Notes under the pieces: model-generated
The model's input: only the letters and a program-made list of their open reading frames with translations
The model's database searches: none
What the model was told of the DNA's origin: nothing
Shown here: one piece after another, positions 1-64,000 of the stretch
Layout of the letters: every line of letters begins with the position of its first letter
Numbering within the stretch: the stretch's first letter is position 1
Origin: Halorubrum yunnanense
GTDB taxonomy: Archaea; Halobacteriota; Halobacteria; Halobacteriales; Haloferacaceae
Length of the DNA: 64,000 nucleotides
Reading direction: 5' to 3'
Assembly (NCBI RefSeq): GCF_026586675.1
Contig: NZ_JAODIX010000031.1
Coordinates: forward strand, 1 to 64,000
Program-made: the position numbers and the translations under genes

Positions 1-464
1 CCCCCACGACTACCATCTGTACATCACAAATCTACCGAGAGAAGAGTTTTTCCCGGCAGATCTAGGGACGCTGTATCGGTGTCGATGGGAGGTAGAAACG
101 CTGTTTCGTGAGTTGAAGACTCAATACGAACTAGATGAGTTCGACACGAGCAGCCCTGTTGTGGTGGAGATTTTGCTGTATGCGGCGTTGCTGTCGCTGC
201 TAGTGAGCCGTGAGTTGTTGGATCTGGTCTCCGAGCAGGCTGACGACGAGATCGTGTTTCCACCGGAACGCTGGGCGGCGACCTTCCGGTCGCACGCCCA
301 GCTCATTCTTCACGAACTCGGTGAGTTCCTCGGCTACTCACCACCGCCGCTGTTGGAGCGGCTGATCGAAGACGCACAAAAGATCCACCAGCAACGACCG
401 ATCTTACAAGAGACGCTCGCTACCGCTACTCAACCAAGGTGTGAGGCTTAGCTAAAGACGAATG
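1..464 (+). mobile_element. 3' end of an IS4-superfamily (ISH8-like) insertion sequence
   Basis: The window opens inside an insertion sequence whose transposase runs on the + strand and stops at 451. The element probably ends near 464: the short tract after the stop (about 451-464) reads, on the other strand, as the point where a lipoprotein reading frame loses its natural continuation. The left end and the target duplication lie outside the window, so the exact boundary is inferred. Assignment to ISH8-like elements rests on the transposase motif and the haloarchaeal context. Confidence 0.7.
2..451 (+). CDS. IS4-family transposase, C-terminal part (5' truncated by window edge)
   Basis: The frame is open from base 2 and ends with TAG at 449-451, giving about 149 residues of a transposase C-terminus. 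It carries the signature of IS4 DDE transposases, Y-x2-R-x3-E-x6-K, at about residues 25-39 of the visible part (the stretch YRCRWEVETLFRELK). The E is the third catalytic acid of the DDE triad. The rest is a helical tail rich in Leu. A start at the TTG at 113 is not real: the reading frame continues upstream without a stop. Third-position GC is lower than in neighbouring chromosomal genes, as is common for insertion sequences. Confidence 0.85.
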   Translation, partial: PHDYHLYITNLPREEFFPADLGTLYRCRWEVETLFRELKTQYELDEFDTSSPVVVEILLYAALLSLLVSRELLDLVSEQADDEIVFPPERWAATFRSHAQLILHELGEFLGYSPPPLLERLIEDAQKIHQQRPILQETLATATQPRCEA

Positions 465-776
465 GATCGACTGGCCGCCGACCGACGCGTCGGGCGTGCT
501 CGCCACGAACAGCGCCGATCCGTTGTTCCGGTTCTCGTACCCCGCCACCCACGTCGTCGCCGACACCCGGGCGTTCACGCCCGCCGCCTCGAACTCCTGC
601 TCAATGGTGAACGACTCCGGCGCCTCGCCCTCGTACCCCGCTTCCGAGGCCGCGCCAGATGGGATTCGGGCCGGGCTCGCGTCGAACTCGTAGCTCCCGT
701 CTTCGCCGCCGGCGCAGCCGGCGACGGCGACGGACGTCGATGCGGCCATCGCCGCGAGCAGTCCACGTCTGTGCAT
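465..776 (-). pseudogene. Tat-exported lipoprotein (DUF6517-like), truncated by the insertion sequence
   Basis: The gene starts with ATG at 774-776 and encodes a twin-arginine lipoprotein signal: RR at residues 3-4, a hydrophobic stretch, then the lipobox VAGC with Cys about residue 21. The mature part, with a repeated GYE and an EQEFEAAG-type stretch followed by TTWVAGYE, resembles the haloarchaeal lipoprotein family usually labelled DUF6517. Homologues, as I recall them, are about 200 residues; here the family sequence ends after about 104 residues (VGGQSI). The frame then continues only about 12 residues into the insertion sequence to a stop at 426-428. I therefore read it as a gene cut by transposition. 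A short secreted product could still be made. Confidence 0.7.
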
Positions 777-911
777 GAGCGAAGGTAGGTATACTGGGAC
801 GCTTAAACGTATCGGCGCGAGGACTGCGATCTGATAATCGCCGTGCGCCGGGTATCAGCTCCGCGACTCGAGGCACAAAGTTCACGGTGGGGCGTGTGCG
901 AGGTGAGTCAA

Positions 912-1679
912 ATGGAACGCCGAGGACAGACGGGGCTGGTGGAAGCGCTCCTCCTTGACGTGATCCGGCTCCACGAGACGTGGATGGAACTCGTCTTCCC
1001 GCGGCAGCTCGATCCGAGTGCGGTGCTGGGGAAATGGAAACCGGAGACGCCCGTCCAGACGGTCGGATACTACCTCTGGTCGATACTCGGCGCCCCCCTC
1101 GTCGCCGTCGCGTACCCGCTTCTGCTCGTCGGGTTCGCTACGCGGTTCCACGCCGCGAAGCTCGACTCGGCGGTCGCTCGCTTCGGGGTGCTCGGGGCGG
1201 TCCTCGTCGCGACGCTCGTCTGGGGGTCGCTCACGCTCCTCGCGCACCTGCAGCTGCCGACCGAGGTGATGCTCGGTATCGCCGGCGCCAGTGTCGTGGC
1301 GGTCGTCTCCGCGGGCGCGGCCGCCGGGTTCTCGAAGCTTGGCGGGCGGTTCGTCAGCGTCCTCTTCGCGTACCCGTTCGCGATGACCGCGATCTTCCTC
1401 CCGCCGGTGGTCGCCGGGCTGCTCACGCCCTCCGTCTCGAACCTGGTGCTCGACCCGAGCTACGACCTCGCGGTTTGGATACTCGACACCTTCCTCGCGG
1501 TCGGCGGGATCAACGAGACGCTCCGCGGCGCCTTCGACTTGGAAACGTTCGGCGAGCAGTGGGGCGTCGCCGGCCTCGGCTACGTGCTGATGTGGGTTGG
1601 CATCTCCGTCCCGCTCGGGTGGTTCCTCGGGGTGCTCGTCGCCCTCGCGAACCTGATCCGCCCGAAGCCCGACGCCTGA
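912..1679 (+). CDS. Haloarchaeal polytopic membrane protein, function unknown
   Basis: The protein has 255 residues. I chose the ATG at 912 because GAGGTGA lies about 5-10 bases upstream; a longer GTG frame from 843 lacks such support. A basic/polar N-terminus of about 45 residues (with the pattern RLHETWMELVFPR) precedes five or six hydrophobic segments, at roughly residues 55-80, 90-115, 120-140, 148-175 and 225-250. No catalytic or transport motif is recognisable. The central stretch with FSKLGG and PFAMTAIFLPP could be a re-entrant region, but that is a guess. The gene stands alone between the broken lipoprotein gene and a convergent operon. Confidence 0.75.
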   Translation: MERRGQTGLVEALLLDVIRLHETWMELVFPRQLDPSAVLGKWKPETPVQTVGYYLWSILGAPLVAVAYPLLLVGFATRFHAAKLDSAVARFGVLGAVLVATLVWGSLTLLAHLQLPTEVMLGIAGASVVAVVSAGAAAGFSKLGGRFVSVLFAYPFAMTAIFLPPVVAGLLTPSVSNLVLDPSYDLAVWILDTFLAVGGINETLRGAFDLETFGEQWGVAGLGYVLMWVGISVPLGWFLGVLVALANLIRPKPDA

Positions 1680-1716
1680 GGACGGACCGCGCGAGCGACT
1701 CGCCGCGGATGGAGCG

Positions 1717-2349
1717 CTACCCGCGCTCGTCGAACCGCTCGCTGGCCGTCTCGAAGGCCGACTCGGACTGCTCTTTGCTCCGGCGGCTCTCCCGCTCCGC
1801 GATCGCTTCGGGATCCGGGCTCGCGTCGTCGTCGATCCGCGCGAACGACTTGTGGACCTTCGTGTGACACCAGCGACACAGCGCGACGGTGATCTCGTGG
1901 GGGCCGGCGTCGTCGGCGTCGCCCGCCTCTCCGTCGTCAGTGTCGCCCGCCTCTCCGTCGTCAGTGTCGCCCGCCTCTCCGCCGTCAGTGTCGCCCGCCT
2001 CTCCGCCGTCGGCGTCGCCCTCACTACCCGTACCGCCGTACGAGAGGTGGTGTTCCTCCACCAGCGGCCGATCGCCGTCGTGGGCGAGCCTGATCTCCTC
2101 GAGCCCGCAGCGACGGCACTCGCGGCCGTCGGTCGTCGAGCGGTAGTGGGGACACCGCCGCCACGCGTCGTCGGCGCCGACGTGGCAGGCGTAGTCGTCG
2201 GCGCGGCGGGCCGCGGAGAACTCCGGGTCGTCGCCGGCGCGCGTCAGCGCGAAGCGACAGCGGCCGTCGTCGGTCAGGTGGTCACAGACGCCGGCGACCG
2301 CGTACGGGTCGTCGACGCCGACTGGGGTCCCGTCCGGCGTCCGTTCCAT
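1717..2349 (-). CDS. Cys/His-rich zinc-binding protein (DUF7097-like) with 8-residue tandem repeats
   Basis: The 210-residue product has paired Cys/His motifs typical of zinc sites: CDH...CRF near the N-terminus, CRRCGLEE near residue 80, HHLSY near 100 and ALCRWCHTKVH near 158-168. The last resembles the His-Cys clusters of HNH-type proteins, but a clear HNH catalytic set is not visible, so nuclease activity is not claimed. Between them lies an acidic linker of four or five copies of an eight-residue unit (GDTDDGEA), encoded by 24-bp DNA repeats at about 1917-2012. It starts 6 bases after the phosphodiesterase gene on the same strand, so the two are probably co-transcribed. DUF7097 is assigned from memory of the family pattern. 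Confidence 0.7.
   Translation of the reverse strand: MERTPDGTPVGVDDPYAVAGVCDHLTDDGRCRFALTRAGDDPEFSAARRADDYACHVGADDAWRRCPHYRSTTDGRECRRCGLEEIRLAHDGDRPLVEEHHLSYGGTGSEGDADGGEAGDTDGGEAGDTDDGEAGDTDDGEAGDADDAGPHEITVALCRWCHTKVHKSFARIDDDASPDPEAIAERESRRSKEQSESAFETASERFDERG
1917..2012 (-). repeat. 24-bp in-frame tandem repeat inside the zinc-binding protein gene
   Basis: About four copies of a 24-bp unit encode the acidic octapeptide GDTDDGEA or GDTDGGEA. The period is a multiple of three, so copy-number change would only lengthen or shorten the linker between the two zinc-binding parts. Confidence 0.85.
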
Positions 2350-2355
2350 GTCGGG

Positions 2356-3705
2356 TCAGATCAGGCTCGCGCCGTCGAGATCGGTCCGCCCGTAGTCGAC
2401 GTCGAGGAGCCGCAGGAGGGTCGGTGCGACGTCGAGGAGGTCCGCGTCCTCGACCTTCGCGTCGGGGTGGTCGACGAAGAGGGCGGCGTCCTCGAAGGTG
2501 TGCATCCCCGTCCGCGGGCCGTCCGGGTCGAACACCTCGTCGTGGGGGCGGAAGCCGGACTTGAGGTCGAACCCCTCGTTCGGGATGACCACGAGGTCGG
2601 GCGCGATCTCGTCGTGGTCGCCCCGGAAAACGGTCTCGCGCTCGACGACGCGCTTCGCGACCGGCTTCCCCTCCGGGCCCTCCCACGCCTCGAGGGCCGA
2701 CTGCAACTCGGCACGCACGGACTCGTACTCCGACTCGGGGACGACTCCGTCCGGCTCGCGGCCCTCCAGGTTGATGTAGAACCGGCCGGGGACCAGCGAG
2801 TACGCGCGGGTGTCGCCGTCGATGTCGGCCAGCGCGCCGTGGTCGTCGCCGTCGGCGTACGAGAGCCACCCCTCCCGCTCCAGCCACTCGTTGCAGTAGA
2901 CGTCGTGGCGGAGCCGCGTGAAGCCGTGGGTCGAGCCCACGACGAGCCGTACGTCCTCGGGGAGCGCCTCGCGGATCGCACCGATGTGTTCGTCGAGCGC
3001 GGCGTAGAATTCGAGGAACTCCTCGTGGTACTCGCCCGACTCCGCGTAGTCGCCCCACAGGAAGTGGTTGATCCGGTCTGGAGCGGTGAACACGCCGACG
3101 AACAGGTCCCAGTCGTCGCGCTCGACGTACCGGGAGAAGGCGGTCGCTCGGGCGTCGAGCGTCTCGCGGGCGTGCTCGATGAACTCCGACTTGTCCGCTT
3201 TGTGCCCGAGCTTTGCGTTCACCGACAGCCGGTAGTCGCTCCCGGTGAGGTACTCGCGGAGCTCTTCGGGGTGGGCAGCCTTGTCGACGTCGGGCGAGAG
3301 GTAGCCCGACACCATCCGTTGCACCGTTCGCTGGGGCGGGAACGTGACGGGGACGTTCATCACCGTCGCGTCGAGCCCGGCGTCGGTGGCGCGGTCCCAC
3401 ACGCGGGTCGCCTGGACGTCTCTCCCCATCGGCACGTAGGTGTCGTACGAGCCGACCTCCCGGTCTTGGAAGCCGTAGACGCCGGTCTCGCCCGGGTTCC
3501 GGCCGCTGGTGAGCACGGGCCAGCACGCGCTCGACTCCGGCGGCACGGCGCTGTCGATCGGCCCCCCGTCGCCGGCGTCGGCGATCGCCGACAGCGTCGG
3601 GAACGCGTCCGGGTTGTCGGCGACGAGACCGTGTGGGAGACCGTCGATCCCGAGAAATGCCACGCGCGGGGTGTCGGCTCCGCGCAACCGGTCGAAGAGG
3701 CCCAT
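2356..3705 (-). CDS. Type I phosphodiesterase / nucleotide pyrophosphatase (alkaline phosphatase superfamily)
   Basis: The 449-residue protein belongs to the alkaline phosphatase fold. Near the N-terminus is AFLGIDG (first metal-binding Asp), followed by the nucleophile region around PPESSACWPVLTSGRNPG. Later come SRYVERDDWDLFVGVFTAPDRINHFLW (metal-binding Asp/His), VVGSTHGF (where a DHG motif is usual) and TGMHTFEDAALF near the C-terminus, which supplies the last His. The start at 3705 was chosen over an in-frame site 43 codons upstream because conserved sequence begins with MGLFDRL. Substrate cannot be read from the sequence; relatives hydrolyse nucleotides, phosphonates or lipid-linked phosphates. 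It lies just upstream of the zinc-binding protein gene. Confidence 0.85.
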   Translation of the reverse strand: MGLFDRLRGADTPRVAFLGIDGLPHGLVADNPDAFPTLSAIADAGDGGPIDSAVPPESSACWPVLTSGRNPGETGVYGFQDREVGSYDTYVPMGRDVQATRVWDRATDAGLDATVMNVPVTFPPQRTVQRMVSGYLSPDVDKAAHPEELREYLTGSDYRLSVNAKLGHKADKSEFIEHARETLDARATAFSRYVERDDWDLFVGVFTAPDRINHFLWGDYAESGEYHEEFLEFYAALDEHIGAIREALPEDVRLVVGSTHGFTRLRHDVYCNEWLEREGWLSYADGDDHGALADIDGDTRAYSLVPGRFYINLEGREPDGVVPESEYESVRAELQSALEAWEGPEGKPVAKRVVERETVFRGDHDEIAPDLVVIPNEGFDLKSGFRPHDEVFDPDGPRTGMHTFEDAALFVDHPDAKVEDADLLDVAPTLLRLLDVDYGRTDLDGASLI

Positions 3706-3796
3706 ACGGCTACATCCGGCGTGGAGGGCAAAAGGGTTGAGATCGCTCCGGGCCGGCTCGGGACCCTTTTTTACCGCGCCCCCGCGAGGGTGACGT

Positions 3797-4717
3797 ATGG
3801 AGACGCGACGCGCGCTGCTCGTCGACGCGTTCACGGACGAACCGCTGGCCGGGAACGTCGCCGGCGTGGTGCCGGACGCGCCCGGCCTGAGCGACGACCG
3901 GATGGGGAAGATCGCCGCCGAACTCGGCGCCTCCGAGACCGCGTTCCTGTCCGACGCGGGCGACGGCGCCGACGAGCGGGTCCGCTACTTCACCCCCTCC
4001 ACGGAGGTGGACCTGTGCGGCCACGCCACGATCGCCGGCTACGCCGCGCTGTACGCCGCCGGGGAGATCGACGCCGGCGAGCGCACCCTCCGGACGGCCG
4101 TCGGCGACCTCGAGATCCGGGTCGACCCCGACGGCACCGTCTGGATGCGCCAGAACCCGCCGACGGTCGAGACGGTGGAGGAGAGCGAGCTCGACGCCGA
4201 CCGCCTCGGCAACGCGCTCGGGATCGACCCCGCGGCCCTCCGGGACGTGGGCGCCGACCTCCCCGTTGCCGTCGCCTCGACCGGGCTCCCGTGGCTCGTC
4301 GTCCCGGTCAACTTCTTAGAGCGGCTCGGCGAGGCCGACCCCGACGCGGCCGCCGTCGAGGCGATCTCGAACGAACACGACGCCGCCGGGATATACGCGT
4401 TCACGTTCGACGCGCTCGACGCGGAGTCGACGCTCCACGGCCGGGCGTTCGCGCCCGCCGTCGGCGTCGCCGAGGACCCCGTCACGGGCACGGCGAGCGG
4501 CGCGGTCGGGGCGTACCTCGAGGCCGTCGACGCGTTCGACGGTGACCTCCCCGAGGAGCTCCGGTTCGAGCAGGGCCACTTCCTCGACCGCCCCGGCCAC
4601 GTCAGGGTCCGGGTCGACGGCGACGAGGTCCGGGTCGGCGGCCGCGCGGTCGTCTCGACGGAGGGCGAACTGACGCTGCCGGACGAGGAGGAGGGCGACG
4701 ACATCATCGAGGCGTGA
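3797..4717 (+). CDS. PhzF-family isomerase/epimerase-like protein
   Basis: The 306 residues match the PhzF family: an N-terminal VDAFTDEPLAGN segment, catalytic Glu in the SETAFL motif near residue 47, FTPSTEVDLCGHATIA near 68-83, and EDPVTGTASGAVGAYL near 222-237, which builds the second half of the pseudo-symmetric active site. Family members isomerise or epimerise small acids (PhzF itself, diaminopimelate epimerase relatives); the substrate here is unknown, and no phenazine genes are nearby. It reads divergently from the phosphodiesterase gene across about 90 bp. Confidence 0.9.
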   Translation: METRRALLVDAFTDEPLAGNVAGVVPDAPGLSDDRMGKIAAELGASETAFLSDAGDGADERVRYFTPSTEVDLCGHATIAGYAALYAAGEIDAGERTLRTAVGDLEIRVDPDGTVWMRQNPPTVETVEESELDADRLGNALGIDPAALRDVGADLPVAVASTGLPWLVVPVNFLERLGEADPDAAAVEAISNEHDAAGIYAFTFDALDAESTLHGRAFAPAVGVAEDPVTGTASGAVGAYLEAVDAFDGDLPEELRFEQGHFLDRPGHVRVRVDGDEVRVGGRAVVSTEGELTLPDEEEGDDIIEA

Positions 4718-4825
4718 GCGACCGCGCGGCGCCGGCGAGAGCCGCGCCCCGCCCCCGCCGATCCCCGGGACGCGGTCGCCGTCGCCGAGCCGAACGTTTA
4801 CGCTGTCCCGGGACGTAACCCAGCT

Positions 4826-5020
4826 ATGGAGTTCGACCTCCCACGCGCTGCAGCGCTGCTGGTACTGATCGTCGCGGTCGGCACCGCGGGACTGATCGGA
4901 AGCGGAATGATGCCGCTCCAGACCACGCTGATGATGGTCGCCCCGTCGATGCTCCTTTTCGGAGCGCTCGCGTTCGCCATCGGCGTGAAACACGGCCAGT
5001 TCCGGGCGGCGCACGCCTGA
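4826..5020 (+). CDS. Small two-helix membrane protein (DUF7333-like)
   Basis: A 64-residue protein with two hydrophobic helices (about residues 7-27 and 33-55), joined by a short loop and ending in a cytoplasm-like GVKHGQFRAAHA tail. The ATG at 4826 follows a TTTA-containing region about 28 bp upstream (4796-4800), consistent with a nearly leaderless transcript. Size and sequence match a small conserved haloarchaeal membrane protein family; no function is known to me. Confidence 0.7.
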   Translation: MEFDLPRAAALLVLIVAVGTAGLIGSGMMPLQTTLMMVAPSMLLFGALAFAIGVKHGQFRAAHA

Positions 5021-5080
5021 TCGGCTCCGCGCCCTCGCGAGTGCCCGCCGTCTGGCTCGCGTCGACGTGAACCACGGCGC

Positions 5081-5090
5081 TTTTTAAATA
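5081..5090 (+). promoter_or_regulatory. TATA box of the CaCA antiporter gene
   Basis: TTTTTAAATA stands about 24 bp before the GTG start at 5110 in otherwise GC-rich DNA. The spacing predicts transcription starting at or next to the start codon, which supports a leaderless message and the GTG choice. Confidence 0.65.
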
Positions 5091-5109
5091 GCCCCGACAA
5101 CCGGAAGCC

Positions 5110-6060
5110 GTGTTGATCGGGTCGCCGCTCACCGAACTCTTGCTTCTCGTCGGTGGTGCCGCGCTCCTCTACGCGGGCGCCGAACTGCTCGTCAGGGGGG
5201 CCAGGGACCTGGCGCTCGCCGTCGGCCTGAAGGCGTCGACCGTCGGGGTCACCGTCATCGCGTTCGCGACGACCGCCCCCGAGCTGTTCGTCTCGCTGCT
5301 CGGCGCCGTGACGGTGTCGACGGACGTGGGGCTCGGGACGATTCTCGGGTCGAACATCGCCAACATCGGGCTCGTGCTCGGCGTCTCCGCGCTGATTCGA
5401 CCCCTCGACGTCTCCGACACGGTGTTCGAGCGCCACGTCCCGTTCATGGTCCTCGCCGCGCTGCTCCTCGTCGGGCTCGGGTGGAACGGGCGCATCGGTC
5501 GGCCCGGGGGGCTCCTCATGCTCGGGACGCTCGTCGCGTTCACGGTCGTTGTCATGCGCCGGATCCGGCGGACGCAGTCCAACATCTCTACCGCGGATCG
5601 CGCGGAGATGCCGGACGCGAGCCTCCGCGACATCGCCGCCGTCGTCGGCGGGATCGTCGCCCTCGTGCTCGGCTCGCAGTGGCTGATCGACGGCGGGGAG
5701 TCGCTGCTCTCCGCGGCCGGCTTCTCCGACATCTTCATCGGGCTCACGGTGCTCGCGCTCGGCACCTCGCTCCCCGAGCTGGCGGCGAGCCTCGTCGCCG
5801 CCGTCCGCGGCGAGGCGGAGTTCAGCGTCGGCAACGTCGTCGGGTCGAACATCTACAACGTCCTCGCCGTCATCGGGATCATCGCGGTCATCCGCCCGAT
5901 CGGCGTGAGCGCCGGCGTGCGTGGCTTCGAGTTCCCCGCGCTGCTCGCTTTCACCGCCGTCCTCGTCGGGCTCATGTACCGCGGCGAGCGCATCTCGCGC
6001 GTCGACGGCGCGGCCCTCGTCGTCGGGTACGGAATTTTCGCGTACCTGCTGTTCCCGTGA
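5110..6060 (+). CDS. Calcium/sodium antiporter, CaCA family (YrbG-like)
   Basis: The 316-residue protein has two homologous halves, each with an alpha-repeat holding the ion-binding Glu. The first is VTVIAFATTAPELFVSLLGA with GSNIANIGLVLG after it; the second is LTVLALGTSLPELAASLVAA followed by GNVVGSNIYNVLAVIG. About ten membrane helices are visible. Family members exchange Na+ or H+ for Ca2+ across the cytoplasmic membrane. The start is GTG, supported by the TATA box spacing. The structured repeat element begins about 45 bp after the stop codon. Confidence 0.92.
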   Translation: MLIGSPLTELLLLVGGAALLYAGAELLVRGARDLALAVGLKASTVGVTVIAFATTAPELFVSLLGAVTVSTDVGLGTILGSNIANIGLVLGVSALIRPLDVSDTVFERHVPFMVLAALLLVGLGWNGRIGRPGGLLMLGTLVAFTVVVMRRIRRTQSNISTADRAEMPDASLRDIAAVVGGIVALVLGSQWLIDGGESLLSAAGFSDIFIGLTVLALGTSLPELAASLVAAVRGEAEFSVGNVVGSNIYNVLAVIGIIAVIRPIGVSAGVRGFEFPALLAFTAVLVGLMYRGERISRVDGAALVVGYGIFAYLLFP

Positions 6061-6102
6061 GCGCGGGAAATCTCGCTGGATGGGTGCCTGACGCCTGTAA
6101 CC

Positions 6103-6362
6103 CTTATAAATAGAGCCGAGAATCCGCGGCGGCGCGCGCCTCCGAGTGGCCGCCTCTGGCGGCCGCGAGGAGCGCGTGCGAGGGAGTCAGTCGTCCGGAG
6201 CGAAGCGGAGGACGACTGACGAGGCTGGGGAGGTGTGAGGTGCCGTGCGGTTGCGGTCGGGGTGGGATCCAAAGGGGCAGGCGCGAGGGCGAAGCACGCC
6301 GTAGCAAGCACCGCAGCGAGCGATAGCGAGCGAGGAGCGCAGCAAGGCGCGCGAGCCCTCGC
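6103..6362 (+). ncRNA. Candidate structured RNA element, copy 1 (unrecognised family)
   Basis: A TATA-like box (6103-6112) is followed about 25-30 bp later by a sequence that folds into consecutive hairpins. Hairpin 1: CTCC (6140-6143) and GGAG (6169-6172) enclose symmetric GA/GA dinucleotides and a 9-bp stem (6146-6154 with 6158-6166) closed by TCT. Hairpin 2: an 11-bp perfect stem, 6186-6196 with 6210-6220. A possible third pairs 6283-6290 with 6355-6362. Conserved linkers GTGCGAGGGA and GAGGCTGGGGAGG recur in the inverted copy near 54.5 kb, where both hairpins have different sequences but the same pairing. No convincing protein is encoded. RNA status is inferred from covariation between two copies only. 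Confidence 0.5.
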
Positions 6363-6531
6363 GGCTGGGGCTTTGGAGGTGTTCTCGGCCACAGCGACCG
6401 CAACAACGTATAGCCGAGCGGCTGGGGCTTTGGAGTGGTTCACCGACGGTCCGCTACCGACTATTTATAAGCGAGCGGCTGGGGCTTTGGAGGTGTTCAC
6501 CGCTGATCCGGTATCAGGCAATTACAACCGA
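6361..6531 (+). repeat. Three tandem 57-bp repeats at the 3' side of structured element copy 1
   Basis: Units begin at 6361, 6418 and 6475, each opening with GCGGCTGGGGCTTTGGAG and continuing into a TGTTC- or GGTTC-containing stretch and, in units 1 and 2, an A/T-rich TATA-like segment (around 6408-6412 and 6461-6470) just before the next unit. The inverted element at 54.4 kb carries one equivalent unit. There are no unique spacers between units, so this is not CRISPR. The units lie 100-270 bp upstream of the DTD2 gene. Confidence 0.85.
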
Positions 6532-6627
6532 CCGACTGCTCCCTCAGACCCGCCTGACGCCAACCACGCGACATCGTATCGCGTTCGAACCGACGCCTAT
6601 TCGGCCGCCCGCCCCCGACCGGAGTCC

Positions 6628-8079
6628 GTGATAGCGATCGTCGTCAGCCGGGCCGACAGCGCCTCCGAACACATCGGCGAGCGCCTGCTCGCGGTCGGTG
6701 ACTGGGAGCGATACGAGGACGAGACTCGCCCCGATGCTGTGGGCGGCGGGACCTACTACCGGGCCGACGGGTTCGAACTCCGGGAGTTCGACGACCTCCA
6801 CATCGAACTCGACGATCCGGTGGCCGCGTTCGGCGGCGATACGGACGACACGGGTGACGCCGCCGACACCACCCCCGACTTCCTCGTCTTCGTCTCCAGG
6901 CACTCCGGGGAGACGGGGGAGCTCCTGACCGCCCACGTCACCGGGAACTTCGGCCCGGCGCCGTACGGCGGCGAGCCGGAGACGCTCGCGAACGCGGCCC
7001 CCGGCGCCGAGAAGCGCGTCGTCGAGGCGCTGGCGACGCACGCCCCGGAGGGGTACGACGTCGGCATCGAGTGCACCCACCACGGGCCGACGAGCGTCTC
7101 CGTCCCCTCGCTGTTCGTCGAGCTCGGTTCCGACGAGCCGCAGTGGGCGGACCCGGACGCGGCCGAGGCGGTCGCGCGGGCGGTCCTCGACCTCGAGGGC
7201 ACCGGCCCGGACCTGGTCGACGGCGACGCCGACAACGCGGGCGGCTCCGACGACTCGGGCGACCCCTTCCCCCGCCACGTCGTCGGCTTCGGCGGCGGGC
7301 ACTACGCGCCGCGGTTCACCCGGATCGCCCGCGACACCGCCTGGGCCGTGGGCCACGTGGGCGCCGACTGGGCGCTCGGCGAGATGGGCGCGGCCGAGGC
7401 GAACCGCGAGACGGTCGAGCAGGCGTTCGCGCGCAGCCGCGCCGACCGCGCCGTGATCGAGGGCGACAGGCCCGAGCTCGCCGCGGTCGTCGAGGAGCTC
7501 GGCCACCGCGTCGTGAGCGAGACGTGGGTCCGCGAGGTCGGCGACCGCCCGCTCCCGCTGGTCCAGCGGCTCGAGGCCGCCCTCGCGACCGTCGACGACG
7601 GGCTCCGGTTCGGCGGGGTCGTCCCCGCGGAGCCGGACGCCGACGCGATCGGGCTCCGCGAGCTCCCGGGCGCCCTCCTCTCGCGGGCGCAGGGGATCGA
7701 TCCGGACGCGACCCGCGACGCGGTCGCGGCGAACGCGGTCGCCTTCGACACCGAACAGGCCGGGACCCGCGCGGCGGGAGCGGTCGCCTTCGCGGACGAC
7801 GCGGACGCTCCCGGGTACGCCGACCTCGTCGACGGGCTCGCCGAGGTGCTCGCGGAGGGATACGACTCGGTCGAAGTGGGAGACAGCGCGGTCGTCGCTA
7901 GCGAGACCGCGTTCGATCCCGACCTCGCCCGGGTCCGCGGCGTTCCGGAGGGGCCGGCGTTCGGTCGGCTCGCCGACGGCGAGCCGGTTGAGGTCGACGG
8001 CGAGACGGTTGCCCCGGGCGACGTGTCGCGGGCGCGGACGGACCGGTTCCCGATCGACGACGAGGGCCCGGCGGAGTGA
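6628..8079 (+). CDS. dtdA: D-aminoacyl-tRNA deacylase, archaeal DTD2 type
   Basis: DTD2 (GEK1-related) removes D-amino acids wrongly attached to tRNA and recycles both. The 483-residue sequence begins with IAIVVSRADSASEHIGERLL and continues with FVSRHSGETGELLTAHVTGNFG, ECTHHGP and HVVGFGGGHYAPRFT, all characteristic of this archaeal/plant family. I chose GTG at 6628 because family homology starts there; the frame upstream runs through the repeat element and looks non-coding. The C-terminal third is more variable and acidic, a haloarchaeal extension. No TATA box is obvious outside the repeat units, so the promoter may lie within the repeats. Confidence 0.88.
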   Translation: MIAIVVSRADSASEHIGERLLAVGDWERYEDETRPDAVGGGTYYRADGFELREFDDLHIELDDPVAAFGGDTDDTGDAADTTPDFLVFVSRHSGETGELLTAHVTGNFGPAPYGGEPETLANAAPGAEKRVVEALATHAPEGYDVGIECTHHGPTSVSVPSLFVELGSDEPQWADPDAAEAVARAVLDLEGTGPDLVDGDADNAGGSDDSGDPFPRHVVGFGGGHYAPRFTRIARDTAWAVGHVGADWALGEMGAAEANRETVEQAFARSRADRAVIEGDRPELAAVVEELGHRVVSETWVREVGDRPLPLVQRLEAALATVDDGLRFGGVVPAEPDADAIGLRELPGALLSRAQGIDPDATRDAVAANAVAFDTEQAGTRAAGAVAFADDADAPGYADLVDGLAEVLAEGYDSVEVGDSAVVASETAFDPDLARVRGVPEGPAFGRLADGEPVEVDGETVAPGDVSRARTDRFPIDDEGPAE

Positions 8080-8202
8080 CTCGCGAACCCGGGCAAGGAC
8101 GCCGATCGCGACCTCGCGCCGGACCCCGAGCCAGCCGTCCCACGCGTCGTGGACGCTCTCTGCCGGTCCGCCGACGTCTGACCCCCGTCAGACGATCGGG
8201 CA

Positions 8203-8212
8203 AAAATAAATA
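8203..8212 (+). promoter_or_regulatory. TATA box of ftsZ1
   Basis: AAAAATAAAT lies about 30 bp before the ATG at 8239, in a GC-rich intergenic stretch; a 5' leader of only a few bases is expected. Confidence 0.6.
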
Positions 8213-8238
8213 CGTCCGGGTCGCAACCACACCACATA

Positions 8239-9393
8239 ATGGACTCTATCGTAGAGGACGCCATCGACGAAGCCGAGGAATCCCCGGCGGACGGCGCCGG
8301 GGAGGCCGGCACCGGCGCGAGCGACGCGACCGGCCCCGCCCCGCCACAGTCCGGAACCATGACCGACGACGAACTGGAGGACGTCCTCCAAGACCTCCAG
8401 ACCAACATCACCGTCGTCGGCTGCGGCGGCGCCGGCGGGAACACGGTCAACCGGATGACCGAGGAGGGGATCCACGGGGCGAAGCTGGTCGCGGCCAACA
8501 CCGACGTCCAGCACCTCGTCAACATTGAGGCCGACACGAAGATCCTCATGGGCCAACAGAAGACGCAGGGCCGCGGCGCCGGTTCGCTCCCGCAAGTGGG
8601 CGAGGAGGCGGCCATCGAGTCCCAAGAGGAGATCCAGGACGCCATCGACGGCTCCGACATGGTGTTCGTCACCGCCGGGCTCGGCGGGGGCACGGGGACC
8701 GGCTCGGCGCCGGTCGTCGCGAAGGCCGCCCGCGAGTCGGGGGCCCTGACCATCGCCATCGTCACGACGCCGTTCACGGCCGAGGGCGAGGTCCGCCGGA
8801 CGAACGCGGAGGCTGGCCTCGAACGGCTCCGCGACGTGAGCGACACCGTCATCGTCGTCCCCAACGACCGCCTGCTCGACGCGGTCGGAAAGCTCCCGGT
8901 CCGGCAGGCGTTCAAGGTGTCCGACGAGGTGCTGATGCGCTCGGTGAAGGGCATCACGGAGCTCATCACGATGCCCGGGCTGGTCAACCTCGACTTCGCC
9001 GACGTCCGCACCGTCATGGAGAAGGGCGGCGTCGCGATGATCGGCCTCGGCGAGTCCGACTCCGACTCGAAGGCGCAGGACTCGGTGAAGTCGGCGCTCC
9101 GCTCGCCGCTGCTCGACGTCGACATCTCGGGCGCGAACTCCGCGCTGGTCAACGTCACGGGCGGCACGGACATGTCCATCGAGGAGGCTGAGGGCGTCGT
9201 CGAGGAGATCTACGACCGGATCGACCCCGACGCCCGGATCATCTGGGGGACCTCGGTCGACGACGACTTGGAGGGCGAGATGCGGACCATGATCGTCGTG
9301 ACCGGCGTCGAGTCGCCCCAGATCTACGGGAACAACGGCGAGCCGCCGGAGGGGACGGACCCGGAGATGGAAGACATCGACTACGTGGAGTGA
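8239..9393 (+). CDS. ftsZ1: Cell division protein FtsZ1
   Basis: The 384-residue tubulin-like GTPase carries the nucleotide-binding glycines [14 protein letters not shown] near residue 60 and the tubulin signature GGGTGTG at 149-155, followed by FTAEGEVRR and the T7 loop [11 protein letters not shown] that completes hydrolysis in the next subunit. An acidic N-terminal extension of about 50 residues beginning [13 protein letters not shown] is typical of the FtsZ1 paralogue of haloarchaea. FtsZ1 assembles at mid-cell and organises the division site together with FtsZ2, known from Haloferax. The downstream secE-spt5 arrangement is the conserved haloarchaeal order and supports the FtsZ1 assignment. 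Confidence 0.96.
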
Positions 9394-9509
9394 CGCGCCG
9401 GCGACGCGCCCCGTCCCGATAGAGTTCCTTCTGGCGGTTTCCCTCCGCGGACCGACGGACGCCTCGCATCAAAAGGTAAAAACCGTCTCGCCTCGAAGCG
9501 CGTCGTAAC

Positions 9510-9686
9510 ATGGACGTTCCGTACGACCTCAACAGCTACGTTCGGGTGCTGAAACTGGCGAGCACGCCGAGCACCGACGAGTTCCTCCAGGTGTCGAAGA
9601 TCGCCGGCGCCGGCATCCTCCTCGTCGGCTTCATCGGCTTCCTGATGTTCGCGATCATGAGCCTCCTGCCGGGGGTCGGCGTCTGA
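9510..9686 (+). CDS. secE: Preprotein translocase subunit SecE
   Basis: A 58-residue single-pass membrane protein: an N-terminal amphipathic region (YVRVLKLASTPSTDEFLQVSKIA) and one C-terminal helix (about residues 31-54). This is the Sec61-gamma/SecE layout, the clamp around the SecY channel. An A-rich TATA-like element (AAAAGGTAAAAA, about 9471-9482) stands upstream. The TGA stop shares one base with the ATG of the spt5 gene, so the two are translated from one message. Confidence 0.92.
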   Translation: MDVPYDLNSYVRVLKLASTPSTDEFLQVSKIAGAGILLVGFIGFLMFAIMSLLPGVGV

Positions 9687-10138
9687 TGCCGATCTTCTCG
9701 GTCAAGACCACCGCGAGCCAGGAGCGGACCGTCGCCGACATGCTCGCCGAGAAGGAGATGCCGGAGATCCAGGCGGTCATCGCGCCCGACCAGCTCACGA
9801 GCTACGTGATGGTTGAGGCGACGGACGGCAGCGTCTTCGCGCGGATCCTCGACGAGATCCCGCACGCCCGCGGCGTCATTCAGGGCGGCGACGGGCCCGC
9901 CAGGAGTCCCTTCTCCGAGGTCGAGCACTTCCTCTCGCCGACCCCCGACGTCGAGGGGATCGCCGAGGGCGACATCGTCGAGCTGATCGCGGGACCGTTT
10001 AAAGGCGAGAAGGCCCGCGTCCAGCGCATCGACGAGGGGAAAGACCAGGTGACCGTCGAGCTGTACGAGGCGACCGTCCCGATCCCGGTCACCGTCCGCG
10101 GCGACCAGATCCGGGTGCTCGACTCCGACGAGCGCTGA
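9686..10138 (+). CDS. spt5: Transcription elongation factor Spt5 (NusG-like)
   Basis: The 150-residue protein has an N-terminal NGN domain (starting MPIFSVKTTASQERTVADML, residues 1-about 85) that binds RNA polymerase across the DNA cleft, and a C-terminal KOW domain with EGDIVELIAGPFKGEKARV near residues 92-110. With Spt4 it forms the archaeal processivity clamp, and it partners aCPSF1 (present at 47.6 kb) in termination. The start codon overlaps the secE stop by one base. No KOW or NGN element is missing. Confidence 0.95.
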   Translation: MPIFSVKTTASQERTVADMLAEKEMPEIQAVIAPDQLTSYVMVEATDGSVFARILDEIPHARGVIQGGDGPARSPFSEVEHFLSPTPDVEGIAEGDIVELIAGPFKGEKARVQRIDEGKDQVTVELYEATVPIPVTVRGDQIRVLDSDER

Positions 10139-10270
10139 CCGCGCCGGGCCTCGCTTTCTCCTTCGGCCTCTCTCTCGTCTCCCGCTTTCTCCGCCGCCTC
10201 TCCCCCGAGCGACCCGACCGATCGTCGGCAACGACAAGGGCTTTATTCGACGACGACCGATGGATTCGAC

Positions 10271-11233
10271 ATGTTCGGTCCCGGCGTGCCGGCGATACTG
10301 AGCCTGGTCCCCGACACGTTCACCTTCGCCTGGCTCGTCGCGATCCTCTTTGCCGCCTCGTGGCTGCTCGACAGCCGCGGGCTGGCCGCGGGCCGGTCGC
10401 TCGCGGCGGGCACGTGGGCGCTGTTCGGGCTCTTCTGGCTGACGACGGTCCCGTACTTCGCGTTCGAACACCAGAGCTACGTCGAGTCGATCCTCGCCTT
10501 GGTCGGCGTCCCGGCCTGCGTCTACGCCGGCTACCTGCTGTATAACGGCCGCGCCTCGTTGTTCACGCTGACGCGGGCGATCGCGATCATGCTGCTCATC
10601 TACCTCCCGTTCGAGACGATCCCGGCGTTCTCGGTCGCCGGCTTCGCCGTCCCCGAGCCGCGCCGGATCCTCATCGAGGCCGTCGCGACCCAGACCGGGT
10701 TCCTCATCGACCTCCTCGGCTACGCCCCGGAGCGCGTGGCGAGCTACGAGGGGTACGACGCGGCGTACGCGTGGACGCTCGCCGACGGCCACACCGTCAC
10801 GATCCACGTCGTCCTGGCGTGTACGGGGCTCGGGAGCATGGCGATCTTCGGCGGCCTCGTCGCCGCCGTGAAGGCGCCGCTCTCGCGCAAGCTCCGCGCG
10901 CTCGCGGTGTCGATCCCGCTCATCTACGTGCTCAACATCTTCCGGACCACGTTCATCTCCGTCGTCGCGGGCAACCAGTACATGCAGTGGCAGACCGACC
11001 TCGTGCTCGCGATGTTCGGCGCGACCGACCCGTACCGGGTCTCCTTCCTCATCTCGGACCGGATCATGAGCCAGCTCCTCGCGGTCGTGGCGCTGATCGG
11101 GATCACGTTCCTCGCGGTCCGGGAGCTCCCGGAGCTCGCCGTCATCCTCGAGGACGTCCTCTACCTGCTCACGGGCGACGAGCACGACCTGACGGAGTCG
11201 CTGGACCTCCCGCGGGAGCCGACGAACCGGTGA
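10271..11233 (+). CDS. artA: Archaeosortase A
   Basis: ArtA is the membrane enzyme that cleaves proteins bearing a C-terminal PGF-CTERM tripartite signal and leads to their lipid attachment at the cell surface (established in Haloferax). The 320-residue protein has about eight membrane helices. The catalytic Cys is Cys184 in VLACTGLGSMAIF, and the two essential Arg are Arg225 (NIFRTTFIS) and Arg264 (ISDRIMSQ). The spacings of 41 and 39 residues match those I recall for the Haloferax triad (C173, R214, R253). A likely substrate is encoded at 22.7 kb. A TTTATT-type element (about 10232-10246) precedes the ATG. Confidence 0.93.
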   Translation: MFGPGVPAILSLVPDTFTFAWLVAILFAASWLLDSRGLAAGRSLAAGTWALFGLFWLTTVPYFAFEHQSYVESILALVGVPACVYAGYLLYNGRASLFTLTRAIAIMLLIYLPFETIPAFSVAGFAVPEPRRILIEAVATQTGFLIDLLGYAPERVASYEGYDAAYAWTLADGHTVTIHVVLACTGLGSMAIFGGLVAAVKAPLSRKLRALAVSIPLIYVLNIFRTTFISVVAGNQYMQWQTDLVLAMFGATDPYRVSFLISDRIMSQLLAVVALIGITFLAVRELPELAVILEDVLYLLTGDEHDLTESLDLPREPTNR

Positions 11234-11365
11234 CCGCCGGGGCGGACCGCGAGGGACGGACGGCGCGGCCCTCATGACAAAATATAGGGTCGGCTGCGCG
11301 GAACACCGGCCCATGCGCGAGACGACTCCCCCGACGCGGCAGCGGCCTCGGCGGGGTGGGCAGCC

Positions 11366-12628
11366 GTGACGGGTCCGGTCGCGTTGACGGCGGTCGACCC
11401 CCTCGTCTACCTCCAGACCAACGTCGCGAAGCTCGTCTTAGCGACCGCGCTCGGGATGTTCCTGGGGCTCGAGCGGGAGTGGTCACAGAAGTCGGCGGGG
11501 ATCCGGACGTTCGCGCTGATCAGCCTCGCGGCGGCGGTGTTCTCGCTGCTCGACGACGACGGCCTCCTGATCGTCGGTGGGGTGCTGATCGTCGCCAGCG
11601 CAGTGCTGCTCGCGGTCCGGAGCTTCGTCGAGGAGGACGTCGACGGCCTCTCACTCACCACCTCGGTGTCGATGCTCGTCACGTACGGGGTCGGGGCGCT
11701 CGTCGCCGAGGAGTTCTTCATCGAGGCGGTGACGGTGGCGATGCTCTCCTCGCTTTTGCTCGTGTTGAAGCGGGAGCTCCACGAGTTCGCGTGGGGGCTC
11801 TCCCGGGAGGAGGTCCGCAGCGCGGTGGAGTTCACCATCCTCGCGTTCGTCGTCTTCCCGCTGCTCCCGGCGGAGACGGTCGACCCGTGGGGCGCGGTCC
11901 AGCCGCGGCTCATCTGGTCGCTCGTCGTCGCCGTCAGCGCCATCGGCTTCGTCAACTACGTCCTCGTGAAGCGGTATCAGGGGCGCGGCTACGCGGTCAC
12001 CGGCTTCTTCGGCGGCCTCGTGAACTCGACGGCGGTCGTCGCGGAGATGGCGAAGCGGGCGAAAGGGGAGTCCGACCTACTCGACATCGCGGTGGGATCG
12101 ATCCTGCTTGCGAACGCCGCGATGGCCCTCCGGAACGCCGCGGTCGTCGCCGCCTTCGTCCCGGAGGCCGCCCTGGTGGTCGGCGCGCCGCTCGGCGCGG
12201 TCACGGTCGTCGGCGTGCTCATCGCGGTGTGGCGAAGCGACTGGCGGACGACGATGGAGGCGGAGCTCACCTCCCCGTTCAGCCTCCGGAACGCCCTGAC
12301 GTTCGGGGCGCTGTTCGTCGCGGTGCTGCTCGCCTCTGCCGCCGCGGAGCGGGCCTTCGGCGCGGGCGGGTTCGTCGTCACGTCGTTCCTCGCGGGGCTC
12401 GTCTCCTCCGGGACCGCGACGACGACCGCGGTCTCGCTGCTCGGGACCGGTCAGATAACCGTCGACACCGCGGTCGCCGGCGTCGTCGCCGGGACGGCCG
12501 CGAGCATCCTGGTCAAGACCGCGTTCGCGGCGAGCATCGCCCGCGAGCTGGTCCGACCGGTGCTCCTCTGGAACCTCGTGCTGATCGCGGTCGGCGTCGC
12601 CGTCGGCGTCCCGCTGCTTCTGTTCTGA
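11366..12628 (+). CDS. MgtC/SapB and DUF4010-domain membrane protein
   Basis: The 420-residue protein begins with GTG and has an N-terminal MgtC-like unit (GMFLGLEREWSQKSAGIRTFALISLAAA, about residues 30-58) followed by a larger DUF4010-type region with about eight helices, including YAVTGFFGGLVNSTAVVAEMAKR and LAGLVSSGTATTTAVSLL, a pair of related segments that suggest an internal duplication. MgtC-type proteins are linked to Mg2+ limitation in bacteria, but the transport role of the DUF4010 fusion is unproven. A TATA-like AAAATATAGG stands at about 11279-11288. It converges on the CBS-domain gene. Confidence 0.85.
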   Translation: MTGPVALTAVDPLVYLQTNVAKLVLATALGMFLGLEREWSQKSAGIRTFALISLAAAVFSLLDDDGLLIVGGVLIVASAVLLAVRSFVEEDVDGLSLTTSVSMLVTYGVGALVAEEFFIEAVTVAMLSSLLLVLKRELHEFAWGLSREEVRSAVEFTILAFVVFPLLPAETVDPWGAVQPRLIWSLVVAVSAIGFVNYVLVKRYQGRGYAVTGFFGGLVNSTAVVAEMAKRAKGESDLLDIAVGSILLANAAMALRNAAVVAAFVPEAALVVGAPLGAVTVVGVLIAVWRSDWRTTMEAELTSPFSLRNALTFGALFVAVLLASAAAERAFGAGGFVVTSFLAGLVSSGTATTTAVSLLGTGQITVDTAVAGVVAGTAASILVKTAFAASIARELVRPVLLWNLVLIAVGVAVGVPLLLF

Positions 12629-12660
12629 GCGGCACGCGGCGTTGTCGCGACGCGCTCAAC

Positions 12661-13035
12661 TCACGAGAGGTGCGCCGCCACGTCGGTCGACGAGACCATG
12701 CCGACGTAGTCGTCGTCGACGACGGGGAGGTGTTTGACCTCGTACATCGTCATCATCGCCGCGACCTCCTCCATCATGAGGTCCGGCGTCACCGTCTCCA
12801 CGTCCTCTGTCATCACGTCGCGGACGACGGCCTCGTCGAGGTCGCGGCCGGCCGCGACGGCGCCGACGATGTCACTCTGCGTGACGATACACCCGCCGCC
12901 CGTCGTCACGACGAGCGCGCTGATGCCGTCGCCGTCCATCCGACGCGCGACCTCTCGCAGCGGCTCGCTCGCCCCGATCGTCTCCAACGGCGTCGACATG
13001 ATCTCGCTGACGCGGGTCCGGTCGTTCAGATCCAT
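12661..13035 (-). CDS. CBS-domain pair protein (1)
   Basis: The 124-residue protein consists of two CBS motifs only: VSEIMSTPLETIGASEPLREVARRMDGDGISALVV and VRDVMTEDVETVTPDLMMEEVAAMM followed by HLPVVDDDYVGMVSSTDVAAHL. Such modules bind adenine nucleotides as dimers and act as energy or ionic-strength sensors for partners. A second similar gene lies 0.7 kb away on the same strand, with two small membrane proteins between them on the other strand. The start at 13035 opens the first CBS motif; an upstream in-frame extension looks non-coding. Confidence 0.88.
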   Translation of the reverse strand: MDLNDRTRVSEIMSTPLETIGASEPLREVARRMDGDGISALVVTTGGGCIVTQSDIVGAVAAGRDLDEAVVRDVMTEDVETVTPDLMMEEVAAMMTMYEVKHLPVVDDDYVGMVSSTDVAAHLS

Positions 13036-13188
13036 ACCGTGACATGTGCTACCGAATTTGATTACTCTTCCGGTGCGTTTCGTACTCTCCTCGGTCCAAC
13101 GGTTTCGGCCCGGGCCGGGGGTCCCCTCCGAGGGGACGTGACGCTGTCCGACCGAGCGTATATACGCGTCCGAACATACACTACTCAT

Positions 13189-13446
13189 ATGTCAGGGGTT
13201 CTCGGCTCGCTGGACGACTTCGGGACGCGGTCGCTACTCACGCACGCCATCATGTCGGTGACGCTCCCGCTCGGATTCCTCATCGGGCTCACCGTAGACT
13301 CGCAGCTCGGAGTAGTGTCGTTCGTCGCGCTACTGAACTTCACCGCGGGAATGTGGATCTGCCAGTCCATCCACTCGCTCGGGGCGGAGGCCAACGAGGA
13401 CGGGTACGACGGCGTCATCAACGAACTCAGAACATATGTCGAGTGA
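13189..13446 (+). CDS. Small membrane protein (85 residues), function unknown
   Basis: Two hydrophobic helices (about residues 20-38 and 42-60) follow a short N-terminus; the C-terminus (GAEANEDGYDGVINELRTYVE) is acidic. TATA-like sequence GTATATACG lies about 30 bp before the ATG, giving an almost leaderless message. The stop overlaps the next gene by 11 bases, indicating a translationally coupled pair. I do not recognise the family. Confidence 0.7.
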   Translation: MSGVLGSLDDFGTRSLLTHAIMSVTLPLGFLIGLTVDSQLGVVSFVALLNFTAGMWICQSIHSLGAEANEDGYDGVINELRTYVE

Positions 13447-13663
13447 CAACGGGATCGACGTCGCGCGCCTCGGGCGGCTGCTGCTGCTGATCGGGTTCGT
13501 CACGGCCGTCTCGCTGCTGACGTCCGCGCGGGTGCTCCCCGGCGACTTGTTCTCGATCGCCGTCGTGGCTATCGGGAGCATCGCGCTCGTCACCGCAATA
13601 ATCGGCTTCCTGATCGCGGCGGGCGCGACGTACGACGACCAAGTGAACGCGTCGGGACGCTGA
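13436..13663 (+). CDS. Small membrane protein (75 residues), function unknown
   Basis: The ATG lies inside the end of the preceding gene in another frame. Two helices (about residues 14-30 and 37-62) and little else are visible. Third-position GC is normal for the chromosome, which with the overlap supports a real gene. The pair sits between two CBS-domain genes; a sensor/membrane relation is possible but unsupported. Confidence 0.7.
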   Translation: MSSDNGIDVARLGRLLLLIGFVTAVSLLTSARVLPGDLFSIAVVAIGSIALVTAIIGFLIAAGATYDDQVNASGR

Positions 13664-13720
13664 CCGGCCGGACGCGCGACCGCTCGTTTTCCCGGCTCGG
13701 ACCGCGCTTCGTCGCGAGGC

Positions 13721-14107
13721 TCACCGCCGTCCCGAGAGGTACGCCGTCAGGTCCGTCGTCGACAGCATCCCGACCAGCTCGCCGCCAGCGGCGACCACCG
13801 GCAGGTGCGTGTACCCGCGGTCCGTGGGATCCGAGAGCTCCTCGACGGGGTCGTCGGGGGAGACGGTGACGACGTCCGTCGTCATGAACGCCTCGACGGG
13901 CGTCTCGTCTTCCGGGTCGTTCCGCCGGACGAGCGAGACGAAATCCGTCGCGGTGATCAGCCCCACGAGGCGCCCGTCCCCGTCGACGACGACGAGAGAG
14001 CTCACCCCCGTCTCCAGCATGCGGTTCGCCGCGTCCGCGGCGGCGGCTCCGGGGGCGGTCGTGACGAGGTCGGTCGACATCAGCCGCTCGACGGTGTCTT
14101 CTCCCAT
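13721..14107 (-). CDS. CBS-domain pair protein (2)
   Basis: 128 residues with two CBS motifs: VERLMSTDLVTTAPGAAAADAANRM then SSLVVVDGDGRLVGLITATDFVSLV, and VEAFMTTDVVTVSPDDPVEELSD then HLPVVAAGGELVGMLSTTDLTAYL. Same architecture as the protein at 12661-13035, with moderate similarity, so either an old duplication or independent members of a large family. No effector domain is attached, hence it must act by binding a partner. Confidence 0.88.
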   Translation of the reverse strand: MGEDTVERLMSTDLVTTAPGAAAADAANRMLETGVSSLVVVDGDGRLVGLITATDFVSLVRRNDPEDETPVEAFMTTDVVTVSPDDPVEELSDPTDRGYTHLPVVAAGGELVGMLSTTDLTAYLSGRR

Positions 14108-14157
14108 GAGACGTGATAACGCGGAACGGGAATATCAAACGTCCGGTTGTTCGCGGC

Positions 14158-14955
14158 TCACTCGCCGACGAGATCCGCCGGCGCCCCGGCGAACCCGGCG
14201 AGCGCGTCGGCCTCGACGTGGTGGAGGTCGCCGGGGATCACGAGGAGGTGAAGCGGGTCGCCGAACTCCCGGTCGGCCAGCGCGCCGAGGCGGTCGGCGA
14301 CGACCACGGGGTCTGGTGAGCCCGCGCGGGCGACGACGACGGCGAGCTCGTCGCGCCACCCCTCAGCGAGCAGGCCGGCCGCGACGTCGGCGGTCATGTA
14401 CTCCTCGTGGTCCGGATCGGGACCGCTCGGCCCGGTACCGACCTTGATGTCGAGGTAGACGACGCTGTGGAGCCCGCGCTCGCGGTTCGCCTCGATCGTC
14501 TCGATCACGCTTTCGGGCACGTCGTCGCCGCCGTGGGCGTACGGGAAGGGGAGCGTCGTCGCCTTGCCGAACCGGTAGTTCTGAAGCCCGGTGAGGCTCG
14601 AGGCGGCCGACTGGGCGGTCACGCCGTGGATCACGCGGGTCTCGATCCCGCGCTCCTCCGCGCGCAGCCGGAGGTCCGTGTGGGTCGTCGAGATCATCGT
14701 GTCGCCGGCGGTACAGAAGGCGACGTCGCCCTCGGCGGCGGCCGCAAGGATCGGTTCGGGGTCCCGCTCGACCCCCTCGCGCGCCCGGACCTCGACCTCG
14801 ACGCCGTGGTGCGCCGCCAGCTCGTCGACGCCGGCGCCGACCAGCTTACTGGTGTAGAACTCGGCGAAGACCCGATCGGCGGCGCGTAGCGCCTCGCGCC
14901 CCTCGACCGTGACCGACCGCTCGTCGTAGAGACCGAGCCCGATGAACGTGAGCAT
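14158..14955 (-). CDS. dphB: Diphthine synthase
   Basis: DphB is the S-adenosylmethionine-dependent methyltransferase that methylates the modified histidine of elongation factor 2 during diphthamide synthesis. The 265-residue sequence shows the tetrapyrrole-methylase-like fold: LTFIGLGLYDERSVTVEG at the start, EFYTSKL near residue 32, GDVAFCTAGDTMISTTHTDLRLRA near 75-98, VIHGVTAQSAASSLTGLQNYRFGKATT near 108-135, and VVVARAGSPDP near 207. Length is typical. It reads away from the korA promoter region. Confidence 0.93.
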   Translation of the reverse strand: MLTFIGLGLYDERSVTVEGREALRAADRVFAEFYTSKLVGAGVDELAAHHGVEVEVRAREGVERDPEPILAAAAEGDVAFCTAGDTMISTTHTDLRLRAEERGIETRVIHGVTAQSAASSLTGLQNYRFGKATTLPFPYAHGGDDVPESVIETIEANRERGLHSVVYLDIKVGTGPSGPDPDHEEYMTADVAAGLLAEGWRDELAVVVARAGSPDPVVVADRLGALADREFGDPLHLLVIPGDLHHVEADALAGFAGAPADLVGE

Positions 14956-15114
14956 ATCGGCAGTCGGGCGGGTGGCGGGTAAAAGGGCGCGGAACGACGG
15001 TCCTCCTTCGACCTAAAGGTCTTTCATGATTGATCCTTGTGATTCCATAGCAAGCCCTAAGAGGTAACCAACACAACGACGGGGTACGAGGCCCTCACGG
15101 GCTCACATACCACT

Positions 15115-17010
15115 ATGACTGACGACGAACTCATCTGGCGGATATCGGGGGGATCCGGCGACGGGATCGCTTCGACGAGCCAGAACTTCGCAAAGGCCTT
15201 GATGCGATCGGGGCTCAACGTGTTCACGCATCGCCACTACCCGTCCCGCATCCGCGGCGGTCACACCTACACCGAGGTCCGCGCCTCGGGAGACCCGGTG
15301 ACCTCCCGCGGGGACGGCTACAACTTCCTGCTGGCGCTCGGCGACTCGTTCGCCCGGAACCCGCAGGAGGAAGCCGTCTACGGGAACGAGGAGATCAAGC
15401 CGCTCTCGGAGAACTTAGACGAGCTCCGGGAGGGCGGCGTCATCGTCTACGACGAGGGGCTCTTGGACGCCTCCGAGATCCCGAACTTCGAGGAGCGCGC
15501 CGAGGAGAACGACTGGCACGTGTACCCCCTCGACCTCCGCGGACTTGCGCGCGACCAGGGCCGAGAGGTCATGCGCAACACCGCCGGCGTCGGCGCGACC
15601 TGCGCGCTGACAGGGATGGACCTCGACCACGTCCAGGACCTCATGCGCGACGCGATGCCGGAGAAGATCCTCGAGCCGAACCTCGAGATCCTCCAGATCG
15701 CGTACGACCAGGTGCGCGACGAGCACGACGTCGACGCGCCGGACGTCAACGTCCCGACCGGCGAGCACGACGAGACGCAGCTGCTCATGTCTGGCTCGGA
15801 CGCCATCTCCTACGGCGCCATCGACGAGGGCTGCCGGTTCATCGCCGGCTACCCGATGACGCCGTGGACCGAGGTGTTCACTATCATGACGAAGAACCTG
15901 CCGAAGCTCGGCGGGATCTCCGAGCAGGTCGAAGACGAGATCGCGGCGGCCGCGCTTGCGGTCGGCGCCTCGCACGCCGGCGTGAAAGCCATGTCCGGCT
16001 CCTCCGGCGGCGGCTTCGCGCTGATGTCGGAGCCGCTCGGGCTCGCGGAGATGACGGAGACGCCCGTCGTCCTCGTCGAGGCCATGCGCGCCGGCCCGTC
16101 GACCGGGATGCCGACGAAGCCGGAGCAGTCCGACCTCGAACACGTCCTCTACACCTCGCAGGGCGACTCCCAGCGCGTCGTCTTAGCGCCCGGGACCGTC
16201 GAGGAGGCGTACGAGCAGTCGCGGATCGCCTTCCGACTGGCATACGAGTACCAGATCCCGTCGATCCTCCTGTACGATCAGAAGCTCGGCGGCGAACTGG
16301 TGAACGTCCCGAAGAGCCACTTCGACCGCGAGCCGAACCCGACGCTCGGGAAGACCCTGAGCGAGGACGCGCTCGCCGACGAGCCGCATTCGCCCGACGG
16401 GAAGTTCCACCGCTTCCAGCACGACGTCGAGGACGGCGTCTCCCCGCGCTCGATCCCCGGCCAGAAGGGCGGTCGCTTCCTCGCGACCGGCAACGAGCAC
16501 AGCCCGACCGGCCACATCGAGGAGTCGCCGGACAACCGCGTCGCGCAGATCGACCGCCGGACCCAGAAGCTGGAGGCGATCCGCGCCGACCTCGACACGG
16601 TCGACACCGGCTCGTACGCCGGTCCCGATGACGCCCAGTACGGTATCCTCACCTTCGGGAGCCAGCAGGGCACCGTCGAGGAGGCCGTCGGCCGGCTCAA
16701 CGACGCCGGCGTCTCGGTGAAGTCGTACGGCGTCTCCGACATGGCGCCGTTCCCGACCGAGCAGGTCGAGGCGTTCATCGAGAGCGTCGACGAGGTGCTC
16801 GTCGTCGAGATGACCGCGTCGGCACAGTTCCGCGGGCTCGTCCAGAAGCACCTCGGCCGCTACGGCGAGAGGCTGTCGAGCCTGCTGAAGTACAACGGGA
16901 ACCCGTTCGAGCCGGCGGAGATCGTCGACGGGTTCGAGGCCGCGGTCGTCGAGGGCGACGGCGACGCGTCCGGCCATCAGACCACCTTCGTCCCAGCTGC
17001 AGGTGATTAA
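15115..17010 (+). CDS. korA: 2-oxoacid:ferredoxin oxidoreductase, alpha subunit (probably 2-oxoglutarate)
   Basis: The 631-residue subunit fuses the gamma domain (residues 1-about 190, with GGSGDGIASTSQNFAKAL and HRHYPSRIRGGHTY) to the alpha domain (about 210-620, with GSDAISYGAIDEGCRFIAGYPMTPWTE and MSGSSGGGFALMSEPLGLAEMTE). With the beta subunit it oxidatively decarboxylates a 2-oxoacid to acyl-CoA, passing electrons to ferredoxin; haloarchaea use this in place of dehydrogenase complexes. The PSTGMPTKPEQSDL segment is the usual substrate-loop region. The resemblance to haloarchaeal KorA rather than PorA is from memory, so pyruvate remains possible. Confidence 0.85.
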   Translation: MTDDELIWRISGGSGDGIASTSQNFAKALMRSGLNVFTHRHYPSRIRGGHTYTEVRASGDPVTSRGDGYNFLLALGDSFARNPQEEAVYGNEEIKPLSENLDELREGGVIVYDEGLLDASEIPNFEERAEENDWHVYPLDLRGLARDQGREVMRNTAGVGATCALTGMDLDHVQDLMRDAMPEKILEPNLEILQIAYDQVRDEHDVDAPDVNVPTGEHDETQLLMSGSDAISYGAIDEGCRFIAGYPMTPWTEVFTIMTKNLPKLGGISEQVEDEIAAAALAVGASHAGVKAMSGSSGGGFALMSEPLGLAEMTETPVVLVEAMRAGPSTGMPTKPEQSDLEHVLYTSQGDSQRVVLAPGTVEEAYEQSRIAFRLAYEYQIPSILLYDQKLGGELVNVPKSHFDREPNPTLGKTLSEDALADEPHSPDGKFHRFQHDVEDGVSPRSIPGQKGGRFLATGNEHSPTGHIEESPDNRVAQIDRRTQKLEAIRADLDTVDTGSYAGPDDAQYGILTFGSQQGTVEEAVGRLNDAGVSVKSYGVSDMAPFPTEQVEAFIESVDEVLVVEMTASAQFRGLVQKHLGRYGERLSSLLKYNGNPFEPAEIVDGFEAAVVEGDGDASGHQTTFVPAAGD

Positions 17011-17013
17011 CCA

Positions 17014-17952
17014 ATGAGCACGTTTTCAGCCATCGGAGACGAGCGGGAGATCGACCGCGACGAGTACACCCCCGGCGTCGAGCCGCAGCCGACCTGGTGT
17101 CCGGGCTGCGGTGACTTCAGCGTCCTGAAGGCGCTGAAGCAGGCGCTTCCGGAGGTCGGGCGCACGCCCGAGGAGACCCTGCTGTGTACCGGGATCGGCT
17201 GTTCGGGCAAGCTGAACAGCTACCTCGACACGTACGGCTTCCACACGATCCACGGGCGCTCGCTGCCCGTGGCCCGCGCCGCGAAGCTCGCGAACCCCGA
17301 CCTCGAGGTCATCGCCGCCGGCGGCGACGGCGACGGCTACGGGATCGGCGGGAACCACTTCATCCACACGGCCCGGGAGAACCACGACATGACGTACATC
17401 GTCTTCAACAACGAGATCTTCGGGCTCACGAAGGGACAGACCTCCCCGACCAGCCCGAAGGGCCACAAGTCGAAGACGCAGCCGTCCGGCAGCGCTAAAG
17501 AGCCCATCAAGCCGCTCTCGATGTCGCTGAACGCCGGTGCCTCCTACGTCGCCCGCACGGCCGCGGTCAACCCCAATCAGGCGAAGGAGATCATCACCGA
17601 GGCGATCGAGCACGACGGCTTCGCGCACGTCGACTTCCTCACGCAGTGCCCGACCTGGAACAAGGACGCGCGCCAGTACGTCCCGTATATCGACGTCAAC
17701 GAGTCCGACGACTACGACTTCGACAAGACGGACCGCGTCGAGGCCGCGGAGATGATGCGCGAGACCGAGGAGTCGCTCCACGAGGGCGAGGTCCTCACCG
17801 GGCGCTACTACGTCGACGAGGACCGCCCTTCGTACGGCGAGGAGAAGCAGGCGATCGGCGAGATGCCCGACGAGCCGCTGGCCGAGCGCTACTGGGACGA
17901 CGAGTACGAGTGGGAGCGCTCCCACGACATGTTCCTCGAGAAACACGCCTGA
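17014..17952 (+). CDS. korB: 2-oxoacid:ferredoxin oxidoreductase, beta subunit
   Basis: Starts 3 bases after korA stops. The 312-residue thiamine-diphosphate subunit has WCPGCGDFSVLKALKQAL (CxxC of the [4Fe-4S] cluster, about residues 27-44), CTGIGCSGKL near 59-68 (a further cluster Cys) and the TPP/Mg motif GGDGDGYGIGGNHF followed by NNEIFGLTKGQTSPTS. No separate ferredoxin-like delta subunit is encoded, as in other haloarchaeal enzymes of this type. The C-terminal 60 residues are acidic and variable. Confidence 0.88.
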   Translation: MSTFSAIGDEREIDRDEYTPGVEPQPTWCPGCGDFSVLKALKQALPEVGRTPEETLLCTGIGCSGKLNSYLDTYGFHTIHGRSLPVARAAKLANPDLEVIAAGGDGDGYGIGGNHFIHTARENHDMTYIVFNNEIFGLTKGQTSPTSPKGHKSKTQPSGSAKEPIKPLSMSLNAGASYVARTAAVNPNQAKEIITEAIEHDGFAHVDFLTQCPTWNKDARQYVPYIDVNESDDYDFDKTDRVEAAEMMRETEESLHEGEVLTGRYYVDEDRPSYGEEKQAIGEMPDEPLAERYWDDEYEWERSHDMFLEKHA

Positions 17953-18049
17953 CACCTCGACAGACGACCCTTAGGCGGCGGTAAGCCGGGATCGACGGCC
18001 GATCCCGCCCTGGTTCGTCGTTCGTTCGTCTCGTTTTTCGCTTCGCAAG

Positions 18050-18059
18050 GTATTTTTTC
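18050..18059 (+). promoter_or_regulatory. Promoter (TATA-like) of the Lrp gene
   Basis: GTATTTTTTC stands about 25 bp before the ATG at 18080, suggesting its own leaderless transcript rather than read-through from korB. Confidence 0.45.
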
Positions 18060-18079
18060 CGTGCCGACAAAGCGTACGC

Positions 18080-18508
18080 ATGAGCACGGTATCGACGGAA
18101 GAACGGATCCTATCGGTGTTAGAGGAGGACGCGCAGGCCTCCTGCGCGGAGATCGCCGACCGAGCCGACGTCTCGAAGCCGACGGTGCGGAAGTACATTG
18201 ACCGGTTGGAAGAGCGGGGCGTGATCGTGGGCTACTCGGCCGAGATCGACCCGAAGAAGCTCTCGTCGCAGTCGATCGCCATGGTGGGGATGGACGTCGA
18301 CTCCGGGAAGTACGTGGGCGCGACCCGCGACCTGAAGGAGCTCGACGAAGTGCAGGCGCTGTACACCTCCTCCGGCGACCACATGCTGATGGCCGAGGTG
18401 CGCGCCGGCGACGGTGACGAGCTCGGCGACGTCATCTCGGAGCAGCTGCTGGCCATCGACGGCGTCACCGCCGCGCACCCCTCGTTCCTGCAGGAACGCC
18501 TGAAGTAA
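18080..18508 (+). CDS. Lrp/AsnC-family transcriptional regulator
   Basis: The 142 residues show the standard architecture: an N-terminal winged helix-turn-helix (ERILSVLEEDAQASCAEIADRADVSKPTVRKYIDRLEERGVI, about 7-49) and a C-terminal RAM/ligand domain (about 65-140) that forms dimers and octamers and often binds amino acids. It lies 127 bp downstream of korAB in the same direction with its own TATA-like element. Regulation of the oxidoreductase or of amino-acid metabolism is plausible from position only. The effector is unknown. Confidence 0.92.
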   Translation: MSTVSTEERILSVLEEDAQASCAEIADRADVSKPTVRKYIDRLEERGVIVGYSAEIDPKKLSSQSIAMVGMDVDSGKYVGATRDLKELDEVQALYTSSGDHMLMAEVRAGDGDELGDVISEQLLAIDGVTAAHPSFLQERLK

Positions 18509-18649
18509 GGGCTCGAAGGCCGGACGGTTCGGTCCCGGTGGAAAGCTTCTATTGGTAGGCGAGTTCGACTAGGCGCCCGGTCACCGCCGCGACGCTTGGC
18601 GGCGCGACGCCCGGCGCCCCGACGGCGAGCGCCGACCCTCGCCCGCGCG

Positions 18650-19120
18650 CTACCGCAGCTCGTCCGCGTCGGCGGCGACGATCGACTCTTCGCCCGCGTG
18701 ACCGCGCCGAGTGCCGCGCGGGCTGAACCCGTGCGCGGCGAAGAACTCCTGTGCGCCCGGGCTGTCCGCGGGGACGGTCGCCCGGAGCGTGTCGACGTCG
18801 CGGTCGGTCACCGACGACGCGACGCGCGAGAGCAGCTCGGCGGCGACGCCCTCGCCCGCGTGGTTCGGATGGACCCACAGCGCGAGCAGTTCGGCCTCCG
18901 ATCCACCGACGTCGGGGTGGGCGATGGCGACCCCGACGGGTCCGTCGTCGTCCTCCATCAGGAAGGACCACTCCGCCTCCGCGGCGGCCTCGCGGACGCC
19001 GGCGGCGGACACGTCGAGAAGGGGGGATCCGATGTCGTCGAAGACGGTCGTCTCGCGGGCCCGCGAGACCGCCGTCCGAAGCGTCTCCGCGTCGTCGGGC
19101 CGCGCCGCCCGGACATGCAT
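18650..19120 (-). CDS. GNAT-family N-acetyltransferase
   Basis: 156 residues with the GNAT core: HVRAARPDDAETLRTAV at the start, a beta-strand segment WSFLMEDDDGPVGVAIAHPD, then AELLALWVHPNHAGEGVAAELLSRVASSV, where the acetyl-CoA-binding motif A normally reads Q/RxxGxG/A (here NHAGEGVA), and FFAAHGFSPRGT at the C-terminus. Substrate unknown. The ATG at 19118-19120 is immediately downstream of a short A/T-rich segment. Codon use is typical of the chromosome. Confidence 0.85.
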   Translation of the reverse strand: MHVRAARPDDAETLRTAVSRARETTVFDDIGSPLLDVSAAGVREAAAEAEWSFLMEDDDGPVGVAIAHPDVGGSEAELLALWVHPNHAGEGVAAELLSRVASSVTDRDVDTLRATVPADSPGAQEFFAAHGFSPRGTRRGHAGEESIVAADADELR

Positions 19121-19311
19121 ACATTACTGTACGTAAAGAACTCACCTATAGGTTTCGGGATGAGAATTGTTGACACAGGAGCGGCGGTCCGAACGAAAAG
19201 CGCGATCAGTTCCCCGGTCGACCCGTCTGCCGCGCGGCTGATGCGCGTCTGCGGGACCGACGCTCCACGCGACCGGCGCCCAACGCGGTCGTCGCTCCAC
19301 GCGGTGGCGCC

Positions 19312-22300
19312 CTACGCGACCGGCTCGATCCCGATCGTGACGGCGACGTCCTCAACGTCCCACTCCTCGACGAGCCCGCCATCGGCGTTAGCGGCGTCGC
19401 TCGGGTCGTCAAGCCACTCGTCGGCCCGCACCTCGCCGGCGATGAGGTCGGCGTGCTCGTCGACGAAGCCGGCGATTCGGTCGTCGTCGACGGCGACCCC
19501 GACGCGGATCCGAGCCTCGACGTCTAACTCGAGCTCCTTGCGCATCTCCTGGATCCGGCGGATGACGTCGCGGGCGTACCCCTCCGACTCGATCGCGGGG
19601 GTGAGCGAGGTGTCCACGTAGACGGTCCCGCCGTCGAAGTCGGCGCCGGAGACGTCCTCGGGCGGTTCGGCGACGTACTCGACCATCGCGTCGTCGAGGT
19701 CGACGGGCTCGCCGTCGACGGCCACATCGCCGCCCTCGACCGCCGCGCGGGTCGCGCCCTGCACCGCGTCCATCACCTTCTGGGCGTCGGCGCCGAAGGC
19801 GGGCCCGATCTCGGCCATCTGCGGCTCGGCGGTCTCGACGAGCTCGTCGAACGCGTCGGTGACGGTCACCTCGCGGGCGTTGACGCGCTCGCCGATCAGG
19901 TCGGCGAGGCGCTCGACCGCGGCGGTCACCTCGTCGTCGTCGCTCTCGACGACCACGCGCGGCACGGGCCACCGGAGCTTGCGGCCGGCCTGCTGGCGGG
20001 CGTTCGCCGCGGCCTCCTCGACGTCGCGGAGGACGGCCACGTCGCGCTCCAAGTCCGGGTCGCGCAGGTCGTCGTCGGGCTCGGGGTAGTCGAGCTGGTG
20101 GACGGTCGCGGCCTCGCCGTCGAGCGTCTGGTACATGCGCTCGGTCAGGTACGGCGCGATCGGCGCGAGCAGCCGGATCACCTCGTCGAGGACGGTCGCG
20201 AGCGTGGCGTAGGCCCCGCGCTTCGAGGCGGAGTCGGCCTCCTCCCACATGCGGTCGCGGACCGCCTTCACGTAGAACCGCGAGACGTCCTGCGTGACGA
20301 ACTCGATGATCGCGTTGACGGCGTCGCTGACGCGGTAGTCGGCCCACGCCTCGGTCACCTCGGTCTCGACCGACTGGAGCCGGGAGAGCACCCACTCGTC
20401 GGCGAGCTCGAGCTCGCCGTCCGAGAGGTCGGCCTCGGCGGGGTCGTAGCCGTCGAGTTCCATGTACTCCAGCGGGAAGCGGAAGACGTTCCAGAGGATG
20501 TTGAGCTTCCCCTGGAGCTCGCCGAGCCCGTCCCACTCGAACGCGAGGTCGACCCCCTGCTGGTCGTGGCTGAGGAGGTACGTGCGGAGCGGGTCGCGGC
20601 CGGCGCGTTCGATCGCTTCTTCGGGCGTGACGATGTTCCCCACCGACTTCGACATCTTGCGGCCGTCCTCGTCGTTGGCGAACCCGTGCATCAGCACCTC
20701 CTTATACGGGACCTCGCCGACGGCGGCGGTCCCCATCCCGAGCTGCGACCAGAACCAGCCCCGGGTCTGGTCGTGTGCCTCGACGATGAAGTCGGCGGGC
20801 CACAGCTCGTCGTGGGCGTCCTCGTCGCTCGGGTACCCGAGCGTGCCCCAGCTGGCGACCGAGGAGTCGAGCCACACGTCGAATACGTCCTCGACGCGGC
20901 GGTACGTGGTGTCGTCCTCGACGATGGTCAGGTCGTCGACCGCGGGGCGGTGGAGATCGATCGCCTCGGGATCGATGTCCTCCTCGACGCGCTCGGCGAG
21001 CTCCTCGCGGGTGCCGACCACGATCATGTCCTCGTCGAGGTTCCCGGCCTCGGCGTCCTCCGGCACCCAGATCGGGATCGGGACCCCCCAGTAGCGCTGG
21101 CGGGAGACGTTCCAGTCGGGCGCGTCCTCGATGAAGTCGCGGAACCGGTTGTCGCGGGCCCACTGGGGGTGCCACTCGGACTCCTCCATGTTGTCGAGGA
21201 GGTCCGCTTTCACGTCCGTGATCGAGATGAACCACTGGTCGGTGACCAGCTGGATGATCCCGGTGTCGCAGCGCCAGCAGTGCCCGTAGCTGTGGTCGAC
21301 GGTGCCGTGCGCAAGCATGTGGCCGTCGGCGACCAGATCGTCGACGATCTCGTCGTTGGCGTCGCGCACGAACTGCCCCGCGTACTCGCCCGCGGCCTCG
21401 GCGAACTCGCCGTTGGGACCGACGGGGCAGTGGATGTCGAGTCCCAGCTCGGTGCCGCGGTGGAAGTCCTCCTCCCCGTGGCCCGGCGCGGAGTGGACCA
21501 GTCCGGTACGGTCGGCCTCCACGTAGTCGGCGGCGTACACCTGTCCGGCGCCCTCGAAGTCTGGGTACTCCGCGACGCGGTCGGCGAGCGGGTGGTCGTA
21601 CGCCAACCCGACGAGCTCCTCGCCCGTCAGCTCGGTCTCGACCTCGTACGACTCGTAGCGGCCCTCCCCGAGCACGTCCTCGACGCACTCGGCGGCGACG
21701 TAGAGCACCTCCTCCTCGCCGTCCCTCTCGGCGCGGACCGCGTTGTACGTGAGCTCCTCGTCGACGGCGACGAAGGTGTTCGCGGGGATCGTCCACGGCG
21801 TCGTCGTCCAGATGACGAGGCTCCCCTCGCGGTCCGCGAGCGGGAACTTCACGTAGATGGAGGGGTCCTCGACGTCCTCGTACTCGACCTCGTTGTTGGC
21901 GAGCCCGGTCTCGCAGCGCGGGCACTGCGAGATGGAGCGTTTCCCCTGCTCGACGAGCCCGTTGTCGGCGACGTTGGAGAACGCCCACCACGCGGCCTCC
22001 ATGTACTCGGGGTCGATCGTCTCGTAGGGGTTCTCCCAGTCCATCCAGACGCCGATGGACTTGAAGTCCTCGTCCATCGCCGCGCGGTTGGTGACGGCGA
22101 ACTCCTTGCATTTCTCGATGAACGGCTCCATCCCGTACTCCTCGATGTCTCGCTTGTTCTCGAAGCCGAGCTCCTCCTCGACTTTCACCTCGATCGGGAG
22201 CCCGTGCATGTCGTAGCCCGGGCGGTCGGTGACCCGGTGGCCGGTCATCCGCTTGTGGCGGATGATCGCGTCCTTCAGCGTCTTGTTCCACGCCGTGCCG

Positions 22301-22464
22301 AGGTGCATCTGGCCGGAGGTGTACGGCGGCCCGTCCACGAAGAAGAAGGGCGGGTCGTCGGCGTGCGCCTCCTTTGCCGACTCGTAGGCGTCCACGTCGT
22401 CCCAGTACTCGTCGACCGCCGACTCGACGTCCGCGGGCGCGTACTGGTCGTCGATCTGCTCCAT
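19312..22464 (-). CDS. ileS: Isoleucyl-tRNA synthetase
   Basis: A full-length class I synthetase of 1050 residues. The HIGH-type motif is HLGT at 54-57 (PPYTSGQMHLGT), and the KMSKS motif is intact at 603-607. Between them lies the editing domain (about 190-390, containing VIWTTTPWTIPANTF, which checks misactivated valine). The region after 640 is the anticodon-binding part, with WVLSRL...FVTQDVSRFYVK, and a C-terminal extension of about 200 residues. The end at 19312 is followed by a gene-poor 190 bp. Tandem 32-bp repeats lie just upstream of the start codon. Confidence 0.96.
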   Translation of the reverse strand: MEQIDDQYAPADVESAVDEYWDDVDAYESAKEAHADDPPFFFVDGPPYTSGQMHLGTAWNKTLKDAIIRHKRMTGHRVTDRPGYDMHGLPIEVKVEEELGFENKRDIEEYGMEPFIEKCKEFAVTNRAAMDEDFKSIGVWMDWENPYETIDPEYMEAAWWAFSNVADNGLVEQGKRSISQCPRCETGLANNEVEYEDVEDPSIYVKFPLADREGSLVIWTTTPWTIPANTFVAVDEELTYNAVRAERDGEEEVLYVAAECVEDVLGEGRYESYEVETELTGEELVGLAYDHPLADRVAEYPDFEGAGQVYAADYVEADRTGLVHSAPGHGEEDFHRGTELGLDIHCPVGPNGEFAEAAGEYAGQFVRDANDEIVDDLVADGHMLAHGTVDHSYGHCWRCDTGIIQLVTDQWFISITDVKADLLDNMEESEWHPQWARDNRFRDFIEDAPDWNVSRQRYWGVPIPIWVPEDAEAGNLDEDMIVVGTREELAERVEEDIDPEAIDLHRPAVDDLTIVEDDTTYRRVEDVFDVWLDSSVASWGTLGYPSDEDAHDELWPADFIVEAHDQTRGWFWSQLGMGTAAVGEVPYKEVLMHGFANDEDGRKMSKSVGNIVTPEEAIERAGRDPLRTYLLSHDQQGVDLAFEWDGLGELQGKLNILWNVFRFPLEYMELDGYDPAEADLSDGELELADEWVLSRLQSVETEVTEAWADYRVSDAVNAIIEFVTQDVSRFYVKAVRDRMWEEADSASKRGAYATLATVLDEVIRLLAPIAPYLTERMYQTLDGEAATVHQLDYPEPDDDLRDPDLERDVAVLRDVEEAAANARQQAGRKLRWPVPRVVVESDDDEVTAAVERLADLIGERVNAREVTVTDAFDELVETAEPQMAEIGPAFGADAQKVMDAVQGATRAAVEGGDVAVDGEPVDLDDAMVEYVAEPPEDVSGADFDGGTVYVDTSLTPAIESEGYARDVIRRIQEMRKELELDVEARIRVGVAVDDDRIAGFVDEHADLIAGEVRADEWLDDPSDAANADGGLVEEWDVEDVAVTIGIEPVA

Positions 22465-22502
22465 ACGCGTTGGTCTGCGCGCGCGTATTTGAATACGGCG
22501 GA

Positions 22503-22634
22503 GTCGGGGTCAACGCCGCGGAAGGTACGACGAAGTCGGGGTCAACGCCGCGGAAGGTACGACGAAGTCGGGGTCAACGCCGCGGGCGAGGCGAGGCGGG
22601 GCGGACGCCGCACGAAATCGGGGTCAACGCCGTG
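22503..22634. repeat. 32-bp tandem repeat between ileS and the PGF-CTERM gene
   Basis: Two full 32-bp units (22503-22534 and 22535-22566) and a partial third (from 22567) begin with GTCGGGGTCAACGCCGCGG. The same core recurs once more, slightly changed, near 22617-22634. The units are directly abutting with no spacers. They fill the shared upstream region of two divergent genes, where promoter elements of ileS must also lie. Confidence 0.85.
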
Positions 22635-22690
22635 GGCAGCCCGAGTAATCGGCTCATACCAATATATCATTCCGACTCCTATCTCCGACT

Positions 22691-23947
22691 ATGAACGTTG
22701 CACGCGTGGCTCTCGTGGGCGCGGCTGTACTGGTCGTCGCGATTGTCGCGACCGGCGGCGCGGTCGGTCAGAACGCCGATCCGGTCACGCTCACTGTCTC
22801 GGTGGCCGACCAAGACGGCGACGCCGTCAGCGGCGTGGCCGTCGAGGCGACGTGGGAGACCGACTCGGGCGAGACGGGGACCGCGTCGGGCACGACGGCG
22901 AGCAACGGCAACGTGCTTCTGGACGTCCCCGAAGGAGCGAGCGTCGATCTGGACGTCGACGACGACACCTACGTCCGGAACCGGCCCTTGGAGATCGCCA
23001 GCGCGAGCGGGGGAGACGTCGCGCTCGGGGTCTCTCGCAGCGGCACCGCCACGGTAGCGGTCGTCGACGATCAGAACCGGTCGCAGGCCGGCGCGAGGGT
23101 GACGGTCCGCGAGGACGGACGGAGGGTCGACCGCGGCGAGACCGACGGAGACGGCGTCTACGAGACGGCCCGCCTCGAGCGCGGCACGTACGAGTTCACC
23201 GTCGTGAAGCCGGGGTACTACGAGAGCGAGCGCGAGGTGTCGGTGTCGCTGAACACGGAGGCGACGGTCGGTATCGAGCGCGGCACCGTCACGCTCGACG
23301 TCCAGACCCTCGACGACCACTTCGACCCGCCCGCCGCGATCGAGACGGGGTCGGTCCGGGTGTCCTCGTCGGTGTACGACGCCGAGGTGAGCGTGACCGA
23401 GGGGACCGTCTCCCTCGCCGTTCCCGTGAACGCCGCGTACACGGTGGCGGTCGTGAAGGACGGGTACGACGCCTCGCCCGAGCGGGTCAGGGTGCGCGAG
23501 TCCTCGGCGAGCGTGAACGCGACCGCCCAGCGGACGCCCACGCTGTCCGTCAGGCCGGCGAACGAGCGGGTGCTCGTCGGGGAGACTACCCGGGTGACGG
23601 TGCGGAACGCGTACGACGAGCCGGCGGTCGGCGCGACCGTCGAGGTCGACGGCGAAGCGGTCGGCGAGACCGACGATCGCGGGGAGGTCGGCCTCCCGAT
23701 ATCGTCCGCCGGCGACCGGACGATCGTCGCGCGCGACGGGGACGTCGAGTCCGATCCGGTGACGGTTGAGGGCGTCGAGACCGCGGCGGAGGCCGACGGG
23801 AACGGCTCGGACGCCGAAAACGCCTCCGACGACGCCGACGAGGGTTCGGGGAGCACCGACGACGGCGCTCCCGGCTTCGGGGCCGTCGCGGCGGTCCTCG
23901 CGGTGCTCGCCGCGGCCGGCGTCGCGGGTCGCCGGCGCGGTCGCTGA
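22691..23947 (+). CDS. PGF-CTERM-anchored surface protein with Ig-like/carboxypeptidase-regulatory repeats
   Basis: The 418-residue protein has a Sec signal peptide (about residues 1-27). Several beta-sandwich repeats of about 80-90 residues follow (for example ARVTVREDGRRVDRGETDGDG and TYEFTVVKPGYYESEREVSV), resembling carboxypeptidase-regulatory/PEGA-type domains. Then come an acidic Asp/Ser-rich spacer and the C-terminus GAPGFGAVAAVLAVLAAAG followed by an Arg cluster. That C-terminus is a complete PGF-CTERM signal: PGF motif, helix, basic tail. It marks the protein as a substrate of archaeosortase A, encoded 12 kb upstream. Ligand or structural role unknown; S-layer-associated location is inferred. 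Confidence 0.85.
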   Translation: MNVARVALVGAAVLVVAIVATGGAVGQNADPVTLTVSVADQDGDAVSGVAVEATWETDSGETGTASGTTASNGNVLLDVPEGASVDLDVDDDTYVRNRPLEIASASGGDVALGVSRSGTATVAVVDDQNRSQAGARVTVREDGRRVDRGETDGDGVYETARLERGTYEFTVVKPGYYESEREVSVSLNTEATVGIERGTVTLDVQTLDDHFDPPAAIETGSVRVSSSVYDAEVSVTEGTVSLAVPVNAAYTVAVVKDGYDASPERVRVRESSASVNATAQRTPTLSVRPANERVLVGETTRVTVRNAYDEPAVGATVEVDGEAVGETDDRGEVGLPISSAGDRTIVARDGDVESDPVTVEGVETAAEADGNGSDAENASDDADEGSGSTDDGAPGFGAVAAVLAVLAAAGVAGRRRGR

Positions 23948-23968
23948 GGGGAAACGGCGCGCCTCCCG

Positions 23969-25180
23969 TCACCACGCTGAGCGCAACACGCCCTCGATCG
24001 CCTCCGGCGTCGGGTCGAGGCCCTCGGGAGCGCGGTCCATACACCAGTCGTCGACGACGTACTCGGCGATCGCCGGGAGGTCGGCCTCGTCGGCCGCCGG
24101 GATATCCCGGAGCCGCCCCGGAACCGCCAGCGCGTCGCGGACCGCGGCGACGGCGTCCACGACGTCCTCCGCTATCGCGTCGTCGTCGCGGCCGTCGGCG
24201 TCGACGCCCAGTCCAGCGGCGAGCGCCCGGCGGCTCGCGTCGACCTCGTCGAAGAGGTACGCGAGGACGTGCGGCGCGACGATCGCGTGGACGTCGCCCT
24301 GCTGGACGTCGTAGCGTCGCGCGAACCCGTGGCCGAACGCGTGGATCACCGAGATCCGGCGGTCGAACTGGACGAGCAGCGCGCCGACCACGGCCCGGTC
24401 CATCGCGGTCTCGCTCGCCGGCCGGTCTCCGGCCACTCGGGGGAGTGCGTCGGTGAGGAGCCGCAGCCCGTGGACCGCGCTCGCGTCGCTCACGGGTGTC
24501 GCGTCGCTCGCGTACGGCGTCTCGATCCCCTTGTCGAAGCCGTTCATCGCCGACCCCGCGAGCGCCGACTCCGGAGTCGTCTCGAACAGCGCCGGGTCGG
24601 CGAGGTCGACGACCGGCATCGGTCCGTCCCCGCTGACGGTCAGCGGCTGACCGGTGGGCGACTCGTCGGCGGAAAGCACCTCCAGCGAGCCGCCCGTGGA
24701 GAGGTCCGCGCCTGCGAACGTCGTCGGGACCACGGCGACCGGGAGCGAGGGGTCGACCCCGGGCGCGAGCGACCCGAGCGCGTCGGGGCCGTCCGCCGCG
24801 TCGGCGCGGAGCCCGTTGAGGTCCCGGCTGTCGACGTCGAGCATCGCCGCCTGCCGGGCGACGTCGAGGCTGCTGCCACCGCCGACCGCGACGAGGGCCT
24901 CCGCGCCGACCTCGGCGCGCTTATCCAGGAGGTCGTACGCCGTCTCGACGCGCTTGCCGGGAGTCGTCCCGTCGAAGACGCCGGCGAACCGGTCGCCGAG
25001 CCCCTCCCGGACGGGGTCCATCAGGTCGTCGTTGGCGCCGACGTTGGAGCCGCAGACGACGAGCGCGTCGCCGAGCCCCCTCTCGCCGAGGACCGCGCTC
25101 AGCTCGCTCGCGCGACCCCGTCCGTACAGGATCTCACAGCCCCGGTAGTCGTGCTCGAAGGTGTCCGCGATCGGTAGCAT
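23969..25180 (-). CDS. Iron-containing (group III) alcohol dehydrogenase
   Basis: The 403-residue enzyme has an N-terminal Rossmann-like half with the dinucleotide motif ALVAVGGGSSLDVARQAAML (about 93-112) and a helical metal-binding half with SAMNGFDKGIETPYAS, ISVIHAFGHGFARR and GDVHAIVAPHVLAYL, which hold the metal-ligand Asp/His residues. Substrate range within this family (alcohols, glycerol, 1,2-diols) cannot be decided. It converges on the surface-protein gene with 21 bp between stop codons. Confidence 0.88.
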   Translation of the reverse strand: MLPIADTFEHDYRGCEILYGRGRASELSAVLGERGLGDALVVCGSNVGANDDLMDPVREGLGDRFAGVFDGTTPGKRVETAYDLLDKRAEVGAEALVAVGGGSSLDVARQAAMLDVDSRDLNGLRADAADGPDALGSLAPGVDPSLPVAVVPTTFAGADLSTGGSLEVLSADESPTGQPLTVSGDGPMPVVDLADPALFETTPESALAGSAMNGFDKGIETPYASDATPVSDASAVHGLRLLTDALPRVAGDRPASETAMDRAVVGALLVQFDRRISVIHAFGHGFARRYDVQQGDVHAIVAPHVLAYLFDEVDASRRALAAGLGVDADGRDDDAIAEDVVDAVAAVRDALAVPGRLRDIPAADEADLPAIAEYVVDDWCMDRAPEGLDPTPEAIEGVLRSAW

Positions 25181-25325
25181 CGCGGTCGCCTACGCCCGGC
25201 TGCCGCTTGTAGCTGTGGGAGTCGGCGGTCCGCCGGGCGATCGACGGTGCCGGTCGGAGCCGCCTCCACAAGAGCCAACCCGCTGCGGGTCGGAGCCTCA
25301 GGTCCGGTCGATCGACCGACACACC

Positions 25326-26297
25326 ATGCACCGGTTCCCCCCGCTCCCCGACCTCGACGCCCCGGAGACGCCCGACGACCTCCTTCAGGGCCACCTCTGG
25401 CTCCTCGAACTGATCGACGGGACGGGCCTACGCTTCTCGATGGACGAGTCCGGACTCCTCCGGTTCGGCGGTCCAGAAGCGACGTACGCCGACCTCGACG
25501 CGGTCCCGATCGCGCTCCGGCCCGCGGTCAGAGGCGTCCGCGAGCGGTTCGACCGAGAGGCGCTCCGGAGCGCCGTCGACGAGCCCGCCGGCGTGACGTT
25601 CCTCGGCGTCGCGACCCGCCGCCGCGGGACGGACTACGACTGGGACCGGATCCCGCCGTTTCTCGGCACCGACGTGTGGGTGGGAGCGGCCGACGAGGCG
25701 ACCGCGCGCGAGGGAGCGGGCGCGAGAGCGGGAGAGGGGACCTTCCGACCGCCCGACGCCGCCGCGGCGATCTTCGACGGGATCGGACTGGAGCCGGTCA
25801 ACGCGGTGGCGCGCGAGGTGAACGCCCGCGACTTCGACCCCGACGACTACGCGGTCCCGGCGTCGGCGTGGCGCGACGGCCCGGCCGCGGGCGTCGTCGT
25901 CCGGAACAAGCGCGGCGGACGCGGGATGATTCGGAGAGCGGGCGACGACGCGGACCCCCTCGTCGGGGACGAGCGCGCGGCCGACGGACGAGACGGCTGT
26001 CCTGCGGACCTCGAGGAGCTCGCCGCGACCCACGCCGTCTCGAAGCGGTTCGAGCCGATCGTCGCGGCCCTCGAGCGGCGCGGCGAGCCGGCGACGGTCG
26101 ACGGCCTCGCGGACCGGACCCTCGAGGCGGTCGCTAGGGAGACAGCCCTGCAGTTCGGGGAGGGAGAGACTGGCCCCCACGAGGTCGACATTGCCCGGTT
26201 CCGCGCGTCGGTCGTCGATCGTGCACGGGCGTTTCTCGACGAGCGCCGCGGCGGGTCGGGCGGCGCGGCGTCGCTCGGGCGTACGGACGAGGAGTGA
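25326..26297 (+). CDS. Conserved haloarchaeal protein next to gyrB, possible nucleotidyltransferase/RNA-ligase-like fold
   Basis: The 323-residue protein (ATG at 25326, TGA at 26295-26297) has no motif I can assign with confidence. The segment AAGVVVRNKRGGRGMIRR (about residues 194-211) looks like motif IV of ATP-dependent RNA/DNA ligases and related nucleotidyltransferases, and VTFLGVATRRRGTDYDWDRIP (about 92-112) could be an earlier core strand. The expected motif I Lys (KxDG) is not apparent, so a ligase is not claimed. It lies 87 bp upstream of gyrB on the same strand but gyrB has its own promoter. DNA/RNA metabolism is suggested only by position. Confidence 0.6.
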   Translation: MHRFPPLPDLDAPETPDDLLQGHLWLLELIDGTGLRFSMDESGLLRFGGPEATYADLDAVPIALRPAVRGVRERFDREALRSAVDEPAGVTFLGVATRRRGTDYDWDRIPPFLGTDVWVGAADEATAREGAGARAGEGTFRPPDAAAAIFDGIGLEPVNAVAREVNARDFDPDDYAVPASAWRDGPAAGVVVRNKRGGRGMIRRAGDDADPLVGDERAADGRDGCPADLEELAATHAVSKRFEPIVAALERRGEPATVDGLADRTLEAVARETALQFGEGETGPHEVDIARFRASVVDRARAFLDERRGGSGGAASLGRTDEE

Positions 26298-30862
<4,565 letters not shown>

Positions 30863-30952
30863 CGTCCCCGCCGTAGCAGCGAGCGTCCCGGCCCGGGGTG
30901 ACGCGTACCCCAGGAAAATTACTTAGGGTCACCGCGGAAACTCTCGGACGGG

Positions 30953-33067
30953 ATGGACGAGTACGAGGGGATAGACGAGATCGTACACGAGCCTACTGAG
31001 GCGTTCGCCGAGTCGACGAACGTCGCCGCGTTCATGGACGAGTACGGGATCGACGACTACGAGGCGCTGATCGAACGCACCACCTCGGAAGTCGCCGGCG
31101 AGCCCGAGTCCGGCGTCGACTGGTTCTGGGACGAGGTCGTCGACTACCTCGATATCGACTTCTACGCCGACTACGATGCGGTCCGAGACGACGCCGACGG
31201 GCCGCAGTTCGCCGACTGGTACCCCGGCGGCGAGATCAACGTCGCGCACAACGTCGTCGACCGCCACGCCGCGGCCGACGCCCCGAACCGCGACCGAGTC
31301 GCGCTGATCTGGGAGGGGGAACCCGGCGACGTTCGGGAGGTGACCTTCCGCGAGTTGGCCCGGCAGACGAACCGCGTCGCCAACTACCTCGACTCGGTCG
31401 GCGTCGAGACCGGGGACACCGTGGGGCTGTACATGCCGATGGTGCCCGAGGTCGCTTCGATCCTCTACGCCTGCCTGAAGGTCGGCGCCATCGCGGTGCC
31501 GATCTTCTCGGGGTTCGGCACCGAGGCGACGGCGACCCGGATCGCCGACGCCGAGCCGGCGGTCCTGTTCACGGGCGACGGCTTCTACCGCCGCGGGAGC
31601 GAGGTGCGGCTGAAGGCGACCGCCGACGAGGCGATCGCGGACGCGGGGCACGTTGAGCACACCGTGGTGTACGACCGCTTGGGCGCGACGCCGGCGAGCG
31701 ACGAGGGCGGCGAAAGCGACGCGGCGAGCGCCGCCACCGATCCGGCGGGCGCCGCCACCGATCCGGTCCCGTGGCATCCCGACCGCGACGCCACGTGGGA
31801 CGAGGCTGTCGCCTCGCGACCGACCGACTACGAGACGAAGCGACTCCCCAGCGACCAGGCGTCCATGCTGCTGTACTCCTCGGGGACGACGGGCGAGCCG
31901 AAGGGGATCGTCCACACCCACGCGGGCGTCCTCACGCAGTGCGCCAAGGAGATCCACTTCGGCTTCGACCGGAAGCCCGGCGACCGCTTCTTCTGGGTCT
32001 CCGATATCGGCTGGATGATGGGGCCGTGGACGCTAATCGGGAACCACGCGTTCGGCGGCACCGTGGTGATGTACGAGGGCGCGCCGGACCACCCCGAGCC
32101 CGACCGCTTCTGGGAGCTGATCGACCGCCACGGGATCACGCAGTTCGGCATCTCGCCGACCGCGATCCGCGCGCTCCGGAAGCACGGCAGCCGTCGGACG
32201 GGGTCCGACGAGCCATCCGACTCCGAGGGAGTCGGAGACGACGAGTGGGTCGAGGGCCACGACCTCTCCTCGCTCCGGATCTTGGGTTCGACCGGCGAGC
32301 CGTGGGACCCCGAGTCGTGGCGCTGGTTCTACGACGCGGTCGGCGGCGGCGACTGCCCGATCATCAACATCTCCGGCGGCACCGAGATCTGCGGCTGCTT
32401 CCTGATGCCGATGCCGAACCGGCCGCTGAAGCCCTGCACGCTCGGGGGCCCCGGGCTCGGGATGGACATCGACATCGTCGACGAGGCGGGAGAGTCCGTC
32501 AGGGAGTCGGGCGAGCGCGGCTACCTCGTCGCCCGCGACTCCTGTCCGTCGATGACGAAGTCGCTGTGGTCCGGCGACGAGCGCTACCTCGAGGAGTACT
32601 GGTCGACGTGGGAAGACCTGTGGGACCACGGCGACTTCGCGCAGAAGGACGACGACGGCTTCTGGTTCCTCCACGGGCGCGCCGACGACGCCCTGAACGT
32701 CGCCGGGCGGAAGGTCGGCCCGGCCGAGATCGAGGGCGTGCTCATCGACCACGACGCCGTCAACCAGGCGGCCGCGGTCGGCGTTCCGGACGACACGACC
32801 GGCACCGCGGTGGTCGCGTACGTCGTCCTCGAACCGGGCGTCGAGCCGGGCGACGACCTCCGCGCGGAGCTGCGCGCGCTCGTGGGCGAGGAGCACGGGA
32901 AGCCGTTCCGGCCGCGCGAGTTGCTGTTCGTCGACGCCTTTCCGAAGACGCAGTCCGGGAAGATCATCCGGCGCGCCATCGAGTCGGTATATAAAGGGGA
33001 GGACCCCGGTGACCTCTCGTCGATGGAGAACCCGGAGGCGTTGGCGGACCTCCGCGACGCGGCCTGA
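30953..33067 (+). CDS. Acetyl-/acyl-CoA synthetase (AMP-forming)
   Basis: A 704-residue adenylate-forming enzyme of the ACS type. It has the AMP-binding P-loop-like motif YSSGTTGEPKGIVHTH (about 304-319), the substrate-pocket motif SGGTEICG (near 475) and the core hinge HGRADDALNVAGRKVGPAEIE (about 575-595). The acetylation-target Lys is in TQSGKIIRRAIE near 675. The N-terminus (about 1-110) is longer than in bacterial Acs and has many Asp/Glu. A variable Ala/Asp-rich insert occurs near 245-270. Acid chain length (acetate, propionate or longer) is not determinable. An A/T-rich promoter (about 30914-30923) lies 30 bp upstream. Confidence 0.88.
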   Translation: MDEYEGIDEIVHEPTEAFAESTNVAAFMDEYGIDDYEALIERTTSEVAGEPESGVDWFWDEVVDYLDIDFYADYDAVRDDADGPQFADWYPGGEINVAHNVVDRHAAADAPNRDRVALIWEGEPGDVREVTFRELARQTNRVANYLDSVGVETGDTVGLYMPMVPEVASILYACLKVGAIAVPIFSGFGTEATATRIADAEPAVLFTGDGFYRRGSEVRLKATADEAIADAGHVEHTVVYDRLGATPASDEGGESDAASAATDPAGAATDPVPWHPDRDATWDEAVASRPTDYETKRLPSDQASMLLYSSGTTGEPKGIVHTHAGVLTQCAKEIHFGFDRKPGDRFFWVSDIGWMMGPWTLIGNHAFGGTVVMYEGAPDHPEPDRFWELIDRHGITQFGISPTAIRALRKHGSRRTGSDEPSDSEGVGDDEWVEGHDLSSLRILGSTGEPWDPESWRWFYDAVGGGDCPIINISGGTEICGCFLMPMPNRPLKPCTLGGPGLGMDIDIVDEAGESVRESGERGYLVARDSCPSMTKSLWSGDERYLEEYWSTWEDLWDHGDFAQKDDDGFWFLHGRADDALNVAGRKVGPAEIEGVLIDHDAVNQAAAVGVPDDTTGTAVVAYVVLEPGVEPGDDLRAELRALVGEEHGKPFRPRELLFVDAFPKTQSGKIIRRAIESVYKGEDPGDLSSMENPEALADLRDAA

Positions 33068-33084
33068 CGGTCGCGACGGCAGCG

Positions 33085-33555
33085 CTATTCGGCCGCGTCC
33101 GCGACCGCCGCCGCCAGCGCGTCGTAGTCCGGCTCCTGTCCGGCGTTCTCCGCGAGCCAGCGGTACGTCACGACGCCGTCGCCGTCGATCACGAAGACGG
33201 CCCGCCGTGCGACCGTGTCGACGCCGTAGTGGTCGAACGACTCGATCACCTCGTACGCCTCTATCGCGCGGTGGGCCGGGTCGGCCACGAGCGCGAACGG
33301 GAGCTCGTACTCCGTCCGGTAGGCGGCCAGCGCGTGCGGGAGGTCGGTGCTCACGCCGAACAGGGTGCAGTCACCGCGGTCGAACCCGTCTCGGAGCGCC
33401 TCCATCTCGTCGGTGCAGGTGTTCGAGAAGGCGGCCGGAAAGAAGGCGAGCACCACGGGCTCGTCGCCGAGGTGGTCGGCCAGTCGGAACGGCTCGATGT
33501 CGTCGTCCACGAGCGAGGCGGTGAAGTCGGGGGCGTCGTCGCCGACGGCTGTCAT
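33085..33555 (-). CDS. Peroxiredoxin (AhpC/TSA, AhpE-like)
   Basis: 156 residues with the thioredoxin-like fold. The peroxidatic Cys lies in FFPAAFSNTCTDEMEALRD (about residues 37-55), where the second of the family positions is preceded by Asn-Thr, giving the TxxC pattern. VSTDLPHALAAYRTEYELPFALVAD and RAVFVIDGDGVVTYRWL complete the fold. No resolving Cys is evident in the C-terminal part, which fits a one-Cys mechanism recycled by an external thiol. It reduces hydroperoxides in the cytoplasm. Convergent with the acyl-CoA synthetase, divergent from tatA. Confidence 0.9.
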   Translation of the reverse strand: MTAVGDDAPDFTASLVDDDIEPFRLADHLGDEPVVLAFFPAAFSNTCTDEMEALRDGFDRGDCTLFGVSTDLPHALAAYRTEYELPFALVADPAHRAIEAYEVIESFDHYGVDTVARRAVFVIDGDGVVTYRWLAENAGQEPDYDALAAAVADAAE

Positions 33556-33716
33556 ACCCGTCGGTTGCGCCGCGGGCGTATCACGGTTTCGCCGTCCGCC
33601 GGTCGGGTCACCGATACGGTGGAATTTCCGGGGGCGTTGCCCCGCTAACGACGACCTCGCGTCGGCTCACCGAGGCAAAAAGACTATAATCGCAAGCGGG
33701 CTACAGCCGGATAGAG

Positions 33717-34022
33717 ATGGCAAGTGCGATTCCACTAATCGGCGGCATTCCGGCGGGCCCTGAGCTCCTCATTATCCTGCTCGTGCTGGTCCTCCTGTTC
33801 GGAGCGAACAAGATTCCGAAGCTCGCTCGGTCGACCGGCCAGGCGATGGGCGAGTTCAAGAAGGGACGCGAGGAGGTAGAGGACGAACTACAGCAGATGC
33901 AGGGCGACGAGGACTCGGCGGTCGAGGCGGACTCGACGGTCGACGCCGACTCGACCGTCGACCGGGACGCGATCGTCGACGAGGACGAGGACCTCGAGAC
34001 CGAGAAAGAGACGAGCGCGTAG
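33717..34022 (+). CDS. tatA: Twin-arginine translocase subunit TatA/E
   Basis: 101 residues: an N-terminal membrane helix (GPELLIILLVLVLLFG, about 14-29) followed by the amphipathic helix NKIPKLARSTGQAMGEFKKGREEVE and an acidic tail containing short repeats of the type DSTVDADSTVDRD. The conserved Phe-Gly at the hinge is present. TatA oligomerises to move folded proteins across the membrane; the Tat route is the main export path in haloarchaea and would serve the lipoprotein encoded at 465-776. A short A/T stretch (ACTATAATCG, about 33682-33691) precedes the gene. Confidence 0.93.
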   Translation: MASAIPLIGGIPAGPELLIILLVLVLLFGANKIPKLARSTGQAMGEFKKGREEVEDELQQMQGDEDSAVEADSTVDADSTVDRDAIVDEDEDLETEKETSA

Positions 34023-34075
34023 ACCGCCCGGCGACGCCGACCGATCCCCGCCGCGACATCTTCTCCACCCGCGTT

Positions 34076-34148
34076 GGGCGCGTGGCCTAGCGGACAGGGC
34101 GAGAGGTTCCTAACCTCTCGATCGCGGGTTCGAATCCCGTCGCGCCCG
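34076..34148 (+). tRNA. tRNA-Arg, anticodon CCT
   Basis: A complete 73-base cloverleaf: acceptor stem GGGCGCG pairs with CGCGCCC at 34141-34147 and G34148 is the discriminator. The anticodon stem AGAGG/CCTCT encloses TTCCTAA, so the anticodon is CCT, reading AGG. The T arm GGGTTCGAATCCC is perfect. No intron and no encoded CCA. The 3' part is duplicated about 188 bp downstream. Confidence 0.95.
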
Positions 34149-34416
34149 TATCTCACTCCGTTCGATACGGGCGCGACTGGCTCCACGCTCGCTCACTCCG
34201 TTCGCTCGCGTGGATCCCGCCGCGCCCGCTACCTGCGAACGAAATGAGCAGTAGCGGCACAAGCGGGATTCGAACCCTATCAGTCGCGCGCAGCGAGCGA
34301 GCACGTCTGATTCCGGTTCGAATCCCGTCGCGTCCGTTCCTTCGCTTCGCTCAGTCACGGGCGCGACTGGCTCCACGCTCGCTCACTCCGTTCGCTCGCG
34401 TGGATCCCGTCGCGCC
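34127..34416 (+). repeat. Duplicated tRNA-Arg 3' end plus flank (tRNA-associated scar)
   Basis: GGTTCGAATCCCGTCGCG occurs in the tRNA (34127-34144) and again at 34315-34332. A 59-base block after it (34168-34226) recurs at 34358-34416 with one difference seen by eye. An inverted T-arm fragment (GGGATTCGAACCC, about 34265-34277) lies between. No protein gene is visible in 34149-34424. The pattern fits remnants of integration at, or duplication of, the tRNA gene. Confidence 0.7.
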
Positions 34417-34424
34417 GCACCTTT

Positions 34425-35126
34425 TTAAAAAGAATCGTCTAATCGCGGGAACGACCGCCACGCGAGCCACACCGCTCCGACGGCGATCGCGAGCGTCGCG
34501 CCCGCCAGCAGCGGGCCGGGCTCGTACAAGAGGGGCGGGTGGTAGCCGAGCCCGTAGTCGAGGGCGACGTTGCCGACGGCGAGCGCGAGCGCGAGCCCCA
34601 GCGCGCCGCGGGTCGTCCGGCCGAACGCCGGGAACAGCAGCGCGAGGCCGACGAAACAGAGGTGCGTGCCGAGCACGCCCCAGTAGTAGATCCACGCGTC
34701 GGGGGCCGCGACGTACCGCGAGAAGGCGAGGTTCAACGACACCAGCGGCCAGAGGCCGAACGTAACCAGCCAGACGAACGCGAGGGTGTGGAGGTACGCC
34801 AGCGCCCGTGACGTCCGCGCGTCGGCGACGCGGCCACCGCGGCGCACCGCGGGTACGAGGCTTAAAAGGACAACTCCGCCGAGCGCGACTGCGACCGCCG
34901 AGTCCGCGTACAACGGCCACAGGGGGACCGGTACGTCGCCGGCGGTCGGGGCGTAGTAGCCGATTCCCACCGCGAGCATGAACGCGACGAACGCGAGCAC
35001 GACGCCGAGGCTCCGAGGCGTGCCGAGCAGCTCCTCGGCGATCGCCGCGCGAACGCGACGGCGCACGGCCGGTCGTCGGAGGCGACCGAGCGCGTCGCGG
35101 ACCGAAGCGTCGTCTGGGGATGCCAC
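34425..35126 (-). CDS. DUF1405-family membrane protein
   Basis: 233 residues with six or seven helices (about 40-60, 72-92, 108-128, 136-158, 164-180, 188-203, 206-224). The pattern WIYYWGVLGTHLCFVGLALLFPA and the spaced YADSAVA segment fit the DUF1405 family of archaeal and bacillar membrane proteins. No function is established to my knowledge. The gene is divergent from the pilus operon. Confidence 0.8.
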   Translation of the reverse strand: MASPDDASVRDALGRLRRPAVRRRVRAAIAEELLGTPRSLGVVLAFVAFMLAVGIGYYAPTAGDVPVPLWPLYADSAVAVALGGVVLLSLVPAVRRGGRVADARTSRALAYLHTLAFVWLVTFGLWPLVSLNLAFSRYVAAPDAWIYYWGVLGTHLCFVGLALLFPAFGRTTRGALGLALALAVGNVALDYGLGYHPPLLYEPGPLLAGATLAIAVGAVWLAWRSFPRLDDSF

Positions 35127-35236
35127 GCCGTCGCTTCGGCGCGCATTGACCTAAAAGCCGACCCTCTCAGTCGGTGATTATCAGTCCCGGGGTTTTGCGA
35201 GACACCTTTTTCAACGGTCGACCTGTTTTCGCACGC

Positions 35237-38200
35237 ATGGCAACCGAGGACGCCGAGCGCTCGCCGCAGTCGCCCGACGAGGCGGCGGCGGAAGCGCCGC
35301 TGGCGTCCGTCGCGCCCGTCACGCGCGGCCGCTACTCTTGGCGGTCGTTCCTGACCGACCGCGGCCGCGCCGACGCCGCGGCGGAGCTGTACGCGGACGT
35401 CGGCGAGGAGCCGGCAGTCCCGGCGAGCGCCGTCGCCGCGCACGCCGAGAGCGGCGCCGACCGCGTGCTCCGCGCGTCGGGCGTCGGCGAGCCGTTCGTG
35501 GCCGACGGCGACACGCCGGTCTCCGGTCACGGGACGCCGGACGCGGGGACGTTCGTGGTGGGCGAAGACCACGTCGTGCTCACCGGTGACGCCGTCGTCC
35601 CCGACGGCACATCGACGGCGGCGGTGGACTCCGGGGCGTTCCAACCGTCGGGCGACGAGGAGGAGGACCCGACCGGCGACGAGGGGGAAACCGACGATAC
35701 CGACGGGGAGGCCGTCGAAGACGCCGAGCGCGACGGTGCCCTCGACGACGACCTCGGAGACGGCGACGCCGCGGACGATCCGAACGGCGAGACCGACAGG
35801 TTCGACTCCGACACGGCCGAGTCCGACGACGAGCCGGGGATCGAAGTCGGCCCCGACTGCGTCACCGGAACGGTCGCCGTCGCCGCCGCCGACGTCGAGG
35901 CCGTTCCGAGACGCGCGCCGACCGCCGAGGAGTGGGCGCGCGTCGACGTCGACCCGAGCGAGTCCCTCGGGTTCGAACCGTCGGAGACGGGGTACCGGGT
36001 CCGGGCGGCCGCGGCCGTCGGCGACGTTCTCTGGGACCTGTGTGCGGCCCGATACGACCCGTACTCGGTGCCGGTGCTCAAGCGGTACTACACGTGGGAC
36101 GACTACCGCGACGAGTACTTCCTCGACGAGGAGGGAACCCCCCCGACCGACGAGGACGAGGAGCCCCTCGAGTTCACCCACGAGGACAAGACGGACGCGC
36201 TGGGGTTCGACCCCGACCGGACCGAGGAGCTGCTGGGCGCGGGCGGGGGAGCCGCCGACGAGCTCGCCGACCTAGTCGACGAGCGCACGGTGAACGTGAA
36301 CCCCGAGGTCGACGAGGACGAGTTCTTCTCGACGGCCGGGGGCGACACCACCCTCGCGAACCGGTACGACTTGGAGAAGGCGGTGCCGATGCCGAAGAAG
36401 ACCCACTTCCGCGAGATCGAGCGGTACTGGGTGAACAAGCCGTACGCGTTCGTGATCGTGTTCCGCTCGACAAAAGAGAACGAGGTGAAGTACTACGCGG
36501 TCCAGCCGTACCGGACCGAGATCGAGACGGACCTCGTCGAGTTCCTGACCGGGAAGCTCCGGACCTCGATCAAGTACGCCGACGAGGGGATCGCCGGCGG
36601 CGACGAGGAGTTCCGCAAGGACGTGATCGTCGACGAGGCGCTCACCCTCCTCGACCGGTACGAGCTCTACGAGCGCGAGGCGGGCGACCGCGGGGTGATC
36701 GACGACCTCGTCGACGAGGCGGTCGATCGGTTCGGCTTCGACGTCACGGAGGGGATCGCCGCCCGGATCTCCGAGTCGCTCGGCTACGAACCCCCGACGG
36801 AGTCGGAGCCGGCACCGGCGAAGATCCTCGCTCGACCCGAGCCCGCGGTGCTGGCCGAGGACCCGGAGACCCTCTCCGAGCACCAGGTCGAGAAGCTGCT
36901 GTACTACCTCAAGCGGGACTTCATCGGCTACGAGCGCATCGACCCGATCAAGTACGACATCAACGTCGAGGACATCTCCTGTGACGGGTACGACTCCCCC
37001 GTCTTCGTCTACCACTCCGACTACGAGCAGATCATCACCAACGTCTACCACGGGACCGACGAGCTCGACGACTTCGTCGTGAAGCTCGCGCAGCGCTCCG
37101 GGAAGGGGATCTCGAAGCGGCGCCCGCAGGTGGACGCCACCCTGCCGGACGGCTCCCGCGCCCAGCTCACGCTCGGCCGCGAGGTGTCGGACCACGGCAC
37201 CAACTACACCATCCGGCAGTTCAACGAGATCCCGTTCACGCCGATCGACCTGATCAACTGGAAGACATTCTCGCTCGACGAGATGGCGTTCCTCTGGCTC
37301 TCGATCGAGAACCACAAGAGCCTGATCTTCGCGGGGGGCACGGCCTCCGGGAAGACCACGAGCCTGAACGCGGTCTCTCTGTTTATTCCCTCGAACGCCA
37401 AGATCGTCTCGATCGAGGACACCCGCGAGGTCGAGCTCCCCCAGCGCAACTGGATCGCCTCCGTCACCCGCCCCTCTTTCTCCGACGACGACAAGGGCGA
37501 CATCGACGAGTTCGACCTGCTGGAGGCCGCGCTCCGCCAGCGCCCCGACTACATCGTGATGGGCGAGATCCGAGGCGAGGAGGGCCGGACCGCCTTCCAG
37601 GTGATGTCCACCGGTCACACCACCTACACCACCTTCCACGCCGACACGGTCGGCGAGGTGCTCAAGCGGTTCACGACCGAGCCGATCAACGTCTCGAAGA
37701 CGATGTTCACCGCCCTCGACCTGGTCTCCGTCCAGACGTCGACCCGGGTGCAGGGCAAGAAGGTGCGCCGGAACAAGTCGCTCACCGAGATCAACCACTA
37801 CGACGCCGAGAACGACGAGATCAACGTCCAGGACGTGTTCCAGTGGCAGGCGGAGACGGACGAGTTCCTCCAGATGGGCGACTCGAACACCCTCGAGGAT
37901 ATCATGTTCGACCGCGGGTGGAGCCGCGAGACGCTGAACGACGAGCTCCGGAAGCGGCGAGTCGTGCTGGCGTACCTCATCGACCGCGAGCTCAACAGCT
38001 ACGCGCAGGTGGCGGCGACGTTCCAGGCGTTCATCAACGACCCCGAGACGGTGCTCGCACTGATGGCCAACGAGGAGCTGGAGCGCTCGCTGGAGGACCT
38101 CCGGGAGATGGAGTCCGTCCTCATCAACGTCGACCGCGACAAGGAGGAGATGGTTCCCCGGCCGGACCCGGACGAGGCGGGCCGCCGGGAGGTCGAGCGG

Positions 38201-38983
38201 ATCCTCGCCGAGGCCGAGGACCTGTTCGCCGAGTACCGCGGCCGGATGCCCGACTCCGTCGCCGACGCGCTGCTTGACGTGGCCCCCGCTCGCGACGTCG
38301 AGGCGACGCCCGACGCCGACCACGAGACCCTCGCGGAGACGGCGCGCGAGGCGTCCGCGCTCCACCCCGAGGCGGCCGGTCCTGAGCGGCCAGAGGCCGA
38401 CTCGGACGGCGCAGGTGCGCCCTCCGACGGAGCGCCGACCGACGCCGACACGAGCGTCGCGGCCGACGGCGTCGAGCCCGAGGGCGACCCTTCGTCGATC
38501 GAACCCGTCGCCGACGAGGACTTCCGGGGAGTTGCCGACGCCAGCCCGGTGGACGGCGGTCCTCGCGTCGGCCCGAGCGACCGAACCTCGGGCGGAGACG
38601 GACGCACGGAGGCGACGAACGGCTCGGCGCCGGGCGACGGCCGCTCGGAGGTGGACCGGACGGAGGCGACGAACGGTTCGGCACCGGGCGACGGCCGCTC
38701 GGAGGTGGACCGCACGGAGGCGACGAACGGTTCGGCCCCGGGTGACGACCGCTCGGCGCCGGACGACGGCCGCTCGGAGGCGGAAGGCCCCGACCCGGAC
38801 GGCGAGGGCGACGAGATCGACTTCGACGAGCCGTTCGCGGAGGGGGTCGACGTGTTGGACCCGGCCGCCGAGGAGAGCGACGAGCCCGAGGAGCCGCCCG
38901 AAGACGAGGATGAGACCGGGGACGAGGGCGACGACATCGACGACTGGGGGTTCGGCACGGTCGAATCCCCGGAGGAGCGGTAG
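35237..38983 (+). CDS. Type II/IV secretion ATPase of a type IV pilus-like system (PilB-like) with long acidic extensions
   Basis: A 1248-residue hexameric motor ATPase. The catalytic core (about 590-900) has Walker [11 protein letters not shown] at 700-709, then [15 protein letters not shown] (Asp box) and [32 protein letters not shown] (Walker B and His box). Bacterial family members are 500-600 residues; here an acidic N-terminal region of about 350 residues and a disordered C-terminal tail of about 300 residues flank it. The tail contains an 18-residue repeat. I used the ATG at 35237. The next gene encodes the membrane platform, and this pair plus five pilin-like genes make one operon. 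Name PilB3 of Haloferax is a likely orthologue but not proven. Confidence 0.85.
   Translation: [1248 protein letters not shown]
38605..38760 (+). repeat. 54-bp in-frame tandem repeat in the PilB-like tail
   Basis: About three units encode [18 protein letters not shown] (18 residues). The third differs and merges into further Asp/Ser/Gly-rich sequence. The period preserves the reading frame, so the tail length can vary without frameshift. Confidence 0.85.
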
Positions 38984-39010
38984 CGCCGTGTCCCCCACGA
39001 GGTGGGTCGC

Positions 39011-41047
39011 GTGAGTCTCGACACGGGGGTCGGCGACGGCTCCGCGGACGGCGACGTCCTCGCGGCGCTGTTCTACCCTGTCTTCGAGCTGCTGTTCGAC
39101 GCCGACGGCGACTTCGTCGGGGACGTCGAGCGCAAGCTCGCGGAGGCGCGGATGCCGGACCAGGTGGAGATGTACGTCTCCCGGGCGCTCGGCGCCGGGC
39201 TGCTCGTCGGCGGGCTCCTCTGGGCGCTCGGGACGCTGCTCGGGTACGGCGCGTTCTCGCTCGGGCTGGTCGCCCCGAGCTCGCTGTCACTCGGCATGCC
39301 GGCGCCGACGCCGGCGATTCGGAACCTGCTGCGGTCGCTGGTCGTCCCGACCGCGGTCCTGATAAGCGGGCTCGTCTTCGGCTCGCTCGGGTTCGCGCTC
39401 GGGTTCGGCGGCGTCGTCGCGATCCCCTACTCGCGGGCCTCCTCGCGGGAACGCGAAATCAACCTTCTGCTCGCGGACTCCGTCTCGTTCATGTACGCGC
39501 TCTCGGTCGGCGGGCTCAACCAGCTTGAGATCCTCCGCGCGATGGCGACGGCGGAGGACACCTACGGCGAGGTCTCCCGCGAGTTCCAGAGCATCGTCAA
39601 CGAGACGGAGTACTTCGGCACCGACTACCGGAACGCGATCCGCCAGCAGTCGATGGAGACCCCCTCCGACGAGCTCTCGCAGTTCCTCGCGGACATGCTC
39701 TCGATCGTCAACTCCGGCGGGGACATGGAGAGCTTCCTGGAGGACAAAAAGGAGAAACACCTCCGGACGTCGAAACAGGAGCGCGAGATGACCCTCGAGA
39801 CGCTGGAGCTGTTCGGCGAGATGTATATGACGCTCTCGCTTTTTCCGCTCCTCCTCATCATCATCCTCGTCATCATGGGGATGATGGGCGAGGCCGACGA
39901 CCGCCTGCTGTACGCGACGGTGTACGCCCTGATCCCGCTGACCGGGGTCGGCTTCCTCGTGCTCGTCTCAACGGTCAAGCAGGACGAGCCGGGCGACGGC
40001 TACCTCCGCCCCGACGGGGGCAGCGAGCGGCTCAGACAGACGAGCAAAGAGGGGCTGCTCCACTTCGGCCTGATCGAGGGGTTCGTCGGTCGCTTCGGGG
40101 TCTTCGACCGGATCCGCGAGCGGGAAGGGACGTACAAGACGATGCAGATCGTCTCGGCGCCGCACGTCTTCCTGCGCGACAACCCGCTGTACACGCTGGC
40201 GCTGACCGTGCCGGCCGCGATCGCGATCGTCGGCATCGCCGCGCTCACCGGCAACGCGCCGACGACCTTCGACGGGTGGGTCGCCCGCCCCGTCTGGTCG
40301 GCGTTCGTCTGGGTCTACGTCCCGGCGTACCTCGTGTTGCTCCCGCTCGCCGCCTTCCACGAGTGGAGCCAGCGCTCGAAGCGGGCGATCACCGGCAAGC
40401 TCTCCGAGAGCCTCCGGAAGCTCTCCTCGGCGAATGACACCGGCCAGACCCTGCTGGAGTCGGTCCAGACGGTCTCGGAGACGTCCACGGGGCAGCTCGC
40501 CGAGGAGTTCGAGGTGATCCACGCGAAGGTGAACTACGGGATGAGCCTCCGGGACGCCATGGTCGAGTTCAACAACAAGTACGCGGTCCCGCGGCTCGCC
40601 CGGACGGTGAAGCTCATCTCGGAGGCGCAGGAGGCTTCCTCGCAGATCACGGACGTGCTGACGACGGCGGCGCAGGCCTCCGAGAACCAGGACGACATCG
40701 AGCGCGATCGCGTCTCCCGAACCCGGATGCAGGTGGCGATCATCGTCATGACGTACGTCACCCTGCTCGGCGTGATGGCGATCCTCCAGACCCAGTTCAT
40801 CGACGTGATGGGCGACCTCTCCTCGCAGGCGGACGGCGGGGGCGGGGGCGCGGGCGCCGGCTTCGGGGGGGGTGGCGGCGTCGACCCCGACGTCCTCTCG
40901 ATGCTGTTCTTCCACGCGGTGACCCTGCAGGCGGTGCTGTCCGGCTTCATCAGCGGCTACATCCGCAACGCCGACATCATCTCCGGCGTCAAGTTCGCGG
41001 TGGTCCTGATGACGCTCGCGCTGGGGGTGTGGATCTATGTCGGGTGA
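39011..41047 (+). CDS. Type II secretion system F / TadC-like membrane platform protein (PilC-like)
   Basis: The protein anchors the motor ATPase and builds the pilin-assembly platform. It has two homologous halves, each with a T2SSF domain: about 140-320 (YALSVGGLNQLEILRAMATAEDTYGEV...GGDMESFLEDKKEKH) and about 450-600 (LRKLSSANDTGQTLLESVQTVSETSTGQLAEEF...SEAQEASSQITDVL). About nine membrane segments are visible and a Gly-rich linker near 605-625. I prefer the GTG at 39011 (678 residues) with GAGGTG about 8 bases upstream; GTG at 39002 is an alternative. It follows the ATPase gene by 27 bp. Confidence 0.85.
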   Translation: MSLDTGVGDGSADGDVLAALFYPVFELLFDADGDFVGDVERKLAEARMPDQVEMYVSRALGAGLLVGGLLWALGTLLGYGAFSLGLVAPSSLSLGMPAPTPAIRNLLRSLVVPTAVLISGLVFGSLGFALGFGGVVAIPYSRASSREREINLLLADSVSFMYALSVGGLNQLEILRAMATAEDTYGEVSREFQSIVNETEYFGTDYRNAIRQQSMETPSDELSQFLADMLSIVNSGGDMESFLEDKKEKHLRTSKQEREMTLETLELFGEMYMTLSLFPLLLIIILVIMGMMGEADDRLLYATVYALIPLTGVGFLVLVSTVKQDEPGDGYLRPDGGSERLRQTSKEGLLHFGLIEGFVGRFGVFDRIREREGTYKTMQIVSAPHVFLRDNPLYTLALTVPAAIAIVGIAALTGNAPTTFDGWVARPVWSAFVWVYVPAYLVLLPLAAFHEWSQRSKRAITGKLSESLRKLSSANDTGQTLLESVQTVSETSTGQLAEEFEVIHAKVNYGMSLRDAMVEFNNKYAVPRLARTVKLISEAQEASSQITDVLTTAAQASENQDDIERDRVSRTRMQVAIIVMTYVTLLGVMAILQTQFIDVMGDLSSQADGGGGGAGAGFGGGGGVDPDVLSMLFFHAVTLQAVLSGFISGYIRNADIISGVKFAVVLMTLALGVWIYVG

Positions 41048-41609
41048 GCCGCGGACGCGGGGGCCCGCGTTGGGCGAAACGGCCCGCGCTCAGACCCCGA
41101 TCGACTTCGCCATCGGCGCGAGCGTGTTCCTGCTGACGCTCGCGTTCGTCGTCGCGTTCGTCCCGACGCTGTTCGACCCGTTCACCGCGGCCGACACCGC
41201 CTCGCCGCTCGTGAGCGATCGCGTCGCGGCGGGGCTCGCCGGCGATCTGCTCGCGGCGTCGCCGGCGGAGCCCGGCGTGCTGTCGCCGGCCTGCACCGTC
41301 GCCTTCTTCGAGTCCAACGCGACGCTCGGGACCGACGCCGACTGTCACCCCGCCGCCGCCGAGAGCCCGACGGCTCACTTCGGGATCGACGGCGACGTCC
41401 AGGTCGTGATCCACGCGCTCAACGAGACCCGTCCGAGCGAGAACGCGTCGACCCTCACGATCCCGACCCGCCACGGGACGTTCGAGGACGTCGAACTCTC
41501 CCGCTCGACGGACGGCGGGGGCGCGACCGGGGGCGGCGACGTCACCGTCTCGCGGCGACTCGTCTCGCTCGACGGGACGCAGTACCGGCTCACGGTGCGG
41601 GTGTGGTGA
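41037..41609 (+). CDS. Pilin-like secreted protein (DUF7287-like)
   Basis: 190 residues; the ATG overlaps the end of the platform gene by 11 bases. After a short basic N-terminus (with RAQTPIDFAIGASVFLLTLAFVV, about 17-39) follows one hydrophobic helix, then an extracellular domain with two Cys (SPACTVAFFE and DADCHPAA) that could form a disulfide. The hydrophobic N-terminus fits a pseudopilin-type signal processed by the prepilin peptidase, though the cleavage motif is not the clearest. Confidence 0.75.
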   Translation: MSGEPRTRGPALGETARAQTPIDFAIGASVFLLTLAFVVAFVPTLFDPFTAADTASPLVSDRVAAGLAGDLLAASPAEPGVLSPACTVAFFESNATLGTDADCHPAAAESPTAHFGIDGDVQVVIHALNETRPSENASTLTIPTRHGTFEDVELSRSTDGGGATGGGDVTVSRRLVSLDGTQYRLTVRVW

Positions 41610-41611
41610 CC

Positions 41612-42214
41612 ATGTTCCGGAGCGACGACCGAGCGCAGGCGCACACTCTGGAGGCGTTTGCGGCCGCGATCCTGCTCGTCGCCGGGCTCGCGTTCGCGCT
41701 CCAGGCGACCGCCGTGACGCCGCTCTCCGCCAGCACCTCGAACCAGCACATCGAGAACCAGCAGCGGGCGGTCGCGACCGACCTGCTGGCGACGAGTGCC
41801 GAGAACGGGGACCTCCGGGAGGCGCTCCTCTACTGGAACCCCGAAAACGGGACGTTCGCGGGGGCTCACCCCGAGTTCGGCACCTACACCCGCGCCGGGC
41901 CGCCGAACGGGTTCGGCGAGGCGCTGAACCGCACGTTCCTCGACAGACGGGTCGCGTTCAACGTCGAGGTCCGTCACGGCGACCGGAACCGGACCGAGGT
42001 CGTCGACATGGGGTCGCCGAGCGACAACGCCGTGACCGCGACCCGCGCGGTGTCGCTCCCGGACGACGCGAACCTGACCGCGCCGGGGTACGAGGAGACG
42101 ACGCTGGCGGGGCTGGCCGACGGGAACGACTCCGGCGCGTTCTACGCCGCGCCCGACGGCGACGGCGCGGTGTACGACCACGTGGAGGTGCGAATTACCG
42201 TATGGCGGATGTGA
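41612..42214 (+). CDS. Pilin-like secreted protein (DUF7288-like)
   Basis: About 200 residues. The N-terminus MFRSDDRAQAHTLEAFAAAILLVAGLAFALQATAV is a short charged leader followed by one hydrophobic helix; the pattern AHTLEAFAAAILL is distinctive of this haloarchaeal family. The mature region after the helix (SASTSNQHIENQQRAVATDLLATSAENGDLREALLYWN) is surface-exposed. I chose the ATG at 41612; a GTG at 41603 is possible. Lies 2 bp after the previous stop, with GGTGA directly upstream. Confidence 0.72.
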   Translation: MFRSDDRAQAHTLEAFAAAILLVAGLAFALQATAVTPLSASTSNQHIENQQRAVATDLLATSAENGDLREALLYWNPENGTFAGAHPEFGTYTRAGPPNGFGEALNRTFLDRRVAFNVEVRHGDRNRTEVVDMGSPSDNAVTATRAVSLPDDANLTAPGYEETTLAGLADGNDSGAFYAAPDGDGAVYDHVEVRITVWRM

Positions 42215-43194
42215 ACGCTCCGCCTCCGGCGAGCGGCCGATCCGACGGCTCCGGGCGGTTCCGCGATGCCGACCGCGGGCAGCTCCTGCTCGTCGCCGGG
42301 CTGGTCATGGCCGTCTCGCTGGTGACGCTCGTGATCCTGTTGAACGCTACCATCTACAGCGAGAACCTCGCGACCCGCGGCGTCGAGGCGGCCGACGGCG
42401 AGGCGCTGGAGGTCAGGGCGGCCGCGGTCGAGGGGGCCGGGTCCGTCGTCGACGCGACCAACCGGAACGCCACGAACGAGAGCACGCACGCCGAGGTGCG
42501 AGACGGGGTGAGCGACGGAATCGCCGCCCTCGACGAGGACCTCCTCCGCACCTACGCGGGGAGAGGGGGGACCCTCAGCCTCGAGACCGACTCCTCGGCG
42601 ATCCGGAACGGGAGACGGATCGACGCTGGGATTCCGGAGACGGCGAACGAGACCACCGTCGCCGGAGGGGTCAACCGGACCCGTGGGCTCGTGCTCGACC
42701 TCAACGCGTCGGCGCTCGCGGAGACGAGCGCGGCGTCGGCCCCCGACGACGCGTTCCACGTCGTCCTCAACGCCTCGGGGGGCGGGACCGATGAGGTCTA
42801 CGTGTACCGGAACGAGTCGGCGACCGACCTGGTCACGGTCGCGGTCGGCGACGACGGAGACCCACCGTCTGTCCTCTGTGAGATCGGCGCGAGCGGGGAC
42901 GACCGGGTCGCGGTCGACCTCACCGGCGGGCGGCTCGGCGGCGAGCCCTGTCCGGGGCTCTGGCCGACGGCTCTCGTCGACTCGGGGGACGCGTACGACG
43001 TGGGCGTCGAGAACGCCGACGCGGCCGACGGCGAGCTGACCGCGACCGTCCTCCCCGAGTCGGGCGACGCCGTCGCCTCGGACCTCGACCCCACGGCCGC
43101 GGTGTACGACGCGGCGATCGACCTCCGATACCGGACCGCGGAGCTCCGGTTCGAGACGACGATTCGGGTCGCCCCGGGTGAGCCGGATGCGTGA
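42202..43194 (+). CDS. Pilin-like secreted protein (DUF7261-like)
   Basis: 330 residues, start overlapping the previous gene by 13 bases. The N-terminal region (residues 1-about 28) ends in DRGQLLLVAGLVMAVSLVTLVILL, a DRG-type prepilin cleavage context followed by a single hydrophobic helix. The C-terminal part is a long beta-rich acidic domain with many Asn-x-Ser/Thr sequons (for example NRNATNES), suggesting N-glycosylation, and paired Cys (VLCEIG...EPCPGLW). Confidence 0.75.
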   Translation: MADVNAPPPASGRSDGSGRFRDADRGQLLLVAGLVMAVSLVTLVILLNATIYSENLATRGVEAADGEALEVRAAAVEGAGSVVDATNRNATNESTHAEVRDGVSDGIAALDEDLLRTYAGRGGTLSLETDSSAIRNGRRIDAGIPETANETTVAGGVNRTRGLVLDLNASALAETSAASAPDDAFHVVLNASGGGTDEVYVYRNESATDLVTVAVGDDGDPPSVLCEIGASGDDRVAVDLTGGRLGGEPCPGLWPTALVDSGDAYDVGVENADAADGELTATVLPESGDAVASDLDPTAAVYDAAIDLRYRTAELRFETTIRVAPGEPDA

Positions 43195-43744
43195 CCGGGT
43201 CGGCCGCGGCGGACGGCGAGGCGGTTCGGGAGACCGAGGGCGCGATCGCCGCGCCGGGCCCGATACGAGCCGTCTCCGCGACGACGACCGCGGCGTGAGC
43301 GTCGCGGTCGGGTACGTCCTCACCCTCGCGATCGGCGCGGTCGTGCTCTCGGGGGTCGTGATCGGCGTCGGTGGCGTCGTCGACTCGCAGACTGACCGGG
43401 CCGTCCGCGGCGAGCTTGACGTCCTCGGGGAGACCGCCGTCGCGAACCTCGAGAGCGCCGACCGCCTCGCGCGCGCGGCGACCGAGGACCGACCGTCGTC
43501 GGGTATCGACCCGGCCGTCTCCGTGGCCGTCGACCTTCCGACCCGGGTCGCCGGCACCCCGTACCGGATCGAGTTCGGAAACGAGAGCGTTACCCTGCGA
43601 ACCGACGCCCCGGCGGCGAGCGTCGAAGTGCCACACGCCGCGCGCCTGGACGTCGCGCCGACGAGCGTGCGGGGCGGACCGCTTCGGATCGCGTACGTCG
43701 ACGACGGGGCCGGTGACGGCGAGTTGGAGGTGACGGAGCGGTGA
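43187..43744 (+). CDS. Pilin-like secreted protein (DUF7266-like)
   Basis: About 185 residues. The leader RLRDDDRGVSVAVGYVLTLAIGAVVLSG shows the haloarchaeal type IV pilin arrangement: charged tract, RG, then the cleavage-adjacent hydrophobic helix. The rest is a compact acidic domain (about 75-185). Overlaps the previous gene by 8 bases; the ATG at 43187 has GGTGA just upstream (43177-43181). Confidence 0.75.
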   Translation: MRDRVGRGGRRGGSGDRGRDRRAGPDTSRLRDDDRGVSVAVGYVLTLAIGAVVLSGVVIGVGGVVDSQTDRAVRGELDVLGETAVANLESADRLARAATEDRPSSGIDPAVSVAVDLPTRVAGTPYRIEFGNESVTLRTDAPAASVEVPHAARLDVAPTSVRGGPLRIAYVDDGAGDGELEVTER

Positions 43745-44538
43745 CCCGGCGCCGTCGGCCGAGCGTCTCGATCGGCGGATCGGACGGGTTCGCGGGGGAC
43801 GAGCGGGGCGTCAGCGACGTCGTGGGGTACGTTCTCGTGTTCTCGCTCATCACGGTCACGATCGGGTCGGTGTTCGCGGTCGGGATCACCGGTGTGGAGG
43901 ACAGACGGGAGGCCGAGCAGGTCGCGAACGTCGAGCGCGCGTTCGACGTGTTCGACGACAACCTGCGTGACATCCAGCGCTACGACGACCCCGGCAGGTC
44001 CACCGAGATCAGGCTCAGCGGCGGCACGCTGTCGCTGTCCGAGACGACGACGGTGACGCTGACGAACGAGACCGGCGACGTCGTGCTCCGGCGTGAGCAC
44101 CGCTCGCTGACGTACGCGAACGGCGACGCGACCGTCGCGTACGAGACGGGCGCCTGGTTCCGCGGCGACGGCGACGGCGCGGTGATGCGCTCGGAGCCGC
44201 GGTTCGTCGCCGCCGACAACAGGACCACTCTGCCGCTCGTGCTGCTGTACCCCGGGGACGACGACCCGACCGTCCGGGGCGACGGGACCGTGCAGGTGGC
44301 CGCGAGCCGCCGCTCGACCACCGGCCCCGACTACGCGACGGCGAACGACGCTCCCTACCAGCTCCGGATCAATTCGACGTACGCCGAGGCGTGGGAGCGG
44401 TACTTCGATCGGACGGACGGGTTCGCGGTCAACGGGACGGCGACGGACGCCGCCGACGGCGCCGTCGTCGTCGATCTCACTGACGACGAGGCGGTGTACG
44501 CCCCCCGGATCGCGCTTGACATCGCGTTGCGTCGCTGA
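43741..44538 (+). CDS. Pilin-like secreted protein (DUF7289-like)
   Basis: 265 residues, GTG start sharing GTGA with the previous stop. The leader DERGVSDVVGYVLVFSLITVTIGSVFAVG has the RGVS processing context of haloarchaeal pilins and a single helix. A beta-rich domain follows (about 50-265) with TYANGDATVAYETGAWFRGDGD and VVDLTDDEAVYAPRIALDI. It is the last gene of the operon; 77 bp to the next promoter. Confidence 0.75.
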   Translation: MTRRRRPSVSIGGSDGFAGDERGVSDVVGYVLVFSLITVTIGSVFAVGITGVEDRREAEQVANVERAFDVFDDNLRDIQRYDDPGRSTEIRLSGGTLSLSETTTVTLTNETGDVVLRREHRSLTYANGDATVAYETGAWFRGDGDGAVMRSEPRFVAADNRTTLPLVLLYPGDDDPTVRGDGTVQVAASRRSTTGPDYATANDAPYQLRINSTYAEAWERYFDRTDGFAVNGTATDAADGAVVVDLTDDEAVYAPRIALDIALRR

Positions 44539-44581
44539 CGGGACGCCGTTCCGAAAGCCGACGCGCTCGGGGTCTCGACGC

Positions 44582-44590
44582 ATGGTATAA
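44582..44590 (+). promoter_or_regulatory. TATA box of the AlaX gene
   Basis: ATGGTATAA lies about 30 bp before the ATG at 44616 and separates the AlaX gene from the pilus operon. Confidence 0.5.
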
Positions 44591-44615
44591 GCCGGCGGCG
44601 CCGCTCCGTTCGGAC

Positions 44616-45422
44616 ATGACCGAGGAGCTGTACCTCGCCGACGACACGGTGACAGCGTTCGAGGCGACCGTCGAGCGCGCGCTCGACGACCGCGTCGTCC
44701 TCGACCGAACGCAGTTCTACCCGACGGGCGGCGGCCAGCCGCACGACACGGGGACGCTCCGCGTCGCCGACGAGGGGTGTGACGCCCGGTGGCGGGTGGT
44801 CGACGTACGGAAGAAGGACACGGTCTACCACACCCTCGAACCGGGGGACGAGGGGGAGGCAGACGCGCCCTCGCCGCCCGAGCCCGGGACAGCGGTCGTC
44901 GGCGAGATCGACGCGGTGCGTCGGGGCGCCCACTCGAAGTACCACACCGCTCAGCACCTGCTGTCGGCGCTCCTTTTAAACCAGTTCGACGCGCCGACCA
45001 CCGGAAACCAGCTGTACGACGACCGGGCGCACCTCGACGCAGCGTACGACCGCTTCGACGATGCGGACCTCGACCGGATCGAGGCCCGGCTCAACGAGCT
45101 CGTCGCCGAGGAGCGCCCTGTGACGAGCTACCTGATGGACCGGGCCGAGGCGGAGGCGACGCTGGACCCCGAACGCACCCGCATCGGGCTCCTCCCCGAC
45201 TCGATCGAGGAGCTCCGGATCGTGGAGGTCGGCGCGGCGGGCGCCGCGGAGGCGGGCCCGGAGATCGACGCCGACCCCTACGATCGCACCGCCTGCGCCG
45301 GGACTCACGTCGGGAACACCGCCGAGATCGGCGAGGTCGTCGTCACCGGCCGGGAGACGAAGGGCGGTGACGAGGAGCGCGTGCAGTTCGCGCTCGCCGA
45401 GCACCTCGACGGGGACGGATAG
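44616..45422 (+). CDS. alaX: Alanyl-tRNA editing protein AlaX
   Basis: AlaX proteins hydrolyse mischarged Ser- or Gly-tRNA(Ala) in trans. The 268 residues contain the zinc/catalytic motifs of the AlaRS editing domain: an N-terminal OB-like part with TQFYPTGGGQPHDTG (about 31-46), HTAQHLLSALL (about 110-120; the HxxxH pair) and TACAGTHVGNTAEIG (about 228-242; Cys and His). Length fits the larger AlaX class with an N-terminal extension but no catalytic AlaRS domain. Confidence 0.9.
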   Translation: MTEELYLADDTVTAFEATVERALDDRVVLDRTQFYPTGGGQPHDTGTLRVADEGCDARWRVVDVRKKDTVYHTLEPGDEGEADAPSPPEPGTAVVGEIDAVRRGAHSKYHTAQHLLSALLLNQFDAPTTGNQLYDDRAHLDAAYDRFDDADLDRIEARLNELVAEERPVTSYLMDRAEAEATLDPERTRIGLLPDSIEELRIVEVGAAGAAEAGPEIDADPYDRTACAGTHVGNTAEIGEVVVTGRETKGGDEERVQFALAEHLDGDG

Positions 45423-45473
45423 CGCGCGGATCGCTGTCGGCGCCCGGTGGAACCGTTTGTCCGCGATCCCGTC

Positions 45474-45483
45474 GTTTATATAC
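45474..45483 (+). promoter_or_regulatory. TATA box of the TFS gene
   Basis: GTTTATATAC stands about 25 bp before the ATG at 45504, supporting that start and a leaderless transcript. Confidence 0.6.
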
Positions 45484-45503
45484 GATCCGCGGTTGGTTCC
45501 GCC

Positions 45504-45824
45504 ATGAAGTTCTGCGACGAGTGCGGTTCGATGATGAAGTCCGGCGAGGGCGAGGACCACTGGGTGTGCGGCTCCTGCGGCAACGAGATCGGGCGCGACG
45601 ACGACGACGACGAGTGGACCACCGAGTCCCAGGTCGAGTCCGAGGTCATCGACGTGAGCGACGCGGAGGATAAGGGGCTCCCGAAGACGACCGCGCACTG
45701 TCCAGAGTGCGGCAACGACCGCGCCTACTGGTACATGCAGCAGATCCGCGCGGCCGACGAGTCCGAGACCCGCTTTTTCGTCTGTACCGACTGCGAGCAC
45801 AAGTGGCGCGAAGACGACCACTGA
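45504..45824 (+). CDS. tfs: Transcription factor S (TFS, archaeal TFIIS)
   Basis: 106 residues with two zinc ribbons. N-terminal CDECGSMM...CGSCGNEI (about 4-26) resembles RNA polymerase subunit Rpb9. The C-terminal CPECGNDRAYWYMQQIRAADESETRFFVCTDCEHKW (about 68-103) carries the acidic pair in RAADES that reaches the polymerase active site and stimulates cleavage of backtracked RNA. Linker is acidic. Start ATG chosen from the TATA spacing. Confidence 0.93.
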   Translation: MKFCDECGSMMKSGEGEDHWVCGSCGNEIGRDDDDDEWTTESQVESEVIDVSDAEDKGLPKTTAHCPECGNDRAYWYMQQIRAADESETRFFVCTDCEHKWREDDH

Positions 45825-45919
45825 GCCGGCCCTCGCCGCCTCGCGACGGCCCGCTCTCGCGGCACACCGACGTCCCGACCCGCGCCCCGTTTTAATTACC
45901 CTCCCGGCGAACGGCGACC

Positions 45920-46531
45920 ATGGACCCGCCCGTCGTGCCCGCCGACCGCCTCGACGGCTGGCGACGCGTCACCGAGACGACGGACAGACCGTTCGCCGCC
46001 GGCCCGGTCTCCGTGACCGCGAGCACGGTGCGGTACGAGCGGGCTGACGCCCCGGTCCCGCGGCCCTTCTGCTTCGCGAGCCGCCTGCGGATCCGCCCCG
46101 AAACCGCGCCGAACGCCGCGCTCACGCGGCTCGTCGAGCGACGGGCCAGAGAGGGGTTCCGCGACCGGCTCGCCGAGCGCGACATCGAGGCGGTCGAGCG
46201 CCGGGGGGACCGCGAGGTCGCGGTCGACGACCCGGCCGGCTCGCGGGCGACGCTCTGGACGTTCCGCGGGGACTGCCGGACCGACGGGACCGACCGAAAA
46301 GACGACGACGGCGACACCGGGGAGGGCGGCCCGGGCGACGCGATTCCGATCGAGGCGCTGCTCGCCGTCTGGGCGACCGACGAGTACCTTCTCGCCGGGG
46401 GCGCCTACGCGCTCGACGCAGACGCGTACCCGCCGGGTCGGAGCGCCGGAGACGCGCGGCGAGAGCTGTTGCGGCTCGTTCGCGGCGTCCGGTCTCCGGC
46501 GGACGGAGACGACGGGGAAGGCGGCGAGTAG
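45920..46531 (+). CDS. Conserved haloarchaeal protein, function unknown
   Basis: 203 residues, starting 25 bp after an A/T stretch (TTTTAATTA, about 45890-45898). The N-terminal half has beta-strand-rich pattern (FAAGPVSVTASTVRYERAD; RLRIRPETAPNAALTRLVERRAREGFRDRL). A variable acidic linker lies at about 118-140, and a C-terminal segment AIPIEALLAVWATDEYLLAGGAYALD. No signal peptide, membrane helix or known motif. Not assigned. Confidence 0.65.
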   Translation: MDPPVVPADRLDGWRRVTETTDRPFAAGPVSVTASTVRYERADAPVPRPFCFASRLRIRPETAPNAALTRLVERRAREGFRDRLAERDIEAVERRGDREVAVDDPAGSRATLWTFRGDCRTDGTDRKDDDGDTGEGGPGDAIPIEALLAVWATDEYLLAGGAYALDADAYPPGRSAGDARRELLRLVRGVRSPADGDDGEGGE

Positions 46532-46594
46532 CGGGGCGCCGCCGAGCGACGAGTAGCGGGATTAGGAGCCGCGAGCCGCGGCTCTCGGACCGGA

Positions 46595-47113
46595 TCAGCA
46601 GTCCACGGCTCCCGCGCCCGACTCGATCGGGGAGCCGTCGTCGCGGTAGTCGGGATCGTCGATCGCGCCCCCGAACATCGGGAGGTTGAGCTCGTAGGCG
46701 TACAGCACGTCGAACGCCGCGAACGGGTCGATCCCGTTCGCGACGGCCTCCCGCGCGGTGAGCCGGACGCCCGCGGCGAGCGTCACGATCGAGTCGCCGC
46801 CGATGGAGCCGACCGCCTCCAGCCCGAACTCGTTCCCGGCCGTGGGGTCGGTCAGCACGGAGAGGTGGACGATCGCGTCGATCGTCGCCCCCCTCTCGCC
46901 GATCGAGATCGGGCGTCCGTCCCCCGCGAAACACCGGGTCGGCGGCGTGGCGGCGTCGTCGGAAGTGTCGCCGTCGAACCCCCCGTCCTCGGGGGTGTCA
47001 CCGCCCGTCTGCGCCGCCGCGTCCCCGACGGCCGCGCCGCTCGCGGCGAGCGCCGAGAGGAGGACCAGCGCGGCCGCCAGCGCCGCGAGCCGGGCCATCG
47101 GGTGGCGAGTCAT
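46595..47113 (-). CDS. Secreted protein (DUF7332-like)
   Basis: 172 residues with a Sec-type signal peptide (about 1-34: MTRHPMARLAALAAALVLLSA then small residues). An acidic low-complexity stretch follows (TGGDTPEDGGFDGDTSDD), then a single compact domain with CFAGDGRPISIGERGATIDAIVHLSVLTDP and a C-terminal Cys (AGAVDC); the two Cys may form a disulfide. Alternative start at the second Met (47098). Function unknown. Confidence 0.7.
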   Translation of the reverse strand: MTRHPMARLAALAAALVLLSALAASGAAVGDAAAQTGGDTPEDGGFDGDTSDDAATPPTRCFAGDGRPISIGERGATIDAIVHLSVLTDPTAGNEFGLEAVGSIGGDSIVTLAAGVRLTAREAVANGIDPFAAFDVLYAYELNLPMFGGAIDDPDYRDDGSPIESGAGAVDC

Positions 47114-47189
47114 CTGTGCGAGGTACGACGGGCGGACCTAAAACGCCGCGGCCCCGATATCCGATCTGATACTCGGCGGCGGACCGGCG

Positions 47190-47561
47190 TCACGTCGAAC
47201 CGAGCAGCCCCTCGACGAGCAGCTCGCCGGAGGCGACGTTGGTCGCCAGCGGGATGTCCTTCACGTCGCAGACGCGCAGCAGCGCGGAGATGTCCGGCTC
47301 GTGCGCCTGCGCCGTAAGCGGGTCGCGGAGGAAGACGACGCCGTCGATCGCGTCGTTCGCGATCATCGCGCCGATCTGGAGGTCGCCGCCGTACGGACCC
47401 GACGACTGCCGGTTCACGGCGAGCCCGGTCTCGTCCGCGATGCGTTTCCCGGTCGTCCCCGTCGTCACGAGCTCGCACTCGTCGAGGGCCGCGGCGTGTT
47501 TCGTGACGAACTCCACCATCTCGTCTTTCAGCTCGTCGTGAGCGATGAGCGCGATGCGCAT
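47190..47561 (-). CDS. mgsA: Methylglyoxal synthase
   Basis: MgsA converts dihydroxyacetone phosphate to methylglyoxal and phosphate, a bypass of lower glycolysis. The 123 residues show [43 protein letters not shown] (catalytic Asp) and [33 protein letters not shown]. The fold is complete at the usual length of about 120-150 residues. Dihydroxyacetone phosphate is also the product of the glycerol pathway encoded at the right end of the window. Confidence 0.93.
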
Positions 47562-47636
47562 GAGTCGACGTCGCCGCGTCGCAATGTAAAAACTCGCGTC
47601 GGCGCAACGCGGGGGGGAAACTCCGCCGAGGTCGGA

Positions 47637-49562
47637 CTATTTAAACCGGAACGTCTCCAGGTTCTTCGGCGCGAACGTCCGCATGTTGTAGTCGTGGTAC
47701 AGCGCCGACGAGAGGTCCTGCACGGAGCGCTCGTCGCCGTGGACGCACAGCACCTTCTCGGGGCGCGGGTTCATCGTCTTCACGAAGTTCTCTAACCCCT
47801 GCCGGTCGGCGTGGCCGGAGAAGCCGTCGACGACTTCCGTCCCCATCTGCAGCGTGAGCGTGTCGCCGCGGCTCCCGCCGCCCCAGCCGTCGACCGGGAT
47901 CTCGTCCCAGCCGTTCTGGATCCGGCGGCCGAGCGTCCCCTGCGCTTGGTAGCCGACGAAGACGAGGTTCGAGTCCGGGTCGGGGCCGATGTGGCGGAGC
48001 CACGACATGATCGGCCCGCCCTCGATCATCCCGGAGGTGGAGATGACGATACACTCGTCGCCGTCGGCGACCTCCTGCCGCTCGTCCTCGCCGGCGTCGA
48101 TGTGGTTGAACTGGTCCGCCAAGAACGGGTTCTCGTCGTCGTGGAAGATCCGGTCGCGGAGGTCGTCACGGAGGTACTCCGGGTAGGTCGTGTGGATCGC
48201 GGTCGCCTCCCAGATCATCCCGTCGAGGTGAACGGGCATCGTCGGGATCTCCCCCTCGCGCATCGCCTCCTCCAAGACGAGCATGATCTCCTGCGAGCGC
48301 CCCACGGCGAACGCGGGGATGACGACCTTCCCGTCCTGCTCGTACGTCTCATTGATGACCTCCTTGAGCGCCTCCTCGGAGTCGGCCTGGTCGGTCTGGT
48401 AGTCGTCGCGGCCGCCGTAGGTGGACTCCAGGACGAGCGTCTCGACCCGGGGGAAGTCGTTGACCGCGCCGTTGAACAGGCGGGTGTCCTCGTAGTGGAT
48501 GTCGCCCGAGAACGCGATGTTATAGAGCCCGTCGCCAATGTGGAAGTGCGTGACCGCGCTCCCGAGAATGTGGCCTGCGTTGTGGAAGGTGAGCTTCACG
48601 TCGGGCGCCACGTCGGTGACGTCGCCGTACTCCAGCGGGATGGTGTGTTTGATCGCGTCGCGGACCTGCGCCGACTCGTACGGCGGCGTCCGCCCCTCCT
48701 TGGCGGCGACGTCGAGGTAGTCCAGCGTGAGCAGGCCCATCAGGTCGCGGGTCGGCTCGGTCGTGTAGATCGGACCGTCGTAACCGTACTTGAACAGGAG
48801 CGGGATCAGCGCCGAGTGGTCGAGATGGGCGTGCGTGAGCACGACGGCGTCGAGCGTCGCCGCGCCGGCCCCGAGCGCCTCGGGGATCTGAAGGTACGGT
48901 ACCTCCCCTTCCGCGCCCGGCTTGTCGCCGCAGTCGACGAGGATGCGCGTCTCGGGCGTCGAGACGATGAAGGCCGCGCGACCGACCTCGCGACAGCAGC
49001 CGAGCGTCGTGATCCGGACCCACTCGTCGTCGGACATCTCCTCGCGGTGGATCTGGCGGCCGACGCGCTCGAGGATGTCGCGGCGCTCCTCGCGCTCGTT
49101 CTTCAGGAAGCCGCGCACGTTCGAGACGGTGGAGGACTCGATCGGGGGCGTCCGAACGACCTCGGGGGTCCAGCCGACCTCTTGGGTGATCTCGCGCAGC
49201 GTGGAGCCGCGGCGGCCGATCACCATCCCCGGCTTCTCCGCCTCGATGACGACCTCGCCGGTGTCCTCGTGGAAGTCGAGGTCGGTCACGCCGGCGTCGT
49301 CCGGGATCACCTCCCGGACCTCCTCCTCGGCGCGCGCCGGGGGGGAGAGGGCGCTGGGGTCGGGGCGGACCGTGATTCGTTTCCGGAGCTTGGAGGCGAG
49401 CCGGCGGATAAGGTCGCCGTCGCCGGCGAACTGCTTCGGGTCGCGAGTGTACACGACTAGTTCCGGGCCCTCGTACTTGACGTCGGTGACCGTGATGTCG
49501 TTCGGAATCTCCTGTTCGATCTCTGATTTCAGGGTATCGAGCTGCTTGTCGACTTGGCTCAT
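47637..49562 (-). CDS. beta-CASP ribonuclease aCPSF1 (FttA), transcription termination factor
   Basis: The 641-residue archaeal CPSF73-like nuclease cuts nascent RNA and terminates transcription (established for aCPSF1/FttA). N-terminal KH domains span about 1-145, with VIGRRGSTLREI at 113-124. The metallo-beta-lactamase core has HAHLDH at 244-249, further His in HNAGHILGSAV and FSGDIHYED. A beta-CASP insert follows with ESTYGGRD, PAFAVGRSQE, ISTSGMIEGGP and FSGHADRQ; CVHGDERSVQDL is near 605. All zinc ligands are present. It acts with Spt4/5, and spt5 is in this window. Confidence 0.95.
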   Translation of the reverse strand: MSQVDKQLDTLKSEIEQEIPNDITVTDVKYEGPELVVYTRDPKQFAGDGDLIRRLASKLRKRITVRPDPSALSPPARAEEEVREVIPDDAGVTDLDFHEDTGEVVIEAEKPGMVIGRRGSTLREITQEVGWTPEVVRTPPIESSTVSNVRGFLKNEREERRDILERVGRQIHREEMSDDEWVRITTLGCCREVGRAAFIVSTPETRILVDCGDKPGAEGEVPYLQIPEALGAGAATLDAVVLTHAHLDHSALIPLLFKYGYDGPIYTTEPTRDLMGLLTLDYLDVAAKEGRTPPYESAQVRDAIKHTIPLEYGDVTDVAPDVKLTFHNAGHILGSAVTHFHIGDGLYNIAFSGDIHYEDTRLFNGAVNDFPRVETLVLESTYGGRDDYQTDQADSEEALKEVINETYEQDGKVVIPAFAVGRSQEIMLVLEEAMREGEIPTMPVHLDGMIWEATAIHTTYPEYLRDDLRDRIFHDDENPFLADQFNHIDAGEDERQEVADGDECIVISTSGMIEGGPIMSWLRHIGPDPDSNLVFVGYQAQGTLGRRIQNGWDEIPVDGWGGGSRGDTLTLQMGTEVVDGFSGHADRQGLENFVKTMNPRPEKVLCVHGDERSVQDLSSALYHDYNMRTFAPKNLETFRFK

Positions 49563-49733
49563 ATCTTACCGCGGGTGGGGTCGCCGCCGCCGTCGAACGC
49601 GCCAGCGCGCCGGTCCGTGGCTCGTCGCCGAACGGTCGACCGTGACGGGAGAGGCATAGTGGTAGTACTGTCCGTAGGTGGTTCCGTGCGGGAACAGCCG
49701 TCGAAAACCCGCTTATAAGGACGTACTGCCCGG

Positions 49734-49743
49734 TTATTATAAA
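49734..49743 (+). promoter_or_regulatory. TATA region between the divergent aCPSF1 and DUF5813-like genes
   Basis: TTATTATAAA (49734-49743) lies about 55 bp before the ATG at 49794. A second TATA-like TTATAA (about 49713-49718) stands closer to the aCPSF1 side. Between them and the gene is an inverted repeat formed by CCCTT and AAGGG (about 49745-49759). The 231-bp region 49563-49793 holds no gene that I can see. Confidence 0.5.
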
Positions 49744-49793
49744 ACCCTTCGCAAAGGGCAAACCCCTTTCCCGGTCCCGGCGTTCGAGCCCGC

Positions 49794-50303
49794 ATGCGCG
49801 TCACCCCCGAGACCGTTCGCGACGAGCGCGCGTGGGTCCGCGACCGGGCGCCCGTCGTCGTCCCCGTCATCAACGAGACCCGCGAGCGCCTCGGAGCGCT
49901 GTTCGAGACGGACGTCGACCCCGTGACCCGCGAGGCGTACCGCGGCGAGGTCGACGCCGTCTTCGCCGACGGCGAGGTCGCGGTCAACGTCGCCGGCTGC
50001 GTCGCCCTCCTCCGCGACCTCGACGTCGCGGGCGACTACCCGGGCTTCGTCGTCGACGAGGTCCTCGGCCGCGAGCTGGCGGCGACCGTCGCCGGCGGCC
50101 GACCGCTCTCGCTGCTCGCGCAGGCGACGTTCCACTTCGTCGACGTCCGCGTGAGCGAGGACGAGACCGCCGACGGCGCGGGCACGGCCGGCGCCGACGA
50201 CCTCGACGCCGCGCTCGCCGCGGGCTTTCAGACGCGGCTCCCGGGCTGCGAGTGGCGGGAGACGAAGAGCCCGTTCGCGGTCGGTTCAGCGCCCGAGGAG
50301 TGA
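49794..50303 (+). CDS. Conserved haloarchaeal protein (DUF5813-like), function unknown
   Basis: 169 residues, mostly helical by composition: VRDERAWVRDRAPVVVPVINETRERLGALFETDVDPVTREAYRGEVDAVFADGEVAVNVAGCVALLRDLDV. The single Cys is near residue 67. A Gly/Ala-rich linker precedes the C-terminal LPGCEWRETKSPFAV. No signal peptide or membrane helix. Name recalled from family pattern only. Convergent with the SDR gene, with 2 bp between stop codons. Confidence 0.65.
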   Translation: MRVTPETVRDERAWVRDRAPVVVPVINETRERLGALFETDVDPVTREAYRGEVDAVFADGEVAVNVAGCVALLRDLDVAGDYPGFVVDEVLGRELAATVAGGRPLSLLAQATFHFVDVRVSEDETADGAGTAGADDLDAALAAGFQTRLPGCEWRETKSPFAVGSAPEE

Positions 50304-50305
50304 GG

Positions 50306-51223
50306 TCACGACGTGAACTTCCGGACGAACTCGTACCCGCGATCGAGCAGCGCGTCGGGGAGGAACCGCGCGAACACGCCGACCTGGGCGGCGGTGCCCG
50401 GCTGGACCCGCGCCGGGGGCCGCGTCGCGCTCGCGGCGTCGTAGATGGCGTCAGCGACCAGCTCGGGCTCGACGGCCCCGGGACCGTCGCCGCCGATCAG
50501 CTTCGCGTCCTCGAACATCGCGTAGAACTCCTCGTAGGCGCCGGTGCGGTCGAGACCGTCGCCGGATTCGGCGTCCGGCGCGCGGTCCTCGCCCGCGTCG
50601 TCCCCGTCCCGATCCGGATCGACGCCCGCCTCCTCCTGGGCGCGCTTCGAGAAGTTCGTCTTGACCGGGCCGGGCTCGACGACGACGACGTCGACTCCGA
50701 ACTCGGCGACCTCGTTGCGGAGCGCGTCCGACATCGCCTCGACCGCGAACTTCGAGCCGGAGTAGACGCCGCCCCCGGGGAACGAGACGCGTCCCGCGAC
50801 CGACGAGACGTTGACGATGGTCCCTTCGCGCTCGCGACGCATCGCCGGCAACACCGCCTTGATCAGTCGGTGGGGCCCGTACACGTTCACGTCGAACTGC
50901 TCGTGGACCTTTTCGGTCGACACGTCCTCGATCGGTCCGAACTGGCCGTACCCGGCGTTGTTGATCAGGGCGTCGATCGCGCCCTCCTCGTCCAGTATCC
51001 GGTCGACGACGCGGTCGACGTCGGACCCGTCGGTGACGTCGAGCGTGGCGAGCTCGCAGCCCGCCTCGCCCAGCGTCTCGACGTCCGCGGGGTTCCGCGC
51101 GGTCGCGTACACGGTCCACCCCTCGTCGTTGAACGCGTGCGCGGCGGCGCGGCCGATACCCGAGGAACAGCCGGTGATGAGTACCGTCTTCTGCACGCGT
51201 CGACGGTCGGCCCCCGCCGGCAT
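50306..51223 (-). CDS. Short-chain dehydrogenase/reductase
   Basis: A classical SDR of 305 residues: NAD(P)-binding TGCSSGIGRAAAHAF (about 17-31), NNAGYG (about 96-101), catalytic Ser in VNVSSVAGRVSFPGGG, and YSGSKFAVEAMSDAL (catalytic Tyr and Lys, about 157-171). VEPGPVKTNF completes the core. An acidic insert of about 40 residues (about 215-255) is unusual for the family. Arg at the coenzyme site (TARNPAD) points to NADPH preference. Substrate unknown. Confidence 0.87.
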   Translation of the reverse strand: MPAGADRRRVQKTVLITGCSSGIGRAAAHAFNDEGWTVYATARNPADVETLGEAGCELATLDVTDGSDVDRVVDRILDEEGAIDALINNAGYGQFGPIEDVSTEKVHEQFDVNVYGPHRLIKAVLPAMRREREGTIVNVSSVAGRVSFPGGGVYSGSKFAVEAMSDALRNEVAEFGVDVVVVEPGPVKTNFSKRAQEEAGVDPDRDGDDAGEDRAPDAESGDGLDRTGAYEEFYAMFEDAKLIGGDGPGAVEPELVADAIYDAASATRPPARVQPGTAAQVGVFARFLPDALLDRGYEFVRKFTS

Positions 51224-51277
51224 AACTCTCCCGACCGCGGGCCGAGGTCCGTGGTAAAAGGTCCAGCGGCGGGCGCC

Positions 51278-52078
51278 TTACTCCTCGTCGTCCGCCTCGT
51301 CCGCGTCGTCGCCGTCCTCGGCGTCGGCCTCCTCGTCCTCCTCGCTCGCGAGCAGGTCGCGCTCCTCGAGGATCGCCTCGATCTCCTCGTTCGACCGCTC
51401 GCTGTAGCCGTCGTCGTCGTCGACGGTGATCGTGGCGACGCCGACGCCGTCGGGCGCCAGCTCGCCGTCGTTCGACTGCGCGAGGGTGTCGAGCGCGAGC
51501 CCGAGCGCCTCCTCGGTGGAGAGGCCCTCCTCGTACTCCTCTTCGAGGTAGTCGCGGAGGTCGCTCCGGTCGGAGCCGATCGAGAGCGCCTGCCACTCGT
51601 AGGGGGTGCCGGACGGGTCGGTCTCGAAGAGGCGCGGCTCGCCGTCCTCGATCCCGCCGACGATCAGCGCGACGCCGAAGGGGCGCGCGCCGCCGACCTG
51701 CGTGTACTGCTGGATGTGGTCGGTGATGTTCTTCGTCAGCGTCTCGATGCCGACGGGCTCGCCGTAGCGGAGCCGGTTCACCTGCGCCTGCCGGCGCGCG
51801 AAGTCGATGAGCTGGCGGGCGTCGGCGACGTGGCCCGCGCTCGCGACGCCGACGTGGTCGTCGGCCTTGTGGAGTTTTTCGATGCTCTCCGGCTCCATCA
51901 GCGGGGAGCGGGCGCGCTTGTCGGCCGCGAGGACGACGCCGTTCTCGGCCCGGACGCCGACGCTCGCCGTCCCGCGTTTCACCGCCTCCCGGGCGTACTC
52001 GACCTGGTAGAGCCTGCCGTCGGGAGAGAAGATAGTGATTCCTCGGTCGTACGCCTGCTGTTGGGATTGGCCCTGCAT
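51278..52078 (-). CDS. psmA: 20S proteasome subunit alpha
   Basis: 266 residues. The N-terminus AYDRGITIFSPDGRLYQVEYAREAVKRGT is the alpha-subunit signature (gate-forming H0 helix region). Later come VGVRAENGVVLAADKR, DDHVGVASAGHVADARQLIDFAR and GVALIVGGIEDGEPRLFETDPSG. The alpha rings cap the 20S core and bind PAN ATPases. The acidic C-terminal tail (about 40 residues) is haloarchaeal. Last gene of the rpp30-methyltransferase-pop5-psmA operon, 4 bp after pop5. Confidence 0.95.
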   Translation of the reverse strand: MQGQSQQQAYDRGITIFSPDGRLYQVEYAREAVKRGTASVGVRAENGVVLAADKRARSPLMEPESIEKLHKADDHVGVASAGHVADARQLIDFARRQAQVNRLRYGEPVGIETLTKNITDHIQQYTQVGGARPFGVALIVGGIEDGEPRLFETDPSGTPYEWQALSIGSDRSDLRDYLEEEYEEGLSTEEALGLALDTLAQSNDGELAPDGVGVATITVDDDDGYSERSNEEIEAILEERDLLASEEDEEADAEDGDDADEADDEE

Positions 52079-52082
52079 GATA

Positions 52083-52562
52083 TCACTCGATGTCGAACGC
52101 CGCCGCGCCGACGTACCCCGACTCGACCCGCACGTCGCACGCGTCCCCGCGCACGACGGCAGATCGCTCGGCATCCCCGAACGCGACGTCTCGCTGTGTT
52201 GAAAGTGGGTCCGCGCGACGCATATATCTTTCCTCACAGGCACGCACCGTCCCCGAGATCCCACGGACGTGGATCCCGACCGGGTCGCCGTCGACCTCGC
52301 TCACGCAGGCGATCGCCGCGCGCGCCTCGGCGACGTGGCCGTGCCGCACCTTGATCACCGCCTCGCCCGCCCCGTCGCCGTGCGAGAAGGACAGCAGCGT
52401 CAGGTCGGCGTCGGCGCTGCCGGCGTCGCCGATCAGGTTCCCGGCGGCGTACCAGAGCGCGCGCTGGAACGCGCGGCGCCCGAGGTCGGCGTCGGGCCAC
52501 GTCTCGATCCCGACGGCGACGTACCGCCAGCGCGGCCGAAGGTGTTTGGGGAGGTGTTTCAT
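52083..52562 (-). CDS. rnp2: Ribonuclease P protein component 2 (Pop5)
   Basis: 159 residues. The N-terminal MKHLPKHLRPRWRYVAVGIETWPDADLGRRAFQRALWYAAGNLIGDAG is the Pop5 signature, followed by the RRM-like beta-sheet (DLTLLSFSHGDGAGEAVIKVRHGHVAEARAAIACVSEVDG) and GTVRACEERY. The C-terminal 35 residues are a haloarchaeal extension. Pop5 pairs with Rpp30 in archaeal RNase P, which trims tRNA 5' ends; rpp30 is two genes upstream. Confidence 0.9.
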   Translation of the reverse strand: MKHLPKHLRPRWRYVAVGIETWPDADLGRRAFQRALWYAAGNLIGDAGSADADLTLLSFSHGDGAGEAVIKVRHGHVAEARAAIACVSEVDGDPVGIHVRGISGTVRACEERYMRRADPLSTQRDVAFGDAERSAVVRGDACDVRVESGYVGAAAFDIE

Positions 52563-52564
52563 CG

Positions 52565-53194
52565 CTATTTCTCGCCTAACTCGTCGCCGAGCCGCTCCGC
52601 GACGATCACGGCGACCTGGTCGTGGACGCGCTCGACGGCCGTCACAGCGAACCCCTCGGCGGTGAACGCCTCGACGAGGGTGCCGACGGTTGCGGGGTCG
52701 TCGACCTCGGGGCCGTAGAACGGCGCCTCGGGGTCCGGGTCCTCGAAGAAAGCCACGTCGCCGAGGACGACCCGCCGCGCCCCCGTGGCGGCCATCTCGC
52801 GGATCGCCTCGCGCTTCTCGTCGTCCGCGAGGTGGTGGAGCGCGAAGTTCGAGGTGACGACGTCGACCCGCCGGTCGGGGTCAACCTCGGGGGCCCGGAA
52901 CTCGCCGTACGCGAACTCGACGTTTTCGAGGCCGCGCTCCTCGGCCTTCCGACGCCCCTCGTCCATCATCCCCTCGCTGATGTCTCGCGCGAGCACGCGC
53001 CCGGCCTTGGGCGCGAGCGCGAGCGCGACGGCGCCCGTGCCGGCGCCCAGGTCGAGGACGACGTCGTCGGACCCCGGGTCGGCGTAGTCGATCACGAGGC
53101 CCGCGCAGGCGTGGTACTCGTCGCTCTTCGAATCGTCGTACTCGGCGGCCTTCTCGGAGAAGCGCGCGGCGTGCTCCTCAACCGTCTTCTTCAT
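52565..53194 (-). CDS. SAM-dependent class I methyltransferase in the RNase P/proteasome operon
   Basis: 209 residues from the ATG at 53194. The SAM-binding motifs are VVLDLGAGTGAVALALA (motif I, about 44-60), VLARDISEGMMDEGRRKAEERGLENVEFAYGEF and VVTSNFALHHLADDEKREAIREM. It overlaps the end of rpp30 by 17 bases and precedes pop5 by 2 bp, so it is translated from the same message. Substrate unknown; tRNA or protein are both possible by context. An alternative start lies three codons upstream. Confidence 0.85.
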   Translation of the reverse strand: MKKTVEEHAARFSEKAAEYDDSKSDEYHACAGLVIDYADPGSDDVVLDLGAGTGAVALALAPKAGRVLARDISEGMMDEGRRKAEERGLENVEFAYGEFRAPEVDPDRRVDVVTSNFALHHLADDEKREAIREMAATGARRVVLGDVAFFEDPDPEAPFYGPEVDDPATVGTLVEAFTAEGFAVTAVERVHDQVAVIVAERLGDELGEK

Positions 53195-53903
53195 ACCTGC
53201 CACGTCGGACCCCCGGCTCTATGAAGGCCTCGGAGCGCCGTTCCCGGTTTCGGGCCGCGATCTCCCCCCACGCCCGCAGCCCCGCCCCGACCCACTCCGG
53301 GTCGAACCCGACCGCCTCCGCGGCGGCGACCAGCTCGCGGGGCGCGCGGAGCTCAAGGTGGGACCGCGGGTTCGCGCTGACGACGTGCGGGGCGTCGTAG
53401 TAGGCCACGATCTCGCGGAGCTTCCGGAGGTCCGAGAGCGCCCGCACCCGCCCGCCGCCGCTCGCGCGGAGCAGCGGACCGAGGTCGAACTCCACGTGGA
53501 CCCCGTTGTCGCGGGCCGCCTTCGCGAGGACGTGGTTGAAGTCGCCCCGGCCGTCCATCGGTCGCGCGAGCACGTCGACGCGCGGCTCCTCGACCGCGAA
53601 GCGGTTGAGGCCGTCGCCGCCGCCGACGAGACAGACGACAGTGCGTTCGGACCGGTAGTTGCCGACCGCGCCCGACGCGCTCGTGGCGTCGTCGGCGTCG
53701 ATCTCGACCGCGTCGACGACGTCGACCCCGTACTCGTCGCGGAGCGCGGCCGCCTCGCTTGAGGGCTCGCCGTCCTCGCCGGCCGGGTCGAGCGCGTCCC
53801 GCGTGCGGACGACGACCCCCTCGTAGCCGTATCGCGCCGCGGTGGCCGCGTGGCGGGCGACGGTCGCGTCGCCGTCGGGGTGGGCGTGGACGGCCTCGTA
53901 CAT
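53178..53903 (-). CDS. rnp3: Ribonuclease P protein component 3 (Rpp30)
   Basis: 241 residues of the TIM-barrel-like PHP fold of Rpp30: MYEAVHAHPDGDATVARHAATAARYGYEGVVVRT at the start, VDAVEIDADDATSASGAVGNYRSERTVVCLVGGGDGLNRFAVEEPRVDVLARP in the middle, and NHVLAKAARDNGVHVEFDLGPLL and PHVVSANPRSHLELRAPREL near the C-terminus. First gene of the operon. Divergent from the DUF357 gene across about 107 bp. Confidence 0.9.
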   Translation of the reverse strand: MYEAVHAHPDGDATVARHAATAARYGYEGVVVRTRDALDPAGEDGEPSSEAAALRDEYGVDVVDAVEIDADDATSASGAVGNYRSERTVVCLVGGGDGLNRFAVEEPRVDVLARPMDGRGDFNHVLAKAARDNGVHVEFDLGPLLRASGGGRVRALSDLRKLREIVAYYDAPHVVSANPRSHLELRAPRELVAAAEAVGFDPEWVGAGLRAWGEIAARNRERRSEAFIEPGVRRGRYEEDG

Positions 53904-53980
53904 ACCCGCCCGTTTCGGCTCGGGGGGTATCGTCGTTGCGCTTCCGGACGGTGGGGGCGCGGGGCGGAAGCGGCGGGGCC

Positions 53981-53990
53981 TTTTTAAACC
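53981..53990 (+). promoter_or_regulatory. TATA box of the DUF357 gene
   Basis: TTTTTAAACC lies about 25 bp before the ATG at 54011, predicting a leaderless transcript. Confidence 0.6.
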
Positions 53991-54010
53991 GCTCGCGGGA
54001 ATCGGAGCGC

Positions 54011-54295
54011 ATGAGCGCCGACTTAGCAGAGAAGACGGACCGCTACGAGCGCATGCTCGCCGACGCCCTGGCGGCCGCGGAGCCGCGGCCGCCGGCGGAG
54101 ACGCCTCTCGGCGAGGCCGCGACCGACGTCGTCGAGATGGCCGAGTCGTACCTCGACGACGGGCGGCACTTCCGCGAGAGCGACGACCCGGTGAACGCGC
54201 TCGCGTCGTACTCGTACGGCTACGGCTGGCTCGACGCCGGCGTCCGGCTGGGGCTCTTCTCGGTCCCCGACGACAGCGAGCTGTTCACGACGTGA
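54011..54295 (+). CDS. DUF357-family protein
   Basis: 94 residues, all helical: LAEKTDRYERMLADALAAAE, then TDVVEMAESYLDDGRHFRESDDPVNALASYSYGYGWLDAGVRLGLF, the DUF357 core with a tetratricopeptide-like helix pair. The family is widespread in archaea near RNA-processing genes; molecular role unknown. Start from the TATA spacing. After the stop come near-identical GTGAGCGGTTACGA repeats (about 54291-54320). Confidence 0.82.
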   Translation: MSADLAEKTDRYERMLADALAAAEPRPPAETPLGEAATDVVEMAESYLDDGRHFRESDDPVNALASYSYGYGWLDAGVRLGLFSVPDDSELFTT

Positions 54296-54371
54296 GCGGT
54301 TACGATGTGAGCGGTTACGACGTGTCGCGTGACGCGAGCGTGAGTGTCTCGTTGTCTCCACTCGATCGCTT

Positions 54372-54560
54372 ATAAATGGTGACTGGTAGATCTACGGTGA
54401 ACACCTCCAAAGCCCCGCCCGACCGCACCGCGACCGCACCTCGCGCCTCCCCAGCCTCGTCGGGGCGGCGCAGATGCGCCGCGCCGACTCCCTCGCACGG
54501 ACTCCTCGCGCCCGCTGGGCGCTCGGAGGCGTGCGCCACGGCACCGGTTATTGATAAGAC
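54372..54560 (-). ncRNA. Candidate structured RNA element, copy 2 (inverted relative to copy 1)
   Basis: Read on the minus strand, a TATA-like TTATCAATAA (54548-54557) precedes hairpin 1: CTCC/GGAG (plus-strand 54525-54528 and 54502-54505) with GA/GA and a 6-bp stem (54508-54513 with 54517-54522, loop of three). Hairpin 2 spans 54459-54488 (5 bp, one C-C mismatch, 7 bp, loop of four). GTGCGAGGGA and GAGGCTGGGGAGG are identical to copy 1, as is CTTTGGAGGTGTTCACCG near the 3' side, followed by TTTATAAGCG. The hairpin sequences differ from copy 1 but remain fully paired. The 316-bp gap 54296-54611 holds no gene that I can support. Confidence 0.5.
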
Positions 54561-54611
54561 CTCACGTGGCTATCGCTCGGTCTTTATAGGTGGATACTCC
54601 GTTAGAAAGCC

Positions 54612-55295
54612 TCACTCGTCCCGCTCGCGCAGGTCGGCCAGCACGCGTGCGGTCCCGTCCATGTACGACTCGTCGAGGACGACGTCGGCCGTGTCGCGGG
54701 CGGTCGCGTCCGCGTTGGCGACCGCGTACGACTCGCCGACGACGCCGAACGTCGAGGCGTCGTTCTCGCTGTCGCCGACCGCGACGAACGCCTCGGGGGC
54801 CACGTCGAGCGCGTCGGCGACGCGTTCGAGGGCCGCCCCCTTGCTCACGGCGGGCGATTTGACGTGGTACGCGTAGCCGGTGTCGACGACGACCACGTCG
54901 CCGTCGGCCGCCGCGGCGACCTCGCGGAGGAGCGCCTCGTCGGCGTCGAGCGACAGCGCTACCTCCGTCTCGCGCCAGCGGTTGACGGTGTCGCCGGGCC
55001 CCCACCCGATCTCCCCGCCGCGTGCCTCGAACTCCTCCGCGACGGCCCGCGGGACCGCCGGGTCGCCGAGGACCGCCGTCTCCCCGTCGACGTACGCGAT
55101 CCCGCCGTTCTCGGCGACCACGGTCTCCGGGCGCCCGAGGAAGTGCGCCAGCGCGACCGGGTAGGGGAACGACTTGCCCGTCGCGAAGACGACCGGCGCG
55201 TCCCAGCCGGGCAGCAGCTCGAAGACGCGGGGGTCGATCCGGCCGCTCGGCGTCGTCAGCGTCCCGTCGATGTCCAGCGCGAGGGGCGGCACCAT
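54612..55295 (-). CDS. Phosphoglycolate phosphatase (archaeal HAD type)
   Basis: 227 residues of the HAD-IIB type: motif I LALDIDGTLT (Asp8 and Asp10), ATGKSFPYPV (motif II Thr/Ser region), SPAVSKGAALERVADAL (motif III Lys) and VAVGDSENDASTF (motif IV Asp pair), with a C2 cap between about 80 and 150. The arrangement matches the archaeal phosphoglycolate phosphatase group (TIGR01487-type). It removes phosphoglycolate formed as a by-product of DNA repair or oxygenase reactions. Start at 55295 because homology begins there. Confidence 0.85.
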   Translation of the reverse strand: MVPPLALDIDGTLTTPSGRIDPRVFELLPGWDAPVVFATGKSFPYPVALAHFLGRPETVVAENGGIAYVDGETAVLGDPAVPRAVAEEFEARGGEIGWGPGDTVNRWRETEVALSLDADEALLREVAAAADGDVVVVDTGYAYHVKSPAVSKGAALERVADALDVAPEAFVAVGDSENDASTFGVVGESYAVANADATARDTADVVLDESYMDGTARVLADLRERDE

Positions 55296-55422
55296 ACCGG
55301 CGGTGAGGCGGCCGGGCGCAACTGTCTTGCGTTCGCACGCGACGACGCCGGCCGCGCTCGCGCCGACGGCGAGAAGAGGGACCGCGGGCGCCGCCCGCGG
55401 CGGCTTGGTCGAGCGGGACGCC

Positions 55423-56595
55423 TCAGACCGACCACGACGGCCGGTCGAACAGTTCACGGAAGACGAGCGTCGGGAATCGCGGGACGAGCCGACTCGGGGG
55501 GCGGCCCTTCCCGTCGCTCCGGCGGACCGTCACCCGGTCGAGCAGCCCCGCGTCCGCGAGCTCGTAGAGCACCCGGCGCACCGTGGACGCCGAGAGTTCG
55601 ACGGCGGGCCGCGAGGCGATCGTCTCGGTCGCGGCGCTCACCGACGAGCGGTCCTCGTCCGGCAGACTGACGAGCTCGTACAGCAGCCGGCGGCGGCTCT
55701 CGGAGAGCGCGAGGACGCGGCCCAGCGCCGCGCCGGGCCTCGGCACTTCCTCGATCCCCGCGTCGAGGTCGGCCGGGCGGATCGTCGAGGCGCCGGCCCG
55801 CTCCGCGCTGATCGCGGCGCCGGTGATCGCGGCGAGCGCGTCGTGGGCGTCGCCCTCGGCCCACTCGCCGACCTCGCGGATCTGGTCGTGGCTGATCGCG
55901 TCGCGGCCGAGCCCCGTCGAACACCGGCTCGTCAGTAGCTCGACGAGCACGTGCCGGCGGTACGGCTCGAACGCCACGCGCTCGTCGGGCTCCCACTCGA
56001 TCGCCTCGGGCGGCTCCCGGCCGAGGCAAACGGGCGCGACGTGCCCGTTGACGTCGGCCAGCCAGTCGACGACGGTCGTCGCGTCCGGCGTCTCCGACTC
56101 GTTCGTGTGGTCGACCGCGACGACCACGTCCGGACCGGTGCGCACGGCGCTCCGGAGCTCGTCGGCGAGCTCGTCGGTGCCGATCCCGTGCTCGGGGATC
56201 GGGCCGTCGCCGATCTCCGAGAGGATGTCGTGGTAGAGCCGGAACCGAGTCGAGCCGCGCCGCGCGTCGACGTAGACGAATCCCGGCAGCGTCGGCTCCA
56301 CCGCTCGCGTCGTGGTCTGTATCGCCCGACGCGGGCCGCTGTGGGACGCGAGCCGGTCGAACAGCGCCGAGACGGCGGCCGACTTCCCGCTGCCCTTGGG
56401 GCCGTGGACGTAGGTGCTCGGCGGCAGCGACCCGGAGAACGCCGGGCTGAACGCGTCGAGCAGTCGCTCGAACACCGGTCCCCGACCGGTCGGGGACGCG
56501 GCGTGCGAGACGGGGGAGACGGCGTCGATGTCGACGAGGACGCCGGCGCCGGCGTCGTATCCCAGCCGGCGTTCGATCCGGTCGTCGATATTCAC
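55423..56595 (-). CDS. Cdc6/Orc1-like AAA+ ATPase with degenerate Walker B
   Basis: 390 residues: Walker A GPKGSGKSAAVSALFDRL (about 65-82), RRGSTRFRLYHDILSEIG, then VVVAVDHTNESET at the Walker B position, which lacks the usual DE pair. A winged-helix domain follows (about 300-385: SAATETIASRPAVELSASTVRRVLYELADAGLLDRV). Sensor-1 Asn is replaced (CLGREP). The layout is that of the Orc1/Cdc6 family, but ATP hydrolysis is doubtful. No origin-recognition-box repeats or A/T-rich unwinding element are visible within about 0.5 kb, so it is not a plausible replication-origin marker on this evidence. Confidence 0.75.
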   Translation of the reverse strand: MNIDDRIERRLGYDAGAGVLVDIDAVSPVSHAASPTGRGPVFERLLDAFSPAFSGSLPPSTYVHGPKGSGKSAAVSALFDRLASHSGPRRAIQTTTRAVEPTLPGFVYVDARRGSTRFRLYHDILSEIGDGPIPEHGIGTDELADELRSAVRTGPDVVVAVDHTNESETPDATTVVDWLADVNGHVAPVCLGREPPEAIEWEPDERVAFEPYRRHVLVELLTSRCSTGLGRDAISHDQIREVGEWAEGDAHDALAAITGAAISAERAGASTIRPADLDAGIEEVPRPGAALGRVLALSESRRRLLYELVSLPDEDRSSVSAATETIASRPAVELSASTVRRVLYELADAGLLDRVTVRRSDGKGRPPSRLVPRFPTLVFRELFDRPSWSV

Positions 56596-56689
56596 GGTCG
56601 CCCCTCCGCGGTACCCCGATAAAACGGATTCGAACTCAGAACCACAGGCAGTCGCGTCGCCCGGCCCGTCAGTTCGCTCGGGCGGCCCG

Positions 56690-56896
56690 CTACCAGTGGT
56701 CCGGTTTGTACCGATTTATCAGTACAGTCGAGGCGACGAACACGGCGGCGGCGACGATGCCCACGACCGCGCCGGCGACGACGCGCGCGCCGACCGGGCC
56801 CTCCGCGGTCACTGACACCGCGGTCGTGACGATTCCCGCGACCACGAGCATGTTGCGACCGTCGCGTTTCTCGAGCCCCAGCGTGCCCACGTTCAT
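56690..56896 (-). CDS. Small membrane protein (68 residues), function unknown
   Basis: Two hydrophobic helices (about 15-35 and 38-58) and a basic C-terminus (INRYKPDHW). The N-terminal LGLEKRDGRN is positively charged. Normal codon use. No family recognised. Divergent from the gene at 57054. Confidence 0.65.
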   Translation of the reverse strand: MNVGTLGLEKRDGRNMLVVAGIVTTAVSVTAEGPVGARVVAGAVVGIVAAAVFVASTVLINRYKPDHW

Positions 56897-57053
56897 ACCA
56901 CCGTCTCACGTCGAGCGAGGTTAAATCTCCCCCGACCGATTCGGCTCGATTCCGGTCGCGTCGTTGGGCGATTCGAGTCGCGTCGGCGACGACGAGGGAG
57001 CCGATCGCCGCGACGTCCCCAATCTTAATCTGCCTGCCCGTCTCCGGTGGAGT

Positions 57054-57455
57054 ATGTCCGAACCAGAGTTCGACAAGTCGGTCGTCAGGGCCGACAAGTG
57101 GAGCAAGGTGGTTGCGTTGCTCGTTGCGATCGCCGCATTCCTCATCGTTCGCGAACTCGTCATCGACGTTCAGTTCGCATCGATCGCCGCGGCGACCGCC
57201 GGTATCGGCACTCGACTGTATATCCCGTATCACGCGAGCGTTCGGGTTCCGGAATCGGACCGGACGTCGATCAGCGAACACCCGATGGCCGGTGCGTATC
57301 ACCACGGCGCCGCTGGTATCGGGCTGGTGGTGTTGTCGATCGTCGCCGTCACCGCGTTCGCGTTCACTCAAGGGTTTGTTACCTCGATTGGAATCGGGAT
57401 CATCGCTGGTGTCGGTTTATACGTGGTTCTGTCCTCGGTGCTTCCAAAAGGATGA
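57054..57455 (+). CDS. Small polytopic membrane protein (133 residues), function unknown
   Basis: Three or four helices (about 20-36, 40-56, 84-100, 103-128). The connecting segment RLYIPYHASVRVPESDRTSISEHPMAGAYHHGAA contains several His. The base composition by eye is less GC-rich than the flanking genes, with more A/T third positions, a possible sign of transfer. Converges on the glpK-linked membrane protein with 17 bp between stops. Confidence 0.65.
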   Translation: MSEPEFDKSVVRADKWSKVVALLVAIAAFLIVRELVIDVQFASIAAATAGIGTRLYIPYHASVRVPESDRTSISEHPMAGAYHHGAAGIGLVVLSIVAVTAFAFTQGFVTSIGIGIIAGVGLYVVLSSVLPKG

Positions 57456-57472
57456 AAAATTGGAAGCCGTGG

Positions 57473-58558
57473 TTATGTGCCTGGCACCCAGATCGAGCCG
57501 AGAACTCCCAGAATCGCCAGGACGGCGAGGATCGAGGAGGTGATGAAGATCGCCGCCGCCGGCGGGTCCACGTGCGTGTCTCCGTGCGCGTAGAAGACAC
57601 GCTGGAAGGCTTCCCCGATCACCGCGCCGAGCAGACCGAACCCGGCCCCGGCGATCAGTCCGACCGTGCCGCTGAAGCCCGCACCGGTGAACGCGGCCCA
57701 CGCCGTCGCACCCGGAAGCGTCATGTGGTGGGTGACCGGAATCCGTTCGACGCCGAGATTCAGGAACAGCAGCGTCGCCGCGCTGATACCGAATCCGAGG
57801 AACACGTTGCCGGTCTGGATCGCGGCGTACGCCGCGGCCAGCCCGGAGACCGCACCGATCGCCGCAACGTGTGACCACTGGTACATATTCGGTAGCCACG
57901 GCTCGACCGCGAGCCGGTCCTCGCTGGACTTGTCGCCGTCGCCGGGCACCTCGTTCGAGTCACGCATCTCTTCGCGCTCGAACGGTCCCATGTCGAAGTA
58001 GCCGCTCGCTTTGCTGCTGACGTTACCGATCACGGAGTAGCCGAACACCGCTCGGTGGACGAGCGCGCTGGCAACGACGGTGAACGCGATCGGGTCCGTC
58101 GGGATCGCGAGGTTCCGAAGAGTCTGCTCGAACACGATGCCGAACACACCGAACCCCGCACCGACGGCCAGGATGTCTGGACGACTCCCCAGCGCGAAGC
58201 CGATATCCTTCGCGTTGTGGTAGTCGAAGCCGGACTCCATCGCGCCCTTTTTCGCCGCGTACGCTGCCGCCGCCGCACCGCCTGCGAAGGAGATGTGCGG
58301 CCCGAAGACGGGACCGAAACCGACGCCGACGCCGGCGCCCGATGCGGCGTCACCGCCGAAGACGCCTGCGATGACGAGGAAGCCGGTGAAGATGAACGCC
58401 GGGAGCGCACCGAGCGCGGCGCCGAACGCGCCGCCGGCCGCCGCGCCGAGCCAGATGGTCGGGTCAAGCAGGATATCGAGTACGGCGCTGATCGAGCCTC
58501 CGTTCCACTGTGCGAGTACGTCGGCTGACATGAGCAACGCCGAAGCCTCTGCGCTCAT
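57473..58558 (-). CDS. Multi-helix membrane protein co-transcribed with glpK, putative glycerol facilitator
   Basis: 361 residues with about nine helices rich in Gly and Ala (for example GAAAGGAFGAALGALPAFIFTGF, GAGVGVGFGPVFGPHISFAGG and GATAWAAFTGAGFSGTVGLIAGAGFGLLG). It is not related in motif to aquaporin-type GlpF (no NPA pair). Its gene stops/starts directly against glpK (58558 and 58559), so it is part of the glpK message. In Haloferax a membrane protein in the same position has been proposed as a glycerol facilitator; this role is inferred from context. The large hydrophilic loop (about 190-225) is acidic. Confidence 0.7.
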   Translation of the reverse strand: MSAEASALLMSADVLAQWNGGSISAVLDILLDPTIWLGAAAGGAFGAALGALPAFIFTGFLVIAGVFGGDAASGAGVGVGFGPVFGPHISFAGGAAAAAYAAKKGAMESGFDYHNAKDIGFALGSRPDILAVGAGFGVFGIVFEQTLRNLAIPTDPIAFTVVASALVHRAVFGYSVIGNVSSKASGYFDMGPFEREEMRDSNEVPGDGDKSSEDRLAVEPWLPNMYQWSHVAAIGAVSGLAAAYAAIQTGNVFLGFGISAATLLFLNLGVERIPVTHHMTLPGATAWAAFTGAGFSGTVGLIAGAGFGLLGAVIGEAFQRVFYAHGDTHVDPPAAAIFITSSILAVLAILGVLGSIWVPGT

Positions 58559-60091
58559 CTATGCTTCCTCCTGCGCCCAGTCGCGGGAGCGGTCGACCGC
58601 GTCGTCCCAGCGGTCGTACAGCTTGTCGACTTCTTCCTGCTCCTTCTCGGGGCTGAACTCGTGGTCCACCTGCCAGTTGTCGCGGAGTTCGTCGACCGTG
58701 TCCCAGTAGCCGACGGCGAGGCCGGCGGCGTACGCCGAGCCGAGCGCCGTGGTCTCGTCGACCTCCGGACGGACGATGTCCGTCTGGATGATGTCCGACT
58801 GGAGCTGACAGAGGAAGTTGTTCTTGACCGCGCCCCCGTCGACGCGGAGGCTCGTCATCTCGACGCCCGAGTCGGCCTCCATCGCCTCCGCGAGGTCGCG
58901 GGTCTGGTAGGCGATGCTCTCGAGCGTCGCGCGGACGATGTGCTCCTTGCTCGTCCCGCGGGTCATCCCGACGATGGTCCCGCGAGCGCGGCCGTCCCAG
59001 TGCGGGGCGCCGAGCCCGGTGAACGCCGGGACCATGTAGACGCCGTCGGTCGAGTCGACCGACCGAGCCAGCTCCGCGGTCTGGGCGGCGTTGTTGATCA
59101 GGTCGATGTCCTCGAGGAACTCGATCGCCGCGCCGGCGATGAAGATCGACCCCTCCAGCGCGTACTGGACGGGTTCGCCGGACATCTGGAACCCGACCGT
59201 CGTGAGCAGGCCGTTGTCGGACGCGACGGCCTCCTCGCCGGTGTTCATCAGGTAGAACGCACCGGTACCGTAGGTGTTCTTCGCGTCGCCCTTGTCGAAG
59301 CAGGTCTGTCCGAACAGCGCGGCCTGTTGGTCGCCCAGCGCCCCGGCCACGGGGACCTCTTCGCCGAGGAACCCGTCCGCGTCGGTGTGGCCGTAGTAGT
59401 CGTCGTCCGAGGACGGACGGACTTCGGGGACCATCTCCCTCGGCACGTCGAACTCGTCTAAGAGCTCGTCGTCCCACTCCATCTCCCGGATGTTGTACAG
59501 CATCGTCCGGGAGGCGTTGGTGACGTCCGTGATGTGGTTCCCCGTCAGGTTGTGAATGAGCCACGAGTCGATCGTGCCCATGATGAGCTCGCCCTCGCGA
59601 GCGCGTTCACGGAGGTCGCCGCCGCGGGAACTCTGCATCTTGAGCGGCTCCGCGTTGTCGAGGATCCACTCGGTCTTGGTCGCGGAGAAGTACGCGTCGC
59701 ACTCCAGTCCGGTCTTCTCGCGGATCTCCTCGACCTTGCCCGCCTCCTGGATCTCCTCGACGCGATCCGTCGTCCGCCGGTCCTGCCACACGAGGGCGTT
59801 GTGGACCGGCTTCCCGGAGTCTCTGTCCCAGACGATCGTCGTCTCGCGCTGGTTCGTGATCCCGAGCGCTTCGAGCTGGCTCGCCTCGAGTCCGGCGTCC
59901 GCGAGACCGTCGAGGACGACTTGCTTGGTGTTCTCCCAGATCTCTATCGGGTCGTGTTCGACCCAGCCCGGGTTCGGGTAGATCTGTTCGTGCTGTTCGT
60001 ACGCGTTCGCGACGACCTGGCCCTCATGGTCGAACACCATGAATCGGGTGCCGGTCGTCCCCTGGTCTATCGCACCGACGTACTGTGTCAT
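58559..60091 (-). CDS. glpK: Glycerol kinase
   Basis: 510 residues of the FGGY family: AIDQGTTGTRFMVFDHEG at the start (phosphate-binding), ITNQRETTIVWDRDSG (about 76-91) and the FGGY signatures TDAS-type NVTNASRTMLYNIREMEWDDELL and GVYMVPAFTGLGAPHWDGRARG. ATP + glycerol gives glycerol-3-phosphate, the entry step for glycerol, a major carbon source for haloarchaea from Dunaliella. The start at 60091 has AGGAGG about 8-13 bases upstream, an unusually clear ribosome-binding site for a haloarchaeal gene; the frame stays open 63 codons further but that part looks non-coding. Confidence 0.95.
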   Translation of the reverse strand: MTQYVGAIDQGTTGTRFMVFDHEGQVVANAYEQHEQIYPNPGWVEHDPIEIWENTKQVVLDGLADAGLEASQLEALGITNQRETTIVWDRDSGKPVHNALVWQDRRTTDRVEEIQEAGKVEEIREKTGLECDAYFSATKTEWILDNAEPLKMQSSRGGDLRERAREGELIMGTIDSWLIHNLTGNHITDVTNASRTMLYNIREMEWDDELLDEFDVPREMVPEVRPSSDDDYYGHTDADGFLGEEVPVAGALGDQQAALFGQTCFDKGDAKNTYGTGAFYLMNTGEEAVASDNGLLTTVGFQMSGEPVQYALEGSIFIAGAAIEFLEDIDLINNAAQTAELARSVDSTDGVYMVPAFTGLGAPHWDGRARGTIVGMTRGTSKEHIVRATLESIAYQTRDLAEAMEADSGVEMTSLRVDGGAVKNNFLCQLQSDIIQTDIVRPEVDETTALGSAYAAGLAVGYWDTVDELRDNWQVDHEFSPEKEQEEVDKLYDRWDDAVDRSRDWAQEEA

Positions 60092-60497
60092 GTTTGGATC
60101 CCTCCTGTGGCGCTGGTCCGCGTCCGGCGACGCCGCCGATCCCGCCTCGGGCGGCACCCGAGGGGGTCGCGTCCCGGTCGGGCCGGGAGTCGGCTCCGCG
60201 CGGCGACTCGTCCCGAGAGACCGCGTCCGGTCCGCGTACCGGCCGCACACCCCTCGTTCGGGAGCCACCGCCGCCGTCACCGCGGCATATCTTCACGGAA
60301 GCTACCACGCCGTTCGTGAACATAATGTACTACCATAATAATCTACCCCTTAAAATCCGCTTCTGAGCGCTATTCAAAAAGGTCACATATAAACAAATCG
60401 CTCACGCCAACGCTTGCACCACTTGAACGTCCCTGATAGTTATGAGAGCCCGTGCGGAGGAGGTAAAGTAAAGTGGACAGGGTCCAAGCCCTCGGGC
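60092..60497. promoter_or_regulatory. Divergent glpK-gpdA control region
   Basis: This 406-bp gap holds no gene. The half next to glpK (60100-60290) is very GC-rich and probably a long glpK leader. An A/T-rich core (about 60325-60395) contains two TATA-like motifs: TTAAAATCC/TTATTATGG read leftward and CATATAAACA (about 60385-60395) read rightward. The rightward one is about 105 bp from the gpdA ATG, so gpdA should also have a leader. A GGAGGAGG tract lies at about 60456-60463. A GlpR-type operator is expected here from work on Haloferax, but I cannot point to one. Confidence 0.6.
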
Positions 60498-60504
60498 ATG
60501 GACC
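60481..60504 (+). promoter_or_regulatory. Stem-loop enclosing the gpdA start codon
   Basis: GGTCCA (60481-60486) pairs with TGGACC (60499-60504); inside, after an A-A mismatch, GCC (60488-60490) pairs with GGC (60495-60497) around CTCG. The AUG (60498-60500) lies in the 3' arm. If formed in the message it would hide the start codon. It could also be chance in GC-rich DNA. Confidence 0.4.
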
Positions 60505-62339
60505 AACAGGTTGACGTCGTCGTCGTCGGCGGGGGGTCGACGGGTTGCGGCGTCGTCAGGGACCTCGCGCGACGGGGGCTCGACGCGGTGCTCGTCGAGA
60601 AGGGGAACCTGACGCACGGTACGACGGGACGGATGCACGGGCTCCTCCACAGCGGGGGCCGGTACGCCGTCTCCGACCAGAAGAGCGCGAAGGAGTGCAT
60701 CGAGGAGAACCGGGTGCTCCGCGACATCGCCGCCCACTGCGTCGAGGAGACGGGCGGGATGTTCGTCAAGCGGCCCGAGGACTCCGAGGAGTACTTCCAG
60801 GAGAAACTGGAGGGGTGCCGCGCGTGTGACATCCCCGTCGAGGTGCTCGACGCCGAGGAAGCCCGCCGCCGAGAGCCGTACCTCGCGCGTGACATCGAGA
60901 AGGCGATCGCGCTCCCGGACGGCGCGGTCGACCCCTTCCGGCTCTGCGTCTCCAACGCGGCCGACGCCCGCGAGCACGGCGCGCGGGTCGAGACGCACGC
61001 CCCGGTGACCGACGTGCTCGTCGAGGACGGCGAGGTCGTCGGCGTCGAAATCGAACACGAGACCGGCCCCGGCAAGCGGGTCCACCGCGAGCCCGGTACC
61101 ACGGAGGAGGTCCGCGCGCGTCACGTCGTCAACGCGACCGGCGCGTGGGCCGGCAACGTCGGCGAGATGGCCGGCGTCGACGTGGAGGTGCGCCCCTCGA
61201 AGGGCGTGATGACGGTCATGAACACCCGGCAGGTCGACACCGTCGTCAACCGGTGCCGGCCGAAGGGCGACGCCGACATCGTCGTGCCCCACGAGACGGC
61301 TTGCATCCTCGGCACGACCGACGAGGAGGTCGACGACCCCGAGGACTACCCCGAGGAGGACTGGGAGGTCGATCTGATGATCGAGACGCTCTCGGAGCTC
61401 GTGCCCGCGCTGAAGGACGCCCGCACGCTGCGGTCGTTCTGGGGCGTCCGCCCCCTCTATGAGCCCCCGGGGACCGGCACCGAGGACCCGACGGACATCA
61501 CCCGCGACTACTTCCTGCTCGACCACGGCGGGCGCGACGACCTCCCCGGGATGACCACTATCGTCGGCGGGAAGCTCACCACCTACCGGATGATGGCCGA
61601 GTCCATCTCCGACCACGTCTGTGACCTCCTCGGCCACGAGGCGACCTGCGACACCGCCGACGCGCCGCTGCCGGGGTCGGAGAGCGAGGCCCGGATGGAG
61701 GAGCTCATGGACGACTTCGGCCTCCGATCGCCGGTGGCCCGTCGGTCCGGCCAGCGGCTCGGGTCGCGCGCGGACGACGTGCTCTCGGAGCAGGACCCGA
61801 ACCCGGTCGTCTGTAACTGCGAGGGCGTCACGCGCGCCGAGGTGCAGGACGCCATCGGCGACGCGGGCAGCGACCTCAACGCGGTCCGACTCCGCACCCG
61901 CGCCTCGATGGGCAACTGCCAGGGCGGATTCTGCACTCACCGGATCGCCGCGGAGCTGGCGCAGGAGTACCCCGAACCCGTCGTCCGCGATGCGGAAGAC
62001 GAGCTGTACCAGGAGCGCTGGAAGGGCCAGCGACACGCGCTGTGGGGCCGCCAGCTCTCGCAGGCGATGCTGAACCACATGCTCCACGCGACGACGATGA
62101 ACCGCGACGGCGACCCGGCGACCCTCGACGACGGGGTCGACTTCGGCGCGTTCGACGCGGGCGCGAGCGCCCCGGGCCCCGGCGACGGGGGCGACGCCGG
62201 GACCGCGGCGGCTGACGGGGGGCGCGCAGATGACGACGCGGCCACCGACGGGGGGCGCGCAGATGACGACGCGGCCACCGACGGGGGGCGCGCAGGTGAC
62301 GACGCGACCGCAGACGGAGGGATCGATGGCGATCGATAG
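60498..62339 (+). CDS. gpdA: Anaerobic-type glycerol-3-phosphate dehydrogenase subunit A
   Basis: 613 residues. FAD-binding [52 protein letters not shown] (about 6-60), further flavoprotein motifs with [15 protein letters not shown] and [17 protein letters not shown], and a C-terminal BFD-like [2Fe-2S] site with Cys439, Cys441, Cys474 and Cys479 (VVCNCEGV and GNCQGGFC). It oxidises glycerol-3-phosphate to dihydroxyacetone phosphate and passes electrons through GpdB and GpdC to quinone. The extreme C-terminus carries 11-residue repeats ([11 protein letters not shown]) not expected in the family. Start at 60498 from homology. Confidence 0.93.
62214..62312 (+). repeat. 33-bp tandem repeat at the 3' end of gpdA
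   Basis: Three units of 33 bp encode [11 protein letters not shown]. The last is slightly changed (GRAGDD). They sit in the tail just before the stop codon and the overlapping gpdB start. Confidence 0.85.
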
Positions 62340-63705
62340 CGACGTCCTCGTCGTCGGCGGCGGGCTGGCGGCGATCACGGCGGCGATATCGGCGTCCCGC
62401 GAGGGGGCCGACGTGCGGCTCGTCTCCCACAAGGCGAGCACGCTCCGGCAGGCCTCCGGGCTGATCGACGCGCTCGGCTACGTCCCGGCGACGGAGCCCG
62501 CGACGCCGCTCCGCGACGGCCCGCCGACCGCGGGCCGCGAGCTCGACCGCGACGAGTGGCCCGACCCGGAGGGCCCGCTCGCCGACCCCTTCGAGGGGAT
62601 AGAGCGACTCCCCGAGACGCACCCGTACCGGATCGTCGGCGGCGACGCGCTCCGGGAGGGGCTGGACCTGTTCGACGAGCTCGCGGGCGACGCGTACCGG
62701 GGGAGCCACACCGACCGGAACGCCCTCGTCCCGACCTTCGGGGGGAGCGTGAAGCCGACCGCGCGCTACCCGGCGGCCGCCGAGGCGGGGCTCGCCAGCG
62801 ACGACCGGCCCGCCCTCATCGTCGGGTTTCGATCGCTCACCGAGTACGACGCGCGGGCGTTCGCGGGCCGACTGGAGGCCGCCGGCGTCCCGTTCGATGT
62901 CGCCGGCGCGGAGGTGGAGTTCGCCGAGGCGTTCCGGGCCGACGCGAAGGTCACCCGGCTCGCGAAGGCGCTCGACCACGACGAGGCGATCGACGCCACC
63001 CCCGCCCGCGAGGCCCTGGCGAAGGCGGTCGCCCCGCACCTCCACGACGTCGTCGACGAGACCGGCGGCGTCGACCGCGTCGAGCGCGTCGGCTTCCCGG
63101 CGTTCCTCGGCGACGACCGCGGCGACGAGGTGCGCGCCGAGCTCGCCGACCGGCTCGGCGCCGACGTCTTCGAGATCCCGATGGGGCCGCCGAGCCTCCC
63201 CGGGCTCCGACTGGAAGACCGGCTCTTCGACGCGCTCGACGCCGAGGGCGTCCGGTTCGAGACCGGGAACCCCGTCGTCGGGATCGAGACCGAGTCCGAC
63301 GGCCGGGTCGAGACGGTCGCGGTCGACCGGAATGGCCGCGAGACGCCGTACGGCGCCGACGCGTTCGTGCTGGCGACCGGCGGGCTCGTCGGCAAGGGGC
63401 TCGACTCGGACCGCGAGGGCGTCCGCGAGCCCGTCTTCGACCTCCACGTCGAGCAGCCCGCGGACCGCTACGAGTGGTTCGTCGACGACGCGTTCGGCGA
63501 CCAGCCGTACGCGCGGTTCGGCGTGCGCCCCGACGAGCGCGCGCGCCCGGTCGGCGGCGACGGCGAGGCACAGTACCCGAACGTCTTCGCGGCCGGCGGC
63601 GTCGTCGGCGGCGCGGACGCGGCGCGGGAGAAGTCCGCGAGCGGGGTGTCGCTCGCGACCGGCATCGTGGCCGGGCGGCAGGCGGCGACGGAGGCGACCC
63701 AATGA
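62326..63705 (+). CDS. gpdB: Anaerobic-type glycerol-3-phosphate dehydrogenase subunit B
   Basis: 459 residues, ATG overlapping gpdA by 14 bases. FAD motif [47 protein letters not shown] at the start, and [53 protein letters not shown] near the C-terminus. In the family GlpB is a flavin subunit linking GlpA to the Fe-S membrane subunit GlpC. Stop shares ATGA with the next start. Confidence 0.92.
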
Positions 63706-64000
63706 CACGAGACACAGACGACGAGACGGACGGAACGGGGGCACAGAGCGACGAGAGCGAGGGACGGGCCAGTCCCGGCGTTCCGACGGCGGGCCGCGAC
63801 GAGCAGCCGTCGATCTCCGTCCCCGACGACGGCGAGGCGCCGGAAGCGGACGCGACCACCGGGCACGGGGAGAGCCCCGCGGCCGGCGACTCAGCGGAGC
63901 GGCCGGCCACCGACGGCGGCGTCGAGAGCGCGACCGGCGGCTCCGAGTCGACGGAGCTCGACCCCGACGCGTACGACCCGGTCGACGTGTTCCCCGGCGG
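63702..64000 (+). CDS. gpdC: Glycerol-3-phosphate dehydrogenase subunit C, N-terminal part (runs off the window)
   Basis: Only about 99 residues are present. They form an acidic, low-complexity N-terminal extension (Ser/Asp/Glu/Gly-rich) ending in ELDPDAYDPVDVFPGG, which is the sequence that normally leads into the first [4Fe-4S] domain of haloarchaeal GlpC. The Fe-S Cys motifs lie beyond the window. Assigned mainly from operon position, translation coupling (ATGA) and this C-terminal stretch. The N-terminal extension is unusually long. Confidence 0.85.
   Translation, partial: MTRDTDDETDGTGAQSDESEGRASPGVPTAGRDEQPSISVPDDGEAPEADATTGHGESPAAGDSAERPATDGGVESATGGSESTELDPDAYDPVDVFPG

Follow-up and report, generated by a model that had tools for sequence, protein, structure and literature searches.

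We describe an element of haloarchaea for which selection maintains the fold of one strand, in about 115 chromosomal copies per genome and, for its largest domain, P3, throughout the order. The fold itself must matter, because the copies vary freely in sequence yet retain the same elaborate structure. The family is confined to haloarchaea, and the positions and orientation of its copies are largely inherited between species. We consider it probable that the element is an old interspersed repeat of the BOX/ERIC type that functions through its sense-strand fold, most likely as an RNA to which a host protein binds. Counted in favor of this reading were copy number, covariation measured with controls, strand bias, the lack of gene overlap and convergent enrichment, as well as the tandem 57-bp module, shared positions, core exchange, remnants and empty sites, and the lack of a partner gene.

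Extracted copies were aligned for the 3' half (alignment A1, 35 sequences) and the 5' half (A2, 29 sequences), after which covariance models were built for P3 (R1) and for P1/P2 (R2). A full Halorubrum copy is about 300 bp long and is composed of a TATA-like leader, P1, P2, a purine-rich linker, P3 and a 57-bp end unit. Sequence reading places two copies in the window, the 64,000-nt stretch of DNA analyzed here: copy 1 on the + strand (6104-6384 plus tail) and copy 2 on the - strand (54557-54399). Copy 1 begins with the TATA-like box TTATAAAT (6104-6111, +), 27 nt before P1. P1 (6131-6179, +), delimited by fold and covariation, comprises an outer helix, a covarying 3-bp step, an invariant tandem GA/GA and a 9-bp variable hairpin, and is followed by P2 (6186-6220, +), a variable hairpin of 11 bp plus the mini-hairpin GCGAAGC, recognized by its fold. 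The conserved unpaired linker GAGGCTGGGGAGGTGTGAGG (6221-6240, +) is nearly invariant in A2. The P3 arm (6261-6384, +; about 125 nt), identified from A1 and matched by R1 at 132 bits, consists of a CAAAG/CTTTG closure, a lower stem and a ladder of 2-bp steps with GA/GA. The 3' end units (6367-6537, +) are marked in the sequence by GGGGCTTTGG at 6367, 6424 and 6481, a period of 57, with TTTATAA in the second interval, such that two further 57-bp repeats of its 3' end follow copy 1.

In copy 2, P1, P2 and the conserved linker occupy 54440-54537 (-), with an R2 match of 73.8 bits at 54439-54544. Its P3 was lost, since the orthologs of this copy in G007 and G012 retain P3 at the same place; the junction (54399-54420, -) joins GGGCGG to GGCTTTGGAGGTGTTC. 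The preliminary description had reported two opposite-strand copies with differing yet paired hairpins, and these copies and the blocks it quoted are present. Its hairpin sizes are also right: hairpin 1 pairs GTGGCCGCC/GGCGGCCGC over 9 bp in copy 1 and GCGCCC/GGGCGC over 6 bp in copy 2, and hairpin 2 pairs GTCAGTCGTCC/GGACGACTGAC over 11 bp in copy 1 and GTCGG/CCGAC plus GCGGCGC/GCGCCGC (5+7 bp) in copy 2. The TATA-like box that it assigned to each copy exists in both, but that of copy 2, TTATCAAT (54550-54557, -; flank kept in G012 as TTATTAAT), is weak. It treated the motif CTCC-GA...GA-GGAG as identical blocks; the GA/GA is invariant (29/29), but the flanking triplets covary and are not fixed. 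The extent was underestimated: the two copies in the window stand, but the genome holds about 115, and P3, the largest domain, had been overlooked.

Across Halorubrum, the outer helix of P1 reads GCGCGYGC/GCRCGCGC, and the three-base step occurs as UCC/GGA, GGU/ACC, CGU/ACG, GUC/GAC and UGC/GCA. The P2 hairpin varies in sequence and length, and other copies and orthologs have different hairpins in this position. The linker between P2 and P3 reads GAGGCTGGGGAGGYGTGAGG, and a scan with the linker pattern hit more than 118 stretches of public genomes, naming many Halorubrum species, Halobellus and Halorussus. In a copy of G327 (L346:3900-4200), the linker that reads TGCGGTTGCGGTGCGGT in Halorubrum carries a tandem run of GGTGCTGTACGGTAC, and variation by short tandem repeats thus affects this linker as well. 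The inner ladder of P3 is made of 2-bp steps split by GA/GA and other purine loops, and P3 has a fairly constant end (GGGGCTTTC..G.TGTTC). P3 is followed by GGTGTTC and then by the 57-bp unit, which is often in tandem (one to five per copy; a spacing of 57 in 97 of about 139 gaps across the family). The unit reads as the leader joined to the P3 end (TTTATAAnCGAgCGG + CTGGGGCTTTGG), which suggests that it may be a core deletion at a shared GCGG.

In A1, 98.2% of the P3 cells are paired, compared with 27-42% when one arm is slid; two-sided changes occur in 20 of the 30 pairs, and the covariation score is 0.389 versus 0.161 +/- 0.010 for shuffled alignments. P1 is paired in 98.3%, with covariation in 8 of 18 pairs. 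P3 of other genera, represented by 36 distinct sequences, covaries at 26 of 30 pairs and in 247 cells; this alignment had been fitted to the model and is biased in its favor. The GA/GA remains invariant inside these covarying stems, in 29/29 sequences for P1 and in 33-35 of 35 at the P3 ladder sites. A conserved fold with covariation beyond controls, as belongs to a structured non-coding RNA, is thus present. G.T outnumbers A.C by 72 to 5 in A1 and by 47 to 2 in A2 (119 to 7 overall), from which it follows that the strand read here is the folding strand. Either strand folds better than its shuffled versions (z -3.4 and -4.8), so that only the G.T/A.C asymmetry, and not fold energy, decides the strand.

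Using copy 1 as query, blastn returned 57 matches in its own genome (3.17 Mb, 116 contigs), with 40 scored candidates. The search with covariance models, which had been proposed as a check, gave 117 matches for P3 and 108 for P1/P2 at E<=0.001; the genome therefore holds about 115 copies, several of them broken or at contig ends. P3 was detected in 34/34 sampled congeners, most with at least 57 matches, and numbers 0 to 96 copies in other families. In a phylum-wide sample, 41 of 53 genomes from the order carried it and all 242 from outside the order lacked it. P1/P2 in their Halorubrum form are almost confined to the genus, with at most two weak matches per genome elsewhere, although the linkers and hairpins seen in G058, G294 and G213 are related to them. 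Plasmid records yielded a single weak partial match and the phage records searched yielded none; in G022, 59 of 60 matches lie on a 2.94-Mb contig. The element is nearly absent from plasmids and near chromosome-only.

Genes were called by a simple codon-usage script, and none of 88 copies lies inside a predicted gene, in agreement with the earlier statement that no protein-coding explanation fits. Neighboring genes are convergent at 35 of 80 copies versus 9 of 104 gaps without the element (p=6e-8) and divergent at 10 of 80 versus 33 of 104 (p=0.003). Between co-directional genes, 15 copies share the orientation of the genes and 20 have the opposite one, and the element is therefore not part of a 3' UTR in one orientation. 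Apart from orthologous loci and common families, no protein is found repeatedly next to the copies, and no transposase gene was found near them.

At the place of copy 1, eight of 30 genomes carry the element, three carry remnants and the rest, including some close relatives, lack it. Of 20 copies from the three relatives G007, G004 and G012, 13 share their adjoining genes with a G000 copy, and orientation was conserved where checked; the true positional conservation is probably higher, as the comparison covered about three quarters of the G000 copies. The cores of orthologs have a similarity of 0.52-0.84, against 0.84-0.92 for the best paralog, and module types are unlinked (p=0.54 and 0.90; 47 copies, low power). 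The stems seem to move between copies as whole cassettes, and conversion between copies at the conserved linkers would be the simplest reading of these sequences. There were no near-identical element pairs among the G000 copies compared, a 96.9% pair falling outside the elements, and hence there is no sign of recent spreading; recent transposition was rejected on this ground. Empty sites occur in G004 and G059, with intergenic flanks too diverged to define a junction or target-site duplication. Presence and absence differ between species, for which loss is a possible cause as well as insertion, and degenerate remnants and copies without whole arms were seen. In G002, the counterpart of copy 2 (L108:2224-2720, gene-strand reading) is replaced from P1 on by unrelated insertion-sequence-like DNA.

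The copies could instead be genes for a trans-acting non-coding RNA, each with its own promoter in the form of the TATA-like box, that titrate or scaffold one RNA-binding protein, for example; we consider this unlikely. The box is a real and regular part of the element: it occurs at -32..-8 in 50/68 G000 copies, versus 1-2/68 at 60-85 nt further upstream, and in 71/140 other Halorubrum copies, with its first T most often 20-21 nt before P1. Such regularity, at a preferred distance, is what genes with their own promoters should display, and the intricate fold with conserved unpaired purines, the nearly chromosome-only and positionally stable copies and the lack of strand preference relative to genes point the same way. 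However, an archaeal transcript usually starts about 30 nt from the first T of the TATA box, which with the observed spacing predicts a start about 9 nt inside the 5' strand of P1 itself, where that strand ends, and makes it doubtful that the promoter is placed to produce the whole RNA. Three readings offer themselves: an unusually close start, an outer P1 helix that works as DNA, or a box that is no promoter. The strict box is also missing from about a quarter to a half of the copies, whole arms are lost in many, and copy number ranges from 0 to more than 100 among related genera, all of which argues against a set of RNA genes.

That the selected fold is one of single-stranded DNA, with one-strand hairpins that an IS200/IS605-type (Y1) transposase would recognize, on the model of REP/RAYT pairs or PATEs, seems more doubtful still. 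Single-stranded DNA hairpins would equally be expected to give a strand-specific fold, PATEs have near-terminal palindromes without terminal repeats or duplications (PMC3119063), and the fairly constant P3 end described above would suit such a system. Against it, G.T pairs are frequent, P3 often occurs in inverted pairs, unlike IS605 ends, no transposase gene adjoins the copies, recent copies are lacking, and none of Rfam's haloarchaeal omega-RNA families matches the element. Functionless repeats, whose inverted repeats would be perfected by template switching as DNA is replicated, so that compensatory change is only mimicked, are highly improbable. Hairpin modules are exchanged whole and both strands beat shuffled sequence in folding, as template switching would allow, but G.T exceeds A.C by 17 to 1, the single-stranded linkers are conserved, and GA/GA and other purine mismatches persist inside covarying stems. 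This explanation is largely refuted, because the perfecting of palindromes would remove the conserved GA/GA mismatches.

Known families were compared as well. At the gathering score, cmscan with Rfam gave no match for the element in the window or at 18 loci of its own and other genera, a relaxed scan of 6050-6520 gave chance matches only, and a known Rfam family, including sotRNA/omega-RNA, was thereby rejected at both thresholds. The sole Rfam match of the window is a tRNA gene at 34076-34148. The family is novel with respect to Rfam 15, as had been proposed, and published work on repeats of haloarchaea, on MITEs, on vesicle RNAs, on the Haloquadratum transcriptome and on candidate structured RNAs offered no match. 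The preliminary description set a transcribed RNA against a simple repeat; the fold is indeed selected, but the choice is a false one, as the element is an interspersed repeat of about 115 copies. The terminal inverted repeats of an IS or MITE, which it had named together with target duplications as contrary evidence, are not seen in the Halorubrum copies, of which the consensus leader and tail are not inverted. P3 does lie between inverted TGTTCAGATAAG ends in two loci, a MITE-like carrier of about 205 bp (L181:1458-1661, L184:1474-1680), and one such end is present in L192; as a general feature, these terminal repeats were rejected, being limited to three loci of two genera.

The element resembles BOX of Streptococcus pneumoniae (PMC3049150) in its modular build, comparable copy number, tandem module (cf. 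boxB; here the 57-bp unit), potential to form hairpin RNA, and maintenance at many fixed places, and its many intergenic copies are enriched between convergent genes, as reported for BOX, RUP and SPRITE (PMC3049150). BOX differs by its IS-like terminal inverted repeats and its restriction to a few streptococci (PMC3049150), whereas the present element has no such ends in Halorubrum, folds with covariation into a much more elaborate structure that includes the GA/GA ladder, and has a P3 that extends across the order. ERIC and other bacterial MITE-like repeats (PMC2229807) are likewise intergenic and chromosomal and form long stem-loops if transcribed, but ERIC has target duplications and also TA-flanked terminal repeats (PMC2229807), the latter not found here. 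PATEs of Haloquadratum walsbyi (PMC3119063) are also non-coding repeats of haloarchaea that contain palindromes, lack terminal inverted repeats and are prone to core deletions that leave end-only versions; they are set apart by their description as sharing ends with IS605-type transposons (PMC3119063), a link of which the genes next to the copies gave no sign here. Haloarchaeal omega-RNAs/sotRNAs (RF02656, RF02657; PMC12558985) are multi-copy structured RNAs too, but are tied to IS200/IS605 tnpB (PMC12558985), whereas the element has no recurrent tnpB neighbor and scores below the gathering score of both models.

For the BOX/ERIC-like repeat that we favor, the folded strand would act as RNA and a host protein would bind it, reading the conserved linker and the GA ladder. 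Gene conversion at the conserved linkers would pass cores from one copy to another, the initial spread of the family may have been driven by an enzyme supplied in trans and would have largely stopped in Halorubrum, and the preference for gene ends could reflect tolerance and possibly also a role at transcript ends. Kinship with BOX and ERIC is weakened by their terminal inverted repeats and presumed parent IS, neither of which was found for Halorubrum; for a transposable repeat it would be unusual to be nearly missing from plasmids and phages and to have no near-identical copies, and the spacing of the TATA-like box ill suits a transcript containing all of P1. A tentative alternative is a host-functional, order-wide structured RNA family with about 100 chromosomal copies at fixed positions and cores shuffled by conversion, with a role at gene ends or in organizing the chromosome. 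Its new fold would be the alternation of 2-bp steps with tandem GA/GA; we know of no archaeal counterpart of such an RNA family.

About 30 kb of the genome consists of this unannotated element with its plainly selected fold, which is in no RNA library. If it is an RNA, it would be an abundant archaeal structured RNA of new architecture, with a natural set of variants for structure-function work; if it is a repeat only, old positions with cassette-exchanged cores would offer a direct view of archaeal gene conversion. As several copies lie at contig ends, the element disturbs assemblies.

P3 stands alone in some genera and in divergent inverted pairs in others. At L188, L193, L354, L355, L360 and L361, the arms of such a pair lie 15-300 bp apart, each with its own paired stems, and GGCTGGTTGGTCAGCC is often found between the two arms in other genera. 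The 5' foot that P3 has in all families (6261-6279 in the window) reads GGGUGGGACUGAAAG, in Halorubrum GGUGGGACUCAAAG. Haloarchaeal CRISPR repeats have a similar 3' end, GUGGGAUUGAAG, possibly by chance.
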